Assembly (NCBI GenBank): GCA_027487485.1
Contig: JAIYDN010000012.1
Span: 310,001 to 374,000 of the forward strand
From: Planctomycetaceae bacterium
Lineage (GTDB): Bacteria > Planctomycetota > Planctomycetia > Pirellulales > Pirellulaceae
DNA: 64,000 bases
Direction of reading: 5' to 3'
A program made the translations under genes and the position numbers. Shown here piece after piece: positions 1 through 64,000 of this stretch. The notes under the pieces are model-generated. The model had not been told where the DNA came from. It did no database searches and was given only the letters and a program-made list of their open reading frames with translations. Within the stretch, counting starts at the first letter, position 1. Each line of letters opens with the position of its first letter.

Positions 1-69
1 GTTCCTTCGCTCGTACGCATCATCCGCAGTCCGGTCATCGGTACAACCGACGGATCTCGCTTGAAGTAG
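1..69 (+). CDS. possible C-terminal end of an upstream gene (partial)
   Basis: A reading frame is open from the first base of the window to a TAG stop at 67-69 (22 codons, ending in SRLK). It lies on the same strand as the DUF1559 gene, about 50 bp upstream of it. The piece is too short to identify a family, and chance openness over 66 bases is quite possible, so this is only a candidate 3' end of a gene that begins outside the window. Confidence 0.3.
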
Positions 70-119
70 CATTTCCACAACGTTTCAGGTTTTTTCTTTT
101 TTATTCGAACGAGGTATTT

Positions 120-1154
120 ATGCAAAAGTCGTTGAGAAAGGGGTTCACGCTTGTTGAGCTCTTGGTGGTTATCGCCATCATCGGAATTTTGGTGGGGCTG
201 TTGCTTCCCGCTGTACAAGCTGCCCGTGAGGCTGCTCGTAGAATGAGCTGCAGCAACAACATGAAGCAGTTGGGCTTGGCTGTCCATAACTACGAATCTG
301 CTTACAAGCGGACAATGCGTCTCGCTAGTCACGGCAATCCTACGCCATGGGGAGTAGGTTCCAACTGGGCTGGATACTCGCCTCAGACTGCAATCCTTCC
401 CTACGTTGAGCAGCAAGGATTGTTTGATCAAATTGACTTCAACCTGGCTCAGTTCCCGCACTATGTTGGGCAACAGACTCCAGCAGGAAAGACTATTTCC
501 GTTGAAAACATTGGTCGTTCACGTATTCCCGGTTACATCTGTCCGTCGGAGAAGTCCTTTCCGGATACTTACTGGACTGGGAACAGCAGCTACGGTTTCA
601 GCGCTGGTCCAAATTTAGGCTGGTACGTTGATCCAGGTAGCAACAATGGTTTCTGGCGACGAGAAGGTGACACTAAGTTCTCGGACATCACCGACGGACT
701 TTCCAACACCATCATGATCGCTGAGTTCGTTCTCGGAGACACAACTGGCTCTGTTTACACGACCATGGGTGACTTTGCTAACGGAGTTAGTTTGGCCGGT
801 TATCCACAGACAAACTGGACGCCAGCTCAACTTGCAACGTACGGCGCGGCCACAAACGCTTCGGGATCTCACCGCTCCTATGCAGGCTATCGCTGGACTG
901 CACCGGGGATGTACAATACCGCAATCAACACTTTGGCTCCACCAAACTGGCAATTCCGTTCAGGTATGGAGTGCGGCGGATGCGGCGAAGGGGATGCAAA
1001 CGGGGTCTTCCCATCGAGAAGCCGTCACAGTGGCGGAACAATGCATGCGATGGGCGACGGCTCCGTGCAGTTTGTACCTAGCACTGTCGACGTCGTAACG
1101 TATCAGCGTCTGGGCTCGGCTGTGGGCGGTGACATTGCGACGGTTGATAACTAG
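120..1154 (+). CDS. DUF1559 protein with type IV pilin-like N terminus
   Basis: This is a planctomycete-type secreted protein. The N terminus is a class III (prepilin) signal: short basic leader, Gly8 cleavage site followed by Phe9, Glu13 at the +5 position, then a hydrophobic helix up to about residue 33 and the family hallmark AREAARR. The rest is the DUF1559 domain, ending with the expected [16 protein letters not shown] signature at about residues 303-318. Family members are numerous in Planctomycetota and are thought to be exported through a type IV pilus/type II secretion-like route; the exact role is unknown. GAGG at 110-113 gives a good ribosome binding site for this ATG. A strong intrinsic terminator follows at 1176-1204, so the gene probably forms its own transcript, possibly with some read-through into the small lipoprotein gene downstream. 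Confidence 0.93.
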
Positions 1155-1175
1155 TATTCAAGACGTTTAAGGTTC

Positions 1176-1204
1176 AAGTTCCCGAGTTTCTCGGGAACTT
1201 TTTT
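1176..1204 (+). terminator. intrinsic terminator after the DUF1559 gene
   Basis: A perfect 11-bp stem (1176-1186 with 1190-1200) closes a 3-base TTT loop, and the stem end plus following bases form an uninterrupted T run (1199-1204). It lies 21 bp after the DUF1559 stop and 12 bp before the next ATG, so it separates the two genes. Confidence 0.88.
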
Positions 1205-1216
1205 GCAACTGGAGAT

Positions 1217-1534
1217 ATGATGAAGAAATTGATTTTGAGTTTGGTTTGTGCATTTTGCGGTTTCGGATTCATTGGATGCAGTGGGCCAGTTGAAGATTCG
1301 ATCAAAGTAGACTTCAATGCCTCTGACGCCCTGAAGAAAGAAATGGAAAGCTTTGCCAAGAGCGGTGCTCGTGTTGGAAGCGGGATGAATTCCCTTCGTT
1401 CCCTTGGACGAGATCTCCAGAAAACGGATCCGGCTAAAGGCGATGCAGTGCTGAAAGCCATTGACGAACTGGTCAATTTGAAGGACGCTCCGAAGATCAA
1501 AGAGAAGGCGAACGAAATCCTTAAAATGCTTTAG
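1217..1534 (+). CDS. small lipoprotein of unknown function
   Basis: A 105-residue protein with a lipoprotein signal: two Lys after Met, a hydrophobic stretch, and a lipobox ending FIGC at about residue 21, predicting diacylglyceryl attachment and membrane anchoring. The mature part is short, charged and mostly helical in appearance, with no motif I recognise. Small secreted proteins directly downstream of DUF1559 genes are common in planctomycetes, which suggests functional or regulatory coupling; this is inference from context. GGAGA at 1210-1214 is a plausible ribosome binding site. The gene is bracketed by intrinsic terminators on both sides (1176-1204 and about 1583-1616), so it may be expressed as a small independent transcript. 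Confidence 0.75.
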   Translation: MMKKLILSLVCAFCGFGFIGCSGPVEDSIKVDFNASDALKKEMESFAKSGARVGSGMNSLRSLGRDLQKTDPAKGDAVLKAIDELVNLKDAPKIKEKANEILKML

Positions 1535-1545
1535 ATCCAAGAGCA

Positions 1546-2925
1546 ATGAAAAAAAAGAGATTGATCTCACAGTCAGTCAAACAGCAAAAACCGGCTCGTT
1601 CCCGAGCTGGTTTTTTGCTTTTTTTCCTGGTTGTTTTATGCCTCTCGATTTTCTTTTTTGGTGGCTTTTCGCGATTCGGAAATGCGATGGCAAGCAATGC
1701 CATCAACGCTGGTAAGTTGGAGAAGGCGAAGTCCTGGCTTGATTTTGTCGAGCGGTTTTCGTCCCCCACGGGGCAATCGTTCTTCGAGCGAGCTCGCTGC
1801 TCTCGAATCCAGGGCGACCTAGACCAGATGGCATCCTATTTAAGGAAGGCCATGGAGCTTGGCTTTGACAAAGTGGCCATGGAAAGGCAACAGACAATTG
1901 GTTTAGTCAGTATCGGCACACCCGATCCGGCTTCCGAGGAACGCATGCTCGCGTGGATTCGCGAAACGCCTCCTGACATCAGTGATTTGGTGCGTTCCTA
2001 TGCCAACGGACTGGTGACTCAATCTAGGTATGAAGATGCTACTGAGCTTCTAGAGCTCTACCGGCAAGACTTCCCGTCGGACCCAATGCCTCATTATCGA
2101 CTAGGCAGGATCGACGAGCATTTTGAACGTTATGAAGTTGCGGGAGAGCATTATCGAAAGTCGCTTCAAGCAGATCCCGAATTCGCACCTGCGGCTTTTG
2201 CCATGGCCAGAATTGAATCCCACGACAATCATTTTCCGGAAGCGCTCGCGATTTACGAAAAGCTCTATCATGGGAAAGCGGAGCTCGCGGCAAGACTTGG
2301 GGCAGCTAAAAGTCTGCGGATGATGGGTGATCTGGAGGCGAGCAGACAGCTGTTGCGAACCGTCTATGAAGCTGGCTTCGAAGCGTGTAACGATTCCTTT
2401 CGATCCGTGGATGAATCGCCCGCCGGTAGATTTATCGCTGCCGCTGAACTTGGAAAGATTGACTTGGACTTGGGCGATTTGGATGCGTCATTAATCCACA
2501 TCGAATCCGCATTGCAAACATGCTCGAACGATTACAGTGCGAGAATGACCTACGTTCAAGTTCTGAAAAGGCTAGGAAGAAAAGAAGAAGCAGAAACAGA
2601 ATCCGAAAAGAACCGGCTGGAGCAAGAGGCTTTCGAGAAGATTACGATGCTCAGATCGAAGGTCAAGAGAAGCGAGAAAGATGTCGAGGCTCGATTCGAA
2701 TTGGGTAAGCTTCTAATGGAAACGGAGTCGGAGGATGTCGGCATTTATTGGATCAAAGGGGTTCTCGTTCACGATCCGAATCATGAAAATGCTCTACGAT
2801 GCCTGTCGGATTATTATCTTCGAAAAGCCTCATCGGCCAAAGACACGCTCGAAAATAGCTCCATGCAGAAACTCGCTACCTTGTACCGCGATCAACTGAA
2901 TAAAATCGTCAAAGAAAAAGACTAA
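1546..2925 (+). CDS. TPR-repeat membrane-anchored protein
   Basis: A 459-residue protein. Residues 1-20 are strongly basic and are followed by one hydrophobic segment (about 23-42, FLLFFLVV...), so it should be a signal-anchor protein with the bulk outside the cytoplasm. The remainder is helical tetratricopeptide-type repeats; the clearest is about residues 187-220 with alternating YRLGRI/HYRKSLQADPEFAPA patterns. TPR domains mediate protein-protein contacts; no enzyme motif is visible. The gene is 11 bp upstream of a CRTAC1-type gene and the two probably form an operon; a second TPR/CRTAC1 pair occurs at 42.7-45.8 kb in reversed order. Oddity: an intrinsic terminator hairpin (about 1583-1616) lies inside the first 25 codons. 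The start could lie further downstream, but no in-frame ATG precedes the membrane segment. Confidence 0.8.
   Translation: MKKKRLISQSVKQQKPARSRAGFLLFFLVVLCLSIFFFGGFSRFGNAMASNAINAGKLEKAKSWLDFVERFSSPTGQSFFERARCSRIQGDLDQMASYLRKAMELGFDKVAMERQQTIGLVSIGTPDPASEERMLAWIRETPPDISDLVRSYANGLVTQSRYEDATELLELYRQDFPSDPMPHYRLGRIDEHFERYEVAGEHYRKSLQADPEFAPAAFAMARIESHDNHFPEALAIYEKLYHGKAELAARLGAAKSLRMMGDLEASRQLLRTVYEAGFEACNDSFRSVDESPAGRFIAAAELGKIDLDLGDLDASLIHIESALQTCSNDYSARMTYVQVLKRLGRKEEAETESEKNRLEQEAFEKITMLRSKVKRSEKDVEARFELGKLLMETESEDVGIYWIKGVLVHDPNHENALRCLSDYYLRKASSAKDTLENSSMQKLATLYRDQLNKIVKEKD
1583..1616 (+). terminator. intrinsic terminator overlapping the start of the TPR gene
   Basis: The stem AAAACCGGCTCG/CGAGCTGGTTTT (one G-T pair) encloses a 4-base loop at 1599-1602 and is followed by six T (1611-1616). 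It is an ordinary terminator for the small lipoprotein gene ending at 1534, yet it also covers codons 13-24 of the TPR reading frame. It could act as a translation-coupled attenuator, or the TPR gene may depend on read-through. Confidence 0.72.
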
Positions 2926-2951
2926 CTCTGTTCTGGGTGGGATTCTGGCAA

Positions 2952-4688
2952 ATGGCATCTGTCGTCGGTTCGCTGCGAAGGAATGATTGCGTACGTTTGC
3001 TTTTGGTTCTGTGCCTGCTCCAATCCATGGGGTGTCCAACCCCATCCAAGAAAGCGGAAACGCCAAAACCTAGCAATCCGTCTGTGAGTTCGGATAAGCT
3101 TTTTGTTTTCGAGGACGTCACTCTCAAGCTGGGCATTCAGCATACTGTTCGAAACGGTGAAGAGTCCAAGCACTTTTCGATCTTGGAGTCCATGGGAAGT
3201 GGGCTGGCGAGCTTCGATTTTGACCGCGACGGCCGCGATGATCTTTTCATTACGGGAGGAGGCGACATCCAGAATAGGCAATTGCAAGGGGTTACGAGTT
3301 CGCTCTGGAGAAATCGCCAGGGGGACTTTGCTAACGTTACGCTGCCAGCCGGAGTATCTGCATCTCGTTTCTATACTCAAGGCGTATCCCATGGCGACAT
3401 CGACAATGACGGGTTCCTGGATCTTATCGTAAGTGGCTACGGAGGCATTCAGCTGTTCAAGAACCAAGGGGATGGGACTTTCGTCGAAATTACGATGAAT
3501 GCTGGAATCGTAGAATCCATATGGAGCACCAGCGTTGCGTTTGGGGATTTCGACAACGATGGCAATCTCGATGTTTACATCGTGAATTACGTCGACTGGT
3601 CTTGGGATAATCATCCACTGTGCGGGACAGCCGAACGACCGAAGGTTTGCGATCCAGGAGCTTTTGGGCCGACAGCAGGGAGCGTTTACTTCAGCGATGG
3701 GCAAGGTTCGTTTCTGAAACGCGAAAAAGATTCTGGTTTGGGCGAAGTTGGTCGAGGCCTAGGAATCATGGTTGCTGATTTTACGCAAGACGACCAAGTC
3801 GATGTCTATATTGCTAATGACACTACGAACAATCATTTTTACGAAAATCTAGGCAAAGGTCGCTTCCAGGAAATTGGCACCCTCAGCGGAACAGCAACCG
3901 ATTCCAATGGATTGCCTGAAGGTAGCATGGGGGTGTGCACGCTCGACTTTAACGGTGATTTGCTACCCGACATCTGGGTTTGCAATTATGAGTCGCAAGC
4001 GTTTGCACTTTACCGAAACGATGGAAGCAGCAACTTCAAGTACTATACGCCAAGTGCTGGGTTGCTGAGCCTTGGGCTTTCGTATGTCGCGTTTGGTACA
4101 CTTGCTGCTGATTTTGATCTGGATGGCGACGAGGATATTGTTGTTTCCAATGGGCATGTCGACCAGTTTCCGGAAAATGGACCTTGTGCTCAAGAACCTT
4201 TGGTGCTGGTCAACGACGGCAAAGGAAAGCTAGTTCGAAAAGTGTTCGCGAAAACGAACTACTTCGGCCAATCCTGGCGTGGAAGAGGTGCAGTTCATTT
4301 TGACTTTGATTCGGACGGTGACATGGATCTGGCATTTTCGCACGTGAATCAACCGTCGGCAGTACTCGAGAACAAGTCCGAGACGGAAGGGCGTTGGTTC
4401 ATGTTGGAATTGATCGGCACAAAATCAAATCGAGACGCAATTGGTGCCAAAGTCATCTTTCAAACGGACAAAAGAAAGCTGCTCCGAAATGTCGTGGGGG
4501 GCGGCAGTTATCTGTCGCAGTCCACTTATCGAATCCACCTTGGTTTGCCGCCATCTGAAAAACTGAACTCCGTTGAAGTCCGTTGGCCAAGTGGGGTTGT
4601 TCAGAATTTCGAGCTTCCGGAAGAAGACAAGATATATCAGCTGATTGAGAGTGATGCATCTGTCTATGTCAAGAATTCGAGTCTTTGA
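2952..4688 (+). CDS. CRTAC1-family lipoprotein (FG-GAP/VCBS repeats, ASPIC/UnbV domain)
   Basis: A large exported protein. The N terminus has a hydrophobic stretch ending in MGC, consistent with a lipoprotein signal. The body carries repeated calcium-binding FG-GAP/VCBS-like motifs (DFDRDGRDDLF, DIDNDGFLDLIV, DFDNDGNLDVYI, DFDSDGDMDLAF), which should fold as a beta-propeller of integrin type. The C-terminal about 80 residues form the ASPIC/UnbV domain (SNRDAIGAKV, then LGLPPSEKLNSVEVRWPSG). Such proteins are expanded in planctomycetes and are assumed to act at the cell surface in adhesion or polymer binding; the ligand is unknown. An upstream GTG at 2937 is in frame, but ATG 2952 has GTGGGA nine bases before it and is preferred. 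It follows the TPR gene closely and its stop overlaps the region of the next gene. Confidence 0.88.
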   Translation: MASVVGSLRRNDCVRLLLVLCLLQSMGCPTPSKKAETPKPSNPSVSSDKLFVFEDVTLKLGIQHTVRNGEESKHFSILESMGSGLASFDFDRDGRDDLFITGGGDIQNRQLQGVTSSLWRNRQGDFANVTLPAGVSASRFYTQGVSHGDIDNDGFLDLIVSGYGGIQLFKNQGDGTFVEITMNAGIVESIWSTSVAFGDFDNDGNLDVYIVNYVDWSWDNHPLCGTAERPKVCDPGAFGPTAGSVYFSDGQGSFLKREKDSGLGEVGRGLGIMVADFTQDDQVDVYIANDTTNNHFYENLGKGRFQEIGTLSGTATDSNGLPEGSMGVCTLDFNGDLLPDIWVCNYESQAFALYRNDGSSNFKYYTPSAGLLSLGLSYVAFGTLAADFDLDGDEDIVVSNGHVDQFPENGPCAQEPLVLVNDGKGKLVRKVFAKTNYFGQSWRGRGAVHFDFDSDGDMDLAFSHVNQPSAVLENKSETEGRWFMLELIGTKSNRDAIGAKVIFQTDKRKLLRNVVGGGSYLSQSTYRIHLGLPPSEKLNSVEVRWPSGVVQNFELPEEDKIYQLIESDASVYVKNSSL

Positions 4689-4720
4689 TTCTTTGCATTG
4701 CACCATCTAGGACCAATAAG

Positions 4721-5530
4721 TTGACCGAACTGGATTTGCCCGAAACCGATGACTTTATCGATGAGACATTGTCAAAGCCGTTAAAGATTTTGTACCAGGA
4801 CGACCATTACGTCGCCGTCTTTAAACCCGCTGGTCTGGTCGTTCACCGCAGCAAGATGACTCGCCCTGACGAACCGGTTTTGCTTCAGACATTGCGTGAC
4901 CAGCTCAATCGATTTGTCTATCCTGTCCACCGACTCGATCGTCCAACGGCAGGTTTAATCCTCTTTGGTTTGACTGGCCAAGATGCCGCCAAAATGGTCG
5001 ATCTGTTTACCACACGCCAAGTCGCAAAGTATTACCAGGCGCTCGTTCGAGGATTCCCGCCCGAAACAGGAATCGTCGACAAGCCGCTTCGTGAAAAGTT
5101 CGGGGAGGAATTCGATCCAGGAAGCACGGACGACCACCCGACTCAAGAAGCGGTGACTCGTTACGATGTCCTAGATCGTTTCCAGCCCCCTTGGCCTATG
5201 AGCGGGTTCGAAGAGAGCCGATACGCCCTGCTGGAGATTATGCCCCTAACAGGGCGGTGGCATCAAATCCGGCGGCATTTGAACCATATTGCACATCCGG
5301 TTCTGGGTGACCATCGGCATGGTGACCATCGATACAACCAGATGGTTTATGCCCGAACCGGAGTTTACAGGATGCTCCTGACCGCAATGCGTCTTGATTT
5401 TCGACACCCTTTCACGGGCGAACTTCATACGATCACCGCAACCCGAGGCGCAGAATTCGATCGTTTCCTAGAGATCCTCAACCCCTATAAGTTGCCGCGG
5501 CTACCGCTTCCTCAGAAAATCGGGAACTGA
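4721..5530 (+). CDS. RNA pseudouridine synthase, TruC/RluA type
   Basis: An RluA-family pseudouridine synthase that isomerises uridine in tRNA or rRNA. The catalytic motif is HRLDRPTAG with Asp73 (counted from the start chosen here), preceded by the conserved ILYQDDHYVAVFKPAG strand and followed by the RWHQIRRHL motif that contacts RNA. The length, the motif spacing and HPVLGD match the TruC group (tRNA position 65) better than RluD, but the substrate is not certain. No ATG precedes the conserved domain. A TTG at 4721 has TAGGA eight bases upstream and is the best start; another TTG at 4685 would overlap the preceding stop. It appears to be transcribed with the genes before it and is followed after 7 bp by the sigma factor. 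Confidence 0.82.
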   Translation: MTELDLPETDDFIDETLSKPLKILYQDDHYVAVFKPAGLVVHRSKMTRPDEPVLLQTLRDQLNRFVYPVHRLDRPTAGLILFGLTGQDAAKMVDLFTTRQVAKYYQALVRGFPPETGIVDKPLREKFGEEFDPGSTDDHPTQEAVTRYDVLDRFQPPWPMSGFEESRYALLEIMPLTGRWHQIRRHLNHIAHPVLGDHRHGDHRYNQMVYARTGVYRMLLTAMRLDFRHPFTGELHTITATRGAEFDRFLEILNPYKLPRLPLPQKIGN

Positions 5531-5537
5531 AAAGGCT

Positions 5538-6149
5538 ATGCCATCGTCCGTAGAAACAGAACACAATCCCGAGGAGGAGAGGTCCTTGATCTACGCAATC
5601 GTTCATGGCAACGCCCCAAAATACGCAGTCCTCGTCGAACGATTTCAGCCGAGAATCTTTGCATCCATGTTTGCGATGATCGGGAATCGCCAGGATGCCG
5701 AAGACCTGACTCAGGAGGCGTTCTTGACTGCCTTTAGAAAGTTAGACCATTTCGAAAATCGGTCTTCATTTTATACATGGTTGCATCGAATTGCTTTTCA
5801 TCTTGCCATCGACCTTCAACGTCGCAAATCAAGAACTACCAAAAAACACCTGAGCGACGACATATCTGAATCTAGTCTTCAGATTGCAAGCGATGATTTG
5901 ACGCCAGAGTCGGTTGCCATGAACAAGGAAATGGCAACGAAGGTCAACTCGGCGCTTCAGCGGCTCGATGCGGAACGCAAGAATTTGATTGTGCTTCGCG
6001 ATATCGATGGGCTGGACTATGCCCAGATTGCAGAGGTTTTGGACATCCCGATTGGAACGGTTCGCAGCCGATTGCACCGCGCAAGAATGGAGCTTCGCGA
6101 CATCCTTCAAGCAGCTGGTGTCATGCACTCGCAAGGAGACACGGAATGA
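5538..6149 (+). CDS. ECF-type RNA polymerase sigma factor
   Basis: A group IV sigma-70 factor that directs RNA polymerase to stress- or signal-responsive promoters. Region 2 covers about residues 25-95, with the core-binding/-10 recognition motif DAEDLTQEAFLTAFRKL and the RSSFYTWLHRIAFHLAID helix. Region 4 covers about 140-195, with a helix-turn-helix DYAQIAEVLDIPIGTVRSRLHRAR for -35 recognition. The 203-residue length is normal for RpoE-like ECF factors. The stop overlaps the start of the following anti-sigma gene by 4 bp (ATGA), a typical translationally coupled sigma/anti-sigma pair, so activity is probably set by release from that membrane protein and by positive autoregulation. Confidence 0.93.
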   Translation: MPSSVETEHNPEEERSLIYAIVHGNAPKYAVLVERFQPRIFASMFAMIGNRQDAEDLTQEAFLTAFRKLDHFENRSSFYTWLHRIAFHLAIDLQRRKSRTTKKHLSDDISESSLQIASDDLTPESVAMNKEMATKVNSALQRLDAERKNLIVLRDIDGLDYAQIAEVLDIPIGTVRSRLHRARMELRDILQAAGVMHSQGDTE

Positions 6150-7489
6150 ACCACTCGAACGAGCCTTTTGACGAATCCCTTTTGAGTGCTTATTTGGATA
6201 ACGAATTGTCCGACGCGGAGCGGTTGTTGGTAGAAACAAAACTTGCATCCGATGCATCGGTGCGACAGTTGCTCAGTGAGCTCGTTAGCATCCGTACTTG
6301 GGTTGCCGAAACAAGTCGTGAAACAACGACCGTCACGAATTGGAATGGACCATGGAACTCGTCCAGCTTAGATTCCTCCGGCTTGCATGCACAATTGCCA
6401 AAGCCATGGCCAACCCCCATGCCGCAATCGCCGCAACAAGCACCATGGATGTGGACGAACGTGCGATGGGTTGCGAGTCTTGCAGCATTGATCCTGGTGT
6501 TGCTAACGACCGGTTATCTATGGAACGGCCGGGGATTCGATAAGCAAAATAGCATTTCACAATCGACCGAGTCCCACGCGGAAAGCTCTGCGAATGCAGA
6601 CGCATTCAAGGAACTGAAGGCTTCATCGGGCCAAGCGAGCGCGGGCCTCGCACCCACGGATCCGATGCAACAGCCTGCGGCCCCCATGGCTGCTGAACCG
6701 ATGTTGGCTGCAGCAAGCGATGAACCGGTTCCAGCACTTCGTCAGAATGTTACCTTGAATCTTCAGGACAAGCTTGGGAAAGAACTCGGCAACGACCAAG
6801 CCCTTGGCGCTGCCATTCAAAAAGCGTTAGAAAGCGGATTGGCCCAGGTTCAGCTGTCCACCGCCCAGCCTTTCTCGGCTCAGGCGATTGCAATGCAGGC
6901 GAACATGCAACAGGCCCTTCCCGATTTTATTCCAATACAATCCGCCCAAGCTGAAACAGCATTGGCGGACAGCCCAGCCAAAGAAACCGAAGTGATTTCT
7001 GAAGTAAGCACTGAAATAGACGCAATGGTGATCGAATTGCGGATCCCCAAAGACAATTGGGAAGAAGGTGCCAAGCGTTTGATTCAACTTGGCGTCCCTG
7101 TTTCGATTCAGATTCCGAGCACTGAGCTTATAGAATACAACTTTCTTCCACCCTCAATCAAGGACGCAACACAATCGAATCGCCTGGATGTGCGACAAGA
7201 AAATCCCTCCGCATCGTTCGAGCTTCGTTCCCCCCCCGCAGATAAAACTCCCGCTTCCGACCGCGATTTCAATCTCAATTCCGAAGCTATCGTAGCCGAA
7301 ACGGCAGAACCAATCGCACTTGCAACAGAGGTTCTTGCAAGCGAGGCTCAAGCAGGCGAAGTGGTCTTAGTTTGGCAATACCAAACCCCGGATGCAGAAG
7401 CAGCCGCAGCTGTGGATAAATCGATGGCGAAACAAGTACAAGACCAAGTCGGTAGCTATATTCGCATTCGGTTGCATGTCCACAAGTAA
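6146..7489 (+). CDS. membrane anti-sigma factor (RseA-like layout)
   Basis: Partner of the upstream ECF sigma factor, overlapping it by 4 bp. Residues 1-55 form a helical N-terminal domain beginning LLSAYLDNELSDAERLLVETKL, the typical anti-sigma start, but it lacks the His-x3-Cys-x2-Cys zinc motif of ZAS domains and so is closer to the zinc-free RseA layout. One transmembrane helix lies at about residues 109-125 (VASLAALILVLLTTGYL). The large remainder (about 320 residues) would be outside the cytoplasm; it is rich in Ala, Gln, Glu and Ser and has no motif I recognise, and may be the sensor part. Such anti-sigma factors release sigma after regulated proteolysis. Function is inferred from position and topology. 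Confidence 0.82.
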   Translation: MNHSNEPFDESLLSAYLDNELSDAERLLVETKLASDASVRQLLSELVSIRTWVAETSRETTTVTNWNGPWNSSSLDSSGLHAQLPKPWPTPMPQSPQQAPWMWTNVRWVASLAALILVLLTTGYLWNGRGFDKQNSISQSTESHAESSANADAFKELKASSGQASAGLAPTDPMQQPAAPMAAEPMLAAASDEPVPALRQNVTLNLQDKLGKELGNDQALGAAIQKALESGLAQVQLSTAQPFSAQAIAMQANMQQALPDFIPIQSAQAETALADSPAKETEVISEVSTEIDAMVIELRIPKDNWEEGAKRLIQLGVPVSIQIPSTELIEYNFLPPSIKDATQSNRLDVRQENPSASFELRSPPADKTPASDRDFNLNSEAIVAETAEPIALATEVLASEAQAGEVVLVWQYQTPDAEAAAAVDKSMAKQVQDQVGSYIRIRLHVHK

Positions 7490-7536
7490 GCAGATCTGAA
7501 GCAGTCAAGGGAAACTCTTGGCGAGTTCGCTCGACG

Positions 7537-9687
7537 CTAGCTAGCCTCTTGCGAAACGGAACTTAATTCTTGTGCGACCGAATGGGGCTTTGGAACAGCA
7601 GTCCGCTTGGCGTCGACTCGGACAATTTGTCCGTCAAAAGCATCCATGAACTGCTTCACCAGTGCGTTGTTCATGGCATTTCGAATCAATACCGCTTGAG
7701 GAACCGACGGCCCGGTGACTTCCGGTAGGGATTCTGCCACCGCTTCCTTGGCATTCGATGGTTCGCTTGCACTGGATGCGGGGCTAAGTTCGTTGGTTAC
7801 AAGAAACGAAAGGTGGATATCGCGACCGATCTGTTTCTTGATAGCCTGCGTCAGTCGTTTGCAATTGTCACCGGTTTGGAAATACTCTTGGACCGCTAAC
7901 CCATCGCGACCAAGACAAATTTGCCACTGGTTTTCTGAAATGCTTTCGACACGAATTGTCATGGCTGCACATTGCCCAGCAAACCCACCTAGTTTTTGTG
8001 CGACGTGTCGGAATTGACTTGCGTTGTCGCTGGGGACCTCCGAATCGGAAGTGTCCTTGGATACTTGTGCGGCATTGCTTTCGGATACGGACAGCTTCGC
8101 GTTCGGGGTGAGCTGATCAGTGGACGGAGCCACATACGACGCAACAGGAGTGCCTGTGCTTTCGGGTTCTGCACGAGCCTCTGCAGGGAGCGGTTTGTTT
8201 TGCTCCCCAGCAGACACAGGTGGAGCAGACACATGTGGAGCAGACACGGGTGGAGCAGACACAGGAAGAATCACTGGAGCGACAGAGGCTGCTTCCACGG
8301 ATTTCGCAGGGGCTAGCTCATCTTTTTTTTTTGCTTCCGCAGCAGTGCTTTGCTGGGTCGTGCTTGGTTGGGTCGTGCTTGGTTGGGTCGTGCTTGGAGC
8401 ATTGGCGCCTGGCGGATTCGTCGGAACGGCAGGTCTTGCGATCGCAGGCCGAGCTGGCATGGCAGATTGGCCGGTTGCAAAGGCACGCACCAAGTCGGAA
8501 AGCGACTGCAGGTCTTGTAGGTTACAGATTTGAACCAAAGCCACTTCCAGCAAAATTCGGCTTTGGACACTGTGCCGCATTTTAACGATGGTGTCATCCA
8601 AGAGTTGCAACGCGGAAAGCAGAGTCATGGTTCCCCAAGACTTACCCCATTCCGCAATCTGACCGGCGCTGTTGGGGTTTGCGGTTCGCATCAGATCGGG
8701 ATGGCTGCCAACACTCATGGCCATCATATCGCGCAGATACCCAAGCAGCTGTTCTGCGATTTGACCAACGTCCACTCCTTCGGCAATCGCGGTATCCAGT
8801 TCACGAAGCGCGCCGGCGGAGTCCCTTTCAATAAGACGAAGCGCAAAGGACGCGAGCCTTGTTTCATCGGCGGTCCCAAGCATCGCATGAACAACCTCGG
8901 CGGTAATCTCGTTGCCGCTAAAGCTGAGCAACTGTTCTAGCAACGATTGGCTATCGCGCATGGATCCGGCAGCACGACGAGCGATCAATCGAAGGGCTGC
9001 TTCGTCTGCTTTGGTGCCTTCGTTTTGGCAGATGAATTTCAACCGCTCATAGATTTGGTCGGATTGAACGGGCGGGAAGTCGAATCGTTGGCAACGCGAT
9101 AGAACCGTGATCGGCATCTTTTCAGGGTCGGTCGTACAGAAGATAAACTTCACGTGCCCCGGTGGCTCTTCCAAAGTCTTCAGCAATGCGTTGAAGGCCT
9201 GCGTTGTCAGCATGTGCACTTCGTCGATGATATAGATCTTATACCGCGATCGACTGGGGCGAACTGCTGCGTTGGCCCGCAACTGTCGAATCTCATCAAT
9301 CCCGCGATTGCTTGCACCGTCGATTTCGATCACATCCATGTCTTCGCCCGAATCGATAGCCAAGGCGATATCGGATGCGGGATCAAACTTGCCGTTGGTT
9401 TCTGCGGAAGCATTCAATGCCTTCGCAAAGATGCGCGCAGTGCTTGTTTTTCCCACCCCCCGGGCACCTGTGAATAGATAGGCATGACCGACGCGATTGC
9501 TCTGGATGGCATTCATCAGAGCTTGCGAAACCGTAGATTGCCCAACAAGTTCTTCAAACGTTTTTGGACGGTATCGACGCGCGACAACGGTGTACTTGCC
9601 GTTTCCTGCGACCTCTTCCGCAGCGGAGATCTCCACGGAGCTGCTGTCCGAATTCAATTCTTGTAGGTTGACGGCTTTCTTGGCCAT
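7537..9687 (-). CDS. dnaX: DNA polymerase III subunits gamma and tau
   Basis: Clamp-loader ATPase of the replicative polymerase. After a lineage-specific N-terminal stretch, the AAA+ module starts at about residue 40 (RPKTFEELVGQ) with Walker A GARGVGKTS, Walker B IIDEVHM, sensor FIFCTTDPEKMP and the arginine-finger SRCQRFDF motif. Domain III follows to about residue 385. A Pro/Ala/Ser/Thr-rich linker with 15-bp tandem repeats then leads to a tau-type C-terminal region. The zinc-binding Cys cluster of most DnaX proteins is not seen: after the Walker A region the sequence reads directly into acidic residues. ATG 9687 is preferred to an in-frame TTG at 9693. An A10 run at codons 453-455 lies between the ATPase part and the tau tail, and a -1 shift there stops after one more codon, predicting a gamma form of about 456 residues. 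Confidence 0.95.
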   Translation of the reverse strand: MAKKAVNLQELNSDSSSVEISAAEEVAGNGKYTVVARRYRPKTFEELVGQSTVSQALMNAIQSNRVGHAYLFTGARGVGKTSTARIFAKALNASAETNGKFDPASDIALAIDSGEDMDVIEIDGASNRGIDEIRQLRANAAVRPSRSRYKIYIIDEVHMLTTQAFNALLKTLEEPPGHVKFIFCTTDPEKMPITVLSRCQRFDFPPVQSDQIYERLKFICQNEGTKADEAALRLIARRAAGSMRDSQSLLEQLLSFSGNEITAEVVHAMLGTADETRLASFALRLIERDSAGALRELDTAIAEGVDVGQIAEQLLGYLRDMMAMSVGSHPDLMRTANPNSAGQIAEWGKSWGTMTLLSALQLLDDTIVKMRHSVQSRILLEVALVQICNLQDLQSLSDLVRAFATGQSAMPARPAIARPAVPTNPPGANAPSTTQPSTTQPSTTQQSTAAEAKKKDELAPAKSVEAASVAPVILPVSAPPVSAPHVSAPPVSAGEQNKPLPAEARAEPESTGTPVASYVAPSTDQLTPNAKLSVSESNAAQVSKDTSDSEVPSDNASQFRHVAQKLGGFAGQCAAMTIRVESISENQWQICLGRDGLAVQEYFQTGDNCKRLTQAIKKQIGRDIHLSFLVTNELSPASSASEPSNAKEAVAESLPEVTGPSVPQAVLIRNAMNNALVKQFMDAFDGQIVRVDAKRTAVPKPHSVAQELSSVSQEAS
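8221..8265 (-). repeat. 15-bp tandem repeat in the dnaX linker (three units)
   Basis: Three 15-bp units beginning TGGAGCAGACAC on the plus strand lie at 8221-8235, 8236-8250 and 8251-8265, with a partial copy just before. They encode repeated Ser-Ala-Pro-(Pro/His)-Val pentapeptides in the flexible part of tau. Confidence 0.85.
8319..8334 (-). other. putative programmed frameshift or slippage site in dnaX
   Basis: On the coding strand GC is followed by ten A (8332-8323) and then GATGAG. In the zero frame this reads Ala-Lys-Lys-Lys-Asp-Glu. In the -1 frame (or with one extra A in the mRNA) it reads Lys-Lys-Lys-Arg and then TGA. The site lies between the ATPase region and the tau-specific region, which matches the dnaX recoding sites of E. 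coli (A6G) and Thermus thermophilus (A9). No clear downstream hairpin is seen. Confidence 0.62.
8354..8398 (-). repeat. second 15-bp tandem repeat in the dnaX linker (three units)
   Basis: Three near-identical units TGGGTCGTGCTTGGT (plus strand) at 8354-8368, 8369-8383 and 8384-8398 encode repeated Pro-Ser-Thr-Thr-Gln pentapeptides. The unit keeps the reading frame, so copy number changes would alter linker length only. Confidence 0.88.
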
Positions 9688-9830
9688 GTTCAAAAATTCT
9701 GGGGTAGCGACCCAATTTCAGGGGCAAACGAAAAGAATAGGTAAAAACTGTAGAAACAAGAGTATACCAAAGGCTCATGCGTTTTTACGCACTTCTTGAC
9801 GAATTGGGTACATCAAGGTTCAATAAAGGG

Positions 9831-10712
9831 ATGAGCAAACAAAAAATCTTAATCCAGCTTGATTCTGACTCACAGGCCAGCGTGTTTGACGCTGTTGTAG
9901 CGATTGATGCGGGAGTAGATCACTTGCTTCAGCACTCGGGCGTAACCGTTGATAACGTTCGTTCGCTGGTCCATGGTGCGATGTACACGCGTGGGCCAAG
10001 CGACCTGAAGAACACTGCGATCTTTATTGGCGGTACGAACGTCAACGACGGAGAGGCGATTGCTGCGGTTGCTTTGGAATCGTTTCTCGATCCATTCCGC
10101 GTTTCCATCATGTTAGACAGCAACGGTGCGAACAGCACGGCTGCTGCGACGGTTCTTTGTGCAACTAGACATTTGAAGCTAGAACGGGCCAGCGCTTTGG
10201 TCATGGCAGCAACTGGGTCCGTTGGTCAGCGAGTTTGCCAAATCCTTGCCAACGAAAAGTGCTTTACGTACGTTGCGTCCCGATCACTGGAACGCTCCCA
10301 AGAATGCATTCGGCTATTGGTTGCCGGCGGAGCCAATGAAAAGTATCTGAAGCCACTCGCTTCCTCCGATGACGTGGAACTGACCCAAGTTCTCAGCTCA
10401 GTCCAAATGGTCTTCGGGTGCGGCGCTGCTGGTGCTGGTCTTCTGAACGAATCGCAACTCAGTAAGGCCACCAATCTGAAGGTTGCCATCGATCTCAATG
10501 CGGTGCCCCCATCGGGAATTGCGGGAATTGCGATTATGGACAAAGGCAAGCAACGAGGCGAACGTTTTGATTACGGTGCCTTGGGTGTCGGAGGGTTGAA
10601 AATGAAAATTCACAAGGCTTCTCTCGCGGCTCTTTTCCATTCGAACAACCAATTTCTTGATTGCCAAGAAATGTTAGCCATTGGCGAGCAGATTCTACGA
10701 GCCGCTAGCTAA
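9831..10712 (+). CDS. NAD(P)-dependent methylenetetrahydromethanopterin dehydrogenase
   Basis: Oxidises methylene-tetrahydromethanopterin (or the folate analogue) to the methenyl form in C1 transfer; planctomycetes carry this archaeal-type pathway. The N terminus (KILIQLDSDSQASVFDAVVAIDAG) and the HGAMYTRGP and LDSNGANSTAAA stretches are characteristic of the MtdA/MtdB/MtdC group. A Rossmann-type nucleotide site lies at about residues 123-150 (ALVMAATGSVGQRVCQIL). I cannot decide from sequence alone between MtdB-like and planctomycete MtdC-like. The reading frame extends 18 codons upstream, but ATG 9831 starts exactly at the conserved N terminus, directly after AAAGGG. It is divergent from dnaX. 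The downstream cimA leader begins about 150 bp later, and no terminator is seen directly after this gene. Confidence 0.85.
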   Translation: MSKQKILIQLDSDSQASVFDAVVAIDAGVDHLLQHSGVTVDNVRSLVHGAMYTRGPSDLKNTAIFIGGTNVNDGEAIAAVALESFLDPFRVSIMLDSNGANSTAAATVLCATRHLKLERASALVMAATGSVGQRVCQILANEKCFTYVASRSLERSQECIRLLVAGGANEKYLKPLASSDDVELTQVLSSVQMVFGCGAAGAGLLNESQLSKATNLKVAIDLNAVPPSGIAGIAIMDKGKQRGERFDYGALGVGGLKMKIHKASLAALFHSNNQFLDCQEMLAIGEQILRAAS

Positions 10713-10858
10713 GGGCCGCCGGCTAAGAGTCTGGATGCCGGTGGTGGCACGCCTGAGAGTTTTCCGCTGTCAACAAATCGGTCAGAACCCCTCGCAAAAA
10801 GTGGCTTTGTCACGTAAGCTTAGCGGGTCTGAGAAATTCACCAACGGAAAACCTATCG

Positions 10859-10912
10859 ATGTTCCCGTCGTACAGCCATTGCAACGTCATTATTATTCCC
10901 GTCCACAATTAG
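10859..10912 (+). CDS. putative Ile/Val leader peptide upstream of cimA
   Basis: A 17-codon ORF (ATG 10859, TAG 10910-10912) encodes MFPSYSHCNVIIIPVHN. Three consecutive Ile codons (ATT x3, 10889-10897) are flanked by Val codons on either side. The stop codon touches a segment (10911-10920) that can pair with the 5' arm of the terminator before cimA. This is the layout of a ribosome-stalling leader that senses charged tRNA-Ile and tRNA-Val. A GGAAAA about ten bases upstream is a weak ribosome binding site. The reading is from sequence; expression and function are inference. Confidence 0.6.
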   Translation: MFPSYSHCNVIIIPVHN

Positions 10913-11001
10913 GCTCGGGGATTCGCTGGCACTGCAAGATGAACTTGCGAAACACAAATCCAAACCCCTGAAGCCTAACTTAAAGGCTCCAGGGGTTTTT
11001 T
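10911..11001 (+). promoter_or_regulatory. transcription attenuator before cimA: antiterminator and intrinsic terminator
   Basis: The terminator stem is 10965-10976 (CCCCTGAAGCCT) with 10984-10995 (AGGCTCCAGGGG), one A-C mismatch, a 7-base loop and six T at 10996-11001; A-T pairs extend it. The segment 10911-10920 (AGGCTCGGGG) nearly repeats the terminator 3' arm and can pair with the same 5' arm: AGGCT with 10972-10976 and GGGG with 10965-10968. A ribosome stalled on the Ile codons would leave 10911-10920 free and favour the antiterminator, while a ribosome at the leader stop would cover it and allow termination. The cimA ATG is 42 bp beyond the T run. The mutually exclusive pairings are visible; the regulatory role is inferred. 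Confidence 0.7.
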
Positions 11002-11043
11002 CATTTCAACTTTAGTCGAACGCAATCCACCAACAGAATCATC

Positions 11044-12633
11044 ATGTCGACTCGATCCATCCACACGTACGATACCACGCTTCGCGACGGAACTCAGGGC
11101 GAAGGGGTTAGCCTGTCCCTGCAGGATAAATTGAATATTGCAGTTCGGCTGGCCGAAATGGGGATCGACATGATCGAAGGGGGCTACCCATTGTCCAATG
11201 AAAAGGACACCATGTTTTTTCAGCGCATTCGTTCGCTGCCCATGGGAAATAGCTTGGTTTGCGCTTTCGGTATGACTCGGCGACGCGGCGTTACCGTGCA
11301 AGAAGATCCAGGCATGAAGGCTCTGATCGCTGCGCAAACTCCCGTGATTACCGTGGTCGGAAAGTCTTGGGATTTTCATGCAACGGAAGTGCTTGGCGTC
11401 ACTCTGCAAGAAAACCTTGACATGATTGGGGAAAGCGTGGCACACTTGGCCAAGTACTCGCAAGTGGTCTATGACGCCGAACATTTTTTTGATGGATACA
11501 AAGCCAATCGCCAATACGCGTTGCAAGCGATTCGGGCTGCCGCAACCTCTGGGGCGAAATGGATTGTTTTTTGCGACACCAATGGCGGGACTCTTCCCGA
11601 GGAAGTCGCGGCGATTGTTACTGATGCAAGGTCTAGCCTAGAGGGAACCGGCGTGCGGCTTGGAATTCACTGTCACAACGACGGGGATCTGGCGACAGCC
11701 AACTCCCTATCGGCGATCGACGCTGGCTGCGAGCAAGTCCAGGGCACCATCAACGGAATTGGCGAACGTTGTGGCAATGCAGATTTGGTGACGGTTCTGG
11801 CCAATTTGCAATTCAAGAAAAAGGGCTACAGCGTTCTTGGGGGGCGATCTTTAGAACACCTCACCGAGCTTTCGCGATACGTTTACGAAACAGCGAATTT
11901 GCAACTGCGCAGCGGGCAACCCTTCGTCGGTCGCAGCGCGTTCGCTCATAAAGGAGGAATGCACGTCCATGCCGTCAACAAGTTCGCTCATACCTATGAA
12001 CATATGGATCCGGCCTTAATCGGCAATGAACGCAGAATTCTCGTAAGCGAATTGTCTGGCCGATCCAATATCGCAGCCTTGACTGCGGACCATAAACTAC
12101 CGAACGATCGAGCCGTTCTGGATAAAATCCTAGGCGAGGTTGTTGCTAAAGAGAATCAAGGGTACCAGTACGAAGCGGCCGAAGGTTCGTTCGACCTTCT
12201 TGTGAAACGATGCATCGGTTCCTACGTTGAACATTTTCAGACGATCAAGTACCAAATCCTATCTGGTGATCTCGATACCACGCGAAACCAAACCTTCGCC
12301 GAAGCGATCCTCAAGATTCAAGTGGATGGCCAAGTTCGCGTCGAAGCGGCCGAAGGACACGGACCAGTCAATGCCATGGATGCAGCCTTGCGCAAGGTGT
12401 TGTTGCCCTTCTACCCCGCGTTGGATTCCATGCAGCTCACGGACTTCAAGGTACGCGTTGTGAACGGACAAGCAGGCACCGCCGCACGCATTCGCGTCAA
12501 CATCGAAAGCACCGATGGCCATGATACTTGGCGAACCATCGGTGTCAGCGAAAACATCATAGAGGCTAGCTGGCATGCGTTGGTCGATGCCGTCGAATTT
12601 CGACTCAACCAAACTCGCGCAGCGGCCAACTAG
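11044..12633 (+). CDS. cimA: (R)-citramalate synthase
   Basis: Condenses pyruvate with acetyl-CoA to (R)-citramalate, the first step of the threonine-independent isoleucine route. It is a DRE-TIM metallolyase: the N-terminal DTTLRDGTQGEG motif holds the catalytic Arg-Asp pair, GIHCHNDGDLATANS holds the metal-binding His residues, and GTINGIGERCGN is the conserved glycine loop. The C-terminal part (about 390-525) is the LeuA regulatory dimer domain expected for feedback inhibition. The 529-residue length, the N-terminal IHTYDTTLRDG form and the EGGYPLSNEKD segment match the CimA/TIGR00977 group rather than LeuA or homocitrate synthase. valS follows 168 bp downstream on the same strand, so branched-chain supply and tRNA charging may be co-controlled by the attenuator at 10911-11001. 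Confidence 0.9.
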   Translation: MSTRSIHTYDTTLRDGTQGEGVSLSLQDKLNIAVRLAEMGIDMIEGGYPLSNEKDTMFFQRIRSLPMGNSLVCAFGMTRRRGVTVQEDPGMKALIAAQTPVITVVGKSWDFHATEVLGVTLQENLDMIGESVAHLAKYSQVVYDAEHFFDGYKANRQYALQAIRAAATSGAKWIVFCDTNGGTLPEEVAAIVTDARSSLEGTGVRLGIHCHNDGDLATANSLSAIDAGCEQVQGTINGIGERCGNADLVTVLANLQFKKKGYSVLGGRSLEHLTELSRYVYETANLQLRSGQPFVGRSAFAHKGGMHVHAVNKFAHTYEHMDPALIGNERRILVSELSGRSNIAALTADHKLPNDRAVLDKILGEVVAKENQGYQYEAAEGSFDLLVKRCIGSYVEHFQTIKYQILSGDLDTTRNQTFAEAILKIQVDGQVRVEAAEGHGPVNAMDAALRKVLLPFYPALDSMQLTDFKVRVVNGQAGTAARIRVNIESTDGHDTWRTIGVSENIIEASWHALVDAVEFRLNQTRAAAN

Positions 12634-12641
12634 TTAGACGG

Positions 12642-12715
12642 GATTGTCATGGCTTCATCGCCTGCGACAATCAACCCAAATTTTGGAGAGCTTCCCAAAA
12701 AAAGATGCTCTCCAA
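12642..12715 (+). repeat. two inverted repeats between cimA and valS
   Basis: GATTGTC at 12642-12648 pairs with GACAATC at 12666-12672, and TTGGAGAGC at about 12683-12691 pairs with GCTCTCCAA at 12707-12715. Neither hairpin is followed by a T run, so they are not intrinsic terminators. They could be processing or regulatory structures in the valS 5' region, or simply chance. Confidence 0.5.
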
Positions 12716-12738
12716 TGAGTTAGCAACTTTCATCAAGT

Positions 12739-12765
12739 TCCAGTCCATCACACTCCAGTCCATCA
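12739..12765 (+). repeat. 12-bp direct repeat in the valS leader
   Basis: TCCAGTCCATCA occurs at 12739-12750 and again at 12754-12765, separated by CAC. The copies are identical and lie about 40 bp before the valS start. Function unknown. Confidence 0.75.
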
Positions 12766-12801
12766 GTCAACGGTCATTCAACGACGGAAATTCGATTCAC
12801 G

Positions 12802-15800
12802 ATGAACCCAGAAACCAAAGAAATTCCCAACCGATTTGATTTCGCTTCGGCTGCCCCCGAGATCTACCAACAATGGTTGGACAAAGGGTGCTTCAACGCG
12901 GACGTGGACCCATCCAAAAAGCCTTTTACGATCGTGATCCCCCCGCCGAATGTTACCGGCGCATTGCACCTGGGACATGCCTTGAACAACACGCTTCAAG
13001 ATATCCAAATTCGGATGCATCGAATGCAAGGATTTTCGGCCCTTTGGATGCCTGGAACGGATCACGCGGGAATCGCCACCCAAGCCATCGTTGAAAAGCG
13101 ATTGAAAGAAACCGAGAACAAGACGCGGCACGACTTGGGACGCGAAAAACTAGTCGAACGAATTTGGCAATGGAAGGAGCAGTATGAAAAGCGAATTCTG
13201 GGCCAGCTCCAACAAGTGGGCTGTTCGTGCGATTGGCGACGCACTCGATTTACGCTGGACCCGATGTGCGCGCGCGCCGTTCGCTCCACTTTCTTTGATC
13301 TCTTTTCCAAGGGGCTTATCTATCGCGGGAAAAGACTGGTTAACTGGGACACGTTTTTGCAAACTGCTGTAAGCGACGATGAAGTCAATCCTGAAACGGT
13401 CAAGGGGCATTTCTGGCACTTGCGCTACCCTATCGTCGATGCCAAACCAGGCGAACCTACCTACGTAACCATCGCGACAACTCGGCCGGAAACCATGTTG
13501 GGGGACACCGCAGTCGCAGTCCATCCTGATCCCGAGGAAGCGCTGAACAAGTACGAAGCGACTCTCAAGGAAAAGCTGGAAGGGGCAAATGCAAAAGACC
13601 AACCCGGCATTCAAGCTCAACTGGATGACCTGTCGGTCCGTCGACAGGAATTGTTACCTCAATTGATTCTGTTGGCCAATATGGCCAGAGATGGCCGGAA
13701 GCTGCGTCTGCCGCTTGTGGAGCGGGAGATACCGCTGGTGGTGGATGCTTGGGCGAAACCGGAACTGGGCAGCGGATGCGTCAAGATTACGCCGGCTCAC
13801 GACCCGAACGACTACGAGGTTGCGCTGCGGTGTTCTTTGCCAATGCTGAACATCATGAATCCGGATGGAACCGTCAACGAGAATGGTGGCCCTTATGCAG
13901 GCCTAACCATGCCCAAAGCACGGAACAAAGTCGTCGCTGCCATGGACTATCTTGGATTCCTAGAAAAGACAGAAGATCGAGAGATTGAACTGAAGCATAG
14001 CGATCGAAGCAAGACTCCCATCGAACCGTACTTGGCTGACCAGTGGTTCGTACGCATGGAGCAATTGGCTCAATCGGCCATGGACGCCGTTTCGAATGGT
14101 GACGTCAAAATCTATCCAGCTCGCTATGCCAATGGGTACATGGATTGGCTGGGTGAGAAGCGTGATTGGCCCGTGGGGAGACAGTTGTGGTGGGGACATC
14201 AAATTCCTATTTGGAGCAAATCGTTTGAAAATGTTAGCGATGCACAATCGTTGAAGTTCAAGATCGATGCGATGCCCGAACGTGCATCGGGACTGCTGAG
14301 TGTTTCTTTGGAAGAGCCCACGACATTGCATGTTTGCATTCGCGATGAAGACCCTGGATTAGAAGCAAAGCTCCAGTCGCTAGGGCTCGAACGGCAAGCG
14401 GACGTTCTTGACACGTGGTTCTCCTCCGCCCTGTGGCCGCATTCGACCCTGGGCTGGCCCGATCAAACCGCCGATTTAGAATACTTTTATCCCACCAGTA
14501 CGTTGATCACATCGCGCGACATCATCACGCTTTGGGTCGCCCGTATGGTTCTGATGGGGCTGAACAATGTCGGTAAAGTTCCTTTCCAAGAAGTTTTCAT
14601 CCATCCAAAAATTCTGGACGGTTATGGCGAGACCATGTCCAAGAGCAAGGGCAACGGTGTTGACCCGCTGGATGTCATCAACAAGTTTGGCCCCGACGCT
14701 CTTCGCTTCGGATTGGTATGGCTGTGCACGGAAACGCAAGATGTGCGAATGCCGGTCCAGTTCGAGTGCCCGCACTGCGAAGCGCTCGTGAATCAAACCA
14801 AAGAAAATCGAGCTCAGCCGACAGTCGTTTGCGACAAATGCGGCAAAACATTTTCAACGCAATGGGCCGAAGCTGAATCCGACAAGGCGCATCCAAAAGC
14901 CCCGGTGGTGAGCGAGCGATTCGAGGTGGCTCGGAACTTCGTCAATAAACTTTGGAACGCGTCCCGGTTTGTCATGATGAATCTGGAGGGCTTTCAACCT
15001 CAAGCCGTGGACTTTGAAAAGCTACCGCTGGAAGACCAGTGGATTCTGTCTCGATTAGCCACCGTGACCAAGGCGACTCAGACGGAACTGAAACGCTATC
15101 ACTACGCAGAAGCAGCCCGAGTTGTTTATGACTTTGCTTGGGACCATTTCTGTTCTCTCTATGTCGAGATGGCCAAACCCCGGTTGCAAGATCCTGCGGC
15201 TCGACCATTGGTTCAACAGATATTGGCGCATTGCTTGGACTCGATGTTGCGATTGCTCCATCCAATTACCCCGTTTGTGACGGAAGCCATTTGGCAAGAG
15301 CTCGCTCGTTTCGCTCCAAGTCGAGATCTGCAATCAACAGCTCCCCCTTCGAAATGGATTATCCAGGCAAGCTGGCCAACCGTGAACGAAGCGCACATTC
15401 GTCCATCCGTCGAAAAGCAGTTTGCTCACTTTGTCGACTTAGTGGGAGCCATTCGCGAAATTCGTTCAAGACAAAACCTTGGCCCCAAAGACCAAGTTCC
15501 TTTCTGCGTACGCTGCGAACCAGAAATGGAACAACTGCTTGCGCCGATGTCAAGCTTTTTGTCCAGCATGGCTGGCGCTCACGCTACCCAATGGAGCCAA
15601 AATCCTACTCTGCCATCGATCAACGCGCACGTTGCTATCGATCAGATGGATGTCTTCGTCGATTTGACACAATTCATTGATGTCGCGGCAGAGATCTCGA
15701 GAAACGAAAAACTGTTGAGCAATCTGATGAAACAGATTCAAGGTAAAGAAGGCAGACTGTCCAATGAATCGTTCGTAAGCAAAGCACCGGCAGATATCAT

Positions 15801-15885
15801 TGCGAAAGAACGCCAGGCATTGGAGGAATTGATTGCCCAACGTTCTGTAGCCGAGCAAGCGATTGAAAAGTTGAGACAGCTCTAG
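12802..15885 (+). CDS. valS: valyl-tRNA synthetase
   Basis: Charges tRNA-Val and edits mischarged Thr. The class I HIGH motif is ALHLGHALNN (about residues 54-63) after PPPNVTG. The second signature reads TMSKS (611-615) rather than KMSKS. The editing domain is present (TTRPETMLGDTAVAVHP; KITPAHDPNDYEV), as is the C-terminal anticodon domain and a coiled-coil arm at about 940-1027 typical of ValRS. Two insertions are notable. About 45 residues with a helical, charged pattern sit in the editing domain after the GDTAVAVHP segment, and a Cys4 zinc-ribbon-like insert (Cys656, Cys659, Cys677, Cys680) sits between the KMSKS region and the anticodon domain. Total length (1027) exceeds the usual 880-950. 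It lies downstream of cimA and 6 bp before the next gene. Confidence 0.96.
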   Translation: MNPETKEIPNRFDFASAAPEIYQQWLDKGCFNADVDPSKKPFTIVIPPPNVTGALHLGHALNNTLQDIQIRMHRMQGFSALWMPGTDHAGIATQAIVEKRLKETENKTRHDLGREKLVERIWQWKEQYEKRILGQLQQVGCSCDWRRTRFTLDPMCARAVRSTFFDLFSKGLIYRGKRLVNWDTFLQTAVSDDEVNPETVKGHFWHLRYPIVDAKPGEPTYVTIATTRPETMLGDTAVAVHPDPEEALNKYEATLKEKLEGANAKDQPGIQAQLDDLSVRRQELLPQLILLANMARDGRKLRLPLVEREIPLVVDAWAKPELGSGCVKITPAHDPNDYEVALRCSLPMLNIMNPDGTVNENGGPYAGLTMPKARNKVVAAMDYLGFLEKTEDREIELKHSDRSKTPIEPYLADQWFVRMEQLAQSAMDAVSNGDVKIYPARYANGYMDWLGEKRDWPVGRQLWWGHQIPIWSKSFENVSDAQSLKFKIDAMPERASGLLSVSLEEPTTLHVCIRDEDPGLEAKLQSLGLERQADVLDTWFSSALWPHSTLGWPDQTADLEYFYPTSTLITSRDIITLWVARMVLMGLNNVGKVPFQEVFIHPKILDGYGETMSKSKGNGVDPLDVINKFGPDALRFGLVWLCTETQDVRMPVQFECPHCEALVNQTKENRAQPTVVCDKCGKTFSTQWAEAESDKAHPKAPVVSERFEVARNFVNKLWNASRFVMMNLEGFQPQAVDFEKLPLEDQWILSRLATVTKATQTELKRYHYAEAARVVYDFAWDHFCSLYVEMAKPRLQDPAARPLVQQILAHCLDSMLRLLHPITPFVTEAIWQELARFAPSRDLQSTAPPSKWIIQASWPTVNEAHIRPSVEKQFAHFVDLVGAIREIRSRQNLGPKDQVPFCVRCEPEMEQLLAPMSSFLSSMAGAHATQWSQNPTLPSINAHVAIDQMDVFVDLTQFIDVAAEISRNEKLLSNLMKQIQGKEGRLSNESFVSKAPADIIAKERQALEELIAQRSVAEQAIEKLRQL

Positions 15886-15891
15886 AATCCA

Positions 15892-16305
15892 ATGAACTTG
15901 TTCGTGCAAATCTACCCTCAGCCCGACGTACCTTGTCCCCAATCCTTCGAAGGGTTGGTCGAAGCCATGCAAGGGCTGCCCGGTATGTATTTCGAAATGG
16001 ACGGCTCGTTCGTTTGGGTCGATCATGCATCCAACCCCGCCAAGCAAATGGACGCCATGGTCTATGATCGCGATGGGCGATTGGCCTATGTCGAAGTTAA
16101 AGGTGATTGCAGCCCATACCAGTGGCTGCTGCTTTGCCGTGCAATGTGCAATTTGCCGGTAGAACCAAGTGAACGGCTATCGAAGCCAAGTGAAGGTTCA
16201 CCATCGTGGGCGACGCTGGACAAGTTGCTGCGAATTCATGAAGTTAGCTTAGGCAACTGGGTAACAGCCAGCCACATCGCAGACCTGCTGGCAAAAGCGA
16301 ACTAG
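15892..16305 (+). CDS. conserved-looking hypothetical protein
   Basis: A 137-residue soluble protein starting 6 bp after the valS stop, hence probably in the same transcript. It has no signal peptide or membrane segment. A central DGRLAYVEVKGDCSPYQWLLLCRAM stretch has a strand-then-helix look, and the acidic/Lys pattern EVKG resembles the EVK of PD-(D/E)XK folds, but the other elements of a nuclease are not recognisable, so no function is assigned. The upstream half is rich in aromatic residues and Pro. I do not recognise the family; tight linkage to valS is the main clue. Confidence 0.7.
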   Translation: MNLFVQIYPQPDVPCPQSFEGLVEAMQGLPGMYFEMDGSFVWVDHASNPAKQMDAMVYDRDGRLAYVEVKGDCSPYQWLLLCRAMCNLPVEPSERLSKPSEGSPSWATLDKLLRIHEVSLGNWVTASHIADLLAKAN

Positions 16306-16330
16306 GGTTTCAGCCAAGCTAACAAGCCAA

Positions 16331-16978
16331 TCAATTTCCTGGCGAAGTGCTCGGCGCACGCCATGCCGGTGCGGTGGATGGCAAACTGTCACCAATTTTT
16401 CCAGAGCTGCCAGTCGTTCCTAGGCTAGGTGGATTGGAGCTTGGTAGGCTTGGGTTGGGTGGTAGGTAAACACCATTTTCAATCGGTGCCGTTAGCGAAT
16501 CAGAAACAATCGTGGACGCTTGCGAAACACCTTCGCTGATGCGATCGATGCGGGCGCTTGCTTGTTCGACTTGGCCTTGAGCCGATTCGGACGCTCGATT
16601 GACGCGATCAAACGCTTGATTGGTTGCCGTTCGAAACTGAGATTGAGCGTTCTGTAGACCGCTTAGCAAGTTCGAAACCGGCTGCATGGTTTGGCTCGTA
16701 ACCGGCCCGGTTGAGGCTGGCGAAAAGCTGGAACCACCAAGGCCGGTCGACGGCGGACTACCTGCAGCACCTGAATAGCTTCCAGGGACTTGAAAACTTC
16801 CAGTTGCAGGGGCGGGCACTCGTGTTGGATTATTATTCCCACCCAAAGAAGTAGGGAAAGTTAAACCCGTTGACTTGCAGCCAACCAAGGAAGTCGTTGC
16901 AATCATGGCAACCACCAAGGTCGATTTGCGTAAGTTGATTCCGGCTGTTCGCAACGCTTTGTTTTTCATGAGCCTCAT
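16331..16978 (-). CDS. Ser/Gly/Pro-rich lipoprotein of unknown function
   Basis: A 215-residue protein with a lipoprotein signal: basic N terminus, hydrophobic segment and lipobox LVGC at about residue 34. The mature part starts with a Ser/Gly/Thr/Pro-rich low-complexity region, has a central helical stretch (about 105-160: NAQSQFRTATNQAFDRVNR..., resembling an amphipathic coiled coil) and a Pro/Ser-rich end. No catalytic motif is seen. An ATG at 16969 (fourth codon) could also start the protein. It lies downstream of the OmpA-like gene on the same strand, after a 180-bp gap, and both may contribute to the cell envelope. Confidence 0.75.
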   Translation of the reverse strand: MRLMKNKALRTAGINLRKSTLVVAMIATTSLVGCKSTGLTFPTSLGGNNNPTRVPAPATGSFQVPGSYSGAAGSPPSTGLGGSSFSPASTGPVTSQTMQPVSNLLSGLQNAQSQFRTATNQAFDRVNRASESAQGQVEQASARIDRISEGVSQASTIVSDSLTAPIENGVYLPPNPSLPSSNPPSLGTTGSSGKIGDSLPSTAPAWRAPSTSPGN

Positions 16979-17159
16979 CCACTCAGTTAGCTAAGAGTGC
17001 CTTGCGGTACGTCAGTCCAATACGACGCAACTCAAACACTTCACTGAGTAATACGATTTTTGTTGCGTTGCATGCAAGGCGGAAATTCTATCCATGCGAA
17101 GATTAGCATTCTGGCTAAATCAATGCTGGCAATCGCGGGGGCAAGTGCGAAATGCGAGT

Positions 17160-18074
17160 TCAGAACGATTCGCTATAGATAACGAATTCGATGCGGCGGT
17201 TGCTTGCGCGGGAAGTCGGGCTTTGGTTGTCGCCCAAGGGATAATTTTCGCCGTGAGCCAAGGTGAAGAGCTGGCTGCTTGGCATTTGATTGCGTTTGGT
17301 GAAATGATCGAGCACGGCGTTGCTTTGCGCTGCTGCAAGTTGATGATTGGATGCAAATGCCCCGCCATACAAAGTCGAATTGTCGGTATGGCCTTCGATA
17401 GCAATGCGTTGCTTGGGGTAAGATCGTCGAAGCGATTCGGCAATCCGGTCCAAAATACTGGCGGCGGACGGTGTTAACTGTGCGGAACCGGGTTGGAATA
17501 ATTGGTCTGCGGGAACACGAAGGCGAATGACTCCACCTTCATCTTCAACGGGATAGCCAAGATCCCGCAGCGGTTCACCAGCGACACGGTTGCTTGTGTT
17601 CGCGGTCAGCTTCGCTCCCCCTTTTCGAGACTGGTTCGATTGCACACTTTGCACTTGGTCGGAAAGGCCACGAAGCTGCTGGCTGGATTGGGCGTTAGCT
17701 ATCCGAGATTGTTGTAATTGATTGCCAACGTCTTGTACTTGACGCTGCATCAGCTCGGAACGCTCCCGAAAAAGTTGCATTTGCTGTTGCGATTGAGCCA
17801 GCTGAGTTGTCAATTGCCGATTGTTTTCGTCGAGAAGTCTGGCTCGTCTTTCCAGTTCCGCGATTTGCGCCGTCACGTCCGGCGATGCGACAGGAGCTCC
17901 CGTAGGACCAAGAAATCCCGACGGTGTTGCCGTTAAGTAGGGGTTACTGCGATTGCAACCACTTCCGATTGCGAACATGAAAGCACAAACCAACGCGGTC
18001 CAAACAGGAAGTATCCGCCCCAGAAATGCCTTGTTAGTGAATTTGTGATAAGATTTCCAAGCGCACAGCACCAT
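17160..18074 (-). CDS. OmpA-family peptidoglycan-associated lipoprotein
   Basis: A probable envelope lipoprotein. From the ATG at 18074 the N terminus is basic, then hydrophobic (VWTALVCAFMFAIGSGC) with Cys at the end. A long coiled coil follows (about residues 60-140, beginning VTAQIAELERRARLLDENN), and the C-terminal about 110 residues form an OmpA/MotB peptidoglycan-binding domain with IAIEGHTDNS, the NHQLAAAQSNAV helix and SNRRIEFVIY. This domain binds diaminopimelate-type peptidoglycan, consistent with a planctomycete that retains a cell wall. A further in-frame ATG at 18143 would add 23 residues and give an unusually long signal n-region, so the shorter form is preferred. The gene is divergent from the broken sirtuin gene. 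Confidence 0.85.
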   Translation of the reverse strand: MVLCAWKSYHKFTNKAFLGRILPVWTALVCAFMFAIGSGCNRSNPYLTATPSGFLGPTGAPVASPDVTAQIAELERRARLLDENNRQLTTQLAQSQQQMQLFRERSELMQRQVQDVGNQLQQSRIANAQSSQQLRGLSDQVQSVQSNQSRKGGAKLTANTSNRVAGEPLRDLGYPVEDEGGVIRLRVPADQLFQPGSAQLTPSAASILDRIAESLRRSYPKQRIAIEGHTDNSTLYGGAFASNHQLAAAQSNAVLDHFTKRNQMPSSQLFTLAHGENYPLGDNQSPTSRASNRRIEFVIYSESF

Positions 18075-18304
18075 CTGCCCCGGCCAATAAAGTCGAGTCA
18101 AGTGGAAGGATTTGTTGTTTAGCCTGGAATCTACACTGCGCATGACTGGGTATTAGCAAGTATTCGCGTCGGCAGCAAGACGACTCCCCCATTGTGGACA
18201 AGGCTTCGATGTCTCGCCCCGCAAATCTCGCTAAATCAGGTCCCACGGAGTTGCCCCTACGGAGTTGCCCGTGCTGCTTTCGGGAATTCTATTCATCAAG
18301 GAGT

Positions 18305-19048
18305 ATGCATTTGCACTCATCGCCCGTTTTGTTATCGTCCCACCATCGTGTTTTTGTATTAACAGGGGCAGGTATCAGTGCCGAAAGTGGACTCAAGACC
18401 TTCCGAGACTCGGGCGGCCTATGGGAATCGCATCGCGTGGAAGAGGTTGCTTCGCCCGAAGGTTGGCAAAACAATCCAGAGCTCGTTTGGCGTTTTTAAT
18501 CCCAACGCCGAGCTCAGGCTAGACTGTGCCAACCCAATGCGGCTCATTTTGCAATTGCGGCACTGGAAACGGCGATCGGAGATCGGCTCTTCTTGGTGAC
18601 ACAGAACGTCGATGATTTGCACGAGCGAGCGGGTTCGCGCTCGGTAATGCACATGCACGGTCAGCTGAACATGAGCCGATGTGAAGATCCTGAATGTGAT
18701 TCATTACCGTTCGTTGACGAACAATTGTACGAATCGAAAGCTTCTTTTGCTTCTTGTGCCTGCGGGGCTGTTGTCCGGCCACACATCGTATGGTTCGGTG
18801 AACAACCGTTTTACGTGCCGGATATCGAGCAAGCCATCCAACAATGCGATTACTTTATCGTGATTGGTTCTTCCGGATCCGTCTATCCGGCTGCGGGTTT
18901 GGTAAGCGTGATTGCTCACCGACGAAATCGCGGCTCGAACGTTCGTTCCCTATACGTTGGGCCCGAAGCTCCCAATAATGCGAGACTATTCGACGAGATT
19001 CGGCTTGGTACTGCGTGCGAAGTGATTCCAAGCCTTTTTGGAGAATGA
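18305..19048 (+). pseudogene. cobB: Sir2-family NAD-dependent deacylase gene interrupted by one in-frame TAA
   Basis: The frame encodes a complete bacterial sirtuin: NAD-binding [26 protein letters not shown], catalytic His in HMHGQL, a zinc Cys4 set (CEDPEC and CACG), VRPHIVWFGE and the late IGSSGSVYPAAGL loop. The only defect is TAA at 18497-18499, after NPELVWRF, where related enzymes carry Tyr (WRFY). After it the same frame continues with SQRRAQ and on to the end without any shift. A single substitution (TAT or TAC to TAA) explains it, which suggests a recent nonsense mutation, a sequencing error or read-through. AAGGAG at 18298-18303 sits 1 base before ATG 18305 and 7 before TTG 18311, so TTG 18311 may be the real start. 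If truncated, the product would be about 64 residues and inactive. Confidence 0.85.
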
Positions 19049-19148
19049 AGATTCGCAATTGAATCACTTGAGTCACGCACGAAAGTGAGCCTTGTGTTAC
19101 TCGCTCGCAATAGGTTCGATGCGTTAATGCACGTTGCCGACATGAGTC

Positions 19149-19223
19149 TGTCGAAAAATGAGGGGCGAAAAATTTTCGAACCCGGCTTCCGCCCCGCTAT
19201 TTTTCGCCCCCCATCTTTCGACA
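19149..19223 (+). repeat. 25-bp inverted repeat between convergent cobB and apbE
   Basis: The arms 19149-19173 and 19199-19223 match at 23 of 25 positions and enclose a 25-base spacer. A transcript could form a very stable hairpin. Neither strand shows a T run after the stem, so it is not a standard intrinsic terminator. It could be a bidirectional processing or termination element between the convergent genes, or one copy of a palindromic repeat family. No second copy was found in this window. Confidence 0.8.
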
Positions 19224-19336
19224 TCAACCACTTGTCTTCATTCCGAAACCAAACACCCTTATGGGTATCAGCGGGTTATTTCTGAGGCAGCCTGAGAAAA
19301 CAGGCTTGGTGAGGAAATAATCGAAGCGGAACTGGT

Positions 19337-20329
19337 TTACGATCGAAGCCATTGGTCAGGCTTCATGTTGCATGTGATGACTTCGCAAGTCCCCGCTCGT
19401 TCGGTAGCCGCTAATGCAAGCATGCAAACATCAGGATTGCGTTCGCAATACTCGATGGCGCGTTCGAGTCCCATGACAAACAGCCCCGTTGCAAGTGCAT
19501 CTGCCCAACCAGCGGATGGATGCAGTACGGTGATGCTAAGGAGTCCTTCGGATGGCCAACCGGATCGAGGATCGATGATATGCCCGTAGCGTTTCCCACG
19601 AAAGTAAAAGAATTGGTTTGCGGGTCCGCTCGTACCTAGCGCCTGATTCATTAAGGTAAGCGTGCCTAAAATTCTTTCCGATTGCTCAGGATGGCGAACA
19701 GCGATTTTCCAGCCTTGGTCGGGTGCGTCCCAGGACTGACCTCCATGGCATAGGACGCTACTTTTTCCACCATGGAAAGCAAAATGCTGCACCCCGCGTT
19801 TGTGAAGAGAGCCAGCTGCGCAATCGATGGCGAACCCTTTACCGATTCCGCCTGGATTGACTTCAATCGATTGTTGGAATCGAACACGTCGCGCGGCTTC
19901 ATCCAATTCGATATACTCCGTTCCGATGTTTTCTAAGGCCGAAGCGATTTCCAGCTCGGTTGGCATTTTTCCTTGGCGTTGATGGAAGCCCCAGATTTTT
20001 GATAGCTTTGCGGCCGTCATGTCAAATGCGCCGTTGGTTGCTTCGTGAATCTCTTTTCCAAGCTTAAGAAGTTGGAAGGTTGATTCGGAGACATCCAACC
20101 AAGTACCCACGTCATTCGCATTAAGTCGGCTCAAGTCACTGGATGGAACATAGACGCTCAAGACTTGTTCTAAGTAGGTTATGGTTTCCAACGCTTCGCA
20201 AGCAGCTTCGCCCCCGTGGCTCGGCTGTCCTGGGTGAAGCAGAATCTCAAAGCGGCAAGCCATTGCATCCCTAGCAAACTCGAGCCAATGGGAGGCTGCG
20301 GGCGTTGAGATGTGGGAAGGATTCGACAT
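19337..20329 (-). CDS. apbE: FAD:protein FMN transferase
   Basis: Attaches FMN covalently to Thr/Ser of flavoproteins such as NqrB/NqrC or RnfG using FAD. The ApbE fold is clear: N-terminal MACRFEILL, the ALETITYLEQVLSVY helix, NPGGIGKGFAID, HGGKSSVLCHGG, and the metal-site region YGHIIDPRSGWP; the late SITVLHPSAGWADALATGLFVMG segment fits the family. Substrates are usually periplasmic, but I do not see a clear signal peptide, so the enzyme may be cytoplasmic here or the start may be mis-set. A GTG at 20344 is an alternative start and would overlap the upstream gene. That gene ends at 20334, so the two are close and probably co-transcribed. Confidence 0.9.
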   Translation of the reverse strand: MSNPSHISTPAASHWLEFARDAMACRFEILLHPGQPSHGGEAACEALETITYLEQVLSVYVPSSDLSRLNANDVGTWLDVSESTFQLLKLGKEIHEATNGAFDMTAAKLSKIWGFHQRQGKMPTELEIASALENIGTEYIELDEAARRVRFQQSIEVNPGGIGKGFAIDCAAGSLHKRGVQHFAFHGGKSSVLCHGGQSWDAPDQGWKIAVRHPEQSERILGTLTLMNQALGTSGPANQFFYFRGKRYGHIIDPRSGWPSEGLLSITVLHPSAGWADALATGLFVMGLERAIEYCERNPDVCMLALAATERAGTCEVITCNMKPDQWLRS

Positions 20330-20333
20330 CAGA

Positions 20334-21176
20334 TTATCGCGCACCGCGTTTTGTCCGCTGACGAATCCATGTTTTGAAGGAAAGGTATCCTACGGCGCAA
20401 AGAGCCAGCGTAATGATTGTGACAGTCCAGTTGGTTTTGTTACCAACTTCTTTGGCGATAGGTTCGATGGCAGATTGAGCGACCACGTTCGCAAGCTCTT
20501 GAGTTCCTTCGATAAACGGCTCGGGGTCCGCAAGGAATGCAACGAGAGCTCCACTGACAGCCAAAGCGCCTTTGTTCTTCCAGACAAAGTCCATTCCTCG
20601 ATCGCCAAACTTGCCGACGGTATCCATCAGCTCGCTTGTTCTTCCGATTTTATCGAGCTCGCCGGACTTGACCATCATGCCGATACGTCGAGCATTTTGT
20701 TCGGAAACGGCGCGAAGAGCGTTCGCGGCAGGCTTCCCTGCAAGTTCCAGAATAGGTTCGGCAATTTCGCCATGCTTGATCATGGCTTCGGCAGCTTCGT
20801 CTCCTATTTTGGTCGCAAGATTTCGACGTGTTTCGTTGCGGACGACCGATGTTGCCTCGTCACCAAACTTGGCAAGCCATCGTGTGGCTTGAACGCCATC
20901 GGCGGCGGCATCGTCAACCAATTGGATTGCGTACGGCCCCACTTTGCGCAATGCATCGGCACCATCGTCCCCATATTTCACAAGGAAGGTTTCTACCTTT
21001 CGCGTCAGAATCTCGGCGCCTTCTTCTGCGACCTCTTTACTAAAGCGAACGCCTAGCGATTCGACCAACTCCTTCGCCAGTCCCAATTTCCCTTGAGCGT
21101 TGGCTTCGGGCGCAACTGCGCACGTGACGAAAACGAGAATGAAGCACAGCGGTGTATTGAATGGCACGGCGATCAC
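20334..21176 (-). CDS. secreted helical protein with C-terminal membrane anchor
   Basis: I do not recognise a named family. A cleavable signal peptide (hydrophobic residues 9-21, likely cleaved after ANAQ) leads into about 200 residues of repeated short helical units with GDEA/GDDGADAL-type turns and many Ala, Glu, Lys and Arg. Near the C terminus are a hydrophobic segment (about 190-205) and a final transmembrane helix (about 250-267, VTIITLALCAVGYLSF) followed by a basic tail. This topology suggests an exported, membrane-tethered scaffold. The start is GTG with AAAGGA about 7 bases upstream. It lies between nadB (upstream) and apbE (downstream), all on the minus strand. Confidence 0.72.
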   Translation of the reverse strand: MIAVPFNTPLCFILVFVTCAVAPEANAQGKLGLAKELVESLGVRFSKEVAEEGAEILTRKVETFLVKYGDDGADALRKVGPYAIQLVDDAAADGVQATRWLAKFGDEATSVVRNETRRNLATKIGDEAAEAMIKHGEIAEPILELAGKPAANALRAVSEQNARRIGMMVKSGELDKIGRTSELMDTVGKFGDRGMDFVWKNKGALAVSGALVAFLADPEPFIEGTQELANVVAQSAIEPIAKEVGNKTNWTVTIITLALCAVGYLSFKTWIRQRTKRGAR

Positions 21177-21193
21177 GGGATGATTCCTTTGTG

Positions 21194-22843
21194 TTAATTT
21201 TCTCTTCGCAGTTCGAGATGTTTACGCCAGTGTACGTTATCCATTTTGGGAAAGTCGGTTCGGAAGTGAACCCCTCGCGATTCGCTTCTTGCCGTTGCTG
21301 CGCATGCCATTTGAAGGCTCACGGTTAAGATGTTCTGCAATTCCCAGCCGTCCGTGCTATTGAGATCTTGAGCGAGGACGTAGCGACAGTATTGTTGGAT
21401 GGCGTGGAACGCTTCCAGAAGACGATCTTCGCGGCGTTGAACACCAACGTTTCGCCACATCAGCGCGCGAACTGCGTTGCGAATATCCGCCAAATCGATC
21501 GGTTGGCTAGAGGCACCCTTTGCGGGGCTACTGATAGGAAGGACACGAAGTTCGGTACCACTTTTTTTTATGGCGGATTGGGATGCGCTGCGACCTGCGA
21601 TGGCACCGTAGACCAGTCCCTCCAACAGGCTGTTCGAAGCCAGTCGGTTCGCACCATGCAAGCCAGTGCTGGTGACTTCGCCGGCTGCCCAAAGTCCTGG
21701 CAACGAAGTGGCTGCGTTTTCGTCGACGGTGCAACCTCCGATCATGTAATGTGCGCCCGGGCGAACTGGGATTGGGTCGACCGCGATATCCAATCCAAAC
21801 CCCGCGCATACTTTAGCTATTCCAGGGAACCGATTTCGAACTTTGGTTGCATCCAAGTGCTTCATGGTCAGATAGACACAGGGCGCCTGAGTCTTTTCCA
21901 TTTGATTGACGATCGCTTTGCTAACGACATCGCGAGGTGCCAGTTCCAGTCGTTGGTCGTATTCGCCCATGAATCGGTAGCCAGAGGCATCCACCAAATG
22001 TGCACCGTCACCGCGAACAGCTTCCGTAATAAGTGTTCTGGAGCTACCCGCGATGTACAGCACCGTTGGATGGAATTGCATGAATTCCATATCGCGCATC
22101 ACGGCCCCTGCGCGAAAAGCGATTGCATGCCCATCCCCCGTCGCGACACGTGGGTTGGTGGATTCCCGGAAGACTTGGCCGCAACCTCCGGTGCATAGGA
22201 TGGTTTCTTTGGCCCAAATCAAGATAGGCTTGCCGCCACGAATGGATGCGATGGCACCTTGGCAGCGATCTTCGTGAGTTAACAAATCGATCGTGAACGT
22301 TTCTTCGGAGATCTCGATGTTGGGACGTCGACGCGTGTGCTCGATCATTGCCCGCATGATCTCCTTGCCAGTCGCGTCACCTAGGGCGTGGATAATGCGT
22401 TGGTGCGAGTGCCCTCCTTCGCGACCTAGGGCCAACTGGTCTCCGTTCTGGTCGAATCGCGTTCCCCATTGAATGAGTTCGGCAACGCGTTCCGGTGCTT
22501 CGCGGACCACCATGTCGACGACCGTCGGATCGCACAGGTCGCCGCCAGCAACCAAGGTGTCTTGAACATGGTTGTCGAACCGATCTTCGGGATCCCAGAC
22601 GCTTGCAATTCCACCTTGAGCATAGACGCTGTTGGATTCCTCCAGCTTGTCTTTCGTCAAGATCATCGTTTGCAAGGAAGGGTCAATTTCGTGGGCAGCT
22701 CGGAGTCCCGCCAAACCACCGCCGATGATTAATACATCGGTAAAGAAGTGCCCACATCGCTTGGGCTCAATCGGAACGAGATATCGTGAAACGATTTGTG
22801 GCCAAGGTTGCGAAAGCATGGACGAGGGGAATCGATCGGGCAT
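21194..22843 (-). CDS. nadB: L-aspartate oxidase
   Basis: Oxidises L-aspartate to iminoaspartate with FAD for NAD biosynthesis. The FAD-binding dinucleotide motif VLIIGGGLAGLRAA occurs near residue 40. The flavoprotein signatures of the succinate dehydrogenase/aspartate oxidase family follow: SVYAQGGIASVW, GREGGHSHQRIIHALGDATG, MEFMQFHPT and the HYMIGGCTVDENAATSLPGLWAAGEVTSTGLHGANRLASNSL region (active-site Arg/His). The C-terminal helical domain is present. The ATG at 22843 forms a TGATG overlap with the stop of the DUF1854 gene, so translation is probably coupled; an ATG at 22855 is possible. nadA and nadC are not in the window. Confidence 0.93.
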   Translation of the reverse strand: MPDRFPSSMLSQPWPQIVSRYLVPIEPKRCGHFFTDVLIIGGGLAGLRAAHEIDPSLQTMILTKDKLEESNSVYAQGGIASVWDPEDRFDNHVQDTLVAGGDLCDPTVVDMVVREAPERVAELIQWGTRFDQNGDQLALGREGGHSHQRIIHALGDATGKEIMRAMIEHTRRRPNIEISEETFTIDLLTHEDRCQGAIASIRGGKPILIWAKETILCTGGCGQVFRESTNPRVATGDGHAIAFRAGAVMRDMEFMQFHPTVLYIAGSSRTLITEAVRGDGAHLVDASGYRFMGEYDQRLELAPRDVVSKAIVNQMEKTQAPCVYLTMKHLDATKVRNRFPGIAKVCAGFGLDIAVDPIPVRPGAHYMIGGCTVDENAATSLPGLWAAGEVTSTGLHGANRLASNSLLEGLVYGAIAGRSASQSAIKKSGTELRVLPISSPAKGASSQPIDLADIRNAVRALMWRNVGVQRREDRLLEAFHAIQQYCRYVLAQDLNSTDGWELQNILTVSLQMACAATARSESRGVHFRTDFPKMDNVHWRKHLELRREN

Positions 22844-23325
22844 CAAACATACCATTCTACGAAAGCGCGGGAACGACGATCGAGCAATCTCAGATCGTCA
22901 ACTCGAAAGCGTATACCATTGGCGTCGGTAAAAACAACGGACTTGGCAGATACGCGACGAACATCTTCTTCTGCATTGATAACGAAACTTGTCCGGCCGT
23001 GATCGGTATCGACAGTCCATTCACAAGGCTCCTGAGTCCCCGAGACTTCGATGACCTTTTGGATGACCGGTACAAATTCGCGCAAGGCGAGTTCCTCGTC
23101 CAACAATCGAATCGTTTCCGCCTCAAGCCCTTCGAGGGACTTGAAGCAGACGATTTCATCGCCGTCGCTGCTGACCAAGGAGATCCATTGTTTTGTCGCC
23201 GAGATGGGGAATAACGGAACCACCGTTACGTCGCGATACTCGCGTCCGTCTTGATCGACGACCACGATATGGCTCCATACGTCGCGGCTCAAGCGATAAA
23301 CATTCGGACGATCAGTAACAGGCAT
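22843..23325 (-). CDS. DUF1854 family protein
   Basis: A 160-residue soluble protein matching the DUF1854 pattern: the paired strands EYRDVTVVPLFPIS and WISLVSSDGDEIVCF, the LDEELALREFVPVIQKVIEVS helix-strand unit, EWTVDTDHGRTSFVINAEEDVRRVS, and an acidic Asp/Leu-rich end. Members are often encoded near cyanophycin metabolism genes or fused to ABC transporters; the molecular function is unknown. Here it sits between folC and nadB and shares a TGATG junction with nadB, which is a link to aspartate use. No ribosome binding site is seen; instead a row of seven 7-bp tandem repeats ends 8 bp before the ATG. Confidence 0.8.
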   Translation of the reverse strand: MPVTDRPNVYRLSRDVWSHIVVVDQDGREYRDVTVVPLFPISATKQWISLVSSDGDEIVCFKSLEGLEAETIRLLDEELALREFVPVIQKVIEVSGTQEPCEWTVDTDHGRTSFVINAEEDVRRVSAKSVVFTDANGIRFRVDDLRLLDRRSRAFVEWYV

Positions 23326-23333
23326 TTTGGTAA

Positions 23334-23382
23334 GGTGTAAGGTGTAAGGTGTAAGGGGTAAGGGGTAAGGGGTAAGGGGTAA
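23334..23382 (-). repeat. 7-bp tandem repeats directly upstream of the DUF1854 gene
   Basis: On the plus strand three GGTGTAA units (23334-23354) are followed by four GGGGTAA units (23355-23382), with a partial GGTAA before them. On the coding strand they read (TTACCCC)4(TTACACC)3 and end 8 bp before the ATG at 23325, where a ribosome binding site would be expected. Unit number may vary by slippage and alter expression. Confidence 0.92.
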
Positions 23383-23424
23383 GTCTGGCTTATACCTTAT
23401 GGCTTAAAGCTCAACGCTTTGCTT

Positions 23425-24858
23425 TCAGAACAGCGGACGAATTTCTGCGGCGAGGAAGAAGGAGCCTGCAACGCAGATCAATTCCTGGTCAACGGCTGAT
23501 TCTATCGCGTGGCGTAATGCAACGTCGCTGGAAGGGGCTGACAATATCTCAACTTTTGGGAAATGCGATTGATGTCCTTTGGCGATAGCTTCTAGGTTTT
23601 CAAGCGGGACAACTCGAGGGTTGTTCTGGAACTGAGTCAAGATGATTCGGTCGAAGGCTGGCATCAGTTGCAAAATCATTTTGGTAACTTCTTTGTCTTT
23701 AGAGCATGCGAAGACAATGGTTCGTTTTGCTGGAGAGTAATGTTCATCGAGGGCGTTGATCAGAGCTTCGATCGATGCCACGTTATGGGCGGTGTCGATC
23801 ACGACAGTAGGATGACTGGCAACTTGTTCGATTCGGCAACTAATTTGTGTTTCTGCCAAAGAATCAATGATCGCCTTGTTGTCGAGCTTCCAACCTAGTT
23901 TTTGTAGTCGTTGCCAAGCGGCGATGGCGATGGCTGCATTTTCACCTTGATGTTTGCCGGCCATTCGCAGAGGGATTTCTGAAAAGCCAGTTTCGGAAAG
24001 TTCCCGATTGAGGGCTTGGAAGCTAAGCTGGCAGGGGACGGGCTGGGAATGGAAGTTGTTGGGAAGTGCTTTGTTTTGGCGAGTCGAATCGAAATCTTGT
24101 CCGATTTGCCAAAGTTGGCATCCATGCTTTTGGGTGGTTGCCCTGATCACTTCCGCAGCATCTGGGTGTCGTGCTCCGCTGATAACGGGAACGTTTTTCT
24201 TGATGATTCCGGCCTTTTCGCTGGCAATCAAAGCGATCGTGTTTCCCAATTGTTGTTGATGATCAAAGCTGATGGAGGTGATGATTGCAAGCGAGCTCTG
24301 GCAGACGTTGGTGCTGTCCAGTCGTCCACCAAGTCCGACTTCGATCACGTTCACGTCTGTTTCGCGGGCAGCAAAAAGGGACCAAGCCAAAGCGGTAGTC
24401 ATTTCAAAAAAAGTAGGCTGGCCGTGCTCGGATTGGGTCGTTTTCCGATCTGCTTGTTGAAGGGCATCGATTTGGGCGACTAATTCCTGGGGGCTGCAGG
24501 GAACTCCGTCGACCACAAAACGCTCTTCAAGGTGCATTAAATGGGGTGAGGTGTACAATCCGACACGCATGCCAGAACGCCGCAAAGCCTCCGCCAAGAG
24601 CCATGAGACCGACCCCTTTCCTTTGGTTCCCGCGACATGAATTACGGGGGCTCGCAAATGGGTTGAGCCGAGTTCGTCTAGAACATGCTCCATCCTACTA
24701 AGCCGAAAGGTCTGCCGATTGTAGGGGCGGTCGGACGATTTCTCATAGTTGATGCGTTCGTATAGGTAACGGACTGCGTCGGTATATCTGGGGTCAATCC
24801 GATCCATCGGGGCCATTCGGAGGTTTTCGGGGAAGATTCGGTTACGCGGGGACGTCAC
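23425..24858 (-). CDS. folC: bifunctional folylpolyglutamate/dihydrofolate synthase
   Basis: Adds glutamate to dihydropteroate and to folates with ATP. The Mur-ligase-like ATP site VIHVAGTKGKGSVSWLLAEAL (P-loop GTKGKGS) lies at about residues 73-93, followed by the typical GLYTSPHL and LEERFVVDG segments. The Mur-ligase central motif (EVGLGGRLDSTN) and a C-terminal domain with VVIDTAHNVASIEAL are present. The GTG at 24858 is the furthest start; ATG at 24816 or 24807 lies closer to the conserved N terminus and may be the true start. It is the first gene of a same-strand row with the DUF1854 gene and nadB, separated by a 99-bp gap holding the tandem repeat. Confidence 0.93.
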   Translation of the reverse strand: MTSPRNRIFPENLRMAPMDRIDPRYTDAVRYLYERINYEKSSDRPYNRQTFRLSRMEHVLDELGSTHLRAPVIHVAGTKGKGSVSWLLAEALRRSGMRVGLYTSPHLMHLEERFVVDGVPCSPQELVAQIDALQQADRKTTQSEHGQPTFFEMTTALAWSLFAARETDVNVIEVGLGGRLDSTNVCQSSLAIITSISFDHQQQLGNTIALIASEKAGIIKKNVPVISGARHPDAAEVIRATTQKHGCQLWQIGQDFDSTRQNKALPNNFHSQPVPCQLSFQALNRELSETGFSEIPLRMAGKHQGENAAIAIAAWQRLQKLGWKLDNKAIIDSLAETQISCRIEQVASHPTVVIDTAHNVASIEALINALDEHYSPAKRTIVFACSKDKEVTKMILQLMPAFDRIILTQFQNNPRVVPLENLEAIAKGHQSHFPKVEILSAPSSDVALRHAIESAVDQELICVAGSFFLAAEIRPLF

Positions 24859-25160
24859 AGTTTATTTGGATTCAAGTGAGTTGTGTGAGGGGGGAAGTCG
24901 CTTGTCGTCCGAATGTTTGGGATTTATAGTGCTTGCTTGGTGATTCGTAGCCCAAGGTTATGCATAGGTACAATCGAATAGTGGCCAGGATCGGTATTCC
25001 AATCCGTGGCCGGTTTCGCTGTGTCGTATCGCTGAACCGGGTTGCAATTCAACACGTAAAGGGCGGAAGTCGAAAGACAATTCCCCCAAAATAGCACTGA
25101 ATCAAGAAGCGTGCTTTCCCCTCGCATTTCGGTCCGATCCTACTTTTCCCAAGCTATTTC
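24859..25160 (+). other. divergent intergenic region between folC and the ABC transporter operon
   Basis: This stretch separates the divergently transcribed folC (-) and ABC ATPase (+) genes and must contain both promoters. A 67-codon frame on the minus strand (24924-25127) has no recognisable protein pattern and no ribosome binding site, so I do not call it a gene. No riboswitch or clear hairpin was seen. Confidence 0.5.
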
Positions 25161-26087
25161 ATGTCAACATCAACGGCTACCCCTCCCGCCACAGGCGCTT
25201 CGACCGACCCCACGAATGTTATTGTTGAAACACGAAACCTTGGGAAGATTTACCGAGATTTCTGGGGTCGAAAAAAAGTCCACGCATTGAAGTCGCTCGA
25301 TATCGAAGTGCGGCGCGGCGAGATTTTTGGACTCCTTGGGCCGAACGGGTCGGGCAAATCGACGACGATCAAGTTGATGTTGGGGTTGCTGTTCCCAACT
25401 TCCGGTCGTGCTTTTGTCTTCGGAAAAGACGCAACCGATGTGTCGAAGAACGAACGAATCGGGTATTTGCCTGAAGAATCGTACCTGTACAAATTTTTGA
25501 ACGCAGAGGAAACGCTGGACTTTTACGGTCGCCTTTTCGACATGCCAGCCGAAGTTCGGCGAGAGCGCACTGAACAATTGATTCAAATGGTTGGGCTTCA
25601 ACGAGCGCGACGCCGCCAACTGAAGGAGTATTCCAAGGGGATGACTCGTCGGATTGGTTTGGCTCAGGCTTTGATCAATGAACCAGAGTTCCTTGTTCTC
25701 GACGAACCAACGACGGGATTGGATCCGATTGGGACGCGAGAAATGAAGGATTTGATCCTCCGTTTGCGTGAACAAGGGAAGACCATTTTGATGTGTTCGC
25801 ACCAACTTGCTGACGTTCAAGACGTTTGCGATCGCGTTGCCATTTTGCATCAAGGGGATTTGAAGGAACTGGGGCGAGTCCAAGATTTGCTGAAGGTTCA
25901 AGACGTCACAGAGATCCATGCGAGAGGGCTGGATGAAAAGACAAAACAAGAGATCAAAGATTTGATTGCTCGTTCCAATGGTGAGTTGCTGCAGATGGAT
26001 AATCCAACCACAACCATGGAAGAGCTCTTCTTGGATATTGTTCGCGAAAGTGAGCAAAGACCAGGTCGACGAGGTGGGGCTTCTTAA
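25161..26087 (+). CDS. ABC transporter ATP-binding protein
   Basis: ATPase of an ABC-2 type exporter. Walker A is GPNGSGKST (about residues 59-67), the ABC signature is YSKGMTRR, Walker B is [13 protein letters not shown], and the switch His is in [14 protein letters not shown]. The C-terminal extension (about 245-308) is typical of the CcmA/NatA-type group. The substrate is unknown. It is followed after about 60 bp by a membrane permease and then by a large anchored protein overlapping the permease by 4 bp, so the three probably make one export machine. Confidence 0.93.
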
Positions 26088-26149
26088 TAGGCCCTGATTT
26101 GAATATTTACAGAACCTCGCGATCGTTGAAAGGGTAGTTGGTAACTGAG

Positions 26150-27928
26150 ATGCGTTTAACTCCAGAACAATTTTGGACTTATTCTGAATGGCTCTTTGAT
26201 AACTGGGGGCTCCTTACGGGGTTGCTGTTGGTTATCGTCTTGGCCGTGATTGGGTTTTTGGTTGGTTTCGTCGTGTCGATGATAAAGCGGGGCCCGGGTG
26301 AAGGGTTTTTGCATGTCGCGAAGATCATTCGTGAATTGTTCGCGGTCGACCTGCCCAAGACTTCGGTGAGACGGGTCTACGCAATTGCAAGCCTCGCTGT
26401 GAAGGAGGCTATCCGAAAAAAGATTTTGGTGGTCGTTGCCGTTTTCGTCATCGCAATCATGTTTGCAGGTTGGTATCTGGATCCAAAGTCTGACAACCCG
26501 GCACAGCTTTATATTTCATTCGTGATGTTTTGGACGAACATCCTGATGCTGATTCTTGGTCTATTCGTCAGTTGTTTTAGCTTGCCAGCGGATATCAAAA
26601 GTCGAACGATTTACACCATTGTGACCAAGCCGGTTCGAGCGACTGAGTTGTTTTTTGGTAGGGTCTTTGGATTCGTGGCGGTTGGAACCATCATCCTTTT
26701 AATGCTAGGCTCGATGAGCTACTTGTTTGTGGTGCGTGGTCTGAATCATACGCACGAGATTGAAGAATTGGCGCCCAATGGCATTTCGGGGTCTACGACG
26801 ACGGAACGATTTCACCAGCACTCATTTTCGATCGAAGAAAATGGAACGGGTGCGACTAATGTAGTGAAAGGGCATCGACACGAAGTGTTGAAGCAAGGGG
26901 ACAAGATTGTACTTGGACCGCCCGTAGATGACCTGACCGCCCGTGTTCCCGTGTACGGAAGACTTCGTTTCACCGGTCGCGATGGAGAGGAAAGCGAAGG
27001 ATACAACGTTGGTTACATGTCCGAGTATCAGAAGTACATCGAAGGAGATACTCTTTCTAGTGCGATCTGGAAATTCAAAGACGTTCGCCCGGGTTCTTCG
27101 GATCAAACCGCTCTGAATTATGACATCACGTTGTCAGCATTCCGTACGTACAAGGGGGATATCGTTACACCGGTTGGCGGGGTTGTCGTTTTTCGCAGCA
27201 CCGATGGAACTGTTGAGAGCGAACGGTTTTCTTTTAAGGTCAAGGAATTTCAAATCGATCAGCGATCCATCCCGCTCAAGCTAAAGGGATTTCGAAACGG
27301 CGAGCCCACCGATTTGGACTTTTTCAAAGACATTGCTCCAGACGGCTCCTTTGAAATCATGGTCCGATGCTTGGACCGAAACCAGTATCTTGGAATGGCA
27401 GCTGCCGACGTTTATCTCCGACGGGACACGAAGTCTTTTTGGCAAAACTTCGTAAAGGGTTACATCAGTATTTGGTTACAAATGGTCATTGTGATTTGTT
27501 TTGGGGTAATGTTCTCCTGTTTCTTGTCGGGGCAAGTTGCTTTGATCGCAACGGTTTCCTTTTTGGTGCTTGGTTTCTTTGGGTCGTTTGTTGATAACGT
27601 GCTGTCCAAGAAGATTGAAGGGGGCGGTCCGATAGAATCGTTGATCAAGATTCCGCTCGGAGCAAGTGCTACGATTGACCTCGACCTGGGAAGCCCCGTG
27701 TTGGAAAACGTGATTCGCAGTTCGGATCGTGGGTTGTTGACCTGCGTAAAAACACTCAAAGATGCCATTCCTAATTTCAATCAGCTGGGGACATCAGACT
27801 TTGTTGCCTATGGTGTTGATTTGTCATCTGGTCTCTTGGCAAGGCATCTCACCATCTGTTTTGGATATTTCTTAATGACCAGTTTGATCAGTTACTTCTT
27901 CCTCAAGACGCGAGAGATGGCGGCATGA
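26150..27928 (+). CDS. ABC-2 type transporter permease
   Basis: Integral membrane partner of the ATPase upstream. There are about six or seven predicted membrane segments: one near the N terminus (GLLTGLLLVIVLAVIGFLVGF), one at about residues 90-108, a pair at about 125-200, and a group near the C terminus (VIVICFGVMFSCFLSG; IATVSFLVLGFFGSF; final LTICFGYFLMTSL). A large extracytoplasmic loop (about 200-425) with repeated beta-rich stretches separates the two halves, an unusual feature for a simple permease and perhaps a substrate or partner domain. TTG at 26138 is an alternative start. The stop overlaps the next start by 4 bp (ATGA). Confidence 0.85.
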   Translation: MRLTPEQFWTYSEWLFDNWGLLTGLLLVIVLAVIGFLVGFVVSMIKRGPGEGFLHVAKIIRELFAVDLPKTSVRRVYAIASLAVKEAIRKKILVVVAVFVIAIMFAGWYLDPKSDNPAQLYISFVMFWTNILMLILGLFVSCFSLPADIKSRTIYTIVTKPVRATELFFGRVFGFVAVGTIILLMLGSMSYLFVVRGLNHTHEIEELAPNGISGSTTTERFHQHSFSIEENGTGATNVVKGHRHEVLKQGDKIVLGPPVDDLTARVPVYGRLRFTGRDGEESEGYNVGYMSEYQKYIEGDTLSSAIWKFKDVRPGSSDQTALNYDITLSAFRTYKGDIVTPVGGVVVFRSTDGTVESERFSFKVKEFQIDQRSIPLKLKGFRNGEPTDLDFFKDIAPDGSFEIMVRCLDRNQYLGMAAADVYLRRDTKSFWQNFVKGYISIWLQMVIVICFGVMFSCFLSGQVALIATVSFLVLGFFGSFVDNVLSKKIEGGGPIESLIKIPLGASATIDLDLGSPVLENVIRSSDRGLLTCVKTLKDAIPNFNQLGTSDFVAYGVDLSSGLLARHLTICFGYFLMTSLISYFFLKTREMAA

Positions 27929-29784
27929 ACAAGAAAAGTTTATTTCGCAAGATTGCATACATTGTCGCCATCGTCCTGCTTCTACTGCCGCTATTTGCTT
28001 TGGGCAAACCTGGCACAGGCTTGATTGGTCAGCTGCGCACGAAGCATCGCATCGGACAGGCTAATTTAGGCAAACTAGATCCAACCAGCGAAAGCATGCG
28101 ACTGGCTACCTTGGGGATGAAAGGGGTCGCGGCCACAATCCTTTGGGGGCGAGCCGATTATTACAAGGAAGAAAAGTACTTTGACAGGTTTTCAGCAACA
28201 TTGAATCAAATCAGTTTGTTGCAGCCGCACTTCGTCAGCGTTTGGCAATTCCAAGCACACAATTTGGGATACAACGTTTCGCCCGAGTTCGAGGATTATC
28301 GTCAACGGTACGAGTGGGTCAAAAAGGGAATTGACTATATGGTGCGTGGCACCAAGTTCAACGATCGAAAACCCATTCTGCAGTACGATTTAGGGCAGCA
28401 GTATTTCGGTCACAAGATGGGTAAGGCTGACGAAAAAGTTCAGTACCGAAACCTATATCGGAACGACGATGAATTTCATAGCTACTTGAAAGACCAAGGT
28501 TTGGTTGGTATCGACACTACGGCTCGTGGTTTCGATCAAAAGCCAGACAATTGGTTGACTGGAAAGTTGTGGCTGAACCAGGCCACAGACTTGTATCAAT
28601 CTGGGGCTCTTATTAAGAAAGTACCTCATTTGCTGTACTCCTATTCACCTGCTTGGCGGATGTACTATGCAGAAGCGATCGAGTCCGAGGGAGTATTGGA
28701 TGCCAGTGCGAGTTTGGCTTGGAAGTTGGGTGGCGAAGAATGGGCTCAGTTCGGTTCACGATCCCTGTATCAATTCGGCCAAGGTCGTGATGTAACGCTT
28801 TTGGGTATTCAGGAAATTAACAATGAACTGGCTGAGCAGAAGGCTCAGTTTGACGAAATTTCCAAAGAGGCACGACCAGCCGCTATTGCAGACCTGCGAA
28901 AGGAGATCGACCCAGAAGACTTGAAGGTCTACGACTTGCCGGAATCAGAACGAACTCAAGAAAACTATGCTTTGTACACTTCGGTCATGAATCGATTGAC
29001 TCCAACGTTTCAACAGATCGCTGCGAAACTTCCGCCAGAGCAACAGCCAAAGCTGGTAAAAATCGCGACCCAGATGTCGACTTCGGAAGAGTTCTTGAAA
29101 CAGGTCAAGTCATACAGAAGCCAAGTTAATTACGACTATTGGGAGCTTCGAGCCAAATTGGAACAGAAGGATGAAGCGATCAAAGCTAGACGACTTATTT
29201 ACGATGCCGACAAGCTTATTGACGAGGCGGATGTGAAGGGTGCAGTGGATCTTTATGACGAAGCTTGGGTCTATTGGGATTGGATTTTCAATCGTTACCC
29301 AAGCATGATGATTGAAGAAATGGGAGATGACGTTCAGAGGGCTTTGGCTCGATACGGAAAATTGGTCGATGAAGAGGTGTCCGAAAGCTTCCCGCTGAAC
29401 CGATTCTTAGAGATTCGTCGGTTTCATAATAGTGATGCTTTCAGTGCGGAAGCGACCAGGTTGATCGAGGAGATTCAGAGGAAGGTTGGCGAGTTGCCGG
29501 ACACTCCACCTGTTTATGTTCCTTCGCAGGGCAAAGAACAACCAGCTTCCAATGCAAGTGAAGCTCCGGCAGCCGTTGCTCCGACTGCTGAGCCTCCAAC
29601 CGCTGACGCTCCGGCAGCTGCTGAGGAGGCAGCCGCCGCGGCTGCTGTTCCTGCGGAAGGTGAAATGGAAAAAGCCAAGGATTCTCCAGAGGCTTCGCCG
29701 TCACAGGCTTCCACGTCGGAAGAAAAGGTGCAGGAGGCGTCGGCTCGTCCTCCCACTTTGGAAAATCCAGATTCTCAAAACTAG
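27925..29784 (+). CDS. membrane-anchored protein of an ABC export operon, function unknown
   Basis: A 619-residue protein with a single N-terminal signal anchor (about residues 9-26, IAYIVAIVLLLLPLFALG) and a large soluble part with many aromatic residues, predicted mostly helical and TPR-like in spacing (for example ATILWGRADYYKEEKYFDRF and the later LWLNQATDLYQSGALIKK). The last about 85 residues are low-complexity Ala/Pro/Glu. I do not recognise a named domain. It overlaps the permease by 4 bp and is therefore likely a structural or substrate-handling part of the same exporter. A rhomboid protease gene follows after 23 bp. Confidence 0.75.
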   Translation: MNKKSLFRKIAYIVAIVLLLLPLFALGKPGTGLIGQLRTKHRIGQANLGKLDPTSESMRLATLGMKGVAATILWGRADYYKEEKYFDRFSATLNQISLLQPHFVSVWQFQAHNLGYNVSPEFEDYRQRYEWVKKGIDYMVRGTKFNDRKPILQYDLGQQYFGHKMGKADEKVQYRNLYRNDDEFHSYLKDQGLVGIDTTARGFDQKPDNWLTGKLWLNQATDLYQSGALIKKVPHLLYSYSPAWRMYYAEAIESEGVLDASASLAWKLGGEEWAQFGSRSLYQFGQGRDVTLLGIQEINNELAEQKAQFDEISKEARPAAIADLRKEIDPEDLKVYDLPESERTQENYALYTSVMNRLTPTFQQIAAKLPPEQQPKLVKIATQMSTSEEFLKQVKSYRSQVNYDYWELRAKLEQKDEAIKARRLIYDADKLIDEADVKGAVDLYDEAWVYWDWIFNRYPSMMIEEMGDDVQRALARYGKLVDEEVSESFPLNRFLEIRRFHNSDAFSAEATRLIEEIQRKVGELPDTPPVYVPSQGKEQPASNASEAPAAVAPTAEPPTADAPAAAEEAAAAAAVPAEGEMEKAKDSPEASPSQASTSEEKVQEASARPPTLENPDSQN

Positions 29785-29807
29785 GAATTTCGTATACGTT
29801 GCTGTAG

Positions 29808-30695
29808 ATGGGAATCTACGATCGAAATTATTACCGGGAAGAATCCGACTTAAATCTCGCGCCCAGCTGGAATCAGCGGTCTGCCGTGAGCACGTTGATT
29901 ATTGTCAATGTGGTCGTTTGGGTTGCCAATTTGGTTCTAAGCCAGGCACAGAGATTCACCCCCGGGTTTCAAGGGGTAGTTAACGAATTTCTGCTTCTGT
30001 CTTCGGAAGATCGGTTATCGCCACTCTATTGGTGGCGAACCATCACCTACGGGTTCGCGCATGACGCGGTTTCTCCGTTCCATTTACTTTTCAACATGCT
30101 AGGACTTTATTTTCTCGGCCGAGCAGTCGAAGAGAGATACGGTCGCAACGAATTTTTGCGAATCTACTTTTTCGCTTTGTTTGTTTGTGGAGCATTTTGG
30201 CTTCTGAAACAATACGCTTTGGGCACGGACGACAATCGGATGCTGGGTGCTTCTGGAGCCGTCTTATGCATTGAGATGTTATTCGTTTTCAACTTTCCAA
30301 CTCAGCGAATATTTCTGTTTGTCTTTCCGGTGCCCGCTTGGGTTCTCGGGATCATTTTGGTGCTGACCAACTTTGTTTCCACTCCATCCACCGGGATTGC
30401 ATACGACGTTCACATGGTCGGAATCCTGGTGGCTGCGGCCTACTTCTTCTTGGGATTGAGCTTTCGTTCTTTGGACGACATGCGCAGTGCATGGCGACGA
30501 ACATGGCGTCGCTTGACCGGTCCGAAGCTAAAAGTGCATTCCGATTTTCAAGAGAGCAAGCAAAGCGATTCGGAGGAAGCGGATCGCGTCCTTGCTAAGA
30601 TTCATGAGAAAGGCCAAGATTCCTTGACATCCCGTGAACGTAAATTTCTAGAACGTTATTCGCGCGAAGTACGCGCAAAACAAAAGCTTGATTAA
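29808..30695 (+). CDS. rhomboid-family intramembrane serine protease
   Basis: Cleaves transmembrane helices inside the membrane. The catalytic dyad is Ser149 in the GASG motif (MLGASGAV) and His202 (AYDVHMVGIL). The conserved HLLFNMLGLYFLG helix (H-x3-N) precedes it, and the WWR segment (SPLYWWRTITYGF) is the usual L1 loop arginine. About six membrane segments are visible, followed by a basic cytoplasmic tail of about 75 residues, in which a KIHEKGQDSLTSRERKFLERYSRE helix recalls the small domain seen at the end of many bacterial rhomboids. It lies directly after the ABC export genes and may process one of them; this is inference. Confidence 0.92.
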   Translation: MGIYDRNYYREESDLNLAPSWNQRSAVSTLIIVNVVVWVANLVLSQAQRFTPGFQGVVNEFLLLSSEDRLSPLYWWRTITYGFAHDAVSPFHLLFNMLGLYFLGRAVEERYGRNEFLRIYFFALFVCGAFWLLKQYALGTDDNRMLGASGAVLCIEMLFVFNFPTQRIFLFVFPVPAWVLGIILVLTNFVSTPSTGIAYDVHMVGILVAAAYFFLGLSFRSLDDMRSAWRRTWRRLTGPKLKVHSDFQESKQSDSEEADRVLAKIHEKGQDSLTSRERKFLERYSREVRAKQKLD

Positions 30696-30723
30696 ACACT
30701 TTTAGCACGAGCCTTTATTGAAT

Positions 30724-32001
30724 ATGCCGATAGCAGCACAGACATTTGAAACTCAGAGGTCCGAAATCGCGGGCTTCAAAATCGCAGACATCGTAAAGAA
30801 TTATGGGACGCCCGCTTATGTTTACGACATGGCAAAGATTGAAGAGCGCGTTCGTGATTTATCCGCGTTTGATGTCGTAAGGTATGCCCAAAAAGCATGC
30901 TCCAATATTGCAATCCTGGATCGCCTGCGAAGGCTCGGGGTGGTTGTGGATGCAGTCAGCGCGGGTGAAGTCAAGCGAGCGATCGCAGCGGGCTTCAATC
31001 CGAAAGCCGATCCGCATTGCATTGTATTCACTGCGGATGTTTTTGATCACGAAGCTCTGTCGGTGGTCAAGGAATACGGATTGCATGTGAACTGTGGTTC
31101 GCCTGACATGATCCAACAACTTGGAAAGGCAATTCCAGGTTCCAGCGTGACGCTTCGTATCAATCCAGGTTTCGGCCACGGTCATAGCCAAAAGACGAAT
31201 ACAGGTGGCCCCCAATCCAAGCACGGGATTTGGCATGAAGACGTGGTGGAGTGTTTGCGAATGGCGGACCTGCACAATGTTATCGTGACCGGGCTTCATA
31301 TGCATATCGGATCCGGGACCGATTTGGAGCATTTGTCGCAAGTCTGCGAATCGCTAGAGAAAATCGCACTCCTAGTCGGTAGAACTCTTACCACCATCAG
31401 TGCCGGCGGAGGGTTGCCCGTTCCGTATCGACAGGGTCAAACCTACGTTGATCTGGACCAGTACTATTCGCTGTGGGATGCGACTCGCAAACGATTGGAA
31501 GCTAGCTTTGGGCATCCTTTGAGTTTGGAAATCGAGCCTGGACGTTACTTGGTCGCGGAAAGCGGGTTTTTGATCGCAGAAATTCGCGCGATCAAAAAGA
31601 TGGGGGAGAACATGTTCTACCTTTTAGATGCCGGTTTCAATGATTTGGCTCGTCCAATTCTCTATGGCGCATACCATCCCATTTCGATCGCCCATCGCGA
31701 TGGGCGCATTTCCAAACAAACGGCAGAAGTCGTTGTGGGAGGTCCTTTATGCGAGTCGGGGGACATTTTTACTCAGGAAGAAGGTGGCTTTGTGGCGAAG
31801 CGGGAGCTGCCCGTTGCCTCCGTCGGCGACTATTTGATTCTGGAAGTTGCAGGTGCCTATGGATTCGTGATGGCCAGTAACTACAACGGTCGTTATCGCG
31901 TTCCCGAAGTTCTTCTTGAGAACGGAAACATGCACTGCATCCGTGCACGCGAAACATTTGAAGACCTGATTCGGGGCGAGGCGATTCCACCGGTTCACTA
32001 A
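30724..32001 (+). CDS. lysA: diaminopimelate decarboxylase
   Basis: Makes L-lysine from meso-diaminopimelate, using PLP, and so links lysine supply to peptidoglycan precursor use. It is a fold-type III PLP barrel: the Schiff-base Lys is in YAQKACSN (about residue 58), followed by VDAVSAGEVKRAI, the HMHIGSGT phosphate/substrate loop, and the EPGRYLVAESG motif. The C-terminal domain carries the active-site GGPLCESGDIF (Cys) segment and the late GAYGFVMASNYN motif. An in-frame TTG two codons earlier (30718) is less likely than ATG 30724. It begins 28 bp after the rhomboid gene. Confidence 0.94.
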   Translation: MPIAAQTFETQRSEIAGFKIADIVKNYGTPAYVYDMAKIEERVRDLSAFDVVRYAQKACSNIAILDRLRRLGVVVDAVSAGEVKRAIAAGFNPKADPHCIVFTADVFDHEALSVVKEYGLHVNCGSPDMIQQLGKAIPGSSVTLRINPGFGHGHSQKTNTGGPQSKHGIWHEDVVECLRMADLHNVIVTGLHMHIGSGTDLEHLSQVCESLEKIALLVGRTLTTISAGGGLPVPYRQGQTYVDLDQYYSLWDATRKRLEASFGHPLSLEIEPGRYLVAESGFLIAEIRAIKKMGENMFYLLDAGFNDLARPILYGAYHPISIAHRDGRISKQTAEVVVGGPLCESGDIFTQEEGGFVAKRELPVASVGDYLILEVAGAYGFVMASNYNGRYRVPEVLLENGNMHCIRARETFEDLIRGEAIPPVH

Positions 32002-32052
32002 GTCGTTTGCATCTACCCATCATCGTTTTGTTGTTTACGAAAGCCCCAGTTT

Positions 32053-32982
32053 ATGGCGTCCGGTTTACTGTTATTGTTGGACGACATCGCGTCGATCATG
32101 GACGATGTCGCGGTCTTAACCAAGACAACCGTATCCAAGACAGCAGGTGTGCTTGGAGATGATCTTGCTTTAAACGCACAGCAAGTCTCTGGCGTTACTG
32201 CAAGTCGTGAACTACCGATCGTGTGGGCTGTCGCAAAGGGCTCTGCTTTTAACAAAGCCCTATTGATCCCCGGTGCGTTGATGCTGAGTTGGGCGACGCC
32301 TTGGGCAATTGGGCCGTTAATGGTAGCTGGCGGATCGTTTTTGTGTTTTGAAGGTTGCGAAAAGATCGCACACAAGTTGTTTCATTCCAAGCATGACGAC
32401 CAGGCTCATCATGCACAGCACTTGGAAGTGTTAACCACCGCCGAAGTGGATGTGGCGCAAGCGGAAAAAACGAAGATTGCCGGCGCGATTCGAACCGACT
32501 TTATTCTGTCGGCAGAAATTGTTGTTATCGCATTGGATATCGTCGAAAAGGAACCTCTAGTAACTCGCTTTATCGTGTTGACAGGGGTTGGGGTTCTCAT
32601 GACCGTCGGTGTTTACGGTTTGGTGGCGGCGATTGTCAAAATCGATGACCTGGGGGAATACCTTGTGAAGAAATCAGGAGCCGCCAAGCAAATTGGACGG
32701 TTCCTTTTGGGGGCAGCGCCGTACCTGATGAAATTCTTGTCGATCGCGGGAACCGCAGCCATGTTCTTCGTGGGCGGCGGGATTCTTGTTCACAAGTCCG
32801 AAACGTTGCACCACTGGATCGAGCATGCACAGCACGTGGCTGCCGAAGTTCCGGTCATCGGTGGGGTTCTCGAAACAGTAACCAAGATGGCGTTGGATGG
32901 AGCCGTTGGAATTGCTGCCGGTTCGGTTGTTTTGGCTGTAGTGGTAATGGTCAAGAAGCTTTGGTTCTCCAAAGGCAAGTGA
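32053..32982 (+). CDS. DUF808 family membrane protein
   Basis: Matches the DUF808 (YedI-like) pattern: N-terminal LLLLLDDIASIMDDVAVLTK, then SKTAGVLGDDLALNAQQVSG, the FLCFEGCEKIAHK segment, and GAIRTDFILSAEIVVIALD. Four or more membrane segments are visible (about residues 70-90, 145-185, 205-240 and 285-305). The family is found widely in bacteria as an inner-membrane protein of unknown function. It starts about 50 bp after lysA on the same strand and may share its transcript. The length (309 residues) is normal. Confidence 0.85.
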   Translation: MASGLLLLLDDIASIMDDVAVLTKTTVSKTAGVLGDDLALNAQQVSGVTASRELPIVWAVAKGSAFNKALLIPGALMLSWATPWAIGPLMVAGGSFLCFEGCEKIAHKLFHSKHDDQAHHAQHLEVLTTAEVDVAQAEKTKIAGAIRTDFILSAEIVVIALDIVEKEPLVTRFIVLTGVGVLMTVGVYGLVAAIVKIDDLGEYLVKKSGAAKQIGRFLLGAAPYLMKFLSIAGTAAMFFVGGGILVHKSETLHHWIEHAQHVAAEVPVIGGVLETVTKMALDGAVGIAAGSVVLAVVVMVKKLWFSKGK

Positions 32983-33082
32983 TCGTGAAGCTGTTCTAGG
33001 AGGCCCGTTCACGAACTGGCCCATTCACGAATTGACCCGTGTTCCTTGTTGGATACGTGTAACTTCGAAGTTTTTCGAATCC

Positions 33083-34225
33083 TTACTTGGGTGGTTTTTT
33101 CTTCGACCCTGATTTTGACTTCTTGTTTTCCTCATCACCCATTCCGACCTTGGCCATGGTTAGCATTTGTTGGCTCGAGTCGACTTTGAATTGAAAGTTC
33201 TTCAGGAAGCTCATCCCTAGAAGTGGTTCCGCCTGAGTCAATTCGGGAGGGAGGACTGCTGCTTCGACTTGGCTGGCTTCGAACTTGCCAACTCGAACCG
33301 TTGGGATAATGATACGTTTGGCAGTTACTTGTCGGCCATCTGCCAACACGAGAGTCACATCGGGATCGTAGGCTGTTGGAGTCAGCCCGAGCGTCGCAGC
33401 GGTTTTGAAAGGAAGCGAGATCACACCAGCTCCACTATCTAACACCATATCGACAGGCGCTTGCCCTTGAACCACGACTGAGATCATGAAGGTGTTGCCA
33501 CCATCGCTTTGAAGTGGGATTTGTTCGCTCAGCACCTGCCCCTCCAGTTTCTTAAGATCGTTGATGGTGCTACGAAAACCTTTTGATGGGGCTAGGGGAA
33601 TTGTTTGCTTGGTCTCTTTCGCAATTTCCTCGACGAGTTTCTTCAGGCTTTCGTTCGCTTTTAATTCTTCCCAGGCCTTTTCAGCTTCGTCAGCGGCTTT
33701 TCGAGCATTCAGCAAGTTCGAAACGTAGCGTTCCCGGATTTCGTTGAATTCACTTCGAGCAGCCTTCACCCGCGCAGGCCATGCTTTGTCAACATCGGCT
33801 TCGTTGAGCGAAGCGACGATGGCATTGTTTTCCTTGACCAGCTGATTGTGCTGTAACACGTTTAGATTCTGCTGAGCCAACGTTCTTTGGATTTCGGCAT
33901 ATCGACGCACAGCAGCTTGAATGTTTGCGGACCGCTTGTTGTCCTCATCTTCGATCAGTTTAAATGTTGGGTATTTCTTTTTCATTTCAAAGCGGATCGC
34001 TTTTTCTTCGTCGAGGAGTTTCCTGAGTTCCAGTTCTCCATCTGAAATGAGGTTGGCGCCCGATCGCTTTAGCTTGAAGTCTTTCAGCTGTTGTTCGAGT
34101 TCCGAGATTCGCGAGTCTTGGCCCTGTAAAGCAGCACCCTGAAAAAGCATGACTGCCAAGAAAAAGAGGACGAATCGAGACGAGATAGCTGCTGAGTCTA
34201 TTCGGTAGAATAGGGTAATGTTCAT
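33083..34225 (-). CDS. secreted retropepsin-like aspartyl protease
   Basis: A signal peptide or anchor lies at about residues 14-33 (RFVLFFLAVMLFQGAALQ). A long coiled coil follows (about 38-230, with KRSGANLISDGELELRKLL and many Glu, Lys and Arg). The C-terminal part is a retropepsin-like fold: DMVLDSGAGVISLP with catalytic Asp263 in the DSG motif, KRIIIPTVRVGKFEASQVEAAVL, and LLGMSFLKNFQFKVD. It should act as a dimer, outside the cytoplasm. The tail is Lys-rich. The ATG at 34225 is followed directly by a normal signal sequence, so it is preferred over an upstream in-frame start at 34273. Single members with a fused coiled coil occur in planctomycetes. Confidence 0.82.
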   Translation of the reverse strand: MNITLFYRIDSAAISSRFVLFFLAVMLFQGAALQGQDSRISELEQQLKDFKLKRSGANLISDGELELRKLLDEEKAIRFEMKKKYPTFKLIEDEDNKRSANIQAAVRRYAEIQRTLAQQNLNVLQHNQLVKENNAIVASLNEADVDKAWPARVKAARSEFNEIRERYVSNLLNARKAADEAEKAWEELKANESLKKLVEEIAKETKQTIPLAPSKGFRSTINDLKKLEGQVLSEQIPLQSDGGNTFMISVVVQGQAPVDMVLDSGAGVISLPFKTAATLGLTPTAYDPDVTLVLADGRQVTAKRIIIPTVRVGKFEASQVEAAVLPPELTQAEPLLGMSFLKNFQFKVDSSQQMLTMAKVGMGDEENKKSKSGSKKKPPK

Positions 34226-34459
34226 GCGATGACCGTGATGGTGAGACGTAAGATGTATCGAGAGCTTGTCCAACGAAAGTCGGCATTGAGTTTATCAAAT
34301 TGCCTAGCGGTCCACCCACGAAAACGCCCTCTTTGTCGTCGATCCAATTGTTTTTTCGAAAGAACTCATTTTCAAACGTTTACGCGGGCAGGCTTGGCAG
34401 AGGGCAAGAAACTCCAAAATTAGCGTTCTCGACTCCAAGAAAGATTCCCTTTTAAGTAG

Positions 34460-34488
34460 CTAACACGCCACAAAAACAACACTATACT
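34460..34488 (+). promoter_or_regulatory. likely promoter of the RNase P RNA gene
   Basis: TATACT at 34483-34488 is a good -10 element, ending 9 bases before the first base of the RNA. A CTAACA (34460-34465) matches the -35 consensus at four of six positions with 17 bases between them. The -35 element is weak. Confidence 0.5.
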
Positions 34489-34497
34489 GGTCGACTT

Positions 34498-34887
34498 GAC
34501 CTGGGAGATTAATGCAATCGCTGGGCAGCAATGCCGAGAGGAAAGTCCGGGCTCCATAGAGCAAGGTGGTCGATAACGTCGACCGGTCGTAAGGCTAGGG
34601 AAAGTGCAACAGAAAGCAAACCGCTAAGCACCAGCTTAGTAAGGGTGAAACGGTGGGGTAAGAGCCCACCAGAACGCAGGGTGACTTGCGTTGCTAGGTA
34701 AACCCCACCTGGAGCAAGAACAAACAGAACGCCATCTTGATGAGTAGCCTAGCTGCCCATCAAGTGGGAAGCGGCTCGCGGCCTCGTGCGTTCGGGTTGT
34801 TCGCTTGACGCCGCGGGCAACTGCGGTGCTAGATAAATGATTGCAGCGCTTCGGCGAACAGAACCCGGCTTATCAATCTCCCAGGTC
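34498..34887 (+). ncRNA. rnpB: RNase P RNA (bacterial type A-like)
   Basis: The catalytic RNA that removes tRNA 5' leaders. The conserved 5' core GAGGAAAGTCCGGGCTC occurs at about 34539-34556, and the complementary 3' core ACAGAACCCGGCTTA near the end. The 13-bp terminal helix P1 is perfect: GACCTGGGAGATT at 34498-34510 with AATCTCCCAGGTC at 34875-34887. The about 390-base length is normal for type A. Further conserved elements, such as the GTGCAACAGAAAGCAAACCG and GGTAAACCCCA regions, are visible. The gene lies between the retropepsin-like gene (-) and the Uma2 gene (-). Confidence 0.98.
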
Positions 34888-34975
34888 ATTTTCATGAGAC
34901 TGGCTTGAACGGGCCCACGAAAGACGCCCACGGATCGTCAGCATCGAATACGGTAGCTATCGCCTGTGGCTTCAG

Positions 34976-35596
34976 TCACCCTCGAGCAGAATCAAACAAA
35001 GCCTTAACATCCAACGAAATACCGCTTAAAACCTTGGAACTTGCAATATCGCCGCTGGCAAACGTTTCGGCGGTATATTTGGCGTCGACCAAGGACAAGA
35101 TCATTACGGTAGACATCGACGGATCAACGATCCAGTATTCTTGGATTCCGGCTTGTGCGTATTCGTCGACTTTCGTTTCCAAATCCCGTTTCCGATCGCT
35201 GGGGGATTCGCTTAGTACTTCGACGACAAGATCAGCTCCGTCTGGATACCGTCCGATGTTTTCACGACCTTGCCGGATGAAAACTAGGTCAGGCTCACGG
35301 TACTTTTGGTCCCACAAGCGAATTGGAATCGGTGCGAAAAAAACTTCACCAAGGGTACGGGTAGAGACAAAGGACTCGATCAACAAAAACAGGAATCGAA
35401 CGAGGCGTTGATGTTCCTTGGTTGGCAAATCTAATACCTCTACGCAACCGCGATCAAATTCGATTTGGCGTCCTGCATCGATCGCTAGATATTCCTGTTC
35501 CGTCCAACTGCCTTGGGGGGGAAAGAGCAATGCCATTCTCCAAGCTGGCTGGCCAATTTGCATTTCGTTGATAAGGGTTGGATCAGATAAACTCAT
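34976..35596 (-). CDS. Uma2-family (DUF820) putative restriction-type nuclease
   Basis: A 206-residue protein of the PD-(D/E)XK-like Uma2 group. Visible family features are GSWTEQEYLAIDAGRQIEFDRGCVEVL at the N terminus, REPDLVFIRQGR (EPD with the metal-binding Asp), DLVVEVLSESPSDRKRDLETKVDEYAQAGIQEYWIVDP (the E-x-L-S core and the following Lys), and a short C-terminal tail. The family is widely expanded in cyanobacteria and planctomycetes and mostly uncharacterised; nuclease activity is inferred from the fold. The start at 35596 is the first ATG before the conserved domain. The frame runs open a further 166 codons upstream, but that stretch covers the arg promoter and leader and looks non-coding. 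Confidence 0.85.
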   Translation of the reverse strand: MSLSDPTLINEMQIGQPAWRMALLFPPQGSWTEQEYLAIDAGRQIEFDRGCVEVLDLPTKEHQRLVRFLFLLIESFVSTRTLGEVFFAPIPIRLWDQKYREPDLVFIRQGRENIGRYPDGADLVVEVLSESPSDRKRDLETKVDEYAQAGIQEYWIVDPSMSTVMILSLVDAKYTAETFASGDIASSKVLSGISLDVKALFDSARG

Positions 35597-35770
35597 ATCA
35601 CTAGTATAGACAGTGAAGGTGAACCTAATCAACAGTGGGACGATCGTATTCCGAACTGTCGGCGGACCAAACCAGCTATGTCGGTTCGGGGTAGACAAGG
35701 GTTTTTGTGGAAAAGGGCAGCGGACTTCCAGCTTCGAGGGGGGGATTCCCGTCGCAAAGGGCTTGAAACG

Positions 35771-35800
35771 TTGACATGCCGGGGCGGAAACAGCTACAAT
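35771..35800 (+). promoter_or_regulatory. promoter for the argB-argF operon
   Basis: TTGACA (35771-35776) matches the sigma-70 -35 consensus exactly, and TACAAT (35795-35800) matches -10 at five of six positions, with an 18-base spacer. The start would be near 35807, leaving a long leader of about 145 bases before argB, inside which an Arg-rich ORF lies. Confidence 0.72.
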
Positions 35801-35843
35801 CTTAGGTTTCCACAAGACGGGTCCCGTCCTATTTTCGGGTGCA

Positions 35844-35906
35844 ATGCACTCATTTATCAGATTCACCAGACCGCCGGCTCGAGTTAAATCGCGTCGGCGT
35901 TCTTGA
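35844..35906 (+). CDS. putative Arg-rich leader peptide upstream of argB
   Basis: A 20-codon ORF (ATG 35844, TGA 35904-35906) encodes [20 protein letters not shown]. Six of its 20 codons are Arg, including a run of three (codons 17-19) two codons before the stop. It lies between the argB promoter and the GTG start of argB at 35951. No intrinsic terminator is seen between the two, so any control would have to act at translation or by another route. No strong ribosome binding site is seen (GGGTG just before the ATG). Reading of the ORF is certain; its role is inference. Confidence 0.45.
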
Positions 35907-35950
35907 TTTATTGGCCTTTGAAAACACACTCGCCCAGGAACCTCAGACCA

Positions 35951-36877
35951 GTGAACGTGCAAGAACAAAAGGAAGCCATTGCCAAAGCGGATACGCTCAT
36001 CGAAGCGATGGGATGGATACGGCGATTCCGCGGCAAAACGACGGTCATCAAGCTGGGTGGATCGCTGATGGGAAACCCAGATGCCATGCGGCATACGCTT
36101 CTAGACATCATTTTTATGGAATCGGTTGGCATGCGTCCGGTGGTTGTTCACGGTGGTGGACCTTCCATCAATAAGGCTATGGAAGCTGCGGCCATTGAAC
36201 CGATATGGGTGAAGGGGCGTCGATGGACTGATGCACGCACGCTTGAGATTGTCGAAAATGTTCTTGGATATGAACTCAACGAGCATTTGACGAACGAGGT
36301 TGAACGGTTGGGTGGACGGGCCATGAACTTGAATTTCCGAACGACCAACGTTTTGTTCGGTGAAAAGCTGTTGCTGGATGAGCCTGGGTCGGAACCCTTG
36401 GACCTGGGGTTTGTAGGGCAAGTAACTCGGGTTGATCGTCGGTCGATCGAAAGCCTGACGTACACCGAACAGATTCCTATCATTCCCTCGATGTGCATTG
36501 ATGAATCGGGGCAAAAATACAATGTCAATGCAGACACGGCCGCGATGGCAGTGGCGGAAGCTCTGGGTGCAGAAAAGCTGATCTTCATCAGTGACGTCAA
36601 TGGTGTTCGCCGCGATAAAAATGACCCAGCCAGCGTGATTCATTCGCTGACAGCCAACGAAGCGCGTCAACTAATTCAAGATGGCGTAATTGCTGGAGGA
36701 ATGATCCCTAAGGTGGAAGCTTGTCTATCCACTCTTGATCGAGGAGTTGGCAAAGTACACATCATCGACGGCCAGTTAAGGCACTCGTTATTACTAGAAA
36801 TTTACACCACCGCCGGGGTAGGAACAGAGATCGTTCAAAGTCGAGAATCGGCAGCCCTTCGGATAAATCCAACATAA
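35951..36877 (+). CDS. argB: acetylglutamate kinase
   Basis: Phosphorylates N-acetylglutamate, the controlled second step of arginine biosynthesis. It has the amino-acid kinase fold: [10 protein letters not shown] near the N terminus (ATP phosphate site), [14 protein letters not shown] (substrate-binding GGGP), [28 protein letters not shown] (the conserved Asn/Asp core and nucleotide site) and [26 protein letters not shown]. The N-terminal helix ([23 protein letters not shown]) is the extra segment found in arginine-sensitive hexameric enzymes, suggesting feedback inhibition. The GTG at 35951 has AGGA 11 bases upstream and is preferred to a TTG at 35903. argF starts 1 bp after its stop. Confidence 0.95.
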
Positions 36878-36878
36878 C

Positions 36879-37817
36879 ATGAAGCACTTGCGTTCCCTGT
36901 TCGATCTTCGTATTGACGAATTTCATAACATCATTCACATCGCCGATTCACTCAAGAAGAATCTTGGGAACAACGAGCGTCCAGACTTGTTAAAGAATCG
37001 AACACTGGCGCTTCTCTTTGAAAAGGCAAGCTTGCGGACTCGGGTGAGCTTTGAAGCGGGGATGATCCAAATGGGTGGATCCGCCATCTATCTCACCAAT
37101 GACGTCGGCTGGCGGGAACGCGAGACCATCTCAGACTTCGTTCATGTTTTGGCCGAGTATTGCGATTTTGTTGTTTGCCGAGCCATTTCCCAGTCCACGG
37201 TGGATGAGCTTGCTGCCCACAATGCGCTTCCGGTGATCAATGGGCTAACCGATCAATCCCATCCTTGCCAAGCCATGGCGGACATCATGACCATGCGCGA
37301 ACACGCGGCGGGGGATTTAAAGGGCAAACAACTCACCTTTGTCGGTGACGGTAATAACGTCGCGAGATCGCTTCTGAAGGCGGCCGCCATTTGCGGAATG
37401 AAGTTTCGGTTAGCCGGACCGTCCAAGTTTCATTTGAGCGGCGAGTTGGCAAATCAAGTGAAGAATCACTTCGGTAGTCTAGACTTCCAGCAGAGCGAAG
37501 ATATCGCATCGATGGTTCGCGAATCGGACTTTGTTTACACCGATGTGTGGACAAGCATGGGTCAAGAAGCGGAGGCCAAAGAGCGTTCAGTTCTGTTCGC
37601 TCCTTACCAAATCAACGCGTCCCTGATGAAGCTCGCGCCTTCTCATTGTCAGGTTTTACATTGTCTTCCCGCTCGACGCGGGCTGGAGATCACCGACGAA
37701 GTCATCGACTCGAAAAGCAGTATTGTTTTTCAGCAAGCCGGTAATCGCATGCATCTTCAAAAAGGCCTGCTGATTTGGCTGGCAGAACAAAATGGAATGA
37801 TTGCAGGGCATTCTTGA
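36879..37817 (+). CDS. argF: ornithine carbamoyltransferase
   Basis: Makes citrulline from ornithine and carbamoyl phosphate. The carbamoyl phosphate site reads FEKASLRTRVSFEAG (a Ser-Leu-Arg-Thr-Arg version of the usual STRTR), with a later HPCQAMAD (His-Pro-Cys-Gln). The ornithine site has DVWTSMGQEAEA and the HCLPARRG loop. Length (312) is normal. It starts 1 bp after argB and its stop is 5 bp before the ATG of the next gene, so argB, argF and the GXGXG gene form one operon. argC, argJ, argD, argG and argH are not in the window. Confidence 0.95.
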   Translation: MKHLRSLFDLRIDEFHNIIHIADSLKKNLGNNERPDLLKNRTLALLFEKASLRTRVSFEAGMIQMGGSAIYLTNDVGWRERETISDFVHVLAEYCDFVVCRAISQSTVDELAAHNALPVINGLTDQSHPCQAMADIMTMREHAAGDLKGKQLTFVGDGNNVARSLLKAAAICGMKFRLAGPSKFHLSGELANQVKNHFGSLDFQQSEDIASMVRESDFVYTDVWTSMGQEAEAKERSVLFAPYQINASLMKLAPSHCQVLHCLPARRGLEITDEVIDSKSSIVFQQAGNRMHLQKGLLIWLAEQNGMIAGHS

Positions 37818-37821
37818 TCGA

Positions 37822-38499
37822 ATGAATACTCCATTTGTCATCCAGGCTGCGGATCGTACCGCCAGTTCGATTTTGCTTGAAATTGAAGAACTTCGTGGCT
37901 CGATTGCTAACGAATCGCCTGATCTTGCGATTCGAATTGAAGGGGTCGCAAAACTGGATGCGTTGGGGGCTGGGCTTCATGGTATCGCTTCGCTAGACAT
38001 TCAAGGGGAGTTCGGCGATTTTGGTTTATGTTCCTTGCATGACTGCGAATGTCGAGTCGATGGAAACGCGGGTGATTTCTTTTGCCATTCGTTAAAGTCT
38101 GGGCTCGTGATCTTAAAAGGGCACGCCAAGAATTCGTTGTGCGCCTTGGGCGCAGGTGGTTTCTTGGCAATCTACGGCAACGCTGGCGATCGATTGGCGG
38201 TTGGCTTGCAAGGGGCTGAGATGGTTGTGCGAGGATCCGCGGGCGACCTGGCTTGCTTAGGGATGCAAGACGGCTGTGTCGTGATAGGCGGTAACGCTGG
38301 TCGTGAGCTGGGCAAAGGGATGCGAGGGGGGACCATTTACCTTCGTGGCGACGCTCAGTCCGTGAGTCCAGACATCGAAGAGATCCGCGTCCGAGAGCCA
38401 GACCGATTGAAAATTGGATTGCTGATGATCAAGGCCGGTATCAAATCCGCCGGCAAAGAATTTCGGATGTATCGATCGGTCCACGACGAATCCAATTAG
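37822..38499 (+). CDS. GXGXG-repeat protein related to glutamate synthase C-terminal subunit
   Basis: A 225-residue protein made of a right-handed beta-helix with the GXGXG-type pattern (GLHGIASLDIQG, CRVDGNAGDFF, AIYGNAGDRLAVGLQGAEMVVRGSAG, VIGGNAGRELGKGMRGGTIYLRG), as found in the C-terminal domain of glutamate synthase and in stand-alone subunits such as GlxC/MgsB and in formylmethanofuran dehydrogenase subunit C. The C-terminal helix (LMIKAGIKSAGKEFRMYRS) fits the GlxC/MgsB type. The domain itself has no catalytic residues and acts as a spacer in multi-subunit enzymes. It starts 5 bp after argF and is followed 47 bp later by a divergent FMN-barrel-like partner. Confidence 0.8.
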   Translation: MNTPFVIQAADRTASSILLEIEELRGSIANESPDLAIRIEGVAKLDALGAGLHGIASLDIQGEFGDFGLCSLHDCECRVDGNAGDFFCHSLKSGLVILKGHAKNSLCALGAGGFLAIYGNAGDRLAVGLQGAEMVVRGSAGDLACLGMQDGCVVIGGNAGRELGKGMRGGTIYLRGDAQSVSPDIEEIRVREPDRLKIGLLMIKAGIKSAGKEFRMYRSVHDESN

Positions 38500-38546
38500 C
38501 CCAAGCACTGCACACCCGCCTCTGCGAAACCTATAACGATGCCATC

Positions 38547-39548
38547 ATGAATTCGAAGTCGACTCTTCCAAGCACTCAGAAAAAGCCGATTCAATCCGAG
38601 ACTCTGCTGTCGCGGGTTGGTCTTTGGAATGAACCTGTCTCGCTGGATGCAACGAGAGTCCCCAAGGATAAGAACTGGAGCGATCGCTTATTCACTCGTT
38701 GTCTTTGCGACATCAATCTCAGTGTTCAGCAAAAGAACGCGATACGGATGGAGCTCGATAAGTTGGGGCTTGGGGTTTTAGAACGGCAAAAACCGATGCT
38801 CGCGAATTCCACTGGATCAGCTCCTGGGCAAGGGCATGCCCCTGCCCCGTATTCGAAGCATTGCATCCTTGCTCTTTATCCGGATGAGCCGATCGATGCC
38901 GAGTCCCTTGCGGCGGCTACCACCATCGAATTTCAGATGTTCGGAATTCCATTTCAGGCGTTGCCATCGAGTCGCATTGCAAGATGGACACCTTGTATGC
39001 CGATTGAAATAACGAACGTCGATCAAATGGCCAAAAAGATCAGCACGGTCAGGACAATGGTGAACGGGCGTTGTCGAATTGGGGCTGCCATCAGCCCCGC
39101 CTCGGTCTATGAAGACGTTCGCTCCATGGCCGACTGTGGCGTGGATTATGTTTGTTTGCTGATCGACGTTTTGGCGGAATGGTCCACTGGATCCGGAATA
39201 GAACTAGGGGTGATGGATGTCCATCTCGAACAGGCACTGAAAGGCCTTCGCGATTCAGGGACCAACGTCAAACTTTCCGTTTCGGTGAATACCACTTCGG
39301 CTCAGCAAATGGTGGGGCTATTTCAAGCAGGAATCGACACCCTGTCCGTGGATTCGTTTCTTGCACAACGTAGGCCAGTCGAAACGATCGAAACCAAGGA
39401 TCGCTATGGTTCAGTGCTCAGTTACGGTGCAGCCCAAGTCTCGCCATTTGCCTGGATGCCGACGGCCTTGCAAGAACTGGAGCAAGACTTGGCCGATTGG
39501 CAGCTATTTTCGGGAGCGAAACCGTCTCTTGGCAATTTTCCTGGATAG
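38547..39548 (+). CDS. divergent protein resembling the FMN-barrel of glutamate synthase
   Basis: A 333-residue protein. Residues about 170-280 have a beta-alpha barrel pattern (RIGAAISPASVYEDVRSMADCGVDYVCLLID, LRDSGTNVKLSVSVNTTSAQQMVGLFQAGIDTLSVDSFL) reminiscent of the FMN-binding domain of GltB/GlxD/MgsC, where a similar series of strand-helix units ends in a Gly-rich FMN phosphate loop. The Cys cluster for the iron-sulfur site and the Gly-rich phosphate motif are not recognised, so it is either highly divergent or not a flavoenzyme. The first about 120 residues are not recognisable. It forms a pair with the GXGXG gene upstream, which supports a common complex. Confidence 0.6.
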   Translation: MNSKSTLPSTQKKPIQSETLLSRVGLWNEPVSLDATRVPKDKNWSDRLFTRCLCDINLSVQQKNAIRMELDKLGLGVLERQKPMLANSTGSAPGQGHAPAPYSKHCILALYPDEPIDAESLAAATTIEFQMFGIPFQALPSSRIARWTPCMPIEITNVDQMAKKISTVRTMVNGRCRIGAAISPASVYEDVRSMADCGVDYVCLLIDVLAEWSTGSGIELGVMDVHLEQALKGLRDSGTNVKLSVSVNTTSAQQMVGLFQAGIDTLSVDSFLAQRRPVETIETKDRYGSVLSYGAAQVSPFAWMPTALQELEQDLADWQLFSGAKPSLGNFPG

Positions 39549-39603
39549 TCTGCGAAGAACAAACTGAATTGCTAATGTACCTAATTCAGGTATCCTCTAA
39601 GGG

Positions 39604-40506
39604 ATGAACATCCAACATTCGGTCACGATTCCGGAGCAACCGCGATTTCCAACCGCAGGAAACTCCCAACCTGCGATTTCCGGTCCTCAGCGCTCTTGGG
39701 TTCAATCCTCTCAAGTCGTTTTCATGCTCGCTTGGCGTGAATGGATTCGTTTCTTCAGACAACCATTTCGTGTGGCTGCCGCACTGCTTCAACCGATTCT
39801 TTTCTGGGTGTTGTTTGGAACCGGGATGCACAGTTCCTTTCGTGGTGACAGTCAGTCGGCTGACTTCATGACCTATTTTATGCCCGGAACGGTGGCGATG
39901 ATCCTGTTGTTTACCTCTATCTTTTCCACAATCACGATTATTGAAGATAGGCGGGAAGGCTTTCTCCAAAGCGTTCTCGTAGCCGCAACACCTCGTTGGG
40001 CTATCGCGGTAGGGAAAGCACTTGGTAGCGCTGCGATTGCTTGGGTGCAGGCACTTGTTTATGTTCTGATGGCGATCGGCTTGGGATACTTGGAGCTTGG
40101 CACTGGGACGATTTTGCTAGCGTGCTTTATGGTGTTGGTAGCAGTAGCCGTTTCCAGCCTAGGGGTCTGCTGTGCATGGCCCATGAACAGCACTCAGGAG
40201 TTTCATTCCGTCATGAACTTGGTGTTGATGCCGATGTGGTTGCTGAGCGGGGCTTTCTTTCCTATCCCGGCCGTTGGAACTGAAGATGCTTGGGGCCAAG
40301 TTGCGTTGCATTGGGTCATGCGTTGCAATCCCATGACCTATGCGGTTTCAGGGTTTCGGCATTTGATGTTTCACGTAGAAGCCCAGGATCGATACTGGGT
40401 TCCGTCGTTGTGGACGAGTGTCTGGGTTACATTTGCGTTTGCGGCCATCGTCACCATGGCTGCCGTATGGTTAGTTCATCGTAAGCAGAGAGGGGAACTT
40501 TCATGA
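39604..40506 (+). CDS. ABC-2 type transporter permease
   Basis: A 300-residue integral membrane protein with about six membrane helices and the ABC-2 signature layout: WREWIRFFRQPFRVAAALLQPILFWVLFGTGM near the N terminus, DFMTYFMPGTVAMILLFTSIF, EDRREGFLQSVLVAATPRW, and MPMWLLSGAFFP plus MRCNPMTYAVSGFRHLM near the end. This is the DrrB/NodJ type. No ATPase gene lies beside it, so a partner is encoded elsewhere. The stop overlaps the Sco gene by 4 bp (ATGA), which suggests a role linked to copper or cytochrome oxidase assembly, as ABC-2/Sco neighbours occur in other bacteria. Confidence 0.87.
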   Translation: MNIQHSVTIPEQPRFPTAGNSQPAISGPQRSWVQSSQVVFMLAWREWIRFFRQPFRVAAALLQPILFWVLFGTGMHSSFRGDSQSADFMTYFMPGTVAMILLFTSIFSTITIIEDRREGFLQSVLVAATPRWAIAVGKALGSAAIAWVQALVYVLMAIGLGYLELGTGTILLACFMVLVAVAVSSLGVCCAWPMNSTQEFHSVMNLVLMPMWLLSGAFFPIPAVGTEDAWGQVALHWVMRCNPMTYAVSGFRHLMFHVEAQDRYWVPSLWTSVWVTFAFAAIVTMAAVWLVHRKQRGELS

Positions 40507-41225
40507 GATCGATGCCGCGAATATTGGGAATCGCCGCTGGAATCCTTGCCGGGACAATCTTCGCGATTTTGATGCGAGGTCCCATCCGAGGAAAGCCTAT
40601 TTCCGTCGATGCGAATCACGGTTCGAACGTCGCGACGATTGAGGTCGATGTGGATTCGGAATCCGAACGAGTTCAGGCACCGGATCCAGGACGCCGCAGC
40701 ACTATTTTGGAGCTTGTTGCCGCCGCAAAAAACCAACCTGAATGGCTCACCGAATTTGAAATGACCGAGCGAAGTGGACGTTTGGTTGGCTCCAAGGAAT
40801 TGCGCGGCGAACCCTACATCGCCTGTTTCTTTTTCTCGACCTGCCCCGGAACTTGCACCAGGCAAAGCAATAAGATGCAGCTGCTGCAAAACAAGTTCAA
40901 GGGCAAGCCTATTAAGTTTGTGAGTATTTCGGTTGATCCGGAAAGCGACACTCCTGCAGTATTGCAAGAATATGCGGAGAAGTTTCAAGCCGACCCCAAT
41001 CGTTGGCTGTTCTTGACCAGTCCGATCGAATACGTTGTTCGAGTTGGCACAGAAAAGTTTTTCCTGGCCGGAGTAGAAAAACGCGGGCACCCTGATCGCT
41101 TTTGCTTAGTCAATGCAGAAGGGGATTTAGCGGGATCGTACGTATGGCTGGACCAGGAAGAATTCGATCAATTGATTGTGCACGCGAACGAGTTGTTAGA
41201 AAAGTCACCGAGTAAGACAGAGTAA
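40503..41225 (+). CDS. Sco1/SenC/PrrC-family copper chaperone-like protein
   Basis: A single-pass membrane protein (hydrophobic residues about 5-20) with a thioredoxin-fold Sco domain. The copper motif is STCPGTCTR (C-P-G-T-C spaced as CxxxC), preceded by EPYIACFFF and followed by FVSISVDPESDTPAVLQEYAEKF. A candidate conserved His lies in KRGHPDRFCLV near the C terminus. The protein should be exposed on the outer side of the cytoplasmic membrane and deliver copper to, or reduce thiols of, cytochrome oxidase CuA. It overlaps the ABC-2 permease gene by 4 bp. Confidence 0.92.
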   Translation: MRSMPRILGIAAGILAGTIFAILMRGPIRGKPISVDANHGSNVATIEVDVDSESERVQAPDPGRRSTILELVAAAKNQPEWLTEFEMTERSGRLVGSKELRGEPYIACFFFSTCPGTCTRQSNKMQLLQNKFKGKPIKFVSISVDPESDTPAVLQEYAEKFQADPNRWLFLTSPIEYVVRVGTEKFFLAGVEKRGHPDRFCLVNAEGDLAGSYVWLDQEEFDQLIVHANELLEKSPSKTE

Positions 41226-41281
41226 GCATCGCGTAAGTGTAAGACCGAGTAAGTTAAGTACAAAAACGGGAGCTGGATGGC

Positions 41282-42700
41282 ATGGCGGTTTATAGAAGAG
41301 CGAAAATGGTTTGGTTCGGTTTCGTGATGCTGTTTGCGGCCGCTGTCAGCGACCTGCGTGGGGAACAGCCAGAATTAGCAAGCGCTGCATTGAAGGATTA
41401 CGTTGCCCTGCCGGATGACGCTTTTCGCTTCGAGGTCATGGAACGTGGGTCTATCGGCAAATGCAAATGGCTGCGAGTGCATTTGGTCTCTCAAAAATGG
41501 CATGATGTTAACTGGAAACACACCATGTGGATTCTGGCCCCGGATTCTTGGATCCAGGGGACAATTCCCGAATCGACCAAGGAGAATGCTTCCAGCAAAC
41601 CTGTTCTATCGGACTCGGCATTGATGTTGATCTCCGGCGGGTCGTGGCCTGCAGCATGGGGAGAAGCACCGCCTGAAAAGATGGAAGTGAAAGGCGAATT
41701 GCGTATCATGGCCGCCGCTGCGGAAGCATCGAACAGTCCAGCATTAGTTGTTTCGCAAATTCCATTTCAACCGATGATGGGTGACAAGTTTGAGGATGCA
41801 TTGATTGCGGAAACGTTCAAGAGATATTTGTCGGGCGAAGGGACGGATTGGCCGTTACTGATGCCGATGGTGAAAGCCGCCTCGCGAGCCATGGATGCTG
41901 CTCAATCGGTGATCGAATCGGAATGGAAGCATCCGGTTCGCCGTTTCACTGTCACCGGAGCAAGCAAACGAGGATGGACAACGTGGCTGACCTCCGCTGT
42001 CGATAAACGCGTTGATGCGTTGGCTCCCATGGTGATCGACATGCTGAACATGCCTGTACAAATGAAGCATCAATTAGCCACTTGGGGCAAGTACTCGGAA
42101 GAGATCGCGGATTACACCCAACTGGATTTGCCCAAGTACCTCGCAACTCCCCCAGGGCAAGCATTGCAGCGCATTGTGGATCCGTACCGTTATCGCAAAG
42201 CAGTCACACAACCCAAGCTTTTGATTTTCGGGACCAACGATCGCTATTGGCCGTTGGATGCATGCAATTTGTATTGGAACGAGCTCGAATCCTCAAAGTA
42301 CCTGCTCTACTGCCCTAACCAACCCCATGGAATCACGGATTACCCAAGACTTCTCGGTGGTCTGGTTGCTCTGCACCGCAGCCGAACAGGTTTGGGGCAA
42401 CTGCCGAAGCTCGACTGGAAGTTTGAAGAGACCGACGGAAAGCTAACGCTGAATATGACCAGCGATGTCGAATTCGCTACGTCCGAACTTTGGGTTGCCA
42501 AGTCAGCGACACGCGATTTTCGAGATAGCGAATGGATCCCTGTCGAAATGGAGCGAACCAACAAGCTCGAGTGCACTTATTCGATCGAAACGGGGAATGA
42601 ATTCGTTGCTGCTTTCGGCGACTGGACTTTTGATTTCTTTCCAGCTATTCCGACTCACTTGACTACCAATATTCAAATTGTTGCGCCGAAACAGAAATAA
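41282..42700 (+). CDS. PhoPQ-activated pathogenicity-related family hydrolase
   Basis: Matches the PhoPQ_related (PF10142, PqaA-like) pattern: N-terminal secretion signal (MAVYRRAKMVWFGFVMLFAAA), then LISGGSWP, IPFQPMM, and an alpha/beta-hydrolase core with GASKRGWTTW (nucleophile Ser in G-x-S-x2-G), DKRVDALAPMVIDMLNMP, FGTNDRYWPLDACN (candidate Asp) and NQPHGI (candidate His). It is predicted to be exported; the substrate is unknown. The name refers to a Salmonella homologue and implies no pathogenicity here. It follows the Sco gene by about 56 bp and precedes a CRTAC1-type lipoprotein. Confidence 0.9.
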   Translation: MAVYRRAKMVWFGFVMLFAAAVSDLRGEQPELASAALKDYVALPDDAFRFEVMERGSIGKCKWLRVHLVSQKWHDVNWKHTMWILAPDSWIQGTIPESTKENASSKPVLSDSALMLISGGSWPAAWGEAPPEKMEVKGELRIMAAAAEASNSPALVVSQIPFQPMMGDKFEDALIAETFKRYLSGEGTDWPLLMPMVKAASRAMDAAQSVIESEWKHPVRRFTVTGASKRGWTTWLTSAVDKRVDALAPMVIDMLNMPVQMKHQLATWGKYSEEIADYTQLDLPKYLATPPGQALQRIVDPYRYRKAVTQPKLLIFGTNDRYWPLDACNLYWNELESSKYLLYCPNQPHGITDYPRLLGGLVALHRSRTGLGQLPKLDWKFEETDGKLTLNMTSDVEFATSELWVAKSATRDFRDSEWIPVEMERTNKLECTYSIETGNEFVAAFGDWTFDFFPAIPTHLTTNIQIVAPKQK

Positions 42701-42727
42701 CATTTCATTCGACATCGCTTTCGTACT

Positions 42728-44485
42728 ATGACGAGATCCGCTCCGATTTACTGGATGATGTTGCTTTCCTGCTGGTTTGGACAGGGATGCAACCGTTCGG
42801 CAAACCAGAATCCATCTGCGATCTCGTCCGTCGCCCCTTCGGATGCACCACCCAATGCCCCTGTGGCCGAGGCCGCCAAATCGCCCGACGTATCGAAACC
42901 GTCGGCGTTCTTTGAAAATGTCAGCCAGCAAGCAGGTATCAACTTTCATTATCATGCGGGGCGCGAAGCGGGTGAGTACGCGATTTTGGAATCTCTTGGG
43001 GGAGGCGTTGGCGTTTTCGATTTGGATAACGACGGGTTGATCGATGTGATGCTGGCTGGCGGTGGAAAGCTGGACAACAAGACGGTTTCCCCGTTGCCAT
43101 GCAAGGTCTTTCGAAACCAGGGAGACTTTCAGTTTGTCGAGGTGACAACTCAAACTAACCTTGCCTCGGATCGTTTTTATAACCACGGTATCTTTCCGGG
43201 CGACTACGATGGCGACGGCTTCGTCGATATGGCGATCAGTGGCTATGGCGGCATCCAGTTGTATCACAACCAAGGGGATGGAACCTTTGACTTCCAGGAA
43301 GTGCTACGAAGCCATCCTGAAATTCCTTGGAGCTCCAGTCTTGCGTGGGCCGACTTCAATCGCGATGGCGTGCTGGACTTGTATGTGACACATTATGTTG
43401 ACTGGAGCTTTTCCAAACACCCAGTTTGTTTTGTGAACAGCGATTCGCGTGAAGTCTGCGCGCCCAAAGATTTTGAAGGTCTTGACGATGTCCTGTTGTT
43501 TGGCGATGCCCAAGGAGGATTCCATCCCAAGTCCGCGGATATTGGGCTGTTGCCTAACGGTAAGGGGCTTGGCGTCGTCGCGAGCGACTTCGATCTCGAT
43601 GGCGATGTGGATATCTATGTTGCCAATGATACCGTCGACAACTTCTTCTATCTTAATGATGGCACGGGTAAGTTTGTCGACAATGCGGTGATCGCGGGCG
43701 TGGCGGGGGACGAGTTCGGGGTCAGCACTGGCAGCATGGGCATTGCTGTTGGCGAATTTACTGGGGACACGTTGCCTGACATTTGGGTCACCAATTTTGA
43801 ACGCGAACTATTCGCTTTATACCGGAATGAAGGCAACGGGTTGTACACCCATGTTAGTCGAAATGCGGGTTTGGCAGCGTTGGGGGGCTTGTACGTGGGG
43901 TTTGGCACGGTCAGCGTCGATATGGATCAAGACGGAGACAACGATCTTGTGGTGGCCAATGGACATGTGTCCTACAATTCAAAAAATTCCACTTTCAAAC
44001 AAGTGCCATTGCTTCTTCAAAACGACGGGAAGGGACGGTTTACCCGTCAAAAGGACGATGCCTACTTTGCAGAACTGCATTCGGGTCGAGGTGTTGTAAC
44101 TGCAGATTTTAACAATGACGGCTGCTGCGATCTGGTTTTTTCGCATTTGGAGGAACCTGTTACCATTCTTCGAGGGACCAACCAAAACAAGCAACCGCGT
44201 TGCTCTATTCGATTGGTAGGTACGAGCTCGAATCGAGATGCGATTGGTGCAACCGTGGAACTGCCGACACGACATGGGGCTCGGTCGATAGGAGTGAATG
44301 GTGGTGGTAGTTACCTTTCGACCAGCGACAATCGCATCGCGTTTTCACTTGCAGACGGTAAGTCAAAGGCAACAGTAAAGTGGCCAAGTGGCTCCATCGA
44401 AGAATTTTGGTTGGATCCTGCCAGCAACCAATCCGATAGGATAAATTTAGTTTGGATCGAAGGACAGTCTCATGCAGAACGTTAA
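42728..44485 (+). CDS. second CRTAC1-family lipoprotein (FG-GAP repeats, ASPIC/UnbV)
   Basis: The same architecture as the protein at 2952-4688: a lipoprotein signal (MMLLSCWFGQGC), repeated calcium-binding motifs (DLDNDGLIDVML, DYDGDGFVDMAI, DFNRDGVLDLYV, DFDLDGDVDIYV, DMDQDGDNDLVV) and the C-terminal ASPIC/UnbV region (TSSNRDAIGATVELP; VKWPSGSIEEFWL). The two proteins align along their length, including the SGYGGIQLYHNQGDGTF and VNYVDWS/THYVDWS segments, so they are paralogues. Here the TPR partner is downstream and overlaps by 14 bp, whereas in the other pair it is upstream. Confidence 0.88.
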   Translation: MTRSAPIYWMMLLSCWFGQGCNRSANQNPSAISSVAPSDAPPNAPVAEAAKSPDVSKPSAFFENVSQQAGINFHYHAGREAGEYAILESLGGGVGVFDLDNDGLIDVMLAGGGKLDNKTVSPLPCKVFRNQGDFQFVEVTTQTNLASDRFYNHGIFPGDYDGDGFVDMAISGYGGIQLYHNQGDGTFDFQEVLRSHPEIPWSSSLAWADFNRDGVLDLYVTHYVDWSFSKHPVCFVNSDSREVCAPKDFEGLDDVLLFGDAQGGFHPKSADIGLLPNGKGLGVVASDFDLDGDVDIYVANDTVDNFFYLNDGTGKFVDNAVIAGVAGDEFGVSTGSMGIAVGEFTGDTLPDIWVTNFERELFALYRNEGNGLYTHVSRNAGLAALGGLYVGFGTVSVDMDQDGDNDLVVANGHVSYNSKNSTFKQVPLLLQNDGKGRFTRQKDDAYFAELHSGRGVVTADFNNDGCCDLVFSHLEEPVTILRGTNQNKQPRCSIRLVGTSSNRDAIGATVELPTRHGARSIGVNGGGSYLSTSDNRIAFSLADGKSKATVKWPSGSIEEFWLDPASNQSDRINLVWIEGQSHAER

Positions 44486-45824
44486 ACAAGACGTCTTAAA
44501 CGTCCTGTCGCCTAAGCATTTTTTTGCACTTGGACTTTGCTGGATGTTGATGCTGGGGTGCGAACCCGCCTCTGCCCCTCCGCCTGTTGTAACAGAGCCA
44601 GTTCAAGTCCAAGCATCCAAAGAGCAATCGACTCCCGTCGCCGATTCCAAGGAGCCGCAGAAAGTAGCACAACATCCAATCGATGAGTTGCCAGAAGGAA
44701 AACGCTATCGAGCAGGCACCCAAGCTCTCGATGCCAACGATCTTGCCAAAGTGCGTGAGATAGCCGATGAACTGCTGCAATCTAAAGACTACGCTCCTTT
44801 AGGCCAAGCGTTGGAAGGCTTTCTTCTGGTCCGTAGTGGTAAACTGGATGATGCGATGTCGTTGGCGGAAAGGCTCTCTGAAATTCCCGTTTTGCAAGCC
44901 GAATGCTATTTGATTGCAGGCGAGGTTTTTACGAAGCGACTTCAGTATTTGGCTGCTTTGGATGCGTTCACGAATGCCACAAAAAAGGATCCATCAAATG
45001 TCCGAGCGCATCGATGGCTAGCGGTTGTCTATCATGACACAGGGGCCATGAATAAGGCGACGGAACATCTTCGAATCGTTGCAAGCCTTGATCCTGCCGA
45101 CTTGCGCTCGTTGCGGTTTGCGGGGATGATTCATCGCGAGTATGAAAAATTCGAGGACTCGGTAACGGATTACCAGAATGCCTTGAAAAGAAATCCAACG
45201 GCGAAAGTAGCCGACGAAATTCGGCTGGAATTGGCAGAGTCGTTACTCAAGCTGCGCAAACTGGAAGAAGTGCAAGAAACGTTGGCGGGCGTTGCTTCAA
45301 AATCAGCTTTGCGTTCTGCCTTGCTTGCGGAGTCCTTGGAGACTGAGGGCAAAGTGGACGAAGCGATGGCCGCTGCGAAAGAAGCTCTTGAAATGGATAC
45401 GAATCACTTGCGAGGTCGTTTGGTGTTGGGCAGGCTCTACAATGGCAACCGTCAATGGGATCAGAGCATTGAATGCCTTCAACCAATGGTCGCAAAGTAT
45501 CCCGCTGAACACGAGCCGATGTTTCTTCTGGGGCGAGCCTTGATCAGCTCGGGCAAAGAAGAAGAAGGAAAGAAATGGCTGACCGAGTCCAAGAAAATCA
45601 AAGACACGTTTTTGAAGTTCTCGGAGCTCAACGCCTCGGCCGTCAATCGACCTGAGGACGCCCCATTGAGGATTGAGATTGGTAAGCTTGCGGAGGAACT
45701 CCAAAAAATCGGAATTGCAAGAACTTGGTATCTAGCTGCGTTAGGGCTGGACCCTTCCAATGCGGAAGCCAAGGAAGCGCTAACGCGTCTGAGCAAACAG
45801 TCACAATCTAAGGCCAAAAAGTAA
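44472..45824 (+). CDS. TPR-repeat lipoprotein
   Basis: A 450-residue protein with a lipoprotein signal (LGLCWMLMLGC, lipobox LMLGC, Cys30), a Pro/Glu-rich linker, then a run of TPR-like repeats from about residue 75 to the end (for example AALDAFTNATKKDPSNVRAHRWLAVVYHDTGAMNKA and the final AALGLDPSNAEAKEAL). It overlaps the CRTAC1 gene by 14 bp, showing tight translational linkage. It has the same overall role as the TPR protein at 1546-2925 but is anchored by lipid instead of a signal-anchor helix. The two proteins together probably form a surface complex of unknown function. Confidence 0.85.
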   Translation: MQNVKQDVLNVLSPKHFFALGLCWMLMLGCEPASAPPPVVTEPVQVQASKEQSTPVADSKEPQKVAQHPIDELPEGKRYRAGTQALDANDLAKVREIADELLQSKDYAPLGQALEGFLLVRSGKLDDAMSLAERLSEIPVLQAECYLIAGEVFTKRLQYLAALDAFTNATKKDPSNVRAHRWLAVVYHDTGAMNKATEHLRIVASLDPADLRSLRFAGMIHREYEKFEDSVTDYQNALKRNPTAKVADEIRLELAESLLKLRKLEEVQETLAGVASKSALRSALLAESLETEGKVDEAMAAAKEALEMDTNHLRGRLVLGRLYNGNRQWDQSIECLQPMVAKYPAEHEPMFLLGRALISSGKEEEGKKWLTESKKIKDTFLKFSELNASAVNRPEDAPLRIEIGKLAEELQKIGIARTWYLAALGLDPSNAEAKEALTRLSKQSQSKAKK

Positions 45825-45881
45825 AGCAGTTGGAATTGCTCTCGGGTGCAGAAACGTGTTCCGCTTTGCTCATGGGGCGCC

Positions 45882-47096
45882 TTAATCGAAAGCACTTTCT
45901 TGAGCGGATTCATCGTCTATTTCTTGGATCGGCTCGTTGAACAGATAGCGTACAACCATGGTGGCGTATGCACCTCGAGGCAAAACAAAAGTAAGCCTCA
46001 AGCATTGAAAACCTGAGTTGTATGAATCGTCGCCCCAGCCAAAACTCATTTCTTGTGGCATTAACCAAGCAGCCCGATCACCTCGGGAAAAAAAGGTATC
46101 CCGGGGATATTTCAGCCGCATCTGCCGAACATCCATCTGCAGAGGCGCCAAGACTTGCTCCAGCGATTCGAATGTTCCGGAAGGCCATTCGTGCTGTCGA
46201 GCCGAAGGAAGCGGCAGTTTGAGCTGCTGCAAGGAGCTGCCAGCAATTTCAAAAGTAGGTTTCAGCAATGGAATCGCAATCGGACCGCAAGCTGAACTGA
46301 GGTACTCCACATTGGATTCGCCAGTTCCGTCGACGATCAGTTTGGATAGCCAACGATTCCAAACCCAACTTTGAAAAGCGGCAATATAGATGCTGCGAAG
46401 ATCGATTCGAATCAGCGAGACGGCTCGTTTGAAATCCGTTGGGTGGTCGCAAAGGTAGGTGACGACACTTCGTCGGTGCGATCTTTCCAGCATGGCCTTG
46501 CACTTGATCCAATCACCCCAGTATTCACGCAGGATCTCTTTCTGTTCCTTTTCGCGTGGACGGTCGTGTTGATTCGGTTCGGCCATGGCCAGGTACATGG
46601 TGCGTTCGTAATTTCCCAAACACCATGGAACACCGATGATCTCCCCACAGTATCCGATGGATCCGAAGCGTTGGTCGTCAAAGTAGTTGGCGACACCCGT
46701 TTCTTGAATAAGCTTGCATCGTTCCGATAGAGCTTCCTTGTCTTCCGTCGCGATCCGTCGAAGGTAGATGTCGAATCGATTCGCAGCAATGTCTTTTGCA
46801 TGAAACGGTTGCGGGCACTGACCTAAATATTCCAGCTGGAACGAGCGGTCCGTTAGCCCAGAGTGAGGGCCGCGGAAAATGGTCAGGTATTGTGTGGTAT
46901 CGGCGTGCCTGTCCTTCATCCCGCCGTAACTGATATCTTTACGAGAGATCTGCCACTTATGTAAGATTGCCTGCATGGCCTCGGGCGTACCCAGTCCACA
47001 TTTATCCAATCGATATAGACCGAAAGGACCGCTGCTGGGCTTGATATGGGTTAGTTCTTCTACCCGAAAGTCCTCGGGCATGCTCTTTAGCTTCAT
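45882..47096 (-). CDS. truD: tRNA pseudouridine(13) synthase
   Basis: Makes pseudouridine 13 in tRNA-Glu. The TruD catalytic segment is ISYGGMKDRHADTTQYLTI with Asp62, preceded by the PEDFRVEE start and LYRLDKCGLGTPEAM. The insertion domain and the second conserved segment NYFDDQRFG, with KRAVSLIRIDLRSIYIAAFQSWVWNRWL and ASFGWGDDSYNSGFQCLRLTFVLPRGAYATM-like C-terminal strands, complete the family pattern. Length (404) is above E. coli TruD (349), with extra residues in the middle. The gene is convergent with the TPR lipoprotein gene. Confidence 0.93.
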   Translation of the reverse strand: MKLKSMPEDFRVEELTHIKPSSGPFGLYRLDKCGLGTPEAMQAILHKWQISRKDISYGGMKDRHADTTQYLTIFRGPHSGLTDRSFQLEYLGQCPQPFHAKDIAANRFDIYLRRIATEDKEALSERCKLIQETGVANYFDDQRFGSIGYCGEIIGVPWCLGNYERTMYLAMAEPNQHDRPREKEQKEILREYWGDWIKCKAMLERSHRRSVVTYLCDHPTDFKRAVSLIRIDLRSIYIAAFQSWVWNRWLSKLIVDGTGESNVEYLSSACGPIAIPLLKPTFEIAGSSLQQLKLPLPSARQHEWPSGTFESLEQVLAPLQMDVRQMRLKYPRDTFFSRGDRAAWLMPQEMSFGWGDDSYNSGFQCLRLTFVLPRGAYATMVVRYLFNEPIQEIDDESAQESAFD

Positions 47097-47396
47097 CTTG
47101 AGATACAGTGTCTAGCAAACGTAGTAGCGGATCTCATCTTGAAGATCCGAGGGGAAATGAGGTGCGGTCCACCCAACAGGTCCGCAAGAATCACCCGTAT
47201 CGGAGTAAATCGGGCTCTCGAAAACCAAAGTCGAACCTTAAAGCTTAATCGAACAACTGCAAATGTGCGATGGCTGGCTCCCATGGTGGGATAGCTTTCG
47301 ATTAGAATTGAGGCAACGAGACACTGTGAATGCAAAGTTTCCTCGCATCCCCGCCTGATCCCAACCTAAATCCCCTCCCCGTCTGCGGATATCGCC
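47097..47396 (+). other. divergent intergenic region between truD and the DUF1549/1553 gene
   Basis: The stretch separates divergent truD (-) and DUF1549/1553 (+) genes. A 7-bp hairpin (CGGATCT 47128-47134 with AGATCCG 47143-47149) lies in the truD leader. I see no RNA gene and no other ORF with support. Confidence 0.45.
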
Positions 47397-50219
47397 ATGC
47401 AATTGAATGTCGCCGCGTTTTGTTTTGTACCCCCATCGCATTGGCGATGGTGGTGCGTCATCGTGGTTTGGTGTATCTGTTGTGGATCTTCCGGGCAGAC
47501 AGCCCCACCGTCCGATGTTACTTCGCCAGACAGTTCCTCCGTCATTTACGAGCGATCTGTCAAACTGGTGTTTACTGAACGCTGCATTGCCTGTCATGGT
47601 GCGTTGAAGCAAGAAGCCCGACTCCGTCTAGATACCGCAAGGTTTGCCATTGCGGGGGGAGACTCCGGAGCCGCCATCACTCCTTCGGACACTCAAAGCA
47701 GTTTAATTTTAACGCGAGTCACATCACAGGACCTGTCGATCCGGATGCCACCGGAGGGCGAACCATTGAAGGCAGAGCAAATCGAAGGTCTCTCCCAATG
47801 GATTGCTCAAGGTGCAGTGGCTCCGGAAAATGAACAAGCTGAAAAGTCACCTTTGGAGCATTGGGCCTTTCTGTCGCCAGTGAAGCCGACGATTCCAGAT
47901 TTGGAACCTTTGGTGGGTTCATCCGCTTTCTCAAATCCCATTGATGCATTTCTTGAACAAGCGCGGCGATCGAACGGACTGGTGGCTCAACCGTCGACCG
48001 ACCGTCGATTGTGGCTTCGACGTATTTCGCTGGATCTTATTGGGTTACCACCGACCGCAGAAGAACAATCGGCTTTTCTTGCTGATGAATCGGAGGATGC
48101 CTATGAACGAGTCGCAACCAGACTGCTAGAAAGCCCTCAGTATGGCGAACGATGGGGAAGGCACTGGATGGATGTTTGGCGATATAGCGACTGGTGGGGC
48201 TTGGGCGCTGAAGTTCGTAACTCGCAAAAGCACGTATGGCATTGGCGTGATTGGATCGTCGAATCGATGAACGAAGACAAAGGGTACGATCAAATGATTC
48301 GCGAGATGCTGGCTGCTGACGAACTGTATCCCAATGATTTAAACAAGCTGCGTGCATCAGGCTTTTTGGCCAGGCAATACTTTCTATTCAATCGTACGAG
48401 CTGGTTAGATGAGACGGTCGAGCATACGTCGAAAGCCATGATGGGCCTGACGATGAATTGCTCAAAATGCCATGACCACAAGTACGACCCCATTCTTCAA
48501 GAGGACTATTATCGCCTTCGAGCGATATTCGAGCCCTATCAAGTACGCATCGATCTTCTTCCCGGCCAAATCGATCCTGAGCAGGATGGCATCCCGCGCG
48601 CATTCGATTGCAATCTGGATTCACCCACCTACGTGCACGTTCGGGGCGACGATCGCACCCCCGATACCACGAAGAAAATGGAGCCGTCGGTGCCTGCTTT
48701 CTTGTTGGCAAGTTCTTCTTCTGATCCCTCTCCGAATGCTCCTGTTCCCTTTGTACCCTCTTCCGTAACGCTTCCGCATGAAGCCTACGATCCAGGTTCC
48801 CGAAGCTTTATTGTCGAGAGCTATGTCCGTTCCGTCGATCTTCAGATTGAGGCAGCGGCCAAGAAACTCTCAGAATTGGACACCAAGATCGGTGCGACGG
48901 AAACAAGTTCTACAACGGAAACCGCAATCGTTTCCAAAGCGGTCCAGCAGGAACGCGTGGTTGCCGCCAAAGCACTAGCTGCTTTGAATGCGAACAAGCA
49001 GGCGATTCTTGCAAGATCGGCCGCTCAACAAGCCAAGCACAAGTCACCTGATTCCGAAGAATATCTTGAAGCTGCCCGCAACGCTTCCCGACTGGAGCGA
49101 ATCGCAGCTTCTGCAACGGCAGACCAGAGCTTCGAACAGGCACAATGGGAACTGCTGCAACTGGAAGAGGCTCAAGCGGCGGCTGACAAATTGGACGAAG
49201 CGAAAAAGAAGGTCGCTGCAGCGACCGAAGCCCGCGATAGTGCTTTGAAATCCATTGAGCTTGTCAGTGATCAGTTTACGCCTCTTGTGGGATCGATCAA
49301 AACGCGGGAGTCCAACTTGGAAACGGAAGAGTCACGTCGAAAGCCATTTCCCACGACCAGCACTGGGCGACGAACCGCGCTGGCGCAGTGGTTAACTCAT
49401 CGGAGCAATCCGTTGACAGCTCGTGTGGCTGTCAATCATCTTTGGGCCAGGCACATGGGAAGCCCACTGGTTCCAACCGTATTTGATTTCGGTCGCAAAG
49501 GGAAACCGCCCACCAACCAGGCGCTATTGGACTGGTTGGCGATGGAGCTAATCGACAGCGGATGGAGCATGAAACACATGCATCGACTGATGGTAACCTC
49601 CCAAGCCTACCGGATGTCCTCCAGCGCTTTGAACGCGGACGCAGAAACCGTTCGCAAAGATCCAGAGAATCGATTTTATTGGCGAGCCAACACAGGGCGG
49701 ATGGAATCGCAGATGCTTCGTGATTCCCTTTTGCATCTTGCGAACGTTCTGGACCTCCGTTTAGGCGGGCCTTCGATTCCTGCAGCTCAAGATCAATCGT
49801 TTCGACGCAGCCTGTATTATTTTCATTCTCACAACGAGCATAACAAATTCCTGTCGATGTTTGATGATGCGAGCGTATTGGACTGTTATCGAAGAGCCCA
49901 AAGCATTGTTCCACAGCAAGCGCTGGCATTGGAGAATAGTCAGCTGGCTTTGGATTGCAGTCAGAAGATTACTGACCGGATTGTAGCAATGTCCCAGGGT
50001 ACGGATGGATTGGTTCCTGATGAGTCTTTTGTGCGTGCTGCATTTCAGCTAGTCCTAGCGACCTATCCCAGTTCCGCCGAAATGGAAGCCTCTTTACGTG
50101 GGCTGAGTCGATGGACTCAAGTTGCTACTCAGTTGGGAAAAGCAACTCCTGAGAACTTGGCTCGCGTTAACTTGATCCATGCACTGATCAATCACAACGA
50201 CTTTATCACCATAAGGTAA
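47397..50219 (+). CDS. planctomycete cytochrome-like protein (PSCyt1, DUF1549, DUF1553)
   Basis: A 940-residue exported protein. After a signal segment (about residues 10-32) there is a haem-binding-like PSCyt1 domain with the CIACHG motif (Cys63, Cys66, His67). The DUF1549 region follows ([69 protein letters not shown]). A coiled-coil stretch of about 120 residues ([16 protein letters not shown]...) precedes DUF1553 at the C terminus ([47 protein letters not shown]). Such proteins are paired with DUF1501 proteins throughout planctomycetes and have been linked to sulfatase and polysaccharide use; the reaction is unknown. Confidence 0.93.
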
Positions 50220-50226
50220 AAATGAA

Positions 50227-51693
50227 ATGAATCCCGTTCATTCTGTCCATTGCAAGTCGCATCGACGATCATTTCTATCCGATGTTGGTATGGGATTTAC
50301 TGGACTGGCGCTGGGTGCCATGCTCGCGAAAGACGGAGTGTATGGTTCCGAGGATACCAACGCGTGGCAGCCACCAAACGGGTTACCTCACTTTGCTCCG
50401 AAAGCAAAGAATGTGGTTTGGTTGTTCATGAATGGTGGCGTGTCGCACATGGAGAGCTTCGACCCCAAGCCGGAGCTGACCAAGCATGCGGGCAAAACCA
50501 TTGCGGAATCTCCCTACAGTGATGCTCAAAATCCGGAGAAGCTGAAGCTCGCGCGGGTTACTGTGATCAACGACGCGAATGGTCAACAACGCAATACACT
50601 TTACCCTTTGCAAGTTGGTTACAAAAAGTATGGTCAATCTGGAATCGAGCTCAGCGATTGGGTTCCTCACGTGGGTAGCTGTGTCGATGATATTGCGGTC
50701 ATTCGATCGATGTGGACAACGGATGACAATCACGGCGCCCAAACGCAATTTCATTCCGGACGGCACATGCTTGACGGCGAATTCCCAACCTTGGGAGCCT
50801 GGGTTCATTACGGTCTTGGAAGCCTGAATGAAAATTTACCTCAGTTTATATCGATCGGTAACCGCGAGTATTGGAACGTCAAAGATGGGCACTATCTTGG
50901 GCCAGCCCACGATGCGATTCCTATTCGGGTTGATCCCAACAACCCATTAGATTTCGCAAAGCCAATGAATGGAATGTCCGAAGAAGAGCAACGAATTGGA
51001 TTCGATCTCGCCTTGGAACTGAATCGCCACAAAGGCGTTGAGTATCCCGATGATGCGTCACTGGCTGCACGTATCAAATCGTATGAGTTGGCGTTTCGAA
51101 TGCAAACTTCGGTTCCAGATGTTTTGAACCTGAACGCCGAAACGGCCGAGACTCAATCGATGTATGGAATCGATGAACCAGAGACACGGGAATTTGGGAT
51201 GCAGATGCTGGCGACACGACGATTCCTGGAGCAGGGCGTTCGGTTTATTCAAGTTCAGCATGGTGCGGGAGGGGCAGGTGTATGGGATGCTCACGGAGGT
51301 CTGAAAGCAAATCACGAAAAGAACTTTAAAGCCGTGGATAAGCCCATCGCTGGCCTGCTCAAAGATTTGAAGCAACGTGGCTTACTCGATTCCACAATCG
51401 TCCTGTTCGCCAGCGAGTTTGGGCGAACGCCAGGGACTCAAGGTGCTGACGGTCGTGACCATCATATTTATGGTTTCAGCGTGTGGATGGCAGGAGGGGG
51501 AATTCGGGGAGGAATCGTCCATGGAGCCACGGACGAAATTGGTTTTCATGCAGTTGAAAATCGGCATTATGTCACCGATATCCACGCTACGATTTTACAT
51601 CAGTTGGGGCTAGATTCCCGCAAACTAGAAATACCTGGTCGAAAGCGGCTGGACATTGATCACGGCCAAGTCATCCGTGATATTCTTGCGTAA
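50227..51693 (+). CDS. DUF1501 family protein, Tat-exported
   Basis: A 488-residue protein 7 bp downstream of the DUF1549/1553 gene and probably co-transcribed with it. The N terminus carries a twin-arginine signal ([21 protein letters not shown]). The DUF1501 (sulfatase-like alkaline phosphatase fold) body includes [22 protein letters not shown], the metal-site region [16 protein letters not shown], the [22 protein letters not shown] segment, and [32 protein letters not shown] near the C terminus. His and Asp residues in these motifs probably bind metal. The substrate is unknown, but its steady pairing with DUF1549/1553 suggests joint work outside the cytoplasm. Confidence 0.93.
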
Positions 51694-51700
51694 ACGTCGT

Positions 51701-52933
51701 TTAGGCATTCTCGGGGGCGTTTTTCGCTTCGGCCAGTAAATCATCGCGCCACAAAACTTCATCCATCATCAACTTCTCAATGCGTCCAAACGAGTCGTTG
51801 TGTTTTTGAGATGCTCCCATAATAAACCGTTCGGAATCACTTAGGTCGACCACATTGTTGCTGCCACCTAAGATGCGGACTGTTGGCTCCAGCGGATTCA
51901 CCGAGTTCCCTTTAATGACAACCGCAATCGACTGGTCATCTAATTCCACCGCGGATCCAATGGGATACATGGATAGGCCTCGAACAAAAGCGAAGAATAC
52001 ATGCGGGTCGAAGCGTTGCAAAGTCGATTGGTGACAAAGATATGCGATCGCGTCCGAAGCAACATACGGTTGAGCGCGGAATGGGGATTGCACCAAGCTG
52101 ATATACGCATCGGAAATGTTCAAGACGCGCGATGCCACGAGAATGTCTTTTCGCTTGAGACTATTCGGAAATCCCGAGCCGTCACATTGCTCGTGAACTT
52201 GCCGAATCATGGTGCAGATTCGCTCGTTCACCCCCGCCGCTTTTTTCATCAGTTCCGCAGATTCCAAGGGATGCTTACGATACGCTAAGAGAGACACTTG
52301 ATCGCCTCGAAGCAATCCATTGGAATCGAACCATTCCGGGTGAATAAAAAGAGAGCAGTCATGGAAGGCAGCCGCGACGCCAACCTCCAAAGTGTCGTTT
52401 TGGCCGGGCTCTAAGATCGAGCAGACGGCTACTGCTAACATCGACATGGAAGAGGAACGAGCGATCCAATACTGGTTGGTCTGATCGTGGAGTGTCGGAT
52501 TCAAAACTGCAGAAAGTCGAATTGTCAAAACGGCAAGCGTTGCTGAAACCTCTTGCTCCGCCTGCCGAATGAAGCCAAGTACAGAATCCTCGAACCTGTC
52601 CATTTCGATCGGTTCATTTTTTCCAATCGCATCAAAAGAGTCGGACAGACAGTCTTCCACCTTCGATGCTGCGGATTCCACGGACTGAATCAATTCCGAA
52701 GGAAACGAATCCAGCAAGAGATTCTCCGGAGACTTTTCCGTTTCTTGTTCCGCCTGTCGAACAGTTAGTGCCACGATGTTCTTCGCAGCCAATCGCTCAA
52801 GCAGACGCTCCGTAATAGGCATCCCGGAGCGATGAAGAACGTTCCCCTCGGAATCGGTTAAATCAAAACTCAGAGTCGTACCAATCGAAAGGTCCGAGGT
52901 GTCAATTGTCCATGTCTTGCTTTTTTGCGTCAT
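51701..52933 (-). CDS. HD-GYP-like domain protein
   Basis: A 410-residue cytoplasmic protein. The second half resembles an HD-GYP c-di-GMP phosphodiesterase: AAFHDCSLFIHPEW (the His-Asp pair; canonical is HDIGK), KHPLESAELMKK, VHEQCDGSGFPNSLK (canonical HHExxDGxGYP), and RVLNISDAYISL. Several canonical residues differ (no Lys after HD, one His of the HHE pair replaced by Val, Tyr to Phe), so activity is uncertain and it may be a degenerate or altered-specificity member. The N-terminal about 170 residues are not recognised. The ATG at 52933 has GGAGAGG about 7 bases upstream and is preferred to an in-frame TTG at 52957. It converges on the DUF1501 gene. Confidence 0.78.
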   Translation of the reverse strand: MTQKSKTWTIDTSDLSIGTTLSFDLTDSEGNVLHRSGMPITERLLERLAAKNIVALTVRQAEQETEKSPENLLLDSFPSELIQSVESAASKVEDCLSDSFDAIGKNEPIEMDRFEDSVLGFIRQAEQEVSATLAVLTIRLSAVLNPTLHDQTNQYWIARSSSMSMLAVAVCSILEPGQNDTLEVGVAAAFHDCSLFIHPEWFDSNGLLRGDQVSLLAYRKHPLESAELMKKAAGVNERICTMIRQVHEQCDGSGFPNSLKRKDILVASRVLNISDAYISLVQSPFRAQPYVASDAIAYLCHQSTLQRFDPHVFFAFVRGLSMYPIGSAVELDDQSIAVVIKGNSVNPLEPTVRILGGSNNVVDLSDSERFIMGASQKHNDSFGRIEKLMMDEVLWRDDLLAEAKNAPENA

Positions 52934-53396
52934 CGTTTTAGCCTCTCCGTTGCCCAAGTCGAATTCTCAGATGCAGGGGGGCTACATTTAGAAAATCAGC
53001 TTTCAATTGTATCCTGTTTTCGGTCTGCAAATCGGCAACCTTGAGGTACATGCGAAAATTATGTTTAACAAAACAACATGCTTACAGCTTGCGAAGCCTC
53101 TACTACCAATGCCGCCTTGGCGGCCGACTTCGGTTGCCAAAAGTGTTTCGGGGAAACCAGTAGTGCAGAAACATAAGGCAAAAGATGAACGCTGAATTAT
53201 ACCTCTTCCTACACGTCAGTAAGAACGTTTTGGATGAGGGGAAACCCCTATTCTGCCCATGAAGTTGTTTGCGGAAAGGCGCAAGGGGGCAGTTGCACGC
53301 AATGAACGTGAACGTCTTTGACCATGCCGGACCGGCTAGTCCGGCTTACTCTGTTGGAACGAACACGATGGGAACATGCCTATCTATCTAGGCCAG
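52934..53396 (+). other. 463-bp intergenic region without a gene
   Basis: Short hairpins are visible: GCCGCC/GGCGGC around 53109-53124, AGGGG-AAA-CCCCT around 53237-53250, and CCGGAC (53328-53333) with GTCCGG (53340-53345). None has a T run. A 62-codon frame at 53007-53195 has no recognisable protein pattern. No tRNA or known RNA is seen. The region contains the promoter of the HD-GYP-like gene and the 3' flank of the tricorn-like gene. Confidence 0.5.
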
Positions 53397-56300
53397 CTAT
53401 TTGTCTTCGTTTTTTATTCCGAAGCCTTTGCGGTCGGGGTAGGCAGGCCGATTGGGCTGCTTGAATCCGTTGCTCTGAATTTCGGTTAGCATTTGCTCAA
53501 TGGCGACATCTAATTGCGGATCGCCACCTTGGGTCATCAAAGCCGGATCGTCGATGACTTGGATGTCTGGATCGACCCCGTGCCCCTCGATCCCCCAGGT
53601 TCCATCAAGATCGTAGTAGGCGAATGACGGAGCTGTTACGCTGGAACCGTCGATTAAGCCTGGGTAGCTGGTGATGCCAACCAATCCGCCCCAGGTGCGC
53701 GTTCCGATTAACTTACCAAGCTTGTTCTGCTTAAAAAGGGAGGGGAACATGTCGCCCCCGGAACCCGCAGGGCCGTTGATCAACATGCACTTTGGACCTT
53801 GGTGCGAATCGGGGGCCCAAGTCCAGTCCTTTCCATCTCGTCGTGCCCAGTAATTGGTTACTGGTCGGTTAAGCAATTCGATAAAACGCGTAGGAATTTG
53901 CCCGCCACCATTCCAACGGTCGTCAATGATCAGGGCCTCTTTATTGATTTGCCCGTAGAACTGTCGGAACAAATCGTTTTGCCCGGGGACTCCTGTATTG
54001 ACGACGTAAATGTACCCTACTTTTCCTTGCGACTTCTCTTCAACAATTTTGCGTTTCGATTCGATCCAACTCCGGAATCGCAAATCACTATCGCTGGCAA
54101 GTAGACGGATCGCAACCTTACGGTCGGATTCATCCAGGGTAGCATCGGCACTGATGGTCAGGGTCACTACTTTGTTAGCAAGTTGTCTAAAATTGGAGTA
54201 GGGATCTTGCTTGGGATCGATGGGGATTGCATTGACAGCCAACAGGAACTCCCCTTCTTTCACCCCGGCTGCAATAAGAGGGCTTCGAGCATCGTAGTCC
54301 CATTCGGATCCTTGAAAGATTTTTGCCAATCGAAACGCATTGTCTTGCAATTCAAGTTTGGCTCCTAAGAGCCCCACGTTGGCTTTAGGGGCCTGTTCGA
54401 CATCTCCTTCGTTATAGTATGCATGCCCGACATTCAATTCCGAGATCATCTCGCGAATTAGAAAGCTAACATCGCGACGCGAGACGCAATCTTCCAGCAT
54501 CGCTGCATAATGTTGATACACGCCTTCCCAATTGACTCCGTGCATGTTGGGATCGTAGAAGAAATCACGTTCGATTCGCCAAGCGTCGCGAAGGACTTGT
54601 TTCCATTCGGATCGTGGTTCCACAGACATGTTCATCGCGTCCATGGAAATCGGCTTATCCAATTTTTGCTCGGGCGCGGCATCCACCATCCAAGCCGACT
54701 TGGCTCCATCGGTTACCAGCAACTTCTTGCCGTCGCTGGTGATACTAAATTGCGATTTTCCGGCAACCACAGTTTTGTCTTTAGGATCTTCTTCGGTCAA
54801 ATCGAGTAAGCGAATGGATGTTCCATCATTGGGGTTTTCAGAATCCTCTGATGTAGAGTTCTTGGTGTAAATCAATTGACCTTTATCGTTCACTTCCAAT
54901 TTGGCAAACGCCCCTTGTCCAGCTGGTAACTTGAACGAGCGCGATTCAATTCCATCCGCGACGATTTCAATGGCTTTGAACTCAGGCTTTGCATTCGGCT
55001 CTGGTTTCTTCTCTTCGGATTTTTTGTCTTCATCAGGTTTCTTATCTCCTTCCACTTTGCTCCATTCTTCTTCGTCGCTTTTGCTTAGCAAGGGTGACTT
55101 CACATCTGGCCGCAGAGGCAATGCCATCAGGATTTCAGTTCCCGAATAGATAAACGTGGTCCCGACATCTTCGTACTTCGGCGCATTGAAGGCTCGCGAG
55201 CTTGCAAAATAGATGAAATCTCCTTTGCGATCAAACGTCGGTTGACTGTCGTTGAAAAAGCCGCTGGTCAGTTTTCTCTTGGTCCCGTTCAAAACGTTGT
55301 AGATCCAAATCGCACTTTTCGATACGCGTAGATCCTCATCTCGAGCGTACGTGACCCACTCGCTATTGTGCGACCAACTAACAGCAATTTGGGAAGCTCG
55401 TGGGTCCCGATCAAAGCTTTTGGTCTCGTTGGTTTCAAGAGAATGGAGATACATTCCGCCAGCTTTGTCGGTGAAGTAAATCCACTTGGAATCGGGCGAC
55501 CAAGTTGGATTGAATCGAAAGTGTTTTCCATCCCGAGTCAATTGCTTAACTTCGCCGGAGCCATCCGACTGCATGGTATACAACTCGTACTCGCCGGTTG
55601 CATCTGAAAAGAAAGCGATCCAACGTCCATCGGGACTCCAAGTAGGATACCGTTCTGCGACCCCGCTTGTCCGAGTTAAATTGCGCGGGGTACCGTTCTT
55701 TACAGGTACAGTCCATAGATCCCCGCGGGCTTGAGCCACGATACGTTTTGCGTTCGGCGAAGGACTGACGCTGGTAATGAAACTGGCAGCATCAATGTTG
55801 CGAGGTCGAATCTTGGGGCGATCGCCCGGGACAGTAATGCTCACCGAAGTGATCGCTCCGGATGGAATACTGACAAGGTGCAGCCCTGATCCATTTTGGA
55901 CAATGATTTCACCCTTTCCATCTGGCCCTGGGCCTATCGCTGGAAACTTGCAATCATCGTCCGCGAACTTTGTGACTTGGTAGCGTTCGCTGGTCTGAGT
56001 GTTGTAGGCCCAAATATTCAAGCGATGTTCTGGGCCAGCATCGGTCAGATAATAGACTGTCGATTCATGCCACATGGGAAGGCTGTCTGTACCCTCGAAG
56101 TCGGTGATCCGTTTGGATTCTTTCGTTTGTAGATTGAACAGCCAGATGTCGGAAGCAAGCCCGCCACGATAGCGTTTCCAGGTCCGATAGTCGTGGCTGT
56201 AAGGTGTGTAGGCTAGCCAAGTCCCGCTCGCATCGATCGCCCCATTGGTTCCGTAAGGGACAGGCAACTGAGTCGGGATGGGTTCGTCGACTCCGCGAAC

Positions 56301-56732
56301 AAAGAGCTGAGCTTGACGCCCAAGCCCCGCCAACGCGTCCGAGGAGTAGATCAACTTGCCGTCTTTGGTCCAATCGCAAAGAAGCTCCGCACTGGGATGG
56401 TAGGTGACCCGTTTTGCTGGCCCACCTTCCGTTGCAATCGTATAGATGTCCTCGTTTCCGTCATAGCTCGCCACAAAGGCAACGGTGGCCCCGTCGGGGC
56501 TAAATCGAGGAAGCGATTCTTCACCCGCGGGCGATGCAAGCGGGGATGCCATCCCCCCGGACCTAGGGGCAATCCAAACATCTTCACCATAGATAAACAC
56601 GATTCGATCCGCACTGACGTCGGGGAACCGCATCATTCCAGCGTTCGGTTTTACTTGAGCCGTCGCTAGGCTAGGGGCCAACGCCATAGTGACAGCAAGG
56701 CCAAGAAAAAACAGGGGCTTCAGAACGCGCAT
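53397..56732 (-). CDS. tricorn-like secreted protease
   Basis: A 1111-residue homologue of tricorn protease, exported by an N-terminal signal (about residues 1-25, FFLGLAVTMALAPSLATAQ). Two beta-propellers with TolB/PD40-like repeats follow (about 35-340 and 345-590). Then come a Lys/Glu-rich linker, a helical domain, a PDZ-like segment (about 800-880) and an S41-type C-terminal protease core. Catalytic elements are His770 (NVGHAYY), the nucleophile Ser991 (PAGSGGDMFP) and Glu1049 (IEGHGVDPDI). Compared with Thermoplasma tricorn the residue before the His is Gly not Ser, and the residue after the nucleophile is Gly not Asp. It should degrade peptides outside the cytoplasm. It is divergent from the large membrane protein gene. 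Confidence 0.92.
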   Translation of the reverse strand: MRVLKPLFFLGLAVTMALAPSLATAQVKPNAGMMRFPDVSADRIVFIYGEDVWIAPRSGGMASPLASPAGEESLPRFSPDGATVAFVASYDGNEDIYTIATEGGPAKRVTYHPSAELLCDWTKDGKLIYSSDALAGLGRQAQLFVRGVDEPIPTQLPVPYGTNGAIDASGTWLAYTPYSHDYRTWKRYRGGLASDIWLFNLQTKESKRITDFEGTDSLPMWHESTVYYLTDAGPEHRLNIWAYNTQTSERYQVTKFADDDCKFPAIGPGPDGKGEIIVQNGSGLHLVSIPSGAITSVSITVPGDRPKIRPRNIDAASFITSVSPSPNAKRIVAQARGDLWTVPVKNGTPRNLTRTSGVAERYPTWSPDGRWIAFFSDATGEYELYTMQSDGSGEVKQLTRDGKHFRFNPTWSPDSKWIYFTDKAGGMYLHSLETNETKSFDRDPRASQIAVSWSHNSEWVTYARDEDLRVSKSAIWIYNVLNGTKRKLTSGFFNDSQPTFDRKGDFIYFASSRAFNAPKYEDVGTTFIYSGTEILMALPLRPDVKSPLLSKSDEEEWSKVEGDKKPDEDKKSEEKKPEPNAKPEFKAIEIVADGIESRSFKLPAGQGAFAKLEVNDKGQLIYTKNSTSEDSENPNDGTSIRLLDLTEEDPKDKTVVAGKSQFSITSDGKKLLVTDGAKSAWMVDAAPEQKLDKPISMDAMNMSVEPRSEWKQVLRDAWRIERDFFYDPNMHGVNWEGVYQHYAAMLEDCVSRRDVSFLIREMISELNVGHAYYNEGDVEQAPKANVGLLGAKLELQDNAFRLAKIFQGSEWDYDARSPLIAAGVKEGEFLLAVNAIPIDPKQDPYSNFRQLANKVVTLTISADATLDESDRKVAIRLLASDSDLRFRSWIESKRKIVEEKSQGKVGYIYVVNTGVPGQNDLFRQFYGQINKEALIIDDRWNGGGQIPTRFIELLNRPVTNYWARRDGKDWTWAPDSHQGPKCMLINGPAGSGGDMFPSLFKQNKLGKLIGTRTWGGLVGITSYPGLIDGSSVTAPSFAYYDLDGTWGIEGHGVDPDIQVIDDPALMTQGGDPQLDVAIEQMLTEIQSNGFKQPNRPAYPDRKGFGIKNEDK

Positions 56733-56971
56733 GGTGATGTTTCCAAGAGATGAATCGTTTCAACGGTCTTCCGACGATAATCAGAACCTTCCTGTCGCTC
56801 CAGGACTAAATGCCACTGAATATTTCATTGAATTCAGTCAGCAGTTCGAAACGAGCCGGAATCTAGCAGGGCCGACTTTCTGGTCCTTTTGATCTTGACC
56901 TGCGTTCGTCAATTTGCGATTCCCTGGAGTTTGGTGTTTCCATTGGTCGCTTTTCGTGCACGAATTCTAGT

Positions 56972-59119
56972 ATGGCATTCTCCAGAACCAGTCGAATCGA
57001 TCGAAGGCGTCGCGTGATGCTGGATGCCGTCGCTGCGGATGCGGAGTATGCGGTAGAGAGTGTTCGCGCGAAAAAGCGTTCTCTAGGACGTGAAAAGCAA
57101 GATTCGTTAGACGATTCGTTCGGCGTCACAAAATACCGTGACCCCGGCTACAGCCAAGCCGTTCGCCGTACTTGCCAACAACGGATGGTGCAACTAATCC
57201 CTATTCGCCGAGGAACCCTCACGGTAGTTCTTGTTGGAATGTGGATGACTTGGGCCGGGCTAGTTTTGGCTCATTATTGGCTTCATATTCCAGCCGCTTC
57301 GATTGCATCAGCAACCGGGGCTGCGGTGTCGACTGCTTCTGCGACGGTGCCAGCCACGGCAGCTGCTAGCGTGGCTCCCAAGCTACCTATTTTCGAGCTG
57401 TTTAATCTACGCTCTTCCAACAGTATCGCACATTGGCTTACATGCCAGCTGTGGATGTTGACTGCTCTAGCTGCATGGATGAACTTTCAGCTTCGACGTC
57501 ACAAATTAGATGACTACCGCGCACGCTATCGTATTTGGGCTGTACTGGCTTGTGCTGCTCTCTTTTCCAGCTTCGATGCCTCCAGTTCCTTTTTATATCT
57601 GCTTGGAATGAGCGTCGACGGATGGACGCGAAGCGAAATTGGATACGGCGGTTGGCCACTGGTTCTGGCTACGTTCGCATCACTGATTGGAATTCTCGGG
57701 ATTCGTCTGTGCAATGAATTGAGAACAGTGCCGGGAAGTGTTGTGTTTTGGTTGACCGGTTTAATGGCTTGGGCCGCGTCGGCCTTGTTGGGTACGGGAT
57801 TGCTGAAGACATCTTGGAACCCTGCCACCGTGGATTTGATCGTGGGATCGTGTTGGTTAGGTGGCATTCTGCTGGTGTTTCAAGCTGCTGGCGTTTATCT
57901 AAGACAAACATACATTGCTGCCCAAAAGCGATTCCTCGAACGCAACGGAATGAACCTTCAGCCCATTCGCTTCAAGGCCCCTCAGCTCAAACTGCCGTTC
58001 CAACGAAAGAAAAACGATCAGGACGAAAACGAACAGGGAACACCTGATCGTAAATCACGCAAAGACAAGCTGGACGAGACGCCTGCCAAACAAGGTTGGA
58101 AAATGCCTTGGGGCCGCCGATCTAATGATATTTCCCAAGATGATGAAGACGTAGACCCATCGGAAAATCGCTCTACCTCGACCAAAGCAAAATCGAAATC
58201 GGCGCCCGCTGAGGATCAGGAGACTCGAACGGCGAAACCTAAGTCGCGATTGTTCGGACTGATTCCAAATCGCTCGGAACAAAACGAACGCCTGGAAGAA
58301 CAACCTATCCGCGTCGACGAAGGCCCAGAAGTTGACAACGGATTAACGAAGAAGCCGGGCTGGTTTGGAATTGGTGGTAATCGCTCAGCGGCTGAACGTA
58401 GCAGCGTTGAACGTAACGGCGCCGAACGCACTGTTCCATCGTCCGACTCCCAATCACGCCGCGCTAGCTCTTCTTCCGTGGCGGCCGTCGCCAAGGCCGA
58501 TGATGATTCGCAAGGCGATTCCGATATTGCCAAAAAATCGATGTGGTCTCGACTTCGACGCCAAAAGCAATCAGCTCCGAAAGCAAAATCGGAAATCGCT
58601 GAAGCTGGTCAAAAATCCAAACGAGGTTGGCTGCCCCAAATAGGTCGAAGCCGCACCATCCGCGAACAGGATGCATCCGAAACAACGCAATCCTCAAAAC
58701 AAGCCGAACCAAGTGTTGCCAAGAAGGCAAAGGATCCAAGTCAAAAATCTTCGTGGCTATCTTTTGCATCCCGCAAAGCCAAAGCCACTGATAGCGAACA
58801 ACCAGCAGCACCACGCGTTACCAAGAAACAATCTGAATCGGACCAGGACAAGCCTATAAAACGTAGGTTGTTTGGACTACTTGACGGCCTCAAGTTGAAG
58901 CCGCCGGGTGAAGAAGATCGCCAAGATCCAAAGCCAACTACGAAATCGGTAGCCAGCGGCCCTGTCCCCGTGAAACCAAGCCAAGCCCTACCGTCCACTC
59001 AATCCCATGTTGAGGAGGACGATGACTACGATGACGACACTTCGAACGGTCGCCCTTTAAGCAAAGCTGAACGGAAACGTCTCAAGCGAATGCAGCAAGA
59101 CGATCGACGTGCGGCCTAA
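56972..59119 (+). CDS. membrane protein with long charged cytoplasmic tail, function unknown
   Basis: A 715-residue protein. The N-terminal about 75 residues are basic (SRTSRIDRRRR). The next about 230 residues hold six or seven membrane helices (for example GTLTVVLVGMWMTWAGLVLAHYWL, WMLTALAAWM, WAVLACAALFSSF, LVLATFASLIGILGI, VVFWLTGLMAWAASALLGTGLL, LIVGSCWLGGILLVFQAAGV). The remaining about 400 residues are low-complexity and alternating-charge (Lys, Arg, Asp, Glu, Ser, Pro), with short recurring Trp/Gly motifs such as GWKMPWGRR, KPGWFGIGG, RGWLPQIGR, SSWLSFASR and RRLFGLLDG. These recurrent Trp/Phe-Gly or Leu-Phe-Gly motifs in a disordered tail may be binding peptides. I do not recognise the family. 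Confidence 0.78.
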   Translation: MAFSRTSRIDRRRRVMLDAVAADAEYAVESVRAKKRSLGREKQDSLDDSFGVTKYRDPGYSQAVRRTCQQRMVQLIPIRRGTLTVVLVGMWMTWAGLVLAHYWLHIPAASIASATGAAVSTASATVPATAAASVAPKLPIFELFNLRSSNSIAHWLTCQLWMLTALAAWMNFQLRRHKLDDYRARYRIWAVLACAALFSSFDASSSFLYLLGMSVDGWTRSEIGYGGWPLVLATFASLIGILGIRLCNELRTVPGSVVFWLTGLMAWAASALLGTGLLKTSWNPATVDLIVGSCWLGGILLVFQAAGVYLRQTYIAAQKRFLERNGMNLQPIRFKAPQLKLPFQRKKNDQDENEQGTPDRKSRKDKLDETPAKQGWKMPWGRRSNDISQDDEDVDPSENRSTSTKAKSKSAPAEDQETRTAKPKSRLFGLIPNRSEQNERLEEQPIRVDEGPEVDNGLTKKPGWFGIGGNRSAAERSSVERNGAERTVPSSDSQSRRASSSSVAAVAKADDDSQGDSDIAKKSMWSRLRRQKQSAPKAKSEIAEAGQKSKRGWLPQIGRSRTIREQDASETTQSSKQAEPSVAKKAKDPSQKSSWLSFASRKAKATDSEQPAAPRVTKKQSESDQDKPIKRRLFGLLDGLKLKPPGEEDRQDPKPTTKSVASGPVPVKPSQALPSTQSHVEEDDDYDDDTSNGRPLSKAERKRLKRMQQDDRRAA

Positions 59120-59120
59120 G

Positions 59121-62012
59121 CTACTTCGATTCGCTAGAACTTAATACCAATTCAGGGCTCGAGTTTTCGCAATAGGTCTCCATGGGTGGGCATGAACAAA
59201 CCAGGTTTCTATCCCCGTATACATTGTCCACACGGCCAACGGGTGGCCAGTACTTGACTCGATAATCGTGATCTGGATCTGGGCAAATCGCTTCGCGACG
59301 CGAGTAGTTCCGCATGCCTTGTTCGTCGAGTACGAAATCTAACGTATGGGGAGCATTGCAAAGCGGGTTGTCGTTCGCTGGCCAAACCCCATCGCGTACC
59401 TTCTCGTATTCAGAAAAGATCAGATTCATGGCGCGACAGAATCGATTGATCTCGCTGAGCGATTCGCTTTCGGTAGGCTCGATCATTAAAGTTCCAGCGA
59501 CTGGGAATGACATGGTAGGTGCATGGAAACCAAAGTCGATCAAACGCTTGGCGATATCGTCCACGGAGACATGCCCCTCGTCATTCATGACGCGTGTATC
59601 CAAGATGCACTCATGAGCGATCAAGCCATGATTGCCCGTATACAGAATCTTGTAATTCGCCTTCAAATGGTGCGCGATATAATTGGCATTTAGGATCGCG
59701 ACTTGGGTTGCTCGTCGCAATCCTTCTGCACCCATCATCCGAATATACATCCAAGAGATCGGCAGAATGCTACCGCTGCCGAAGGGTGCCGAACTGACGA
59801 CGGGTCCGAGTCGACTGTGATGTGCGCCATCTTTGGGAAGGAACGGTGCCAAGTGCGCTCGTACACCAACAGGCCCTACTCCCGGCCCGCCACCACCATG
59901 CGGGATACAAAACGTCTTGTGGAGGTTCAAGTGAGAAACGTCGCCGCCAAACTTGCCGGGCTTGGCAACTCCGACCAACGCATTCAAATTCGCTCCATCA
60001 ATGTAGACTTGCCCACCTGCATCGTGGACTTTCGCACATACCTCTGTCACTACTTCTTCGAAAACACCATGGGTCGATGGGTAAGTGATCATGATCGCAG
60101 CAACTCGCCCTGGATACGCTGCAATCTTTGCATCCAAATCCGCCAAGTCGACGTTGCCTTGTTCATCGCACTTGATGACCACCACTTGCATGTTGACCAT
60201 CTGTGCACTGGCAGGATTCGTGCCGTGGGCGCTGCTTGGGATCAGGCAAATGTTTCGATGGGTGTCTCCACGCGATTCGTGATACTGCTTGATTGCAAGC
60301 AACCCCGCATATTCCCCCTGCGAGCCCGCATTGGGCTGAAGCGAGATCGCGTCGTAACCCGTCACTGCACACAGCATCGACTCCAGTTGATCGATCATTT
60401 CGCGATAACCGGTCCATTGATCCGCTGGTGCGAAGGGGTGGATCGAGTTGAATTCAGGCCATGTCACCGGCGTCATTTCGGTGGCTGCATTCAGCTTCAT
60501 CGTGCAAGAACCAAGCGGAATCATGGCTCGATCCAAAGCGATATCCATCTCCGACAAACGTCGAAGGTATCTCATCATTTCGGTTTCGCTGCGATACTGA
60601 TGAAACACGGATTGCGTCAAGTATTCATCGTCTCGAAAAACCTCATTCGGCAAAACGGATTGGTCGTTTGCTTCGAGTTCGGTTCCGCCAAAGAATCCCA
60701 AAATCGTAACAAGATCTTGCTCCGAAGTGGTTTCATCGAGCGAAATACTGATGTGCGATGCATCGTATTTTCGTAGATTGAAACCAGCGTCGCAGGCCGA
60801 CTTCAAAATAGAATCCGTGGACGTACCCGTTTCGATGGTGAGTGTGTCGAATACTTGGTCACACACGATATTTACTTGGAGCTTTCGCAGGGACCTCGCG
60901 AGACGCATAGTCAACCCGTGCACTCGCGTCGCGATCGCTCGCAGTCCTTCCGGCCCGTGGTAGCAAGCATAGAGAGTTGCCATGATGGCCAACAAGGCTT
61001 GAGCGGTACAAATGTTGGAAGTGGCTTTTTCGCGACGTATATGCTGCTCTCGCGTTTGCAGTGCTAGCCTGAATGCAGGCTTGCCATGTGCGTCGATCGA
61101 TTGCCCAACCAGCCGCCCAGGTAACGTTCGCTTGAACGCATCCTTGGTCGCAAGAAATGCTGCGTGTGGGCCACCAAAACCAAACGGTACTCCAAAGCGT
61201 TGCGTATTGCCGACAACAACATCCGCCCCTAGTTCTCCAGGTGATTTGAGCAAAGTTAAAGCCAATACATCCGATGCCATTACCACCATGGCACGATTTT
61301 GGTGGGCTGCGGCGATATGTTCTGAGAAATCACCCACCGACCCATCGGTTGCGGGGTACTGAACCAAAGTTCCGAATACATTGGTCCAATCGGAGACTGG
61401 CTTCGTTTGATCGAAAAGTTGAACCTGAATTCCTAAGGGTTCGGCTCGCGTGCGAATCAGATCGATGGTTTGAGGGTGACATCCGGTGGAAACCAAAAAG
61501 CAGGTAGCGCTGGACTGCTTGCTCGATCGATGACAAAGAGCCATGGCTTCCGCGGCTGCAGTCCCTTCGTCCAGCAACGATGCGCCGGAGATATCCATGC
61601 CTGTCAATTCACAAATCATCGTTTGGAAATAGAACAGGATTTCAAGACGACCCTGGGATATTTCGGGTTGGTAAGGTGTGTAGGCCGTATACCATGCTGG
61701 ATTCTCCAGCACGTTGCGTTGGATAACCTTGGGGGTAAACGTCCCATAATAACCGAGCCCAATAAAGCTCTTAAGAACTCGGTTCTTGTTCGCAATCGAT
61801 CGCAGTTCTTCCAACGCTTGCTCTTCCGTGACGCCGGCTTGCAGCTGCATGCGGGTGTTGTCTGCGATGTTGGATGGTATCACTGCCGAAGTTAGCTCGT
61901 CCAGCGAGCTGTATCCCAATTCATGGAGCATGGATTCGATTTCATGCTCACGTGGACCGATATGGCGACTTACAAAGGGCGAAACCAAAGAGTGTGCGTT
62001 CGACAGAGCCAT
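59121..62012 (-). CDS. gcvP: glycine dehydrogenase (P protein of the glycine cleavage system)
   Basis: Decarboxylates glycine using PLP and passes the aminomethyl group to the H protein. It is the long, single-chain form (963 residues). The PLP Lys699 sits in [20 protein letters not shown]. Other family marks are [68 protein letters not shown] and [15 protein letters not shown]. gcvT and gcvH are absent from this window. It lies downstream of a tandem glycine riboswitch (62150-62352), so expression should rise with glycine. GAGG a few bases before the ATG is a good ribosome binding site. Confidence 0.96.
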
Positions 62013-62149
62013 GAACTTGCCTCATGAAAACGGGGATAGAGAACGGTTTGGGACGATCAGGTTGATCCCATTTGCAAGCTAGCTTAGCCAGCCGAAAATG
62101 CGCATCAACGAACACCGTTTGCTCCCCATGGAGCTTCGGTATCCAACTC

Positions 62150-62352
62150 GCCCCTCTGTCCGTTTACCTGAGAGATCTCGGCACGAGTGCCTTTCCCCTT
62201 CGGTGGATTCCTCGCAGTTGCGTCAACTACGGAATCGCTCTCCAGAGACGAAGAAGTGCTGGCGGTTCTTTTGCCTGAGCGGTTCAGGGCCCCTTGCGCC
62301 TTCGGCGTTTTGAGTCATGTCGTGACCGACTTGATCAAAATCTCTCCCACCA
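62150..62352 (-). ncRNA. tandem glycine riboswitch controlling gcvP
   Basis: Two glycine aptamers are visible in tandem on the minus strand. Aptamer 1 begins GGGAGAGA (62348-62341), has the GCCGAAGGCGCAAGG core (around 62313-62298) and ends CTCAGGCAAAAG (62279-62268). Aptamer 2 begins GGAGAGCG (62243-62236), has CCGAAGGGGAAAGG (around 62203-62190) and ends CTCTCAGGTAAACGGACAG (62174-62156). The order and the short linker are typical of tandem gcv riboswitches upstream of gcvP. About 140 bases separate it from the ATG; a GCTCC/GGGAGC hairpin near 62125-62145 is a candidate expression-platform element, but no T run was found. Confidence 0.93.
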
Positions 62353-62370
62353 GATTACGTTCGTGCCAAC

Positions 62371-62400
62371 ATTGTAGCCGCTAGGCTATGGGACCTACAA
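62371..62400 (-). promoter_or_regulatory. likely promoter of the riboswitch-gcvP transcript
   Basis: On the minus strand TACAAT (62376-62371) follows TTGTAG (62400-62395) with an 18-base spacer. The -10 matches five of six positions and the -35 matches three of six. The start would lie about 15 bases before the first aptamer, as expected. The same -10 and spacer are used by the argB promoter in this window. Confidence 0.5.
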
Positions 62401-62410
62401 GCATAAATGA

Positions 62411-63304
62411 TTACCGCCGGATCCGAATCGCGATCCATTCCTTGAGAATCATGCTCAACTTTTCTAGTTCACCCACCTGCGGGAAGAAGTTTTGAACAAG
62501 CAACGGGCCCGAACTGCTTCGATAATCAGCCGCCAAAGGCTCCACCTTTACCCCGGCTTGTTCGGCGAGTTTCATCGCTCTAGGTAAGTGGAAAGCACTC
62601 GTAATCAGGCCACAACGGCTGTCCTTCCACCATTCAGGGTGGTCTCGTAAGGACGCAAGCTCTGAAAATGTGTTTTGCCCTGCGACTTCAAAAATGTTTT
62701 CGTCAGGAATACCTAAACCATGCCAAATGATCCGCGTTTGCTCGCTGGGGTCGCTCCCCGGTTCAAAGCTGCCTGAAAGAGATCCTCGAATCGCCATGGA
62801 ATCTCCGGTGGTAATGAGATTCTTGGTTTTGCCTTGCAAGAATAGCATGGCTGCATACACGACTCGATCACCCGCATTGTTCAATTGGGCACGACCATCC
62901 GGAGTTTTTCCGGTTCCGCCACCCAACACGACCACGTAGTCGAACGGCTTATCCGATGTCGGTATGTTCGTGGAAACCAAACTTTCCCAATAGCGAACAA
63001 CAGCGGATGCTACCATCGAAGTACTAGCGATCCATAGTAATGCAACCAAGCCGATCAAAAGCCAACCCGCTCCTTTCTGACCTCTTCGCAACGAAACCAA
63101 ACCAACCCAAAGAACAACCATCAGTAAAACAAAGTAAGGTTGGACAAAAAGAGTTAAAAGCTTTTCGGCAGAACTTTTACCACTGATCGTTGCCGTCGCC
63201 ATCAATGGAAGGACAAGAAAGCAGGAGGCAATTTGAAACGAAGTCTTCCACCAATCGCTCCAAGGGGCTGAGCTTTTTTGAATGATCAAATCAGATCGGG
63301 TCAT
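62411..63304 (-). CDS. YdcF-like (DUF218/ElyC-SanA group) membrane protein
   Basis: A 297-residue protein with three N-terminal membrane segments (about residues 20-43, 50-65 and 78-100), then a DUF218 domain: DYVVVLGGGTGKTPDGRAQLNNAGDRV, LQGKTKNLITTGDSM, EQTRIIWHGLGIPDENIFEVAGQNTFSELASL, GLITSAFHLPRAM and the late YRSSS element. ElyC and SanA relatives act in envelope polysaccharide metabolism and stress resistance; the reaction is unknown. It overlaps the cyclase-domain gene by 4 bp and is downstream of it, so the two are translationally coupled. Transcription of this pair runs toward the gcv riboswitch. Confidence 0.85.
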   Translation of the reverse strand: MTRSDLIIQKSSAPWSDWWKTSFQIASCFLVLPLMATATISGKSSAEKLLTLFVQPYFVLLMVVLWVGLVSLRRGQKGAGWLLIGLVALLWIASTSMVASAVVRYWESLVSTNIPTSDKPFDYVVVLGGGTGKTPDGRAQLNNAGDRVVYAAMLFLQGKTKNLITTGDSMAIRGSLSGSFEPGSDPSEQTRIIWHGLGIPDENIFEVAGQNTFSELASLRDHPEWWKDSRCGLITSAFHLPRAMKLAEQAGVKVEPLAADYRSSSGPLLVQNFFPQVGELEKLSMILKEWIAIRIRR

Positions 63305-64000
63305 TTCTCAGGCAGCCTTATAAAACCTTGCCAGTCCGTGGGTGCCGACCGGCCATGCTGCGCGATGAAGACGGTCAAGAAGTCCTTGACTCTGTCTTCG
63401 GCGGGAACCTGATGGAGCATTCGAAATGCTTCGCTCCAGTTTCCATCTTGCAGTCCATCTAAGGCTTTTTCGTAAGCTGTGATATGAGCATTGCTCAGCA
63501 GCTCGTTCGGACCCTCGGGGGGAAGCAATTCACTGACCATCAGCGGAGTCGACATTCCGACCGGCAATACGCGAGCGACTCGACGAGTGCGTGCGATACT
63601 GGGATCCACTTCGCTTCGAACGCGACTTGCAGTAGCCTCGTCCATCAAGATCGGGGCTCGCAATTGCTTGGTCATGCTCTCCAAACGCGAGGCAAGGTTT
63701 ACCACGGGACCAAACACGGTCACCTTCACTTGGTCGACTGTTCCAATCCGACCTGCGACTGCCTTGCCTGTTGCAATACCCAGCCCCGCACGAAATCCGG
63801 CCAGTGGATGATTATCAATAATGGCGGACGCTTCAAATTCTGCACGAATCGCAAGCGCCGCTTGAGCTGCCTGCAAAACCGAGCTTTTCTGTTCTAATGG
63901 CCAGCCCCAAAAACCCATCGCCGCGTCCCCATGGAAATCGCCGACAACTCCGTTCCGATCTAGGATGTGGTGGGTCATCACCCCCAGAGCATCGCTAACA
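63301..64000 (-). CDS. class III adenylate/guanylate cyclase-domain protein (C-terminal part)
   Basis: Only the C-terminal about 230 residues are inside the window; the frame is open to the last base, so the true start lies beyond it. The visible part is the second half of a class III cyclase domain: GVVGDFHGDAAMGFWGWPLE (metal-binding Asp region), AALAIRAEF, GFRAGLGIATGKAVAGRIGT, VTVFGPVVNLASRLESMTKQLRAPILMDEATASRV. A helical C-terminal tail (about 60 residues: AYEKALDGLQDGNWSEAFRMLHQV) follows. Such proteins often have CHASE2 or other sensor domains at the N terminus, but that cannot be seen here. The stop overlaps the YdcF-like gene by 4 bp. The product should be cAMP or cGMP; the substrate-determining Lys/Asp residues are only partly visible. 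Confidence 0.88.
   Translation of the reverse strand, partial: VSDALGVMTHHILDRNGVVGDFHGDAAMGFWGWPLEQKSSVLQAAQAALAIRAEFEASAIIDNHPLAGFRAGLGIATGKAVAGRIGTVDQVKVTVFGPVVNLASRLESMTKQLRAPILMDEATASRVRSEVDPSIARTRRVARVLPVGMSTPLMVSELLPPEGPNELLSNAHITAYEKALDGLQDGNWSEAFRMLHQVPAEDRVKDFLTVFIAQHGRSAPTDWQGFIRLPEK

Follow-up and report, generated by a model that had tools for sequence, protein, structure and literature searches.

A predicted ribosome-mediated transcription attenuator with isoleucine control codons upstream of cimA and valS in Planctomycetia

The cimA-valS locus and its leader

The window, that is, the whole stretch of 64,000 nucleotides analysed, carries on its forward strand the gene cimA for citramalate synthase (11044-12633, 529 amino acids; TIGR00977, 639.8 bits against a cut-off of 450), followed 168 nt further on by valS for valine--tRNA ligase (12802-15885, 1027 amino acids; TIGR00422, 896.1 bits against a cut-off of 612.1). 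Citramalate synthase acts in isoleucine synthesis, and the TIGR00977 assignment thereby places the regulated gene in the pathway of the amino acid that the leader described below would sense. An inverted repeat devoid of a U-run, TTGGAGAGC ... GCTCTCCAA, was noticed by eye in the cimA/valS intergenic region (about 12684-12716, forward strand). Directly upstream of the leader, a gene at 9777-10712 (forward strand) encodes a methylene-tetrahydromethanopterin dehydrogenase N-terminal domain (Mpt_N, PF09176). Elsewhere the window contains a bacterial class A RNase P RNA (34501-34888, forward strand, 306.5 bits) and a glycine riboswitch aptamer (62253-62359, reverse strand, 56.6 bits).

All parts of the element are on the forward strand. 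The leader peptide ORF (10859-10912), MFPSYSHCNVIIIPVHN, starts with the ATG at 10859 and comprises 17 codons followed by TAG (10910-10912). Its control codons, Val-Ile-Ile-Ile (GTC ATT ATT ATT, 10886-10897), are made up of Val at 10886-10888 and the three ATT at 10889-10897. Segment 1 (10895-10901) is the partner of 10916-10922 in a putative pause hairpin found in the minimum-free-energy fold. Segment 2 (10909-10920, TTAGGCTCGGGG) is the 5′ side of the antiterminator, mimics the 3′ arm of the terminator and runs across the stop codon of the leader; within it, positions 10911-10920 (AGGCTCGGGG) overlap that codon and resemble the terminator 3′ arm, segment 4 (10984-10995, AGGCTCCAGGGG). Segment 3 (10965-10976, CCCCTGAAGCCT) is at once the 5′ arm of the terminator and the 3′ side of the antiterminator. 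The U-run of the intrinsic terminator (TTTTTT, 10996-11001) is read directly in the sequence. From the leader stop to the cimA start there are 131 nt, with the intrinsic terminator in between, and in the 16 same-genus leaders listed this distance is 109-142 nt. An earlier note on this DNA had described a 17-codon ORF with three consecutive Ile, a mimic segment overlapping its stop and a terminator behind it, and all of these are present as described.

The terminator hairpin, with one A·C mismatch, has a calculated stability of −18.3 kcal/mol, and the 13-nt duplex of segment 2 with the terminator arm one of −18.8 kcal/mol. When the transcript was folded only as far as the terminator loop, all 12 bases of 10909-10920 were paired, with segment 3; the antiterminator, put at 5 plus 4 bp in the earlier note, is thus recovered as a pairing, its extent having been set too low. 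That antiterminator and terminator would exclude each other, as the note also held, agrees with the computed duplexes and folds and with the preference of the mimic for its own terminator arm across the class (see below). The minimum-free-energy fold contains in addition the helix 10895-10901/10916-10922, not mentioned in the earlier note, which would act as the classical 1:2 pause hairpin. RNA folded from at least 9 bases beyond the stop formed only the terminator plus a small hairpin unrelated to it. The fold of the region 10840-11043 has a z-score of −3.0, none of 200 shuffles being equally stable. According to the coordinates and to folds with masked ends, a ribosome stalled at the control codons would cover segment 1 and a ribosome at the stop codon would cover segment 2; the note had likewise supposed that stalling at Ile leaves the mimic segment free and that a ribosome at the stop covers it. 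The folds with and without masked 5′ ends therefore indicate that the geometry permits the three classical states.

A simple terminator scan reported the hairpin in the window on the reverse strand only; the forward-strand hairpin was probably missed because the scan permits G-T pairs and no mismatch. No promoter was recognised upstream of the leader in the window, and TATAMT occurs in 8 of 23 leader regions of the genus against 1.0 expected. By eye, no clear Shine-Dalgarno sequence precedes the window leader.

Conservation within the genus

The genus was searched in 27 genomes with a covariance model built from 22 loci. In 26 of them cimA is present at 73% identity or more (in pieces in G013 and G007); the model matches the cimA site in 24 at E ≤ 0.1, and the full element is found at cimA in 23. 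The count is 23 and not 24 because the match in G025 (E 1.7e-5) is a degenerate remnant, and it includes G004, where the element and the piece of the cimA gene are on different contigs. At E ≤ 0.01 the model found no second site in any of the 27 genomes, apart from opposite-strand matches at the sites already named. G005 and G012 have cimA and lack the element; G023 has a distant cimA paralogue only, with neither ortholog nor element site. The G025 locus (L009) has lost the leader ORF and segment 2 and retained the terminator, with a TATAAT-like box shortly upstream, and may be a natural variant whose cimA is expressed differently.

An Ile-containing ORF with a common end position occurs in 22 same-genus loci, that of the window included. 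Three consecutive Ile are found in 17 of the 22 aligned leaders, the remainder having VIMI, VVII, ITI (two) and II. The distance from the control codons to segment 2 is constant in 21 of the 22 alignment rows, L030 being one codon shorter. An attenuator would be expected to show this combination of fixed spacing and a conserved Ile cluster within an otherwise varying peptide. The 2:3 helix retains its pairs in 95.5% of the alignment cells and the 3:4 helix in 95.8%; the 1:2 helix is weakly kept (62.5%). The stem cores are nearly invariant, and no compensatory changes beyond those of shuffles were counted in the three helices within the genus. The genus alone is therefore no proof of pairing, and the covariation is not counted as evidence.

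Distribution across Planctomycetia

Fixed criteria were applied to the region upstream of cimA in 225 genomes; G266 was left out, and upstream regions were included for some, not all, of the genomes collected. A terminator of −11 kcal/mol or lower was required within 320 nt. Its 5′ arm had to form a 13-nt duplex of −12 kcal/mol or lower, and a leader counted as present where a short ORF stopped 10-110 nt ahead of the terminator and scored 3 or more for Ile/Val. The antiterminator criterion is weak when taken alone, being passed by 20 to 45% of shuffles in the genus, the family and family f11, and by 56% of those from the order's remaining families; hence only the joint criterion was used. Outside family f9, a predicted terminator precedes cimA in 145 of 175 Planctomycetia genomes, and 105 of these 145 also have leader and antiterminator, against 30 of 2900 dinucleotide shuffles of these regions. 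The joint criteria select 19 of 25 genomes of the same genus, 46 of 83 from other genera of the family (13 of these 83 have no terminator before cimA) and 9 of 13 from other families of the order. The counts are 18/26 in f10, 12/23 in f11, 1/2 in f12, 0/3 in f14 and 0/27 in f9, and a single genome of 23 outside the class passed. In G312, which belongs to a different class within the phylum, cimA (L202) is preceded by a terminator and by what may be a leader, MNIQNIIISIIINIGGD; judged from this one sequence, the element may extend beyond Planctomycetia.

Specific pairing was assessed by swapping the terminator arms between genomes, with the stretch 140-230 nt upstream as control. For 41 of 128 elements the own terminator arm scores as well as the top 5% of foreign arms, against 7 of 128 for the control. 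Within the genus, where the arms are nearly identical, there was no such preference (0/21 in the best 5%). The earlier note had proposed aligning related planctomycetes in search of conserved Ile/Val-rich short ORFs and covarying stems. The short ORFs, with antiterminator and terminator, recur far beyond the genus. The stems show no excess of compensatory change within it, and arm-specific pairing is seen at the level of the class.

Amino acid and codon specificity

To avoid favouring any amino acid, Ile, Leu and Val were weighted equally and the best 8-codon cluster of each leader was counted. In 117 of the 175 non-f9 genomes of the class, cimA leaders contain 346 Ile, 203 Val and 56 Leu (57, 34 and 9%). 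Leaders were also sought before leuA, ilvB and trpE, with 29 loci for each gene drawn from 30 listed genomes and distances taken from the start of the profile match and not from the start codon. A leader with a terminator precedes leuA at 15 of the 29 loci, and these leaders contain 80 Leu, 5 Ile and 1 Val (93% Leu); examples are MNQNLLLLQLLLITPGC and MNSSILLLPLLLSLPPQRGS, and the loci include L376, L379, L388, L392, L394, L397, L398, L400 and L401. Ile exceeds Leu in 106 of 117 cimA leaders and Leu exceeds Ile in 15 of 15 leuA leaders. On sequence grounds, the leuA element is a predicted second attenuator of the same design; leuA of the window genome had no terminator. Any terminator was seen at 5 of 29 ilvB loci, none with a branched-chain leader, and at 4 of 29 trpE loci, none with a leader of two or more Trp. 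With Ile leaders at cimA, Leu leaders at leuA and neither at ilvB or trpE, the amino acid of the leader fits the committed step of its own branch, and the notion of a branched-chain type of attenuator before cimA, advanced in the earlier note, is strengthened accordingly.

The leaders also favour one synonymous Ile codon. Genus leaders have AUU and AUC in a ratio of 41:13, against 91:374 in the cimA genes of the same 17 genomes, and the ratio is likewise reversed between leader and cimA in 9 genomes of f11 and 5 of f10. Relative to the window's own genes the AUU bias is not seen (AUU 12 to AUC 16 in cimA; 46 to 45 in the upstream gene, cimA and valS together). In leuA leaders CUA is the commonest Leu codon (24 of 80). 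A published model and a codon swap in Salmonella, as set out in a portion of PMC1183508, hold that a suitable synonymous codon raises the sensitivity of the control.

Linkage to valS

Adjacency of valS was scored from flanks of at most 1500 nt or from tblastn pieces, with gaps of up to 3500 nt allowed. The two genes adjoin in 8 of the 24 same-genus genomes scored, these being the window's own subclade, in 63 of 72 from other genera of the family, in 7 of 8 from the order, and in 14/20, 18/19 and 0/1 of f10, f11 and f12, respectively. That the attenuator controls cimA alone, with valS an unrelated neighbour, is a possibility of some weight that we nevertheless regard as the less probable one. 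It would agree with the gap of 168 nt in the window and with the part of the genus that has valS elsewhere and has retained the element. A Val leader belonging to relocated valS genes themselves was considered and rejected: in the 14 stretches scanned there was no branched-chain leader, only one weak hairpin (G009), the gene start in G198 not having been located; such a lack of leaders fits control of cimA alone as well. Against it, the intergenic gap is just 10-30 nt in several relatives, and the mean number of Val in the last 16 leader codons, averaged by genus, is 2.38 where cimA adjoins valS (47 cells) against 0.96 elsewhere (11 cells). Permutation of the labels within families gave a one-sided p = 0.0056, a test that leaves out most f11 genomes and handles kinship in part. 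Ile codons show no excess with valS adjacency (3.63 adjacent, 4.25 away, p = 0.85). On the simplest reading of these sequences, the leader would sense Ile on behalf of cimA and Val on behalf of valS as long as the transcript is common to both, and the tentative inclusion of valS in the earlier note gains support from the widespread adjacency and from the Val codons that follow it. The loss of valS from the locus in 11 genus-level groups constitutes a natural experiment, suggesting that control codons follow operon content.

Proposed mechanism

From the observed anatomy, conservation, match of leader to pathway and arm-specific pairing, we infer that the leader is translated and that termination, starvation response and read-through into valS would follow the classical scheme; that the element is a classical ribosome-mediated transcription attenuator is, in our judgement, very probable. 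RNA polymerase would transcribe the leader and a ribosome would translate the 17-codon peptide. When Ile-tRNA is scarce, the ribosome would stall on the AUU run, covering segment 1, and segment 2, left free, would pair with segment 3, blocking the terminator and allowing transcription of cimA and, by read-through past it, probably of valS. With ample Ile-tRNA, the ribosome would reach the stop codon inside segment 2 and mask this segment; segments 3 and 4 would then pair as the terminator, and the transcript would end near 11001. The Val codons of the leader would give added sensitivity to Val-tRNA where the operon includes valS.

Leader translation might instead govern cimA by other means, through Rho-dependent polarity or reinitiation at cimA, the terminator being secondary. 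Leader genes near structural genes, including some of planctomycetes, have been proposed to boost translation via reinitiation (PMC4833913, in part). The leaders meant in that proposal stop about 10-16 bp before the start codon; the 131 nt between stop and start at the window locus include an intrinsic terminator, and the mimic segment favours its own terminator arm across the class, which makes this alternative improbable. Still less credit can be given to the hairpin being merely the 3′ terminator of the upstream Mpt_N-domain gene, with a coincidental short ORF. The terminator does lie about 250 nt past that gene and on the same strand, but among the loci checked the gene adjoins cimA only in the window genome and L003, while the element and its spacing stay with cimA, and the Ile-rich leader and mimic segment recur class-wide far above their joint frequency in shuffles. 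Least plausible of all is a sensor not coupled to translation (T-box or Ile riboswitch), with an incidental short ORF: T-boxes are predicted before ileS of several Actinobacteria (PMC1262725, in part), but no T-box or amino-acid riboswitch of Rfam matched the element at the gathering score or at E ≤ 5, and the conserved feature is an in-frame cluster of Ile-rich codons that becomes Leu at leuA.

Relation to known attenuators

The attenuator thus favoured has well-known counterparts. Those of the enteric ilvGMEDA and ilvBN operons consist of a leader ORF with branched-chain codons, an alternative antiterminator and an intrinsic terminator. Rfam amino-acid leader families, such as the Leu, Thr and Trp leaders, gave a single match, His_leader, at 16.3 bits against a cut-off of 49 (E 2.8). 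Both enteric operons are named as attenuated in the portion of PMC1183508 available. The planctomycete element has in common with them the branched-codon leader ORF, the choice between antiterminator and terminator and a target in the branched-chain pathway; it differs in belonging to another phylum, in controlling cimA (probably also valS) instead of ilv genes, and in a leader that is mainly Ile, with Val variable and Leu rare, the sequence relation having been compared via Rfam only. In the leu attenuator of Salmonella the change of CUA to CUG lowers sensitivity (Carter et al., as cited in part of PMC1183508). Synonymous control-codon choice is alike in the planctomycete elements, with AUU in cimA and CUA commonest in leuA leaders; amino acid and gene differ for cimA, and the leuA element is the closer counterpart.

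Candidate attenuators of ilvB, leuS and trp in Actinobacteria, including an ilvB of S. coelicolor in which codon substitution had no effect, are reported in a portion of PMC1262725. They, too, are leader peptides with terminators found by computation, and the one at leuS precedes a gene for an aminoacyl-tRNA synthetase; theirs include ilvB, whereas planctomycete ilvB lacks the element at the 29 loci. A leucine-rich attenuator peptide for branched-chain synthesis is mentioned for S. aureus in part of PMC5794164, and the planctomycete element has other codons and lies in another phylum. Leader-peptide attenuation in planctomycetes, or of cimA or valS, appeared in none of the literature matches listed, a scope outside which the survey of Lopatovskaya et al. 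2010 falls. A leader-gene survey, in the part consulted, covers planctomycetes for leaders near the start codon (PMC4833913), and a term search of a premature-terminator survey gave no mention of planctomycetes (PMC2965389). In the literature searched, therefore, the mechanism is already known, and what appears new is the phylum, the cimA-valS gene pair and the tracking of valS by Val codons.

Probable Isosphaeraceae and Gemmata genomes and transcription-translation coupling

We infer that f9 corresponds to Isosphaeraceae, f10 to Planctomycetaceae and f1 to Pirellulaceae. The cimA gene tree (drawn without support values) places f9 as sister to f11 plus f14, with a Gemmataceae-labelled genome inside f11. 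One label conflicts: a metagenome bin named Singulisphaera sp. GP187 (L269) falls in f11 beside that genome. An identification of f9 with Gemmataceae, which would have suited the claim of segregation discussed below, was rejected, given the Gemmataceae-labelled genome in f11 and the isolate Singulisphaera sp. GP187 in f9, the isolate being weighted above the conflicting bin. If the family assignment is right, the 0/27 count suggests a probable loss of the element from Isosphaeraceae. At leuA, one genome of f9 (G174) does have a possible Leu leader.

Squalene epoxidase is encoded in 8 of the 10 genomes of genus g84, which belongs to f11, and in 0 of 15 others tested, and in the one g84 locus read it adjoins squalene cyclase. 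According to part of PMC6606645, sterol synthesis has been reported from no planctomycete other than Gemmata obscuriglobus, in which the two genes lie together. This pattern and the sterol report indicate that g84 most likely represents Gemmata and its kin. At cimA, all 10 g84 genomes have a terminator, which 28-33 nt separate from the end of a short upstream ORF; 8 of the 10 pass the strict criteria.

Leader-peptide attenuation requires a ribosome close behind the polymerase. Coupling of transcription and translation in Gemmata is disputed, a nucleus-like segregation having been proposed for Gemmata obscuriglobus (PMC5394234 and PMC6212462, both in part). We lean, with modest confidence, towards a wider proposal: that the cimA-valS attenuator is ancestral to Planctomycetia, that its control codons change along with the genes of the operon, those for Val fading once valS leaves, and that translation is physically coupled to transcription in the Gemmata clade, at least on the leader. 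The element is predicted to be a precise amino-acid sensor for planctomycetes, with a matching Leu version at leuA. A working attenuator in Gemmata, if true, would show coupling at least on the cimA leader, contrary to the segregation proposal, and the element of the probable Gemmata clade would offer a direct genetic test of the coupling question.
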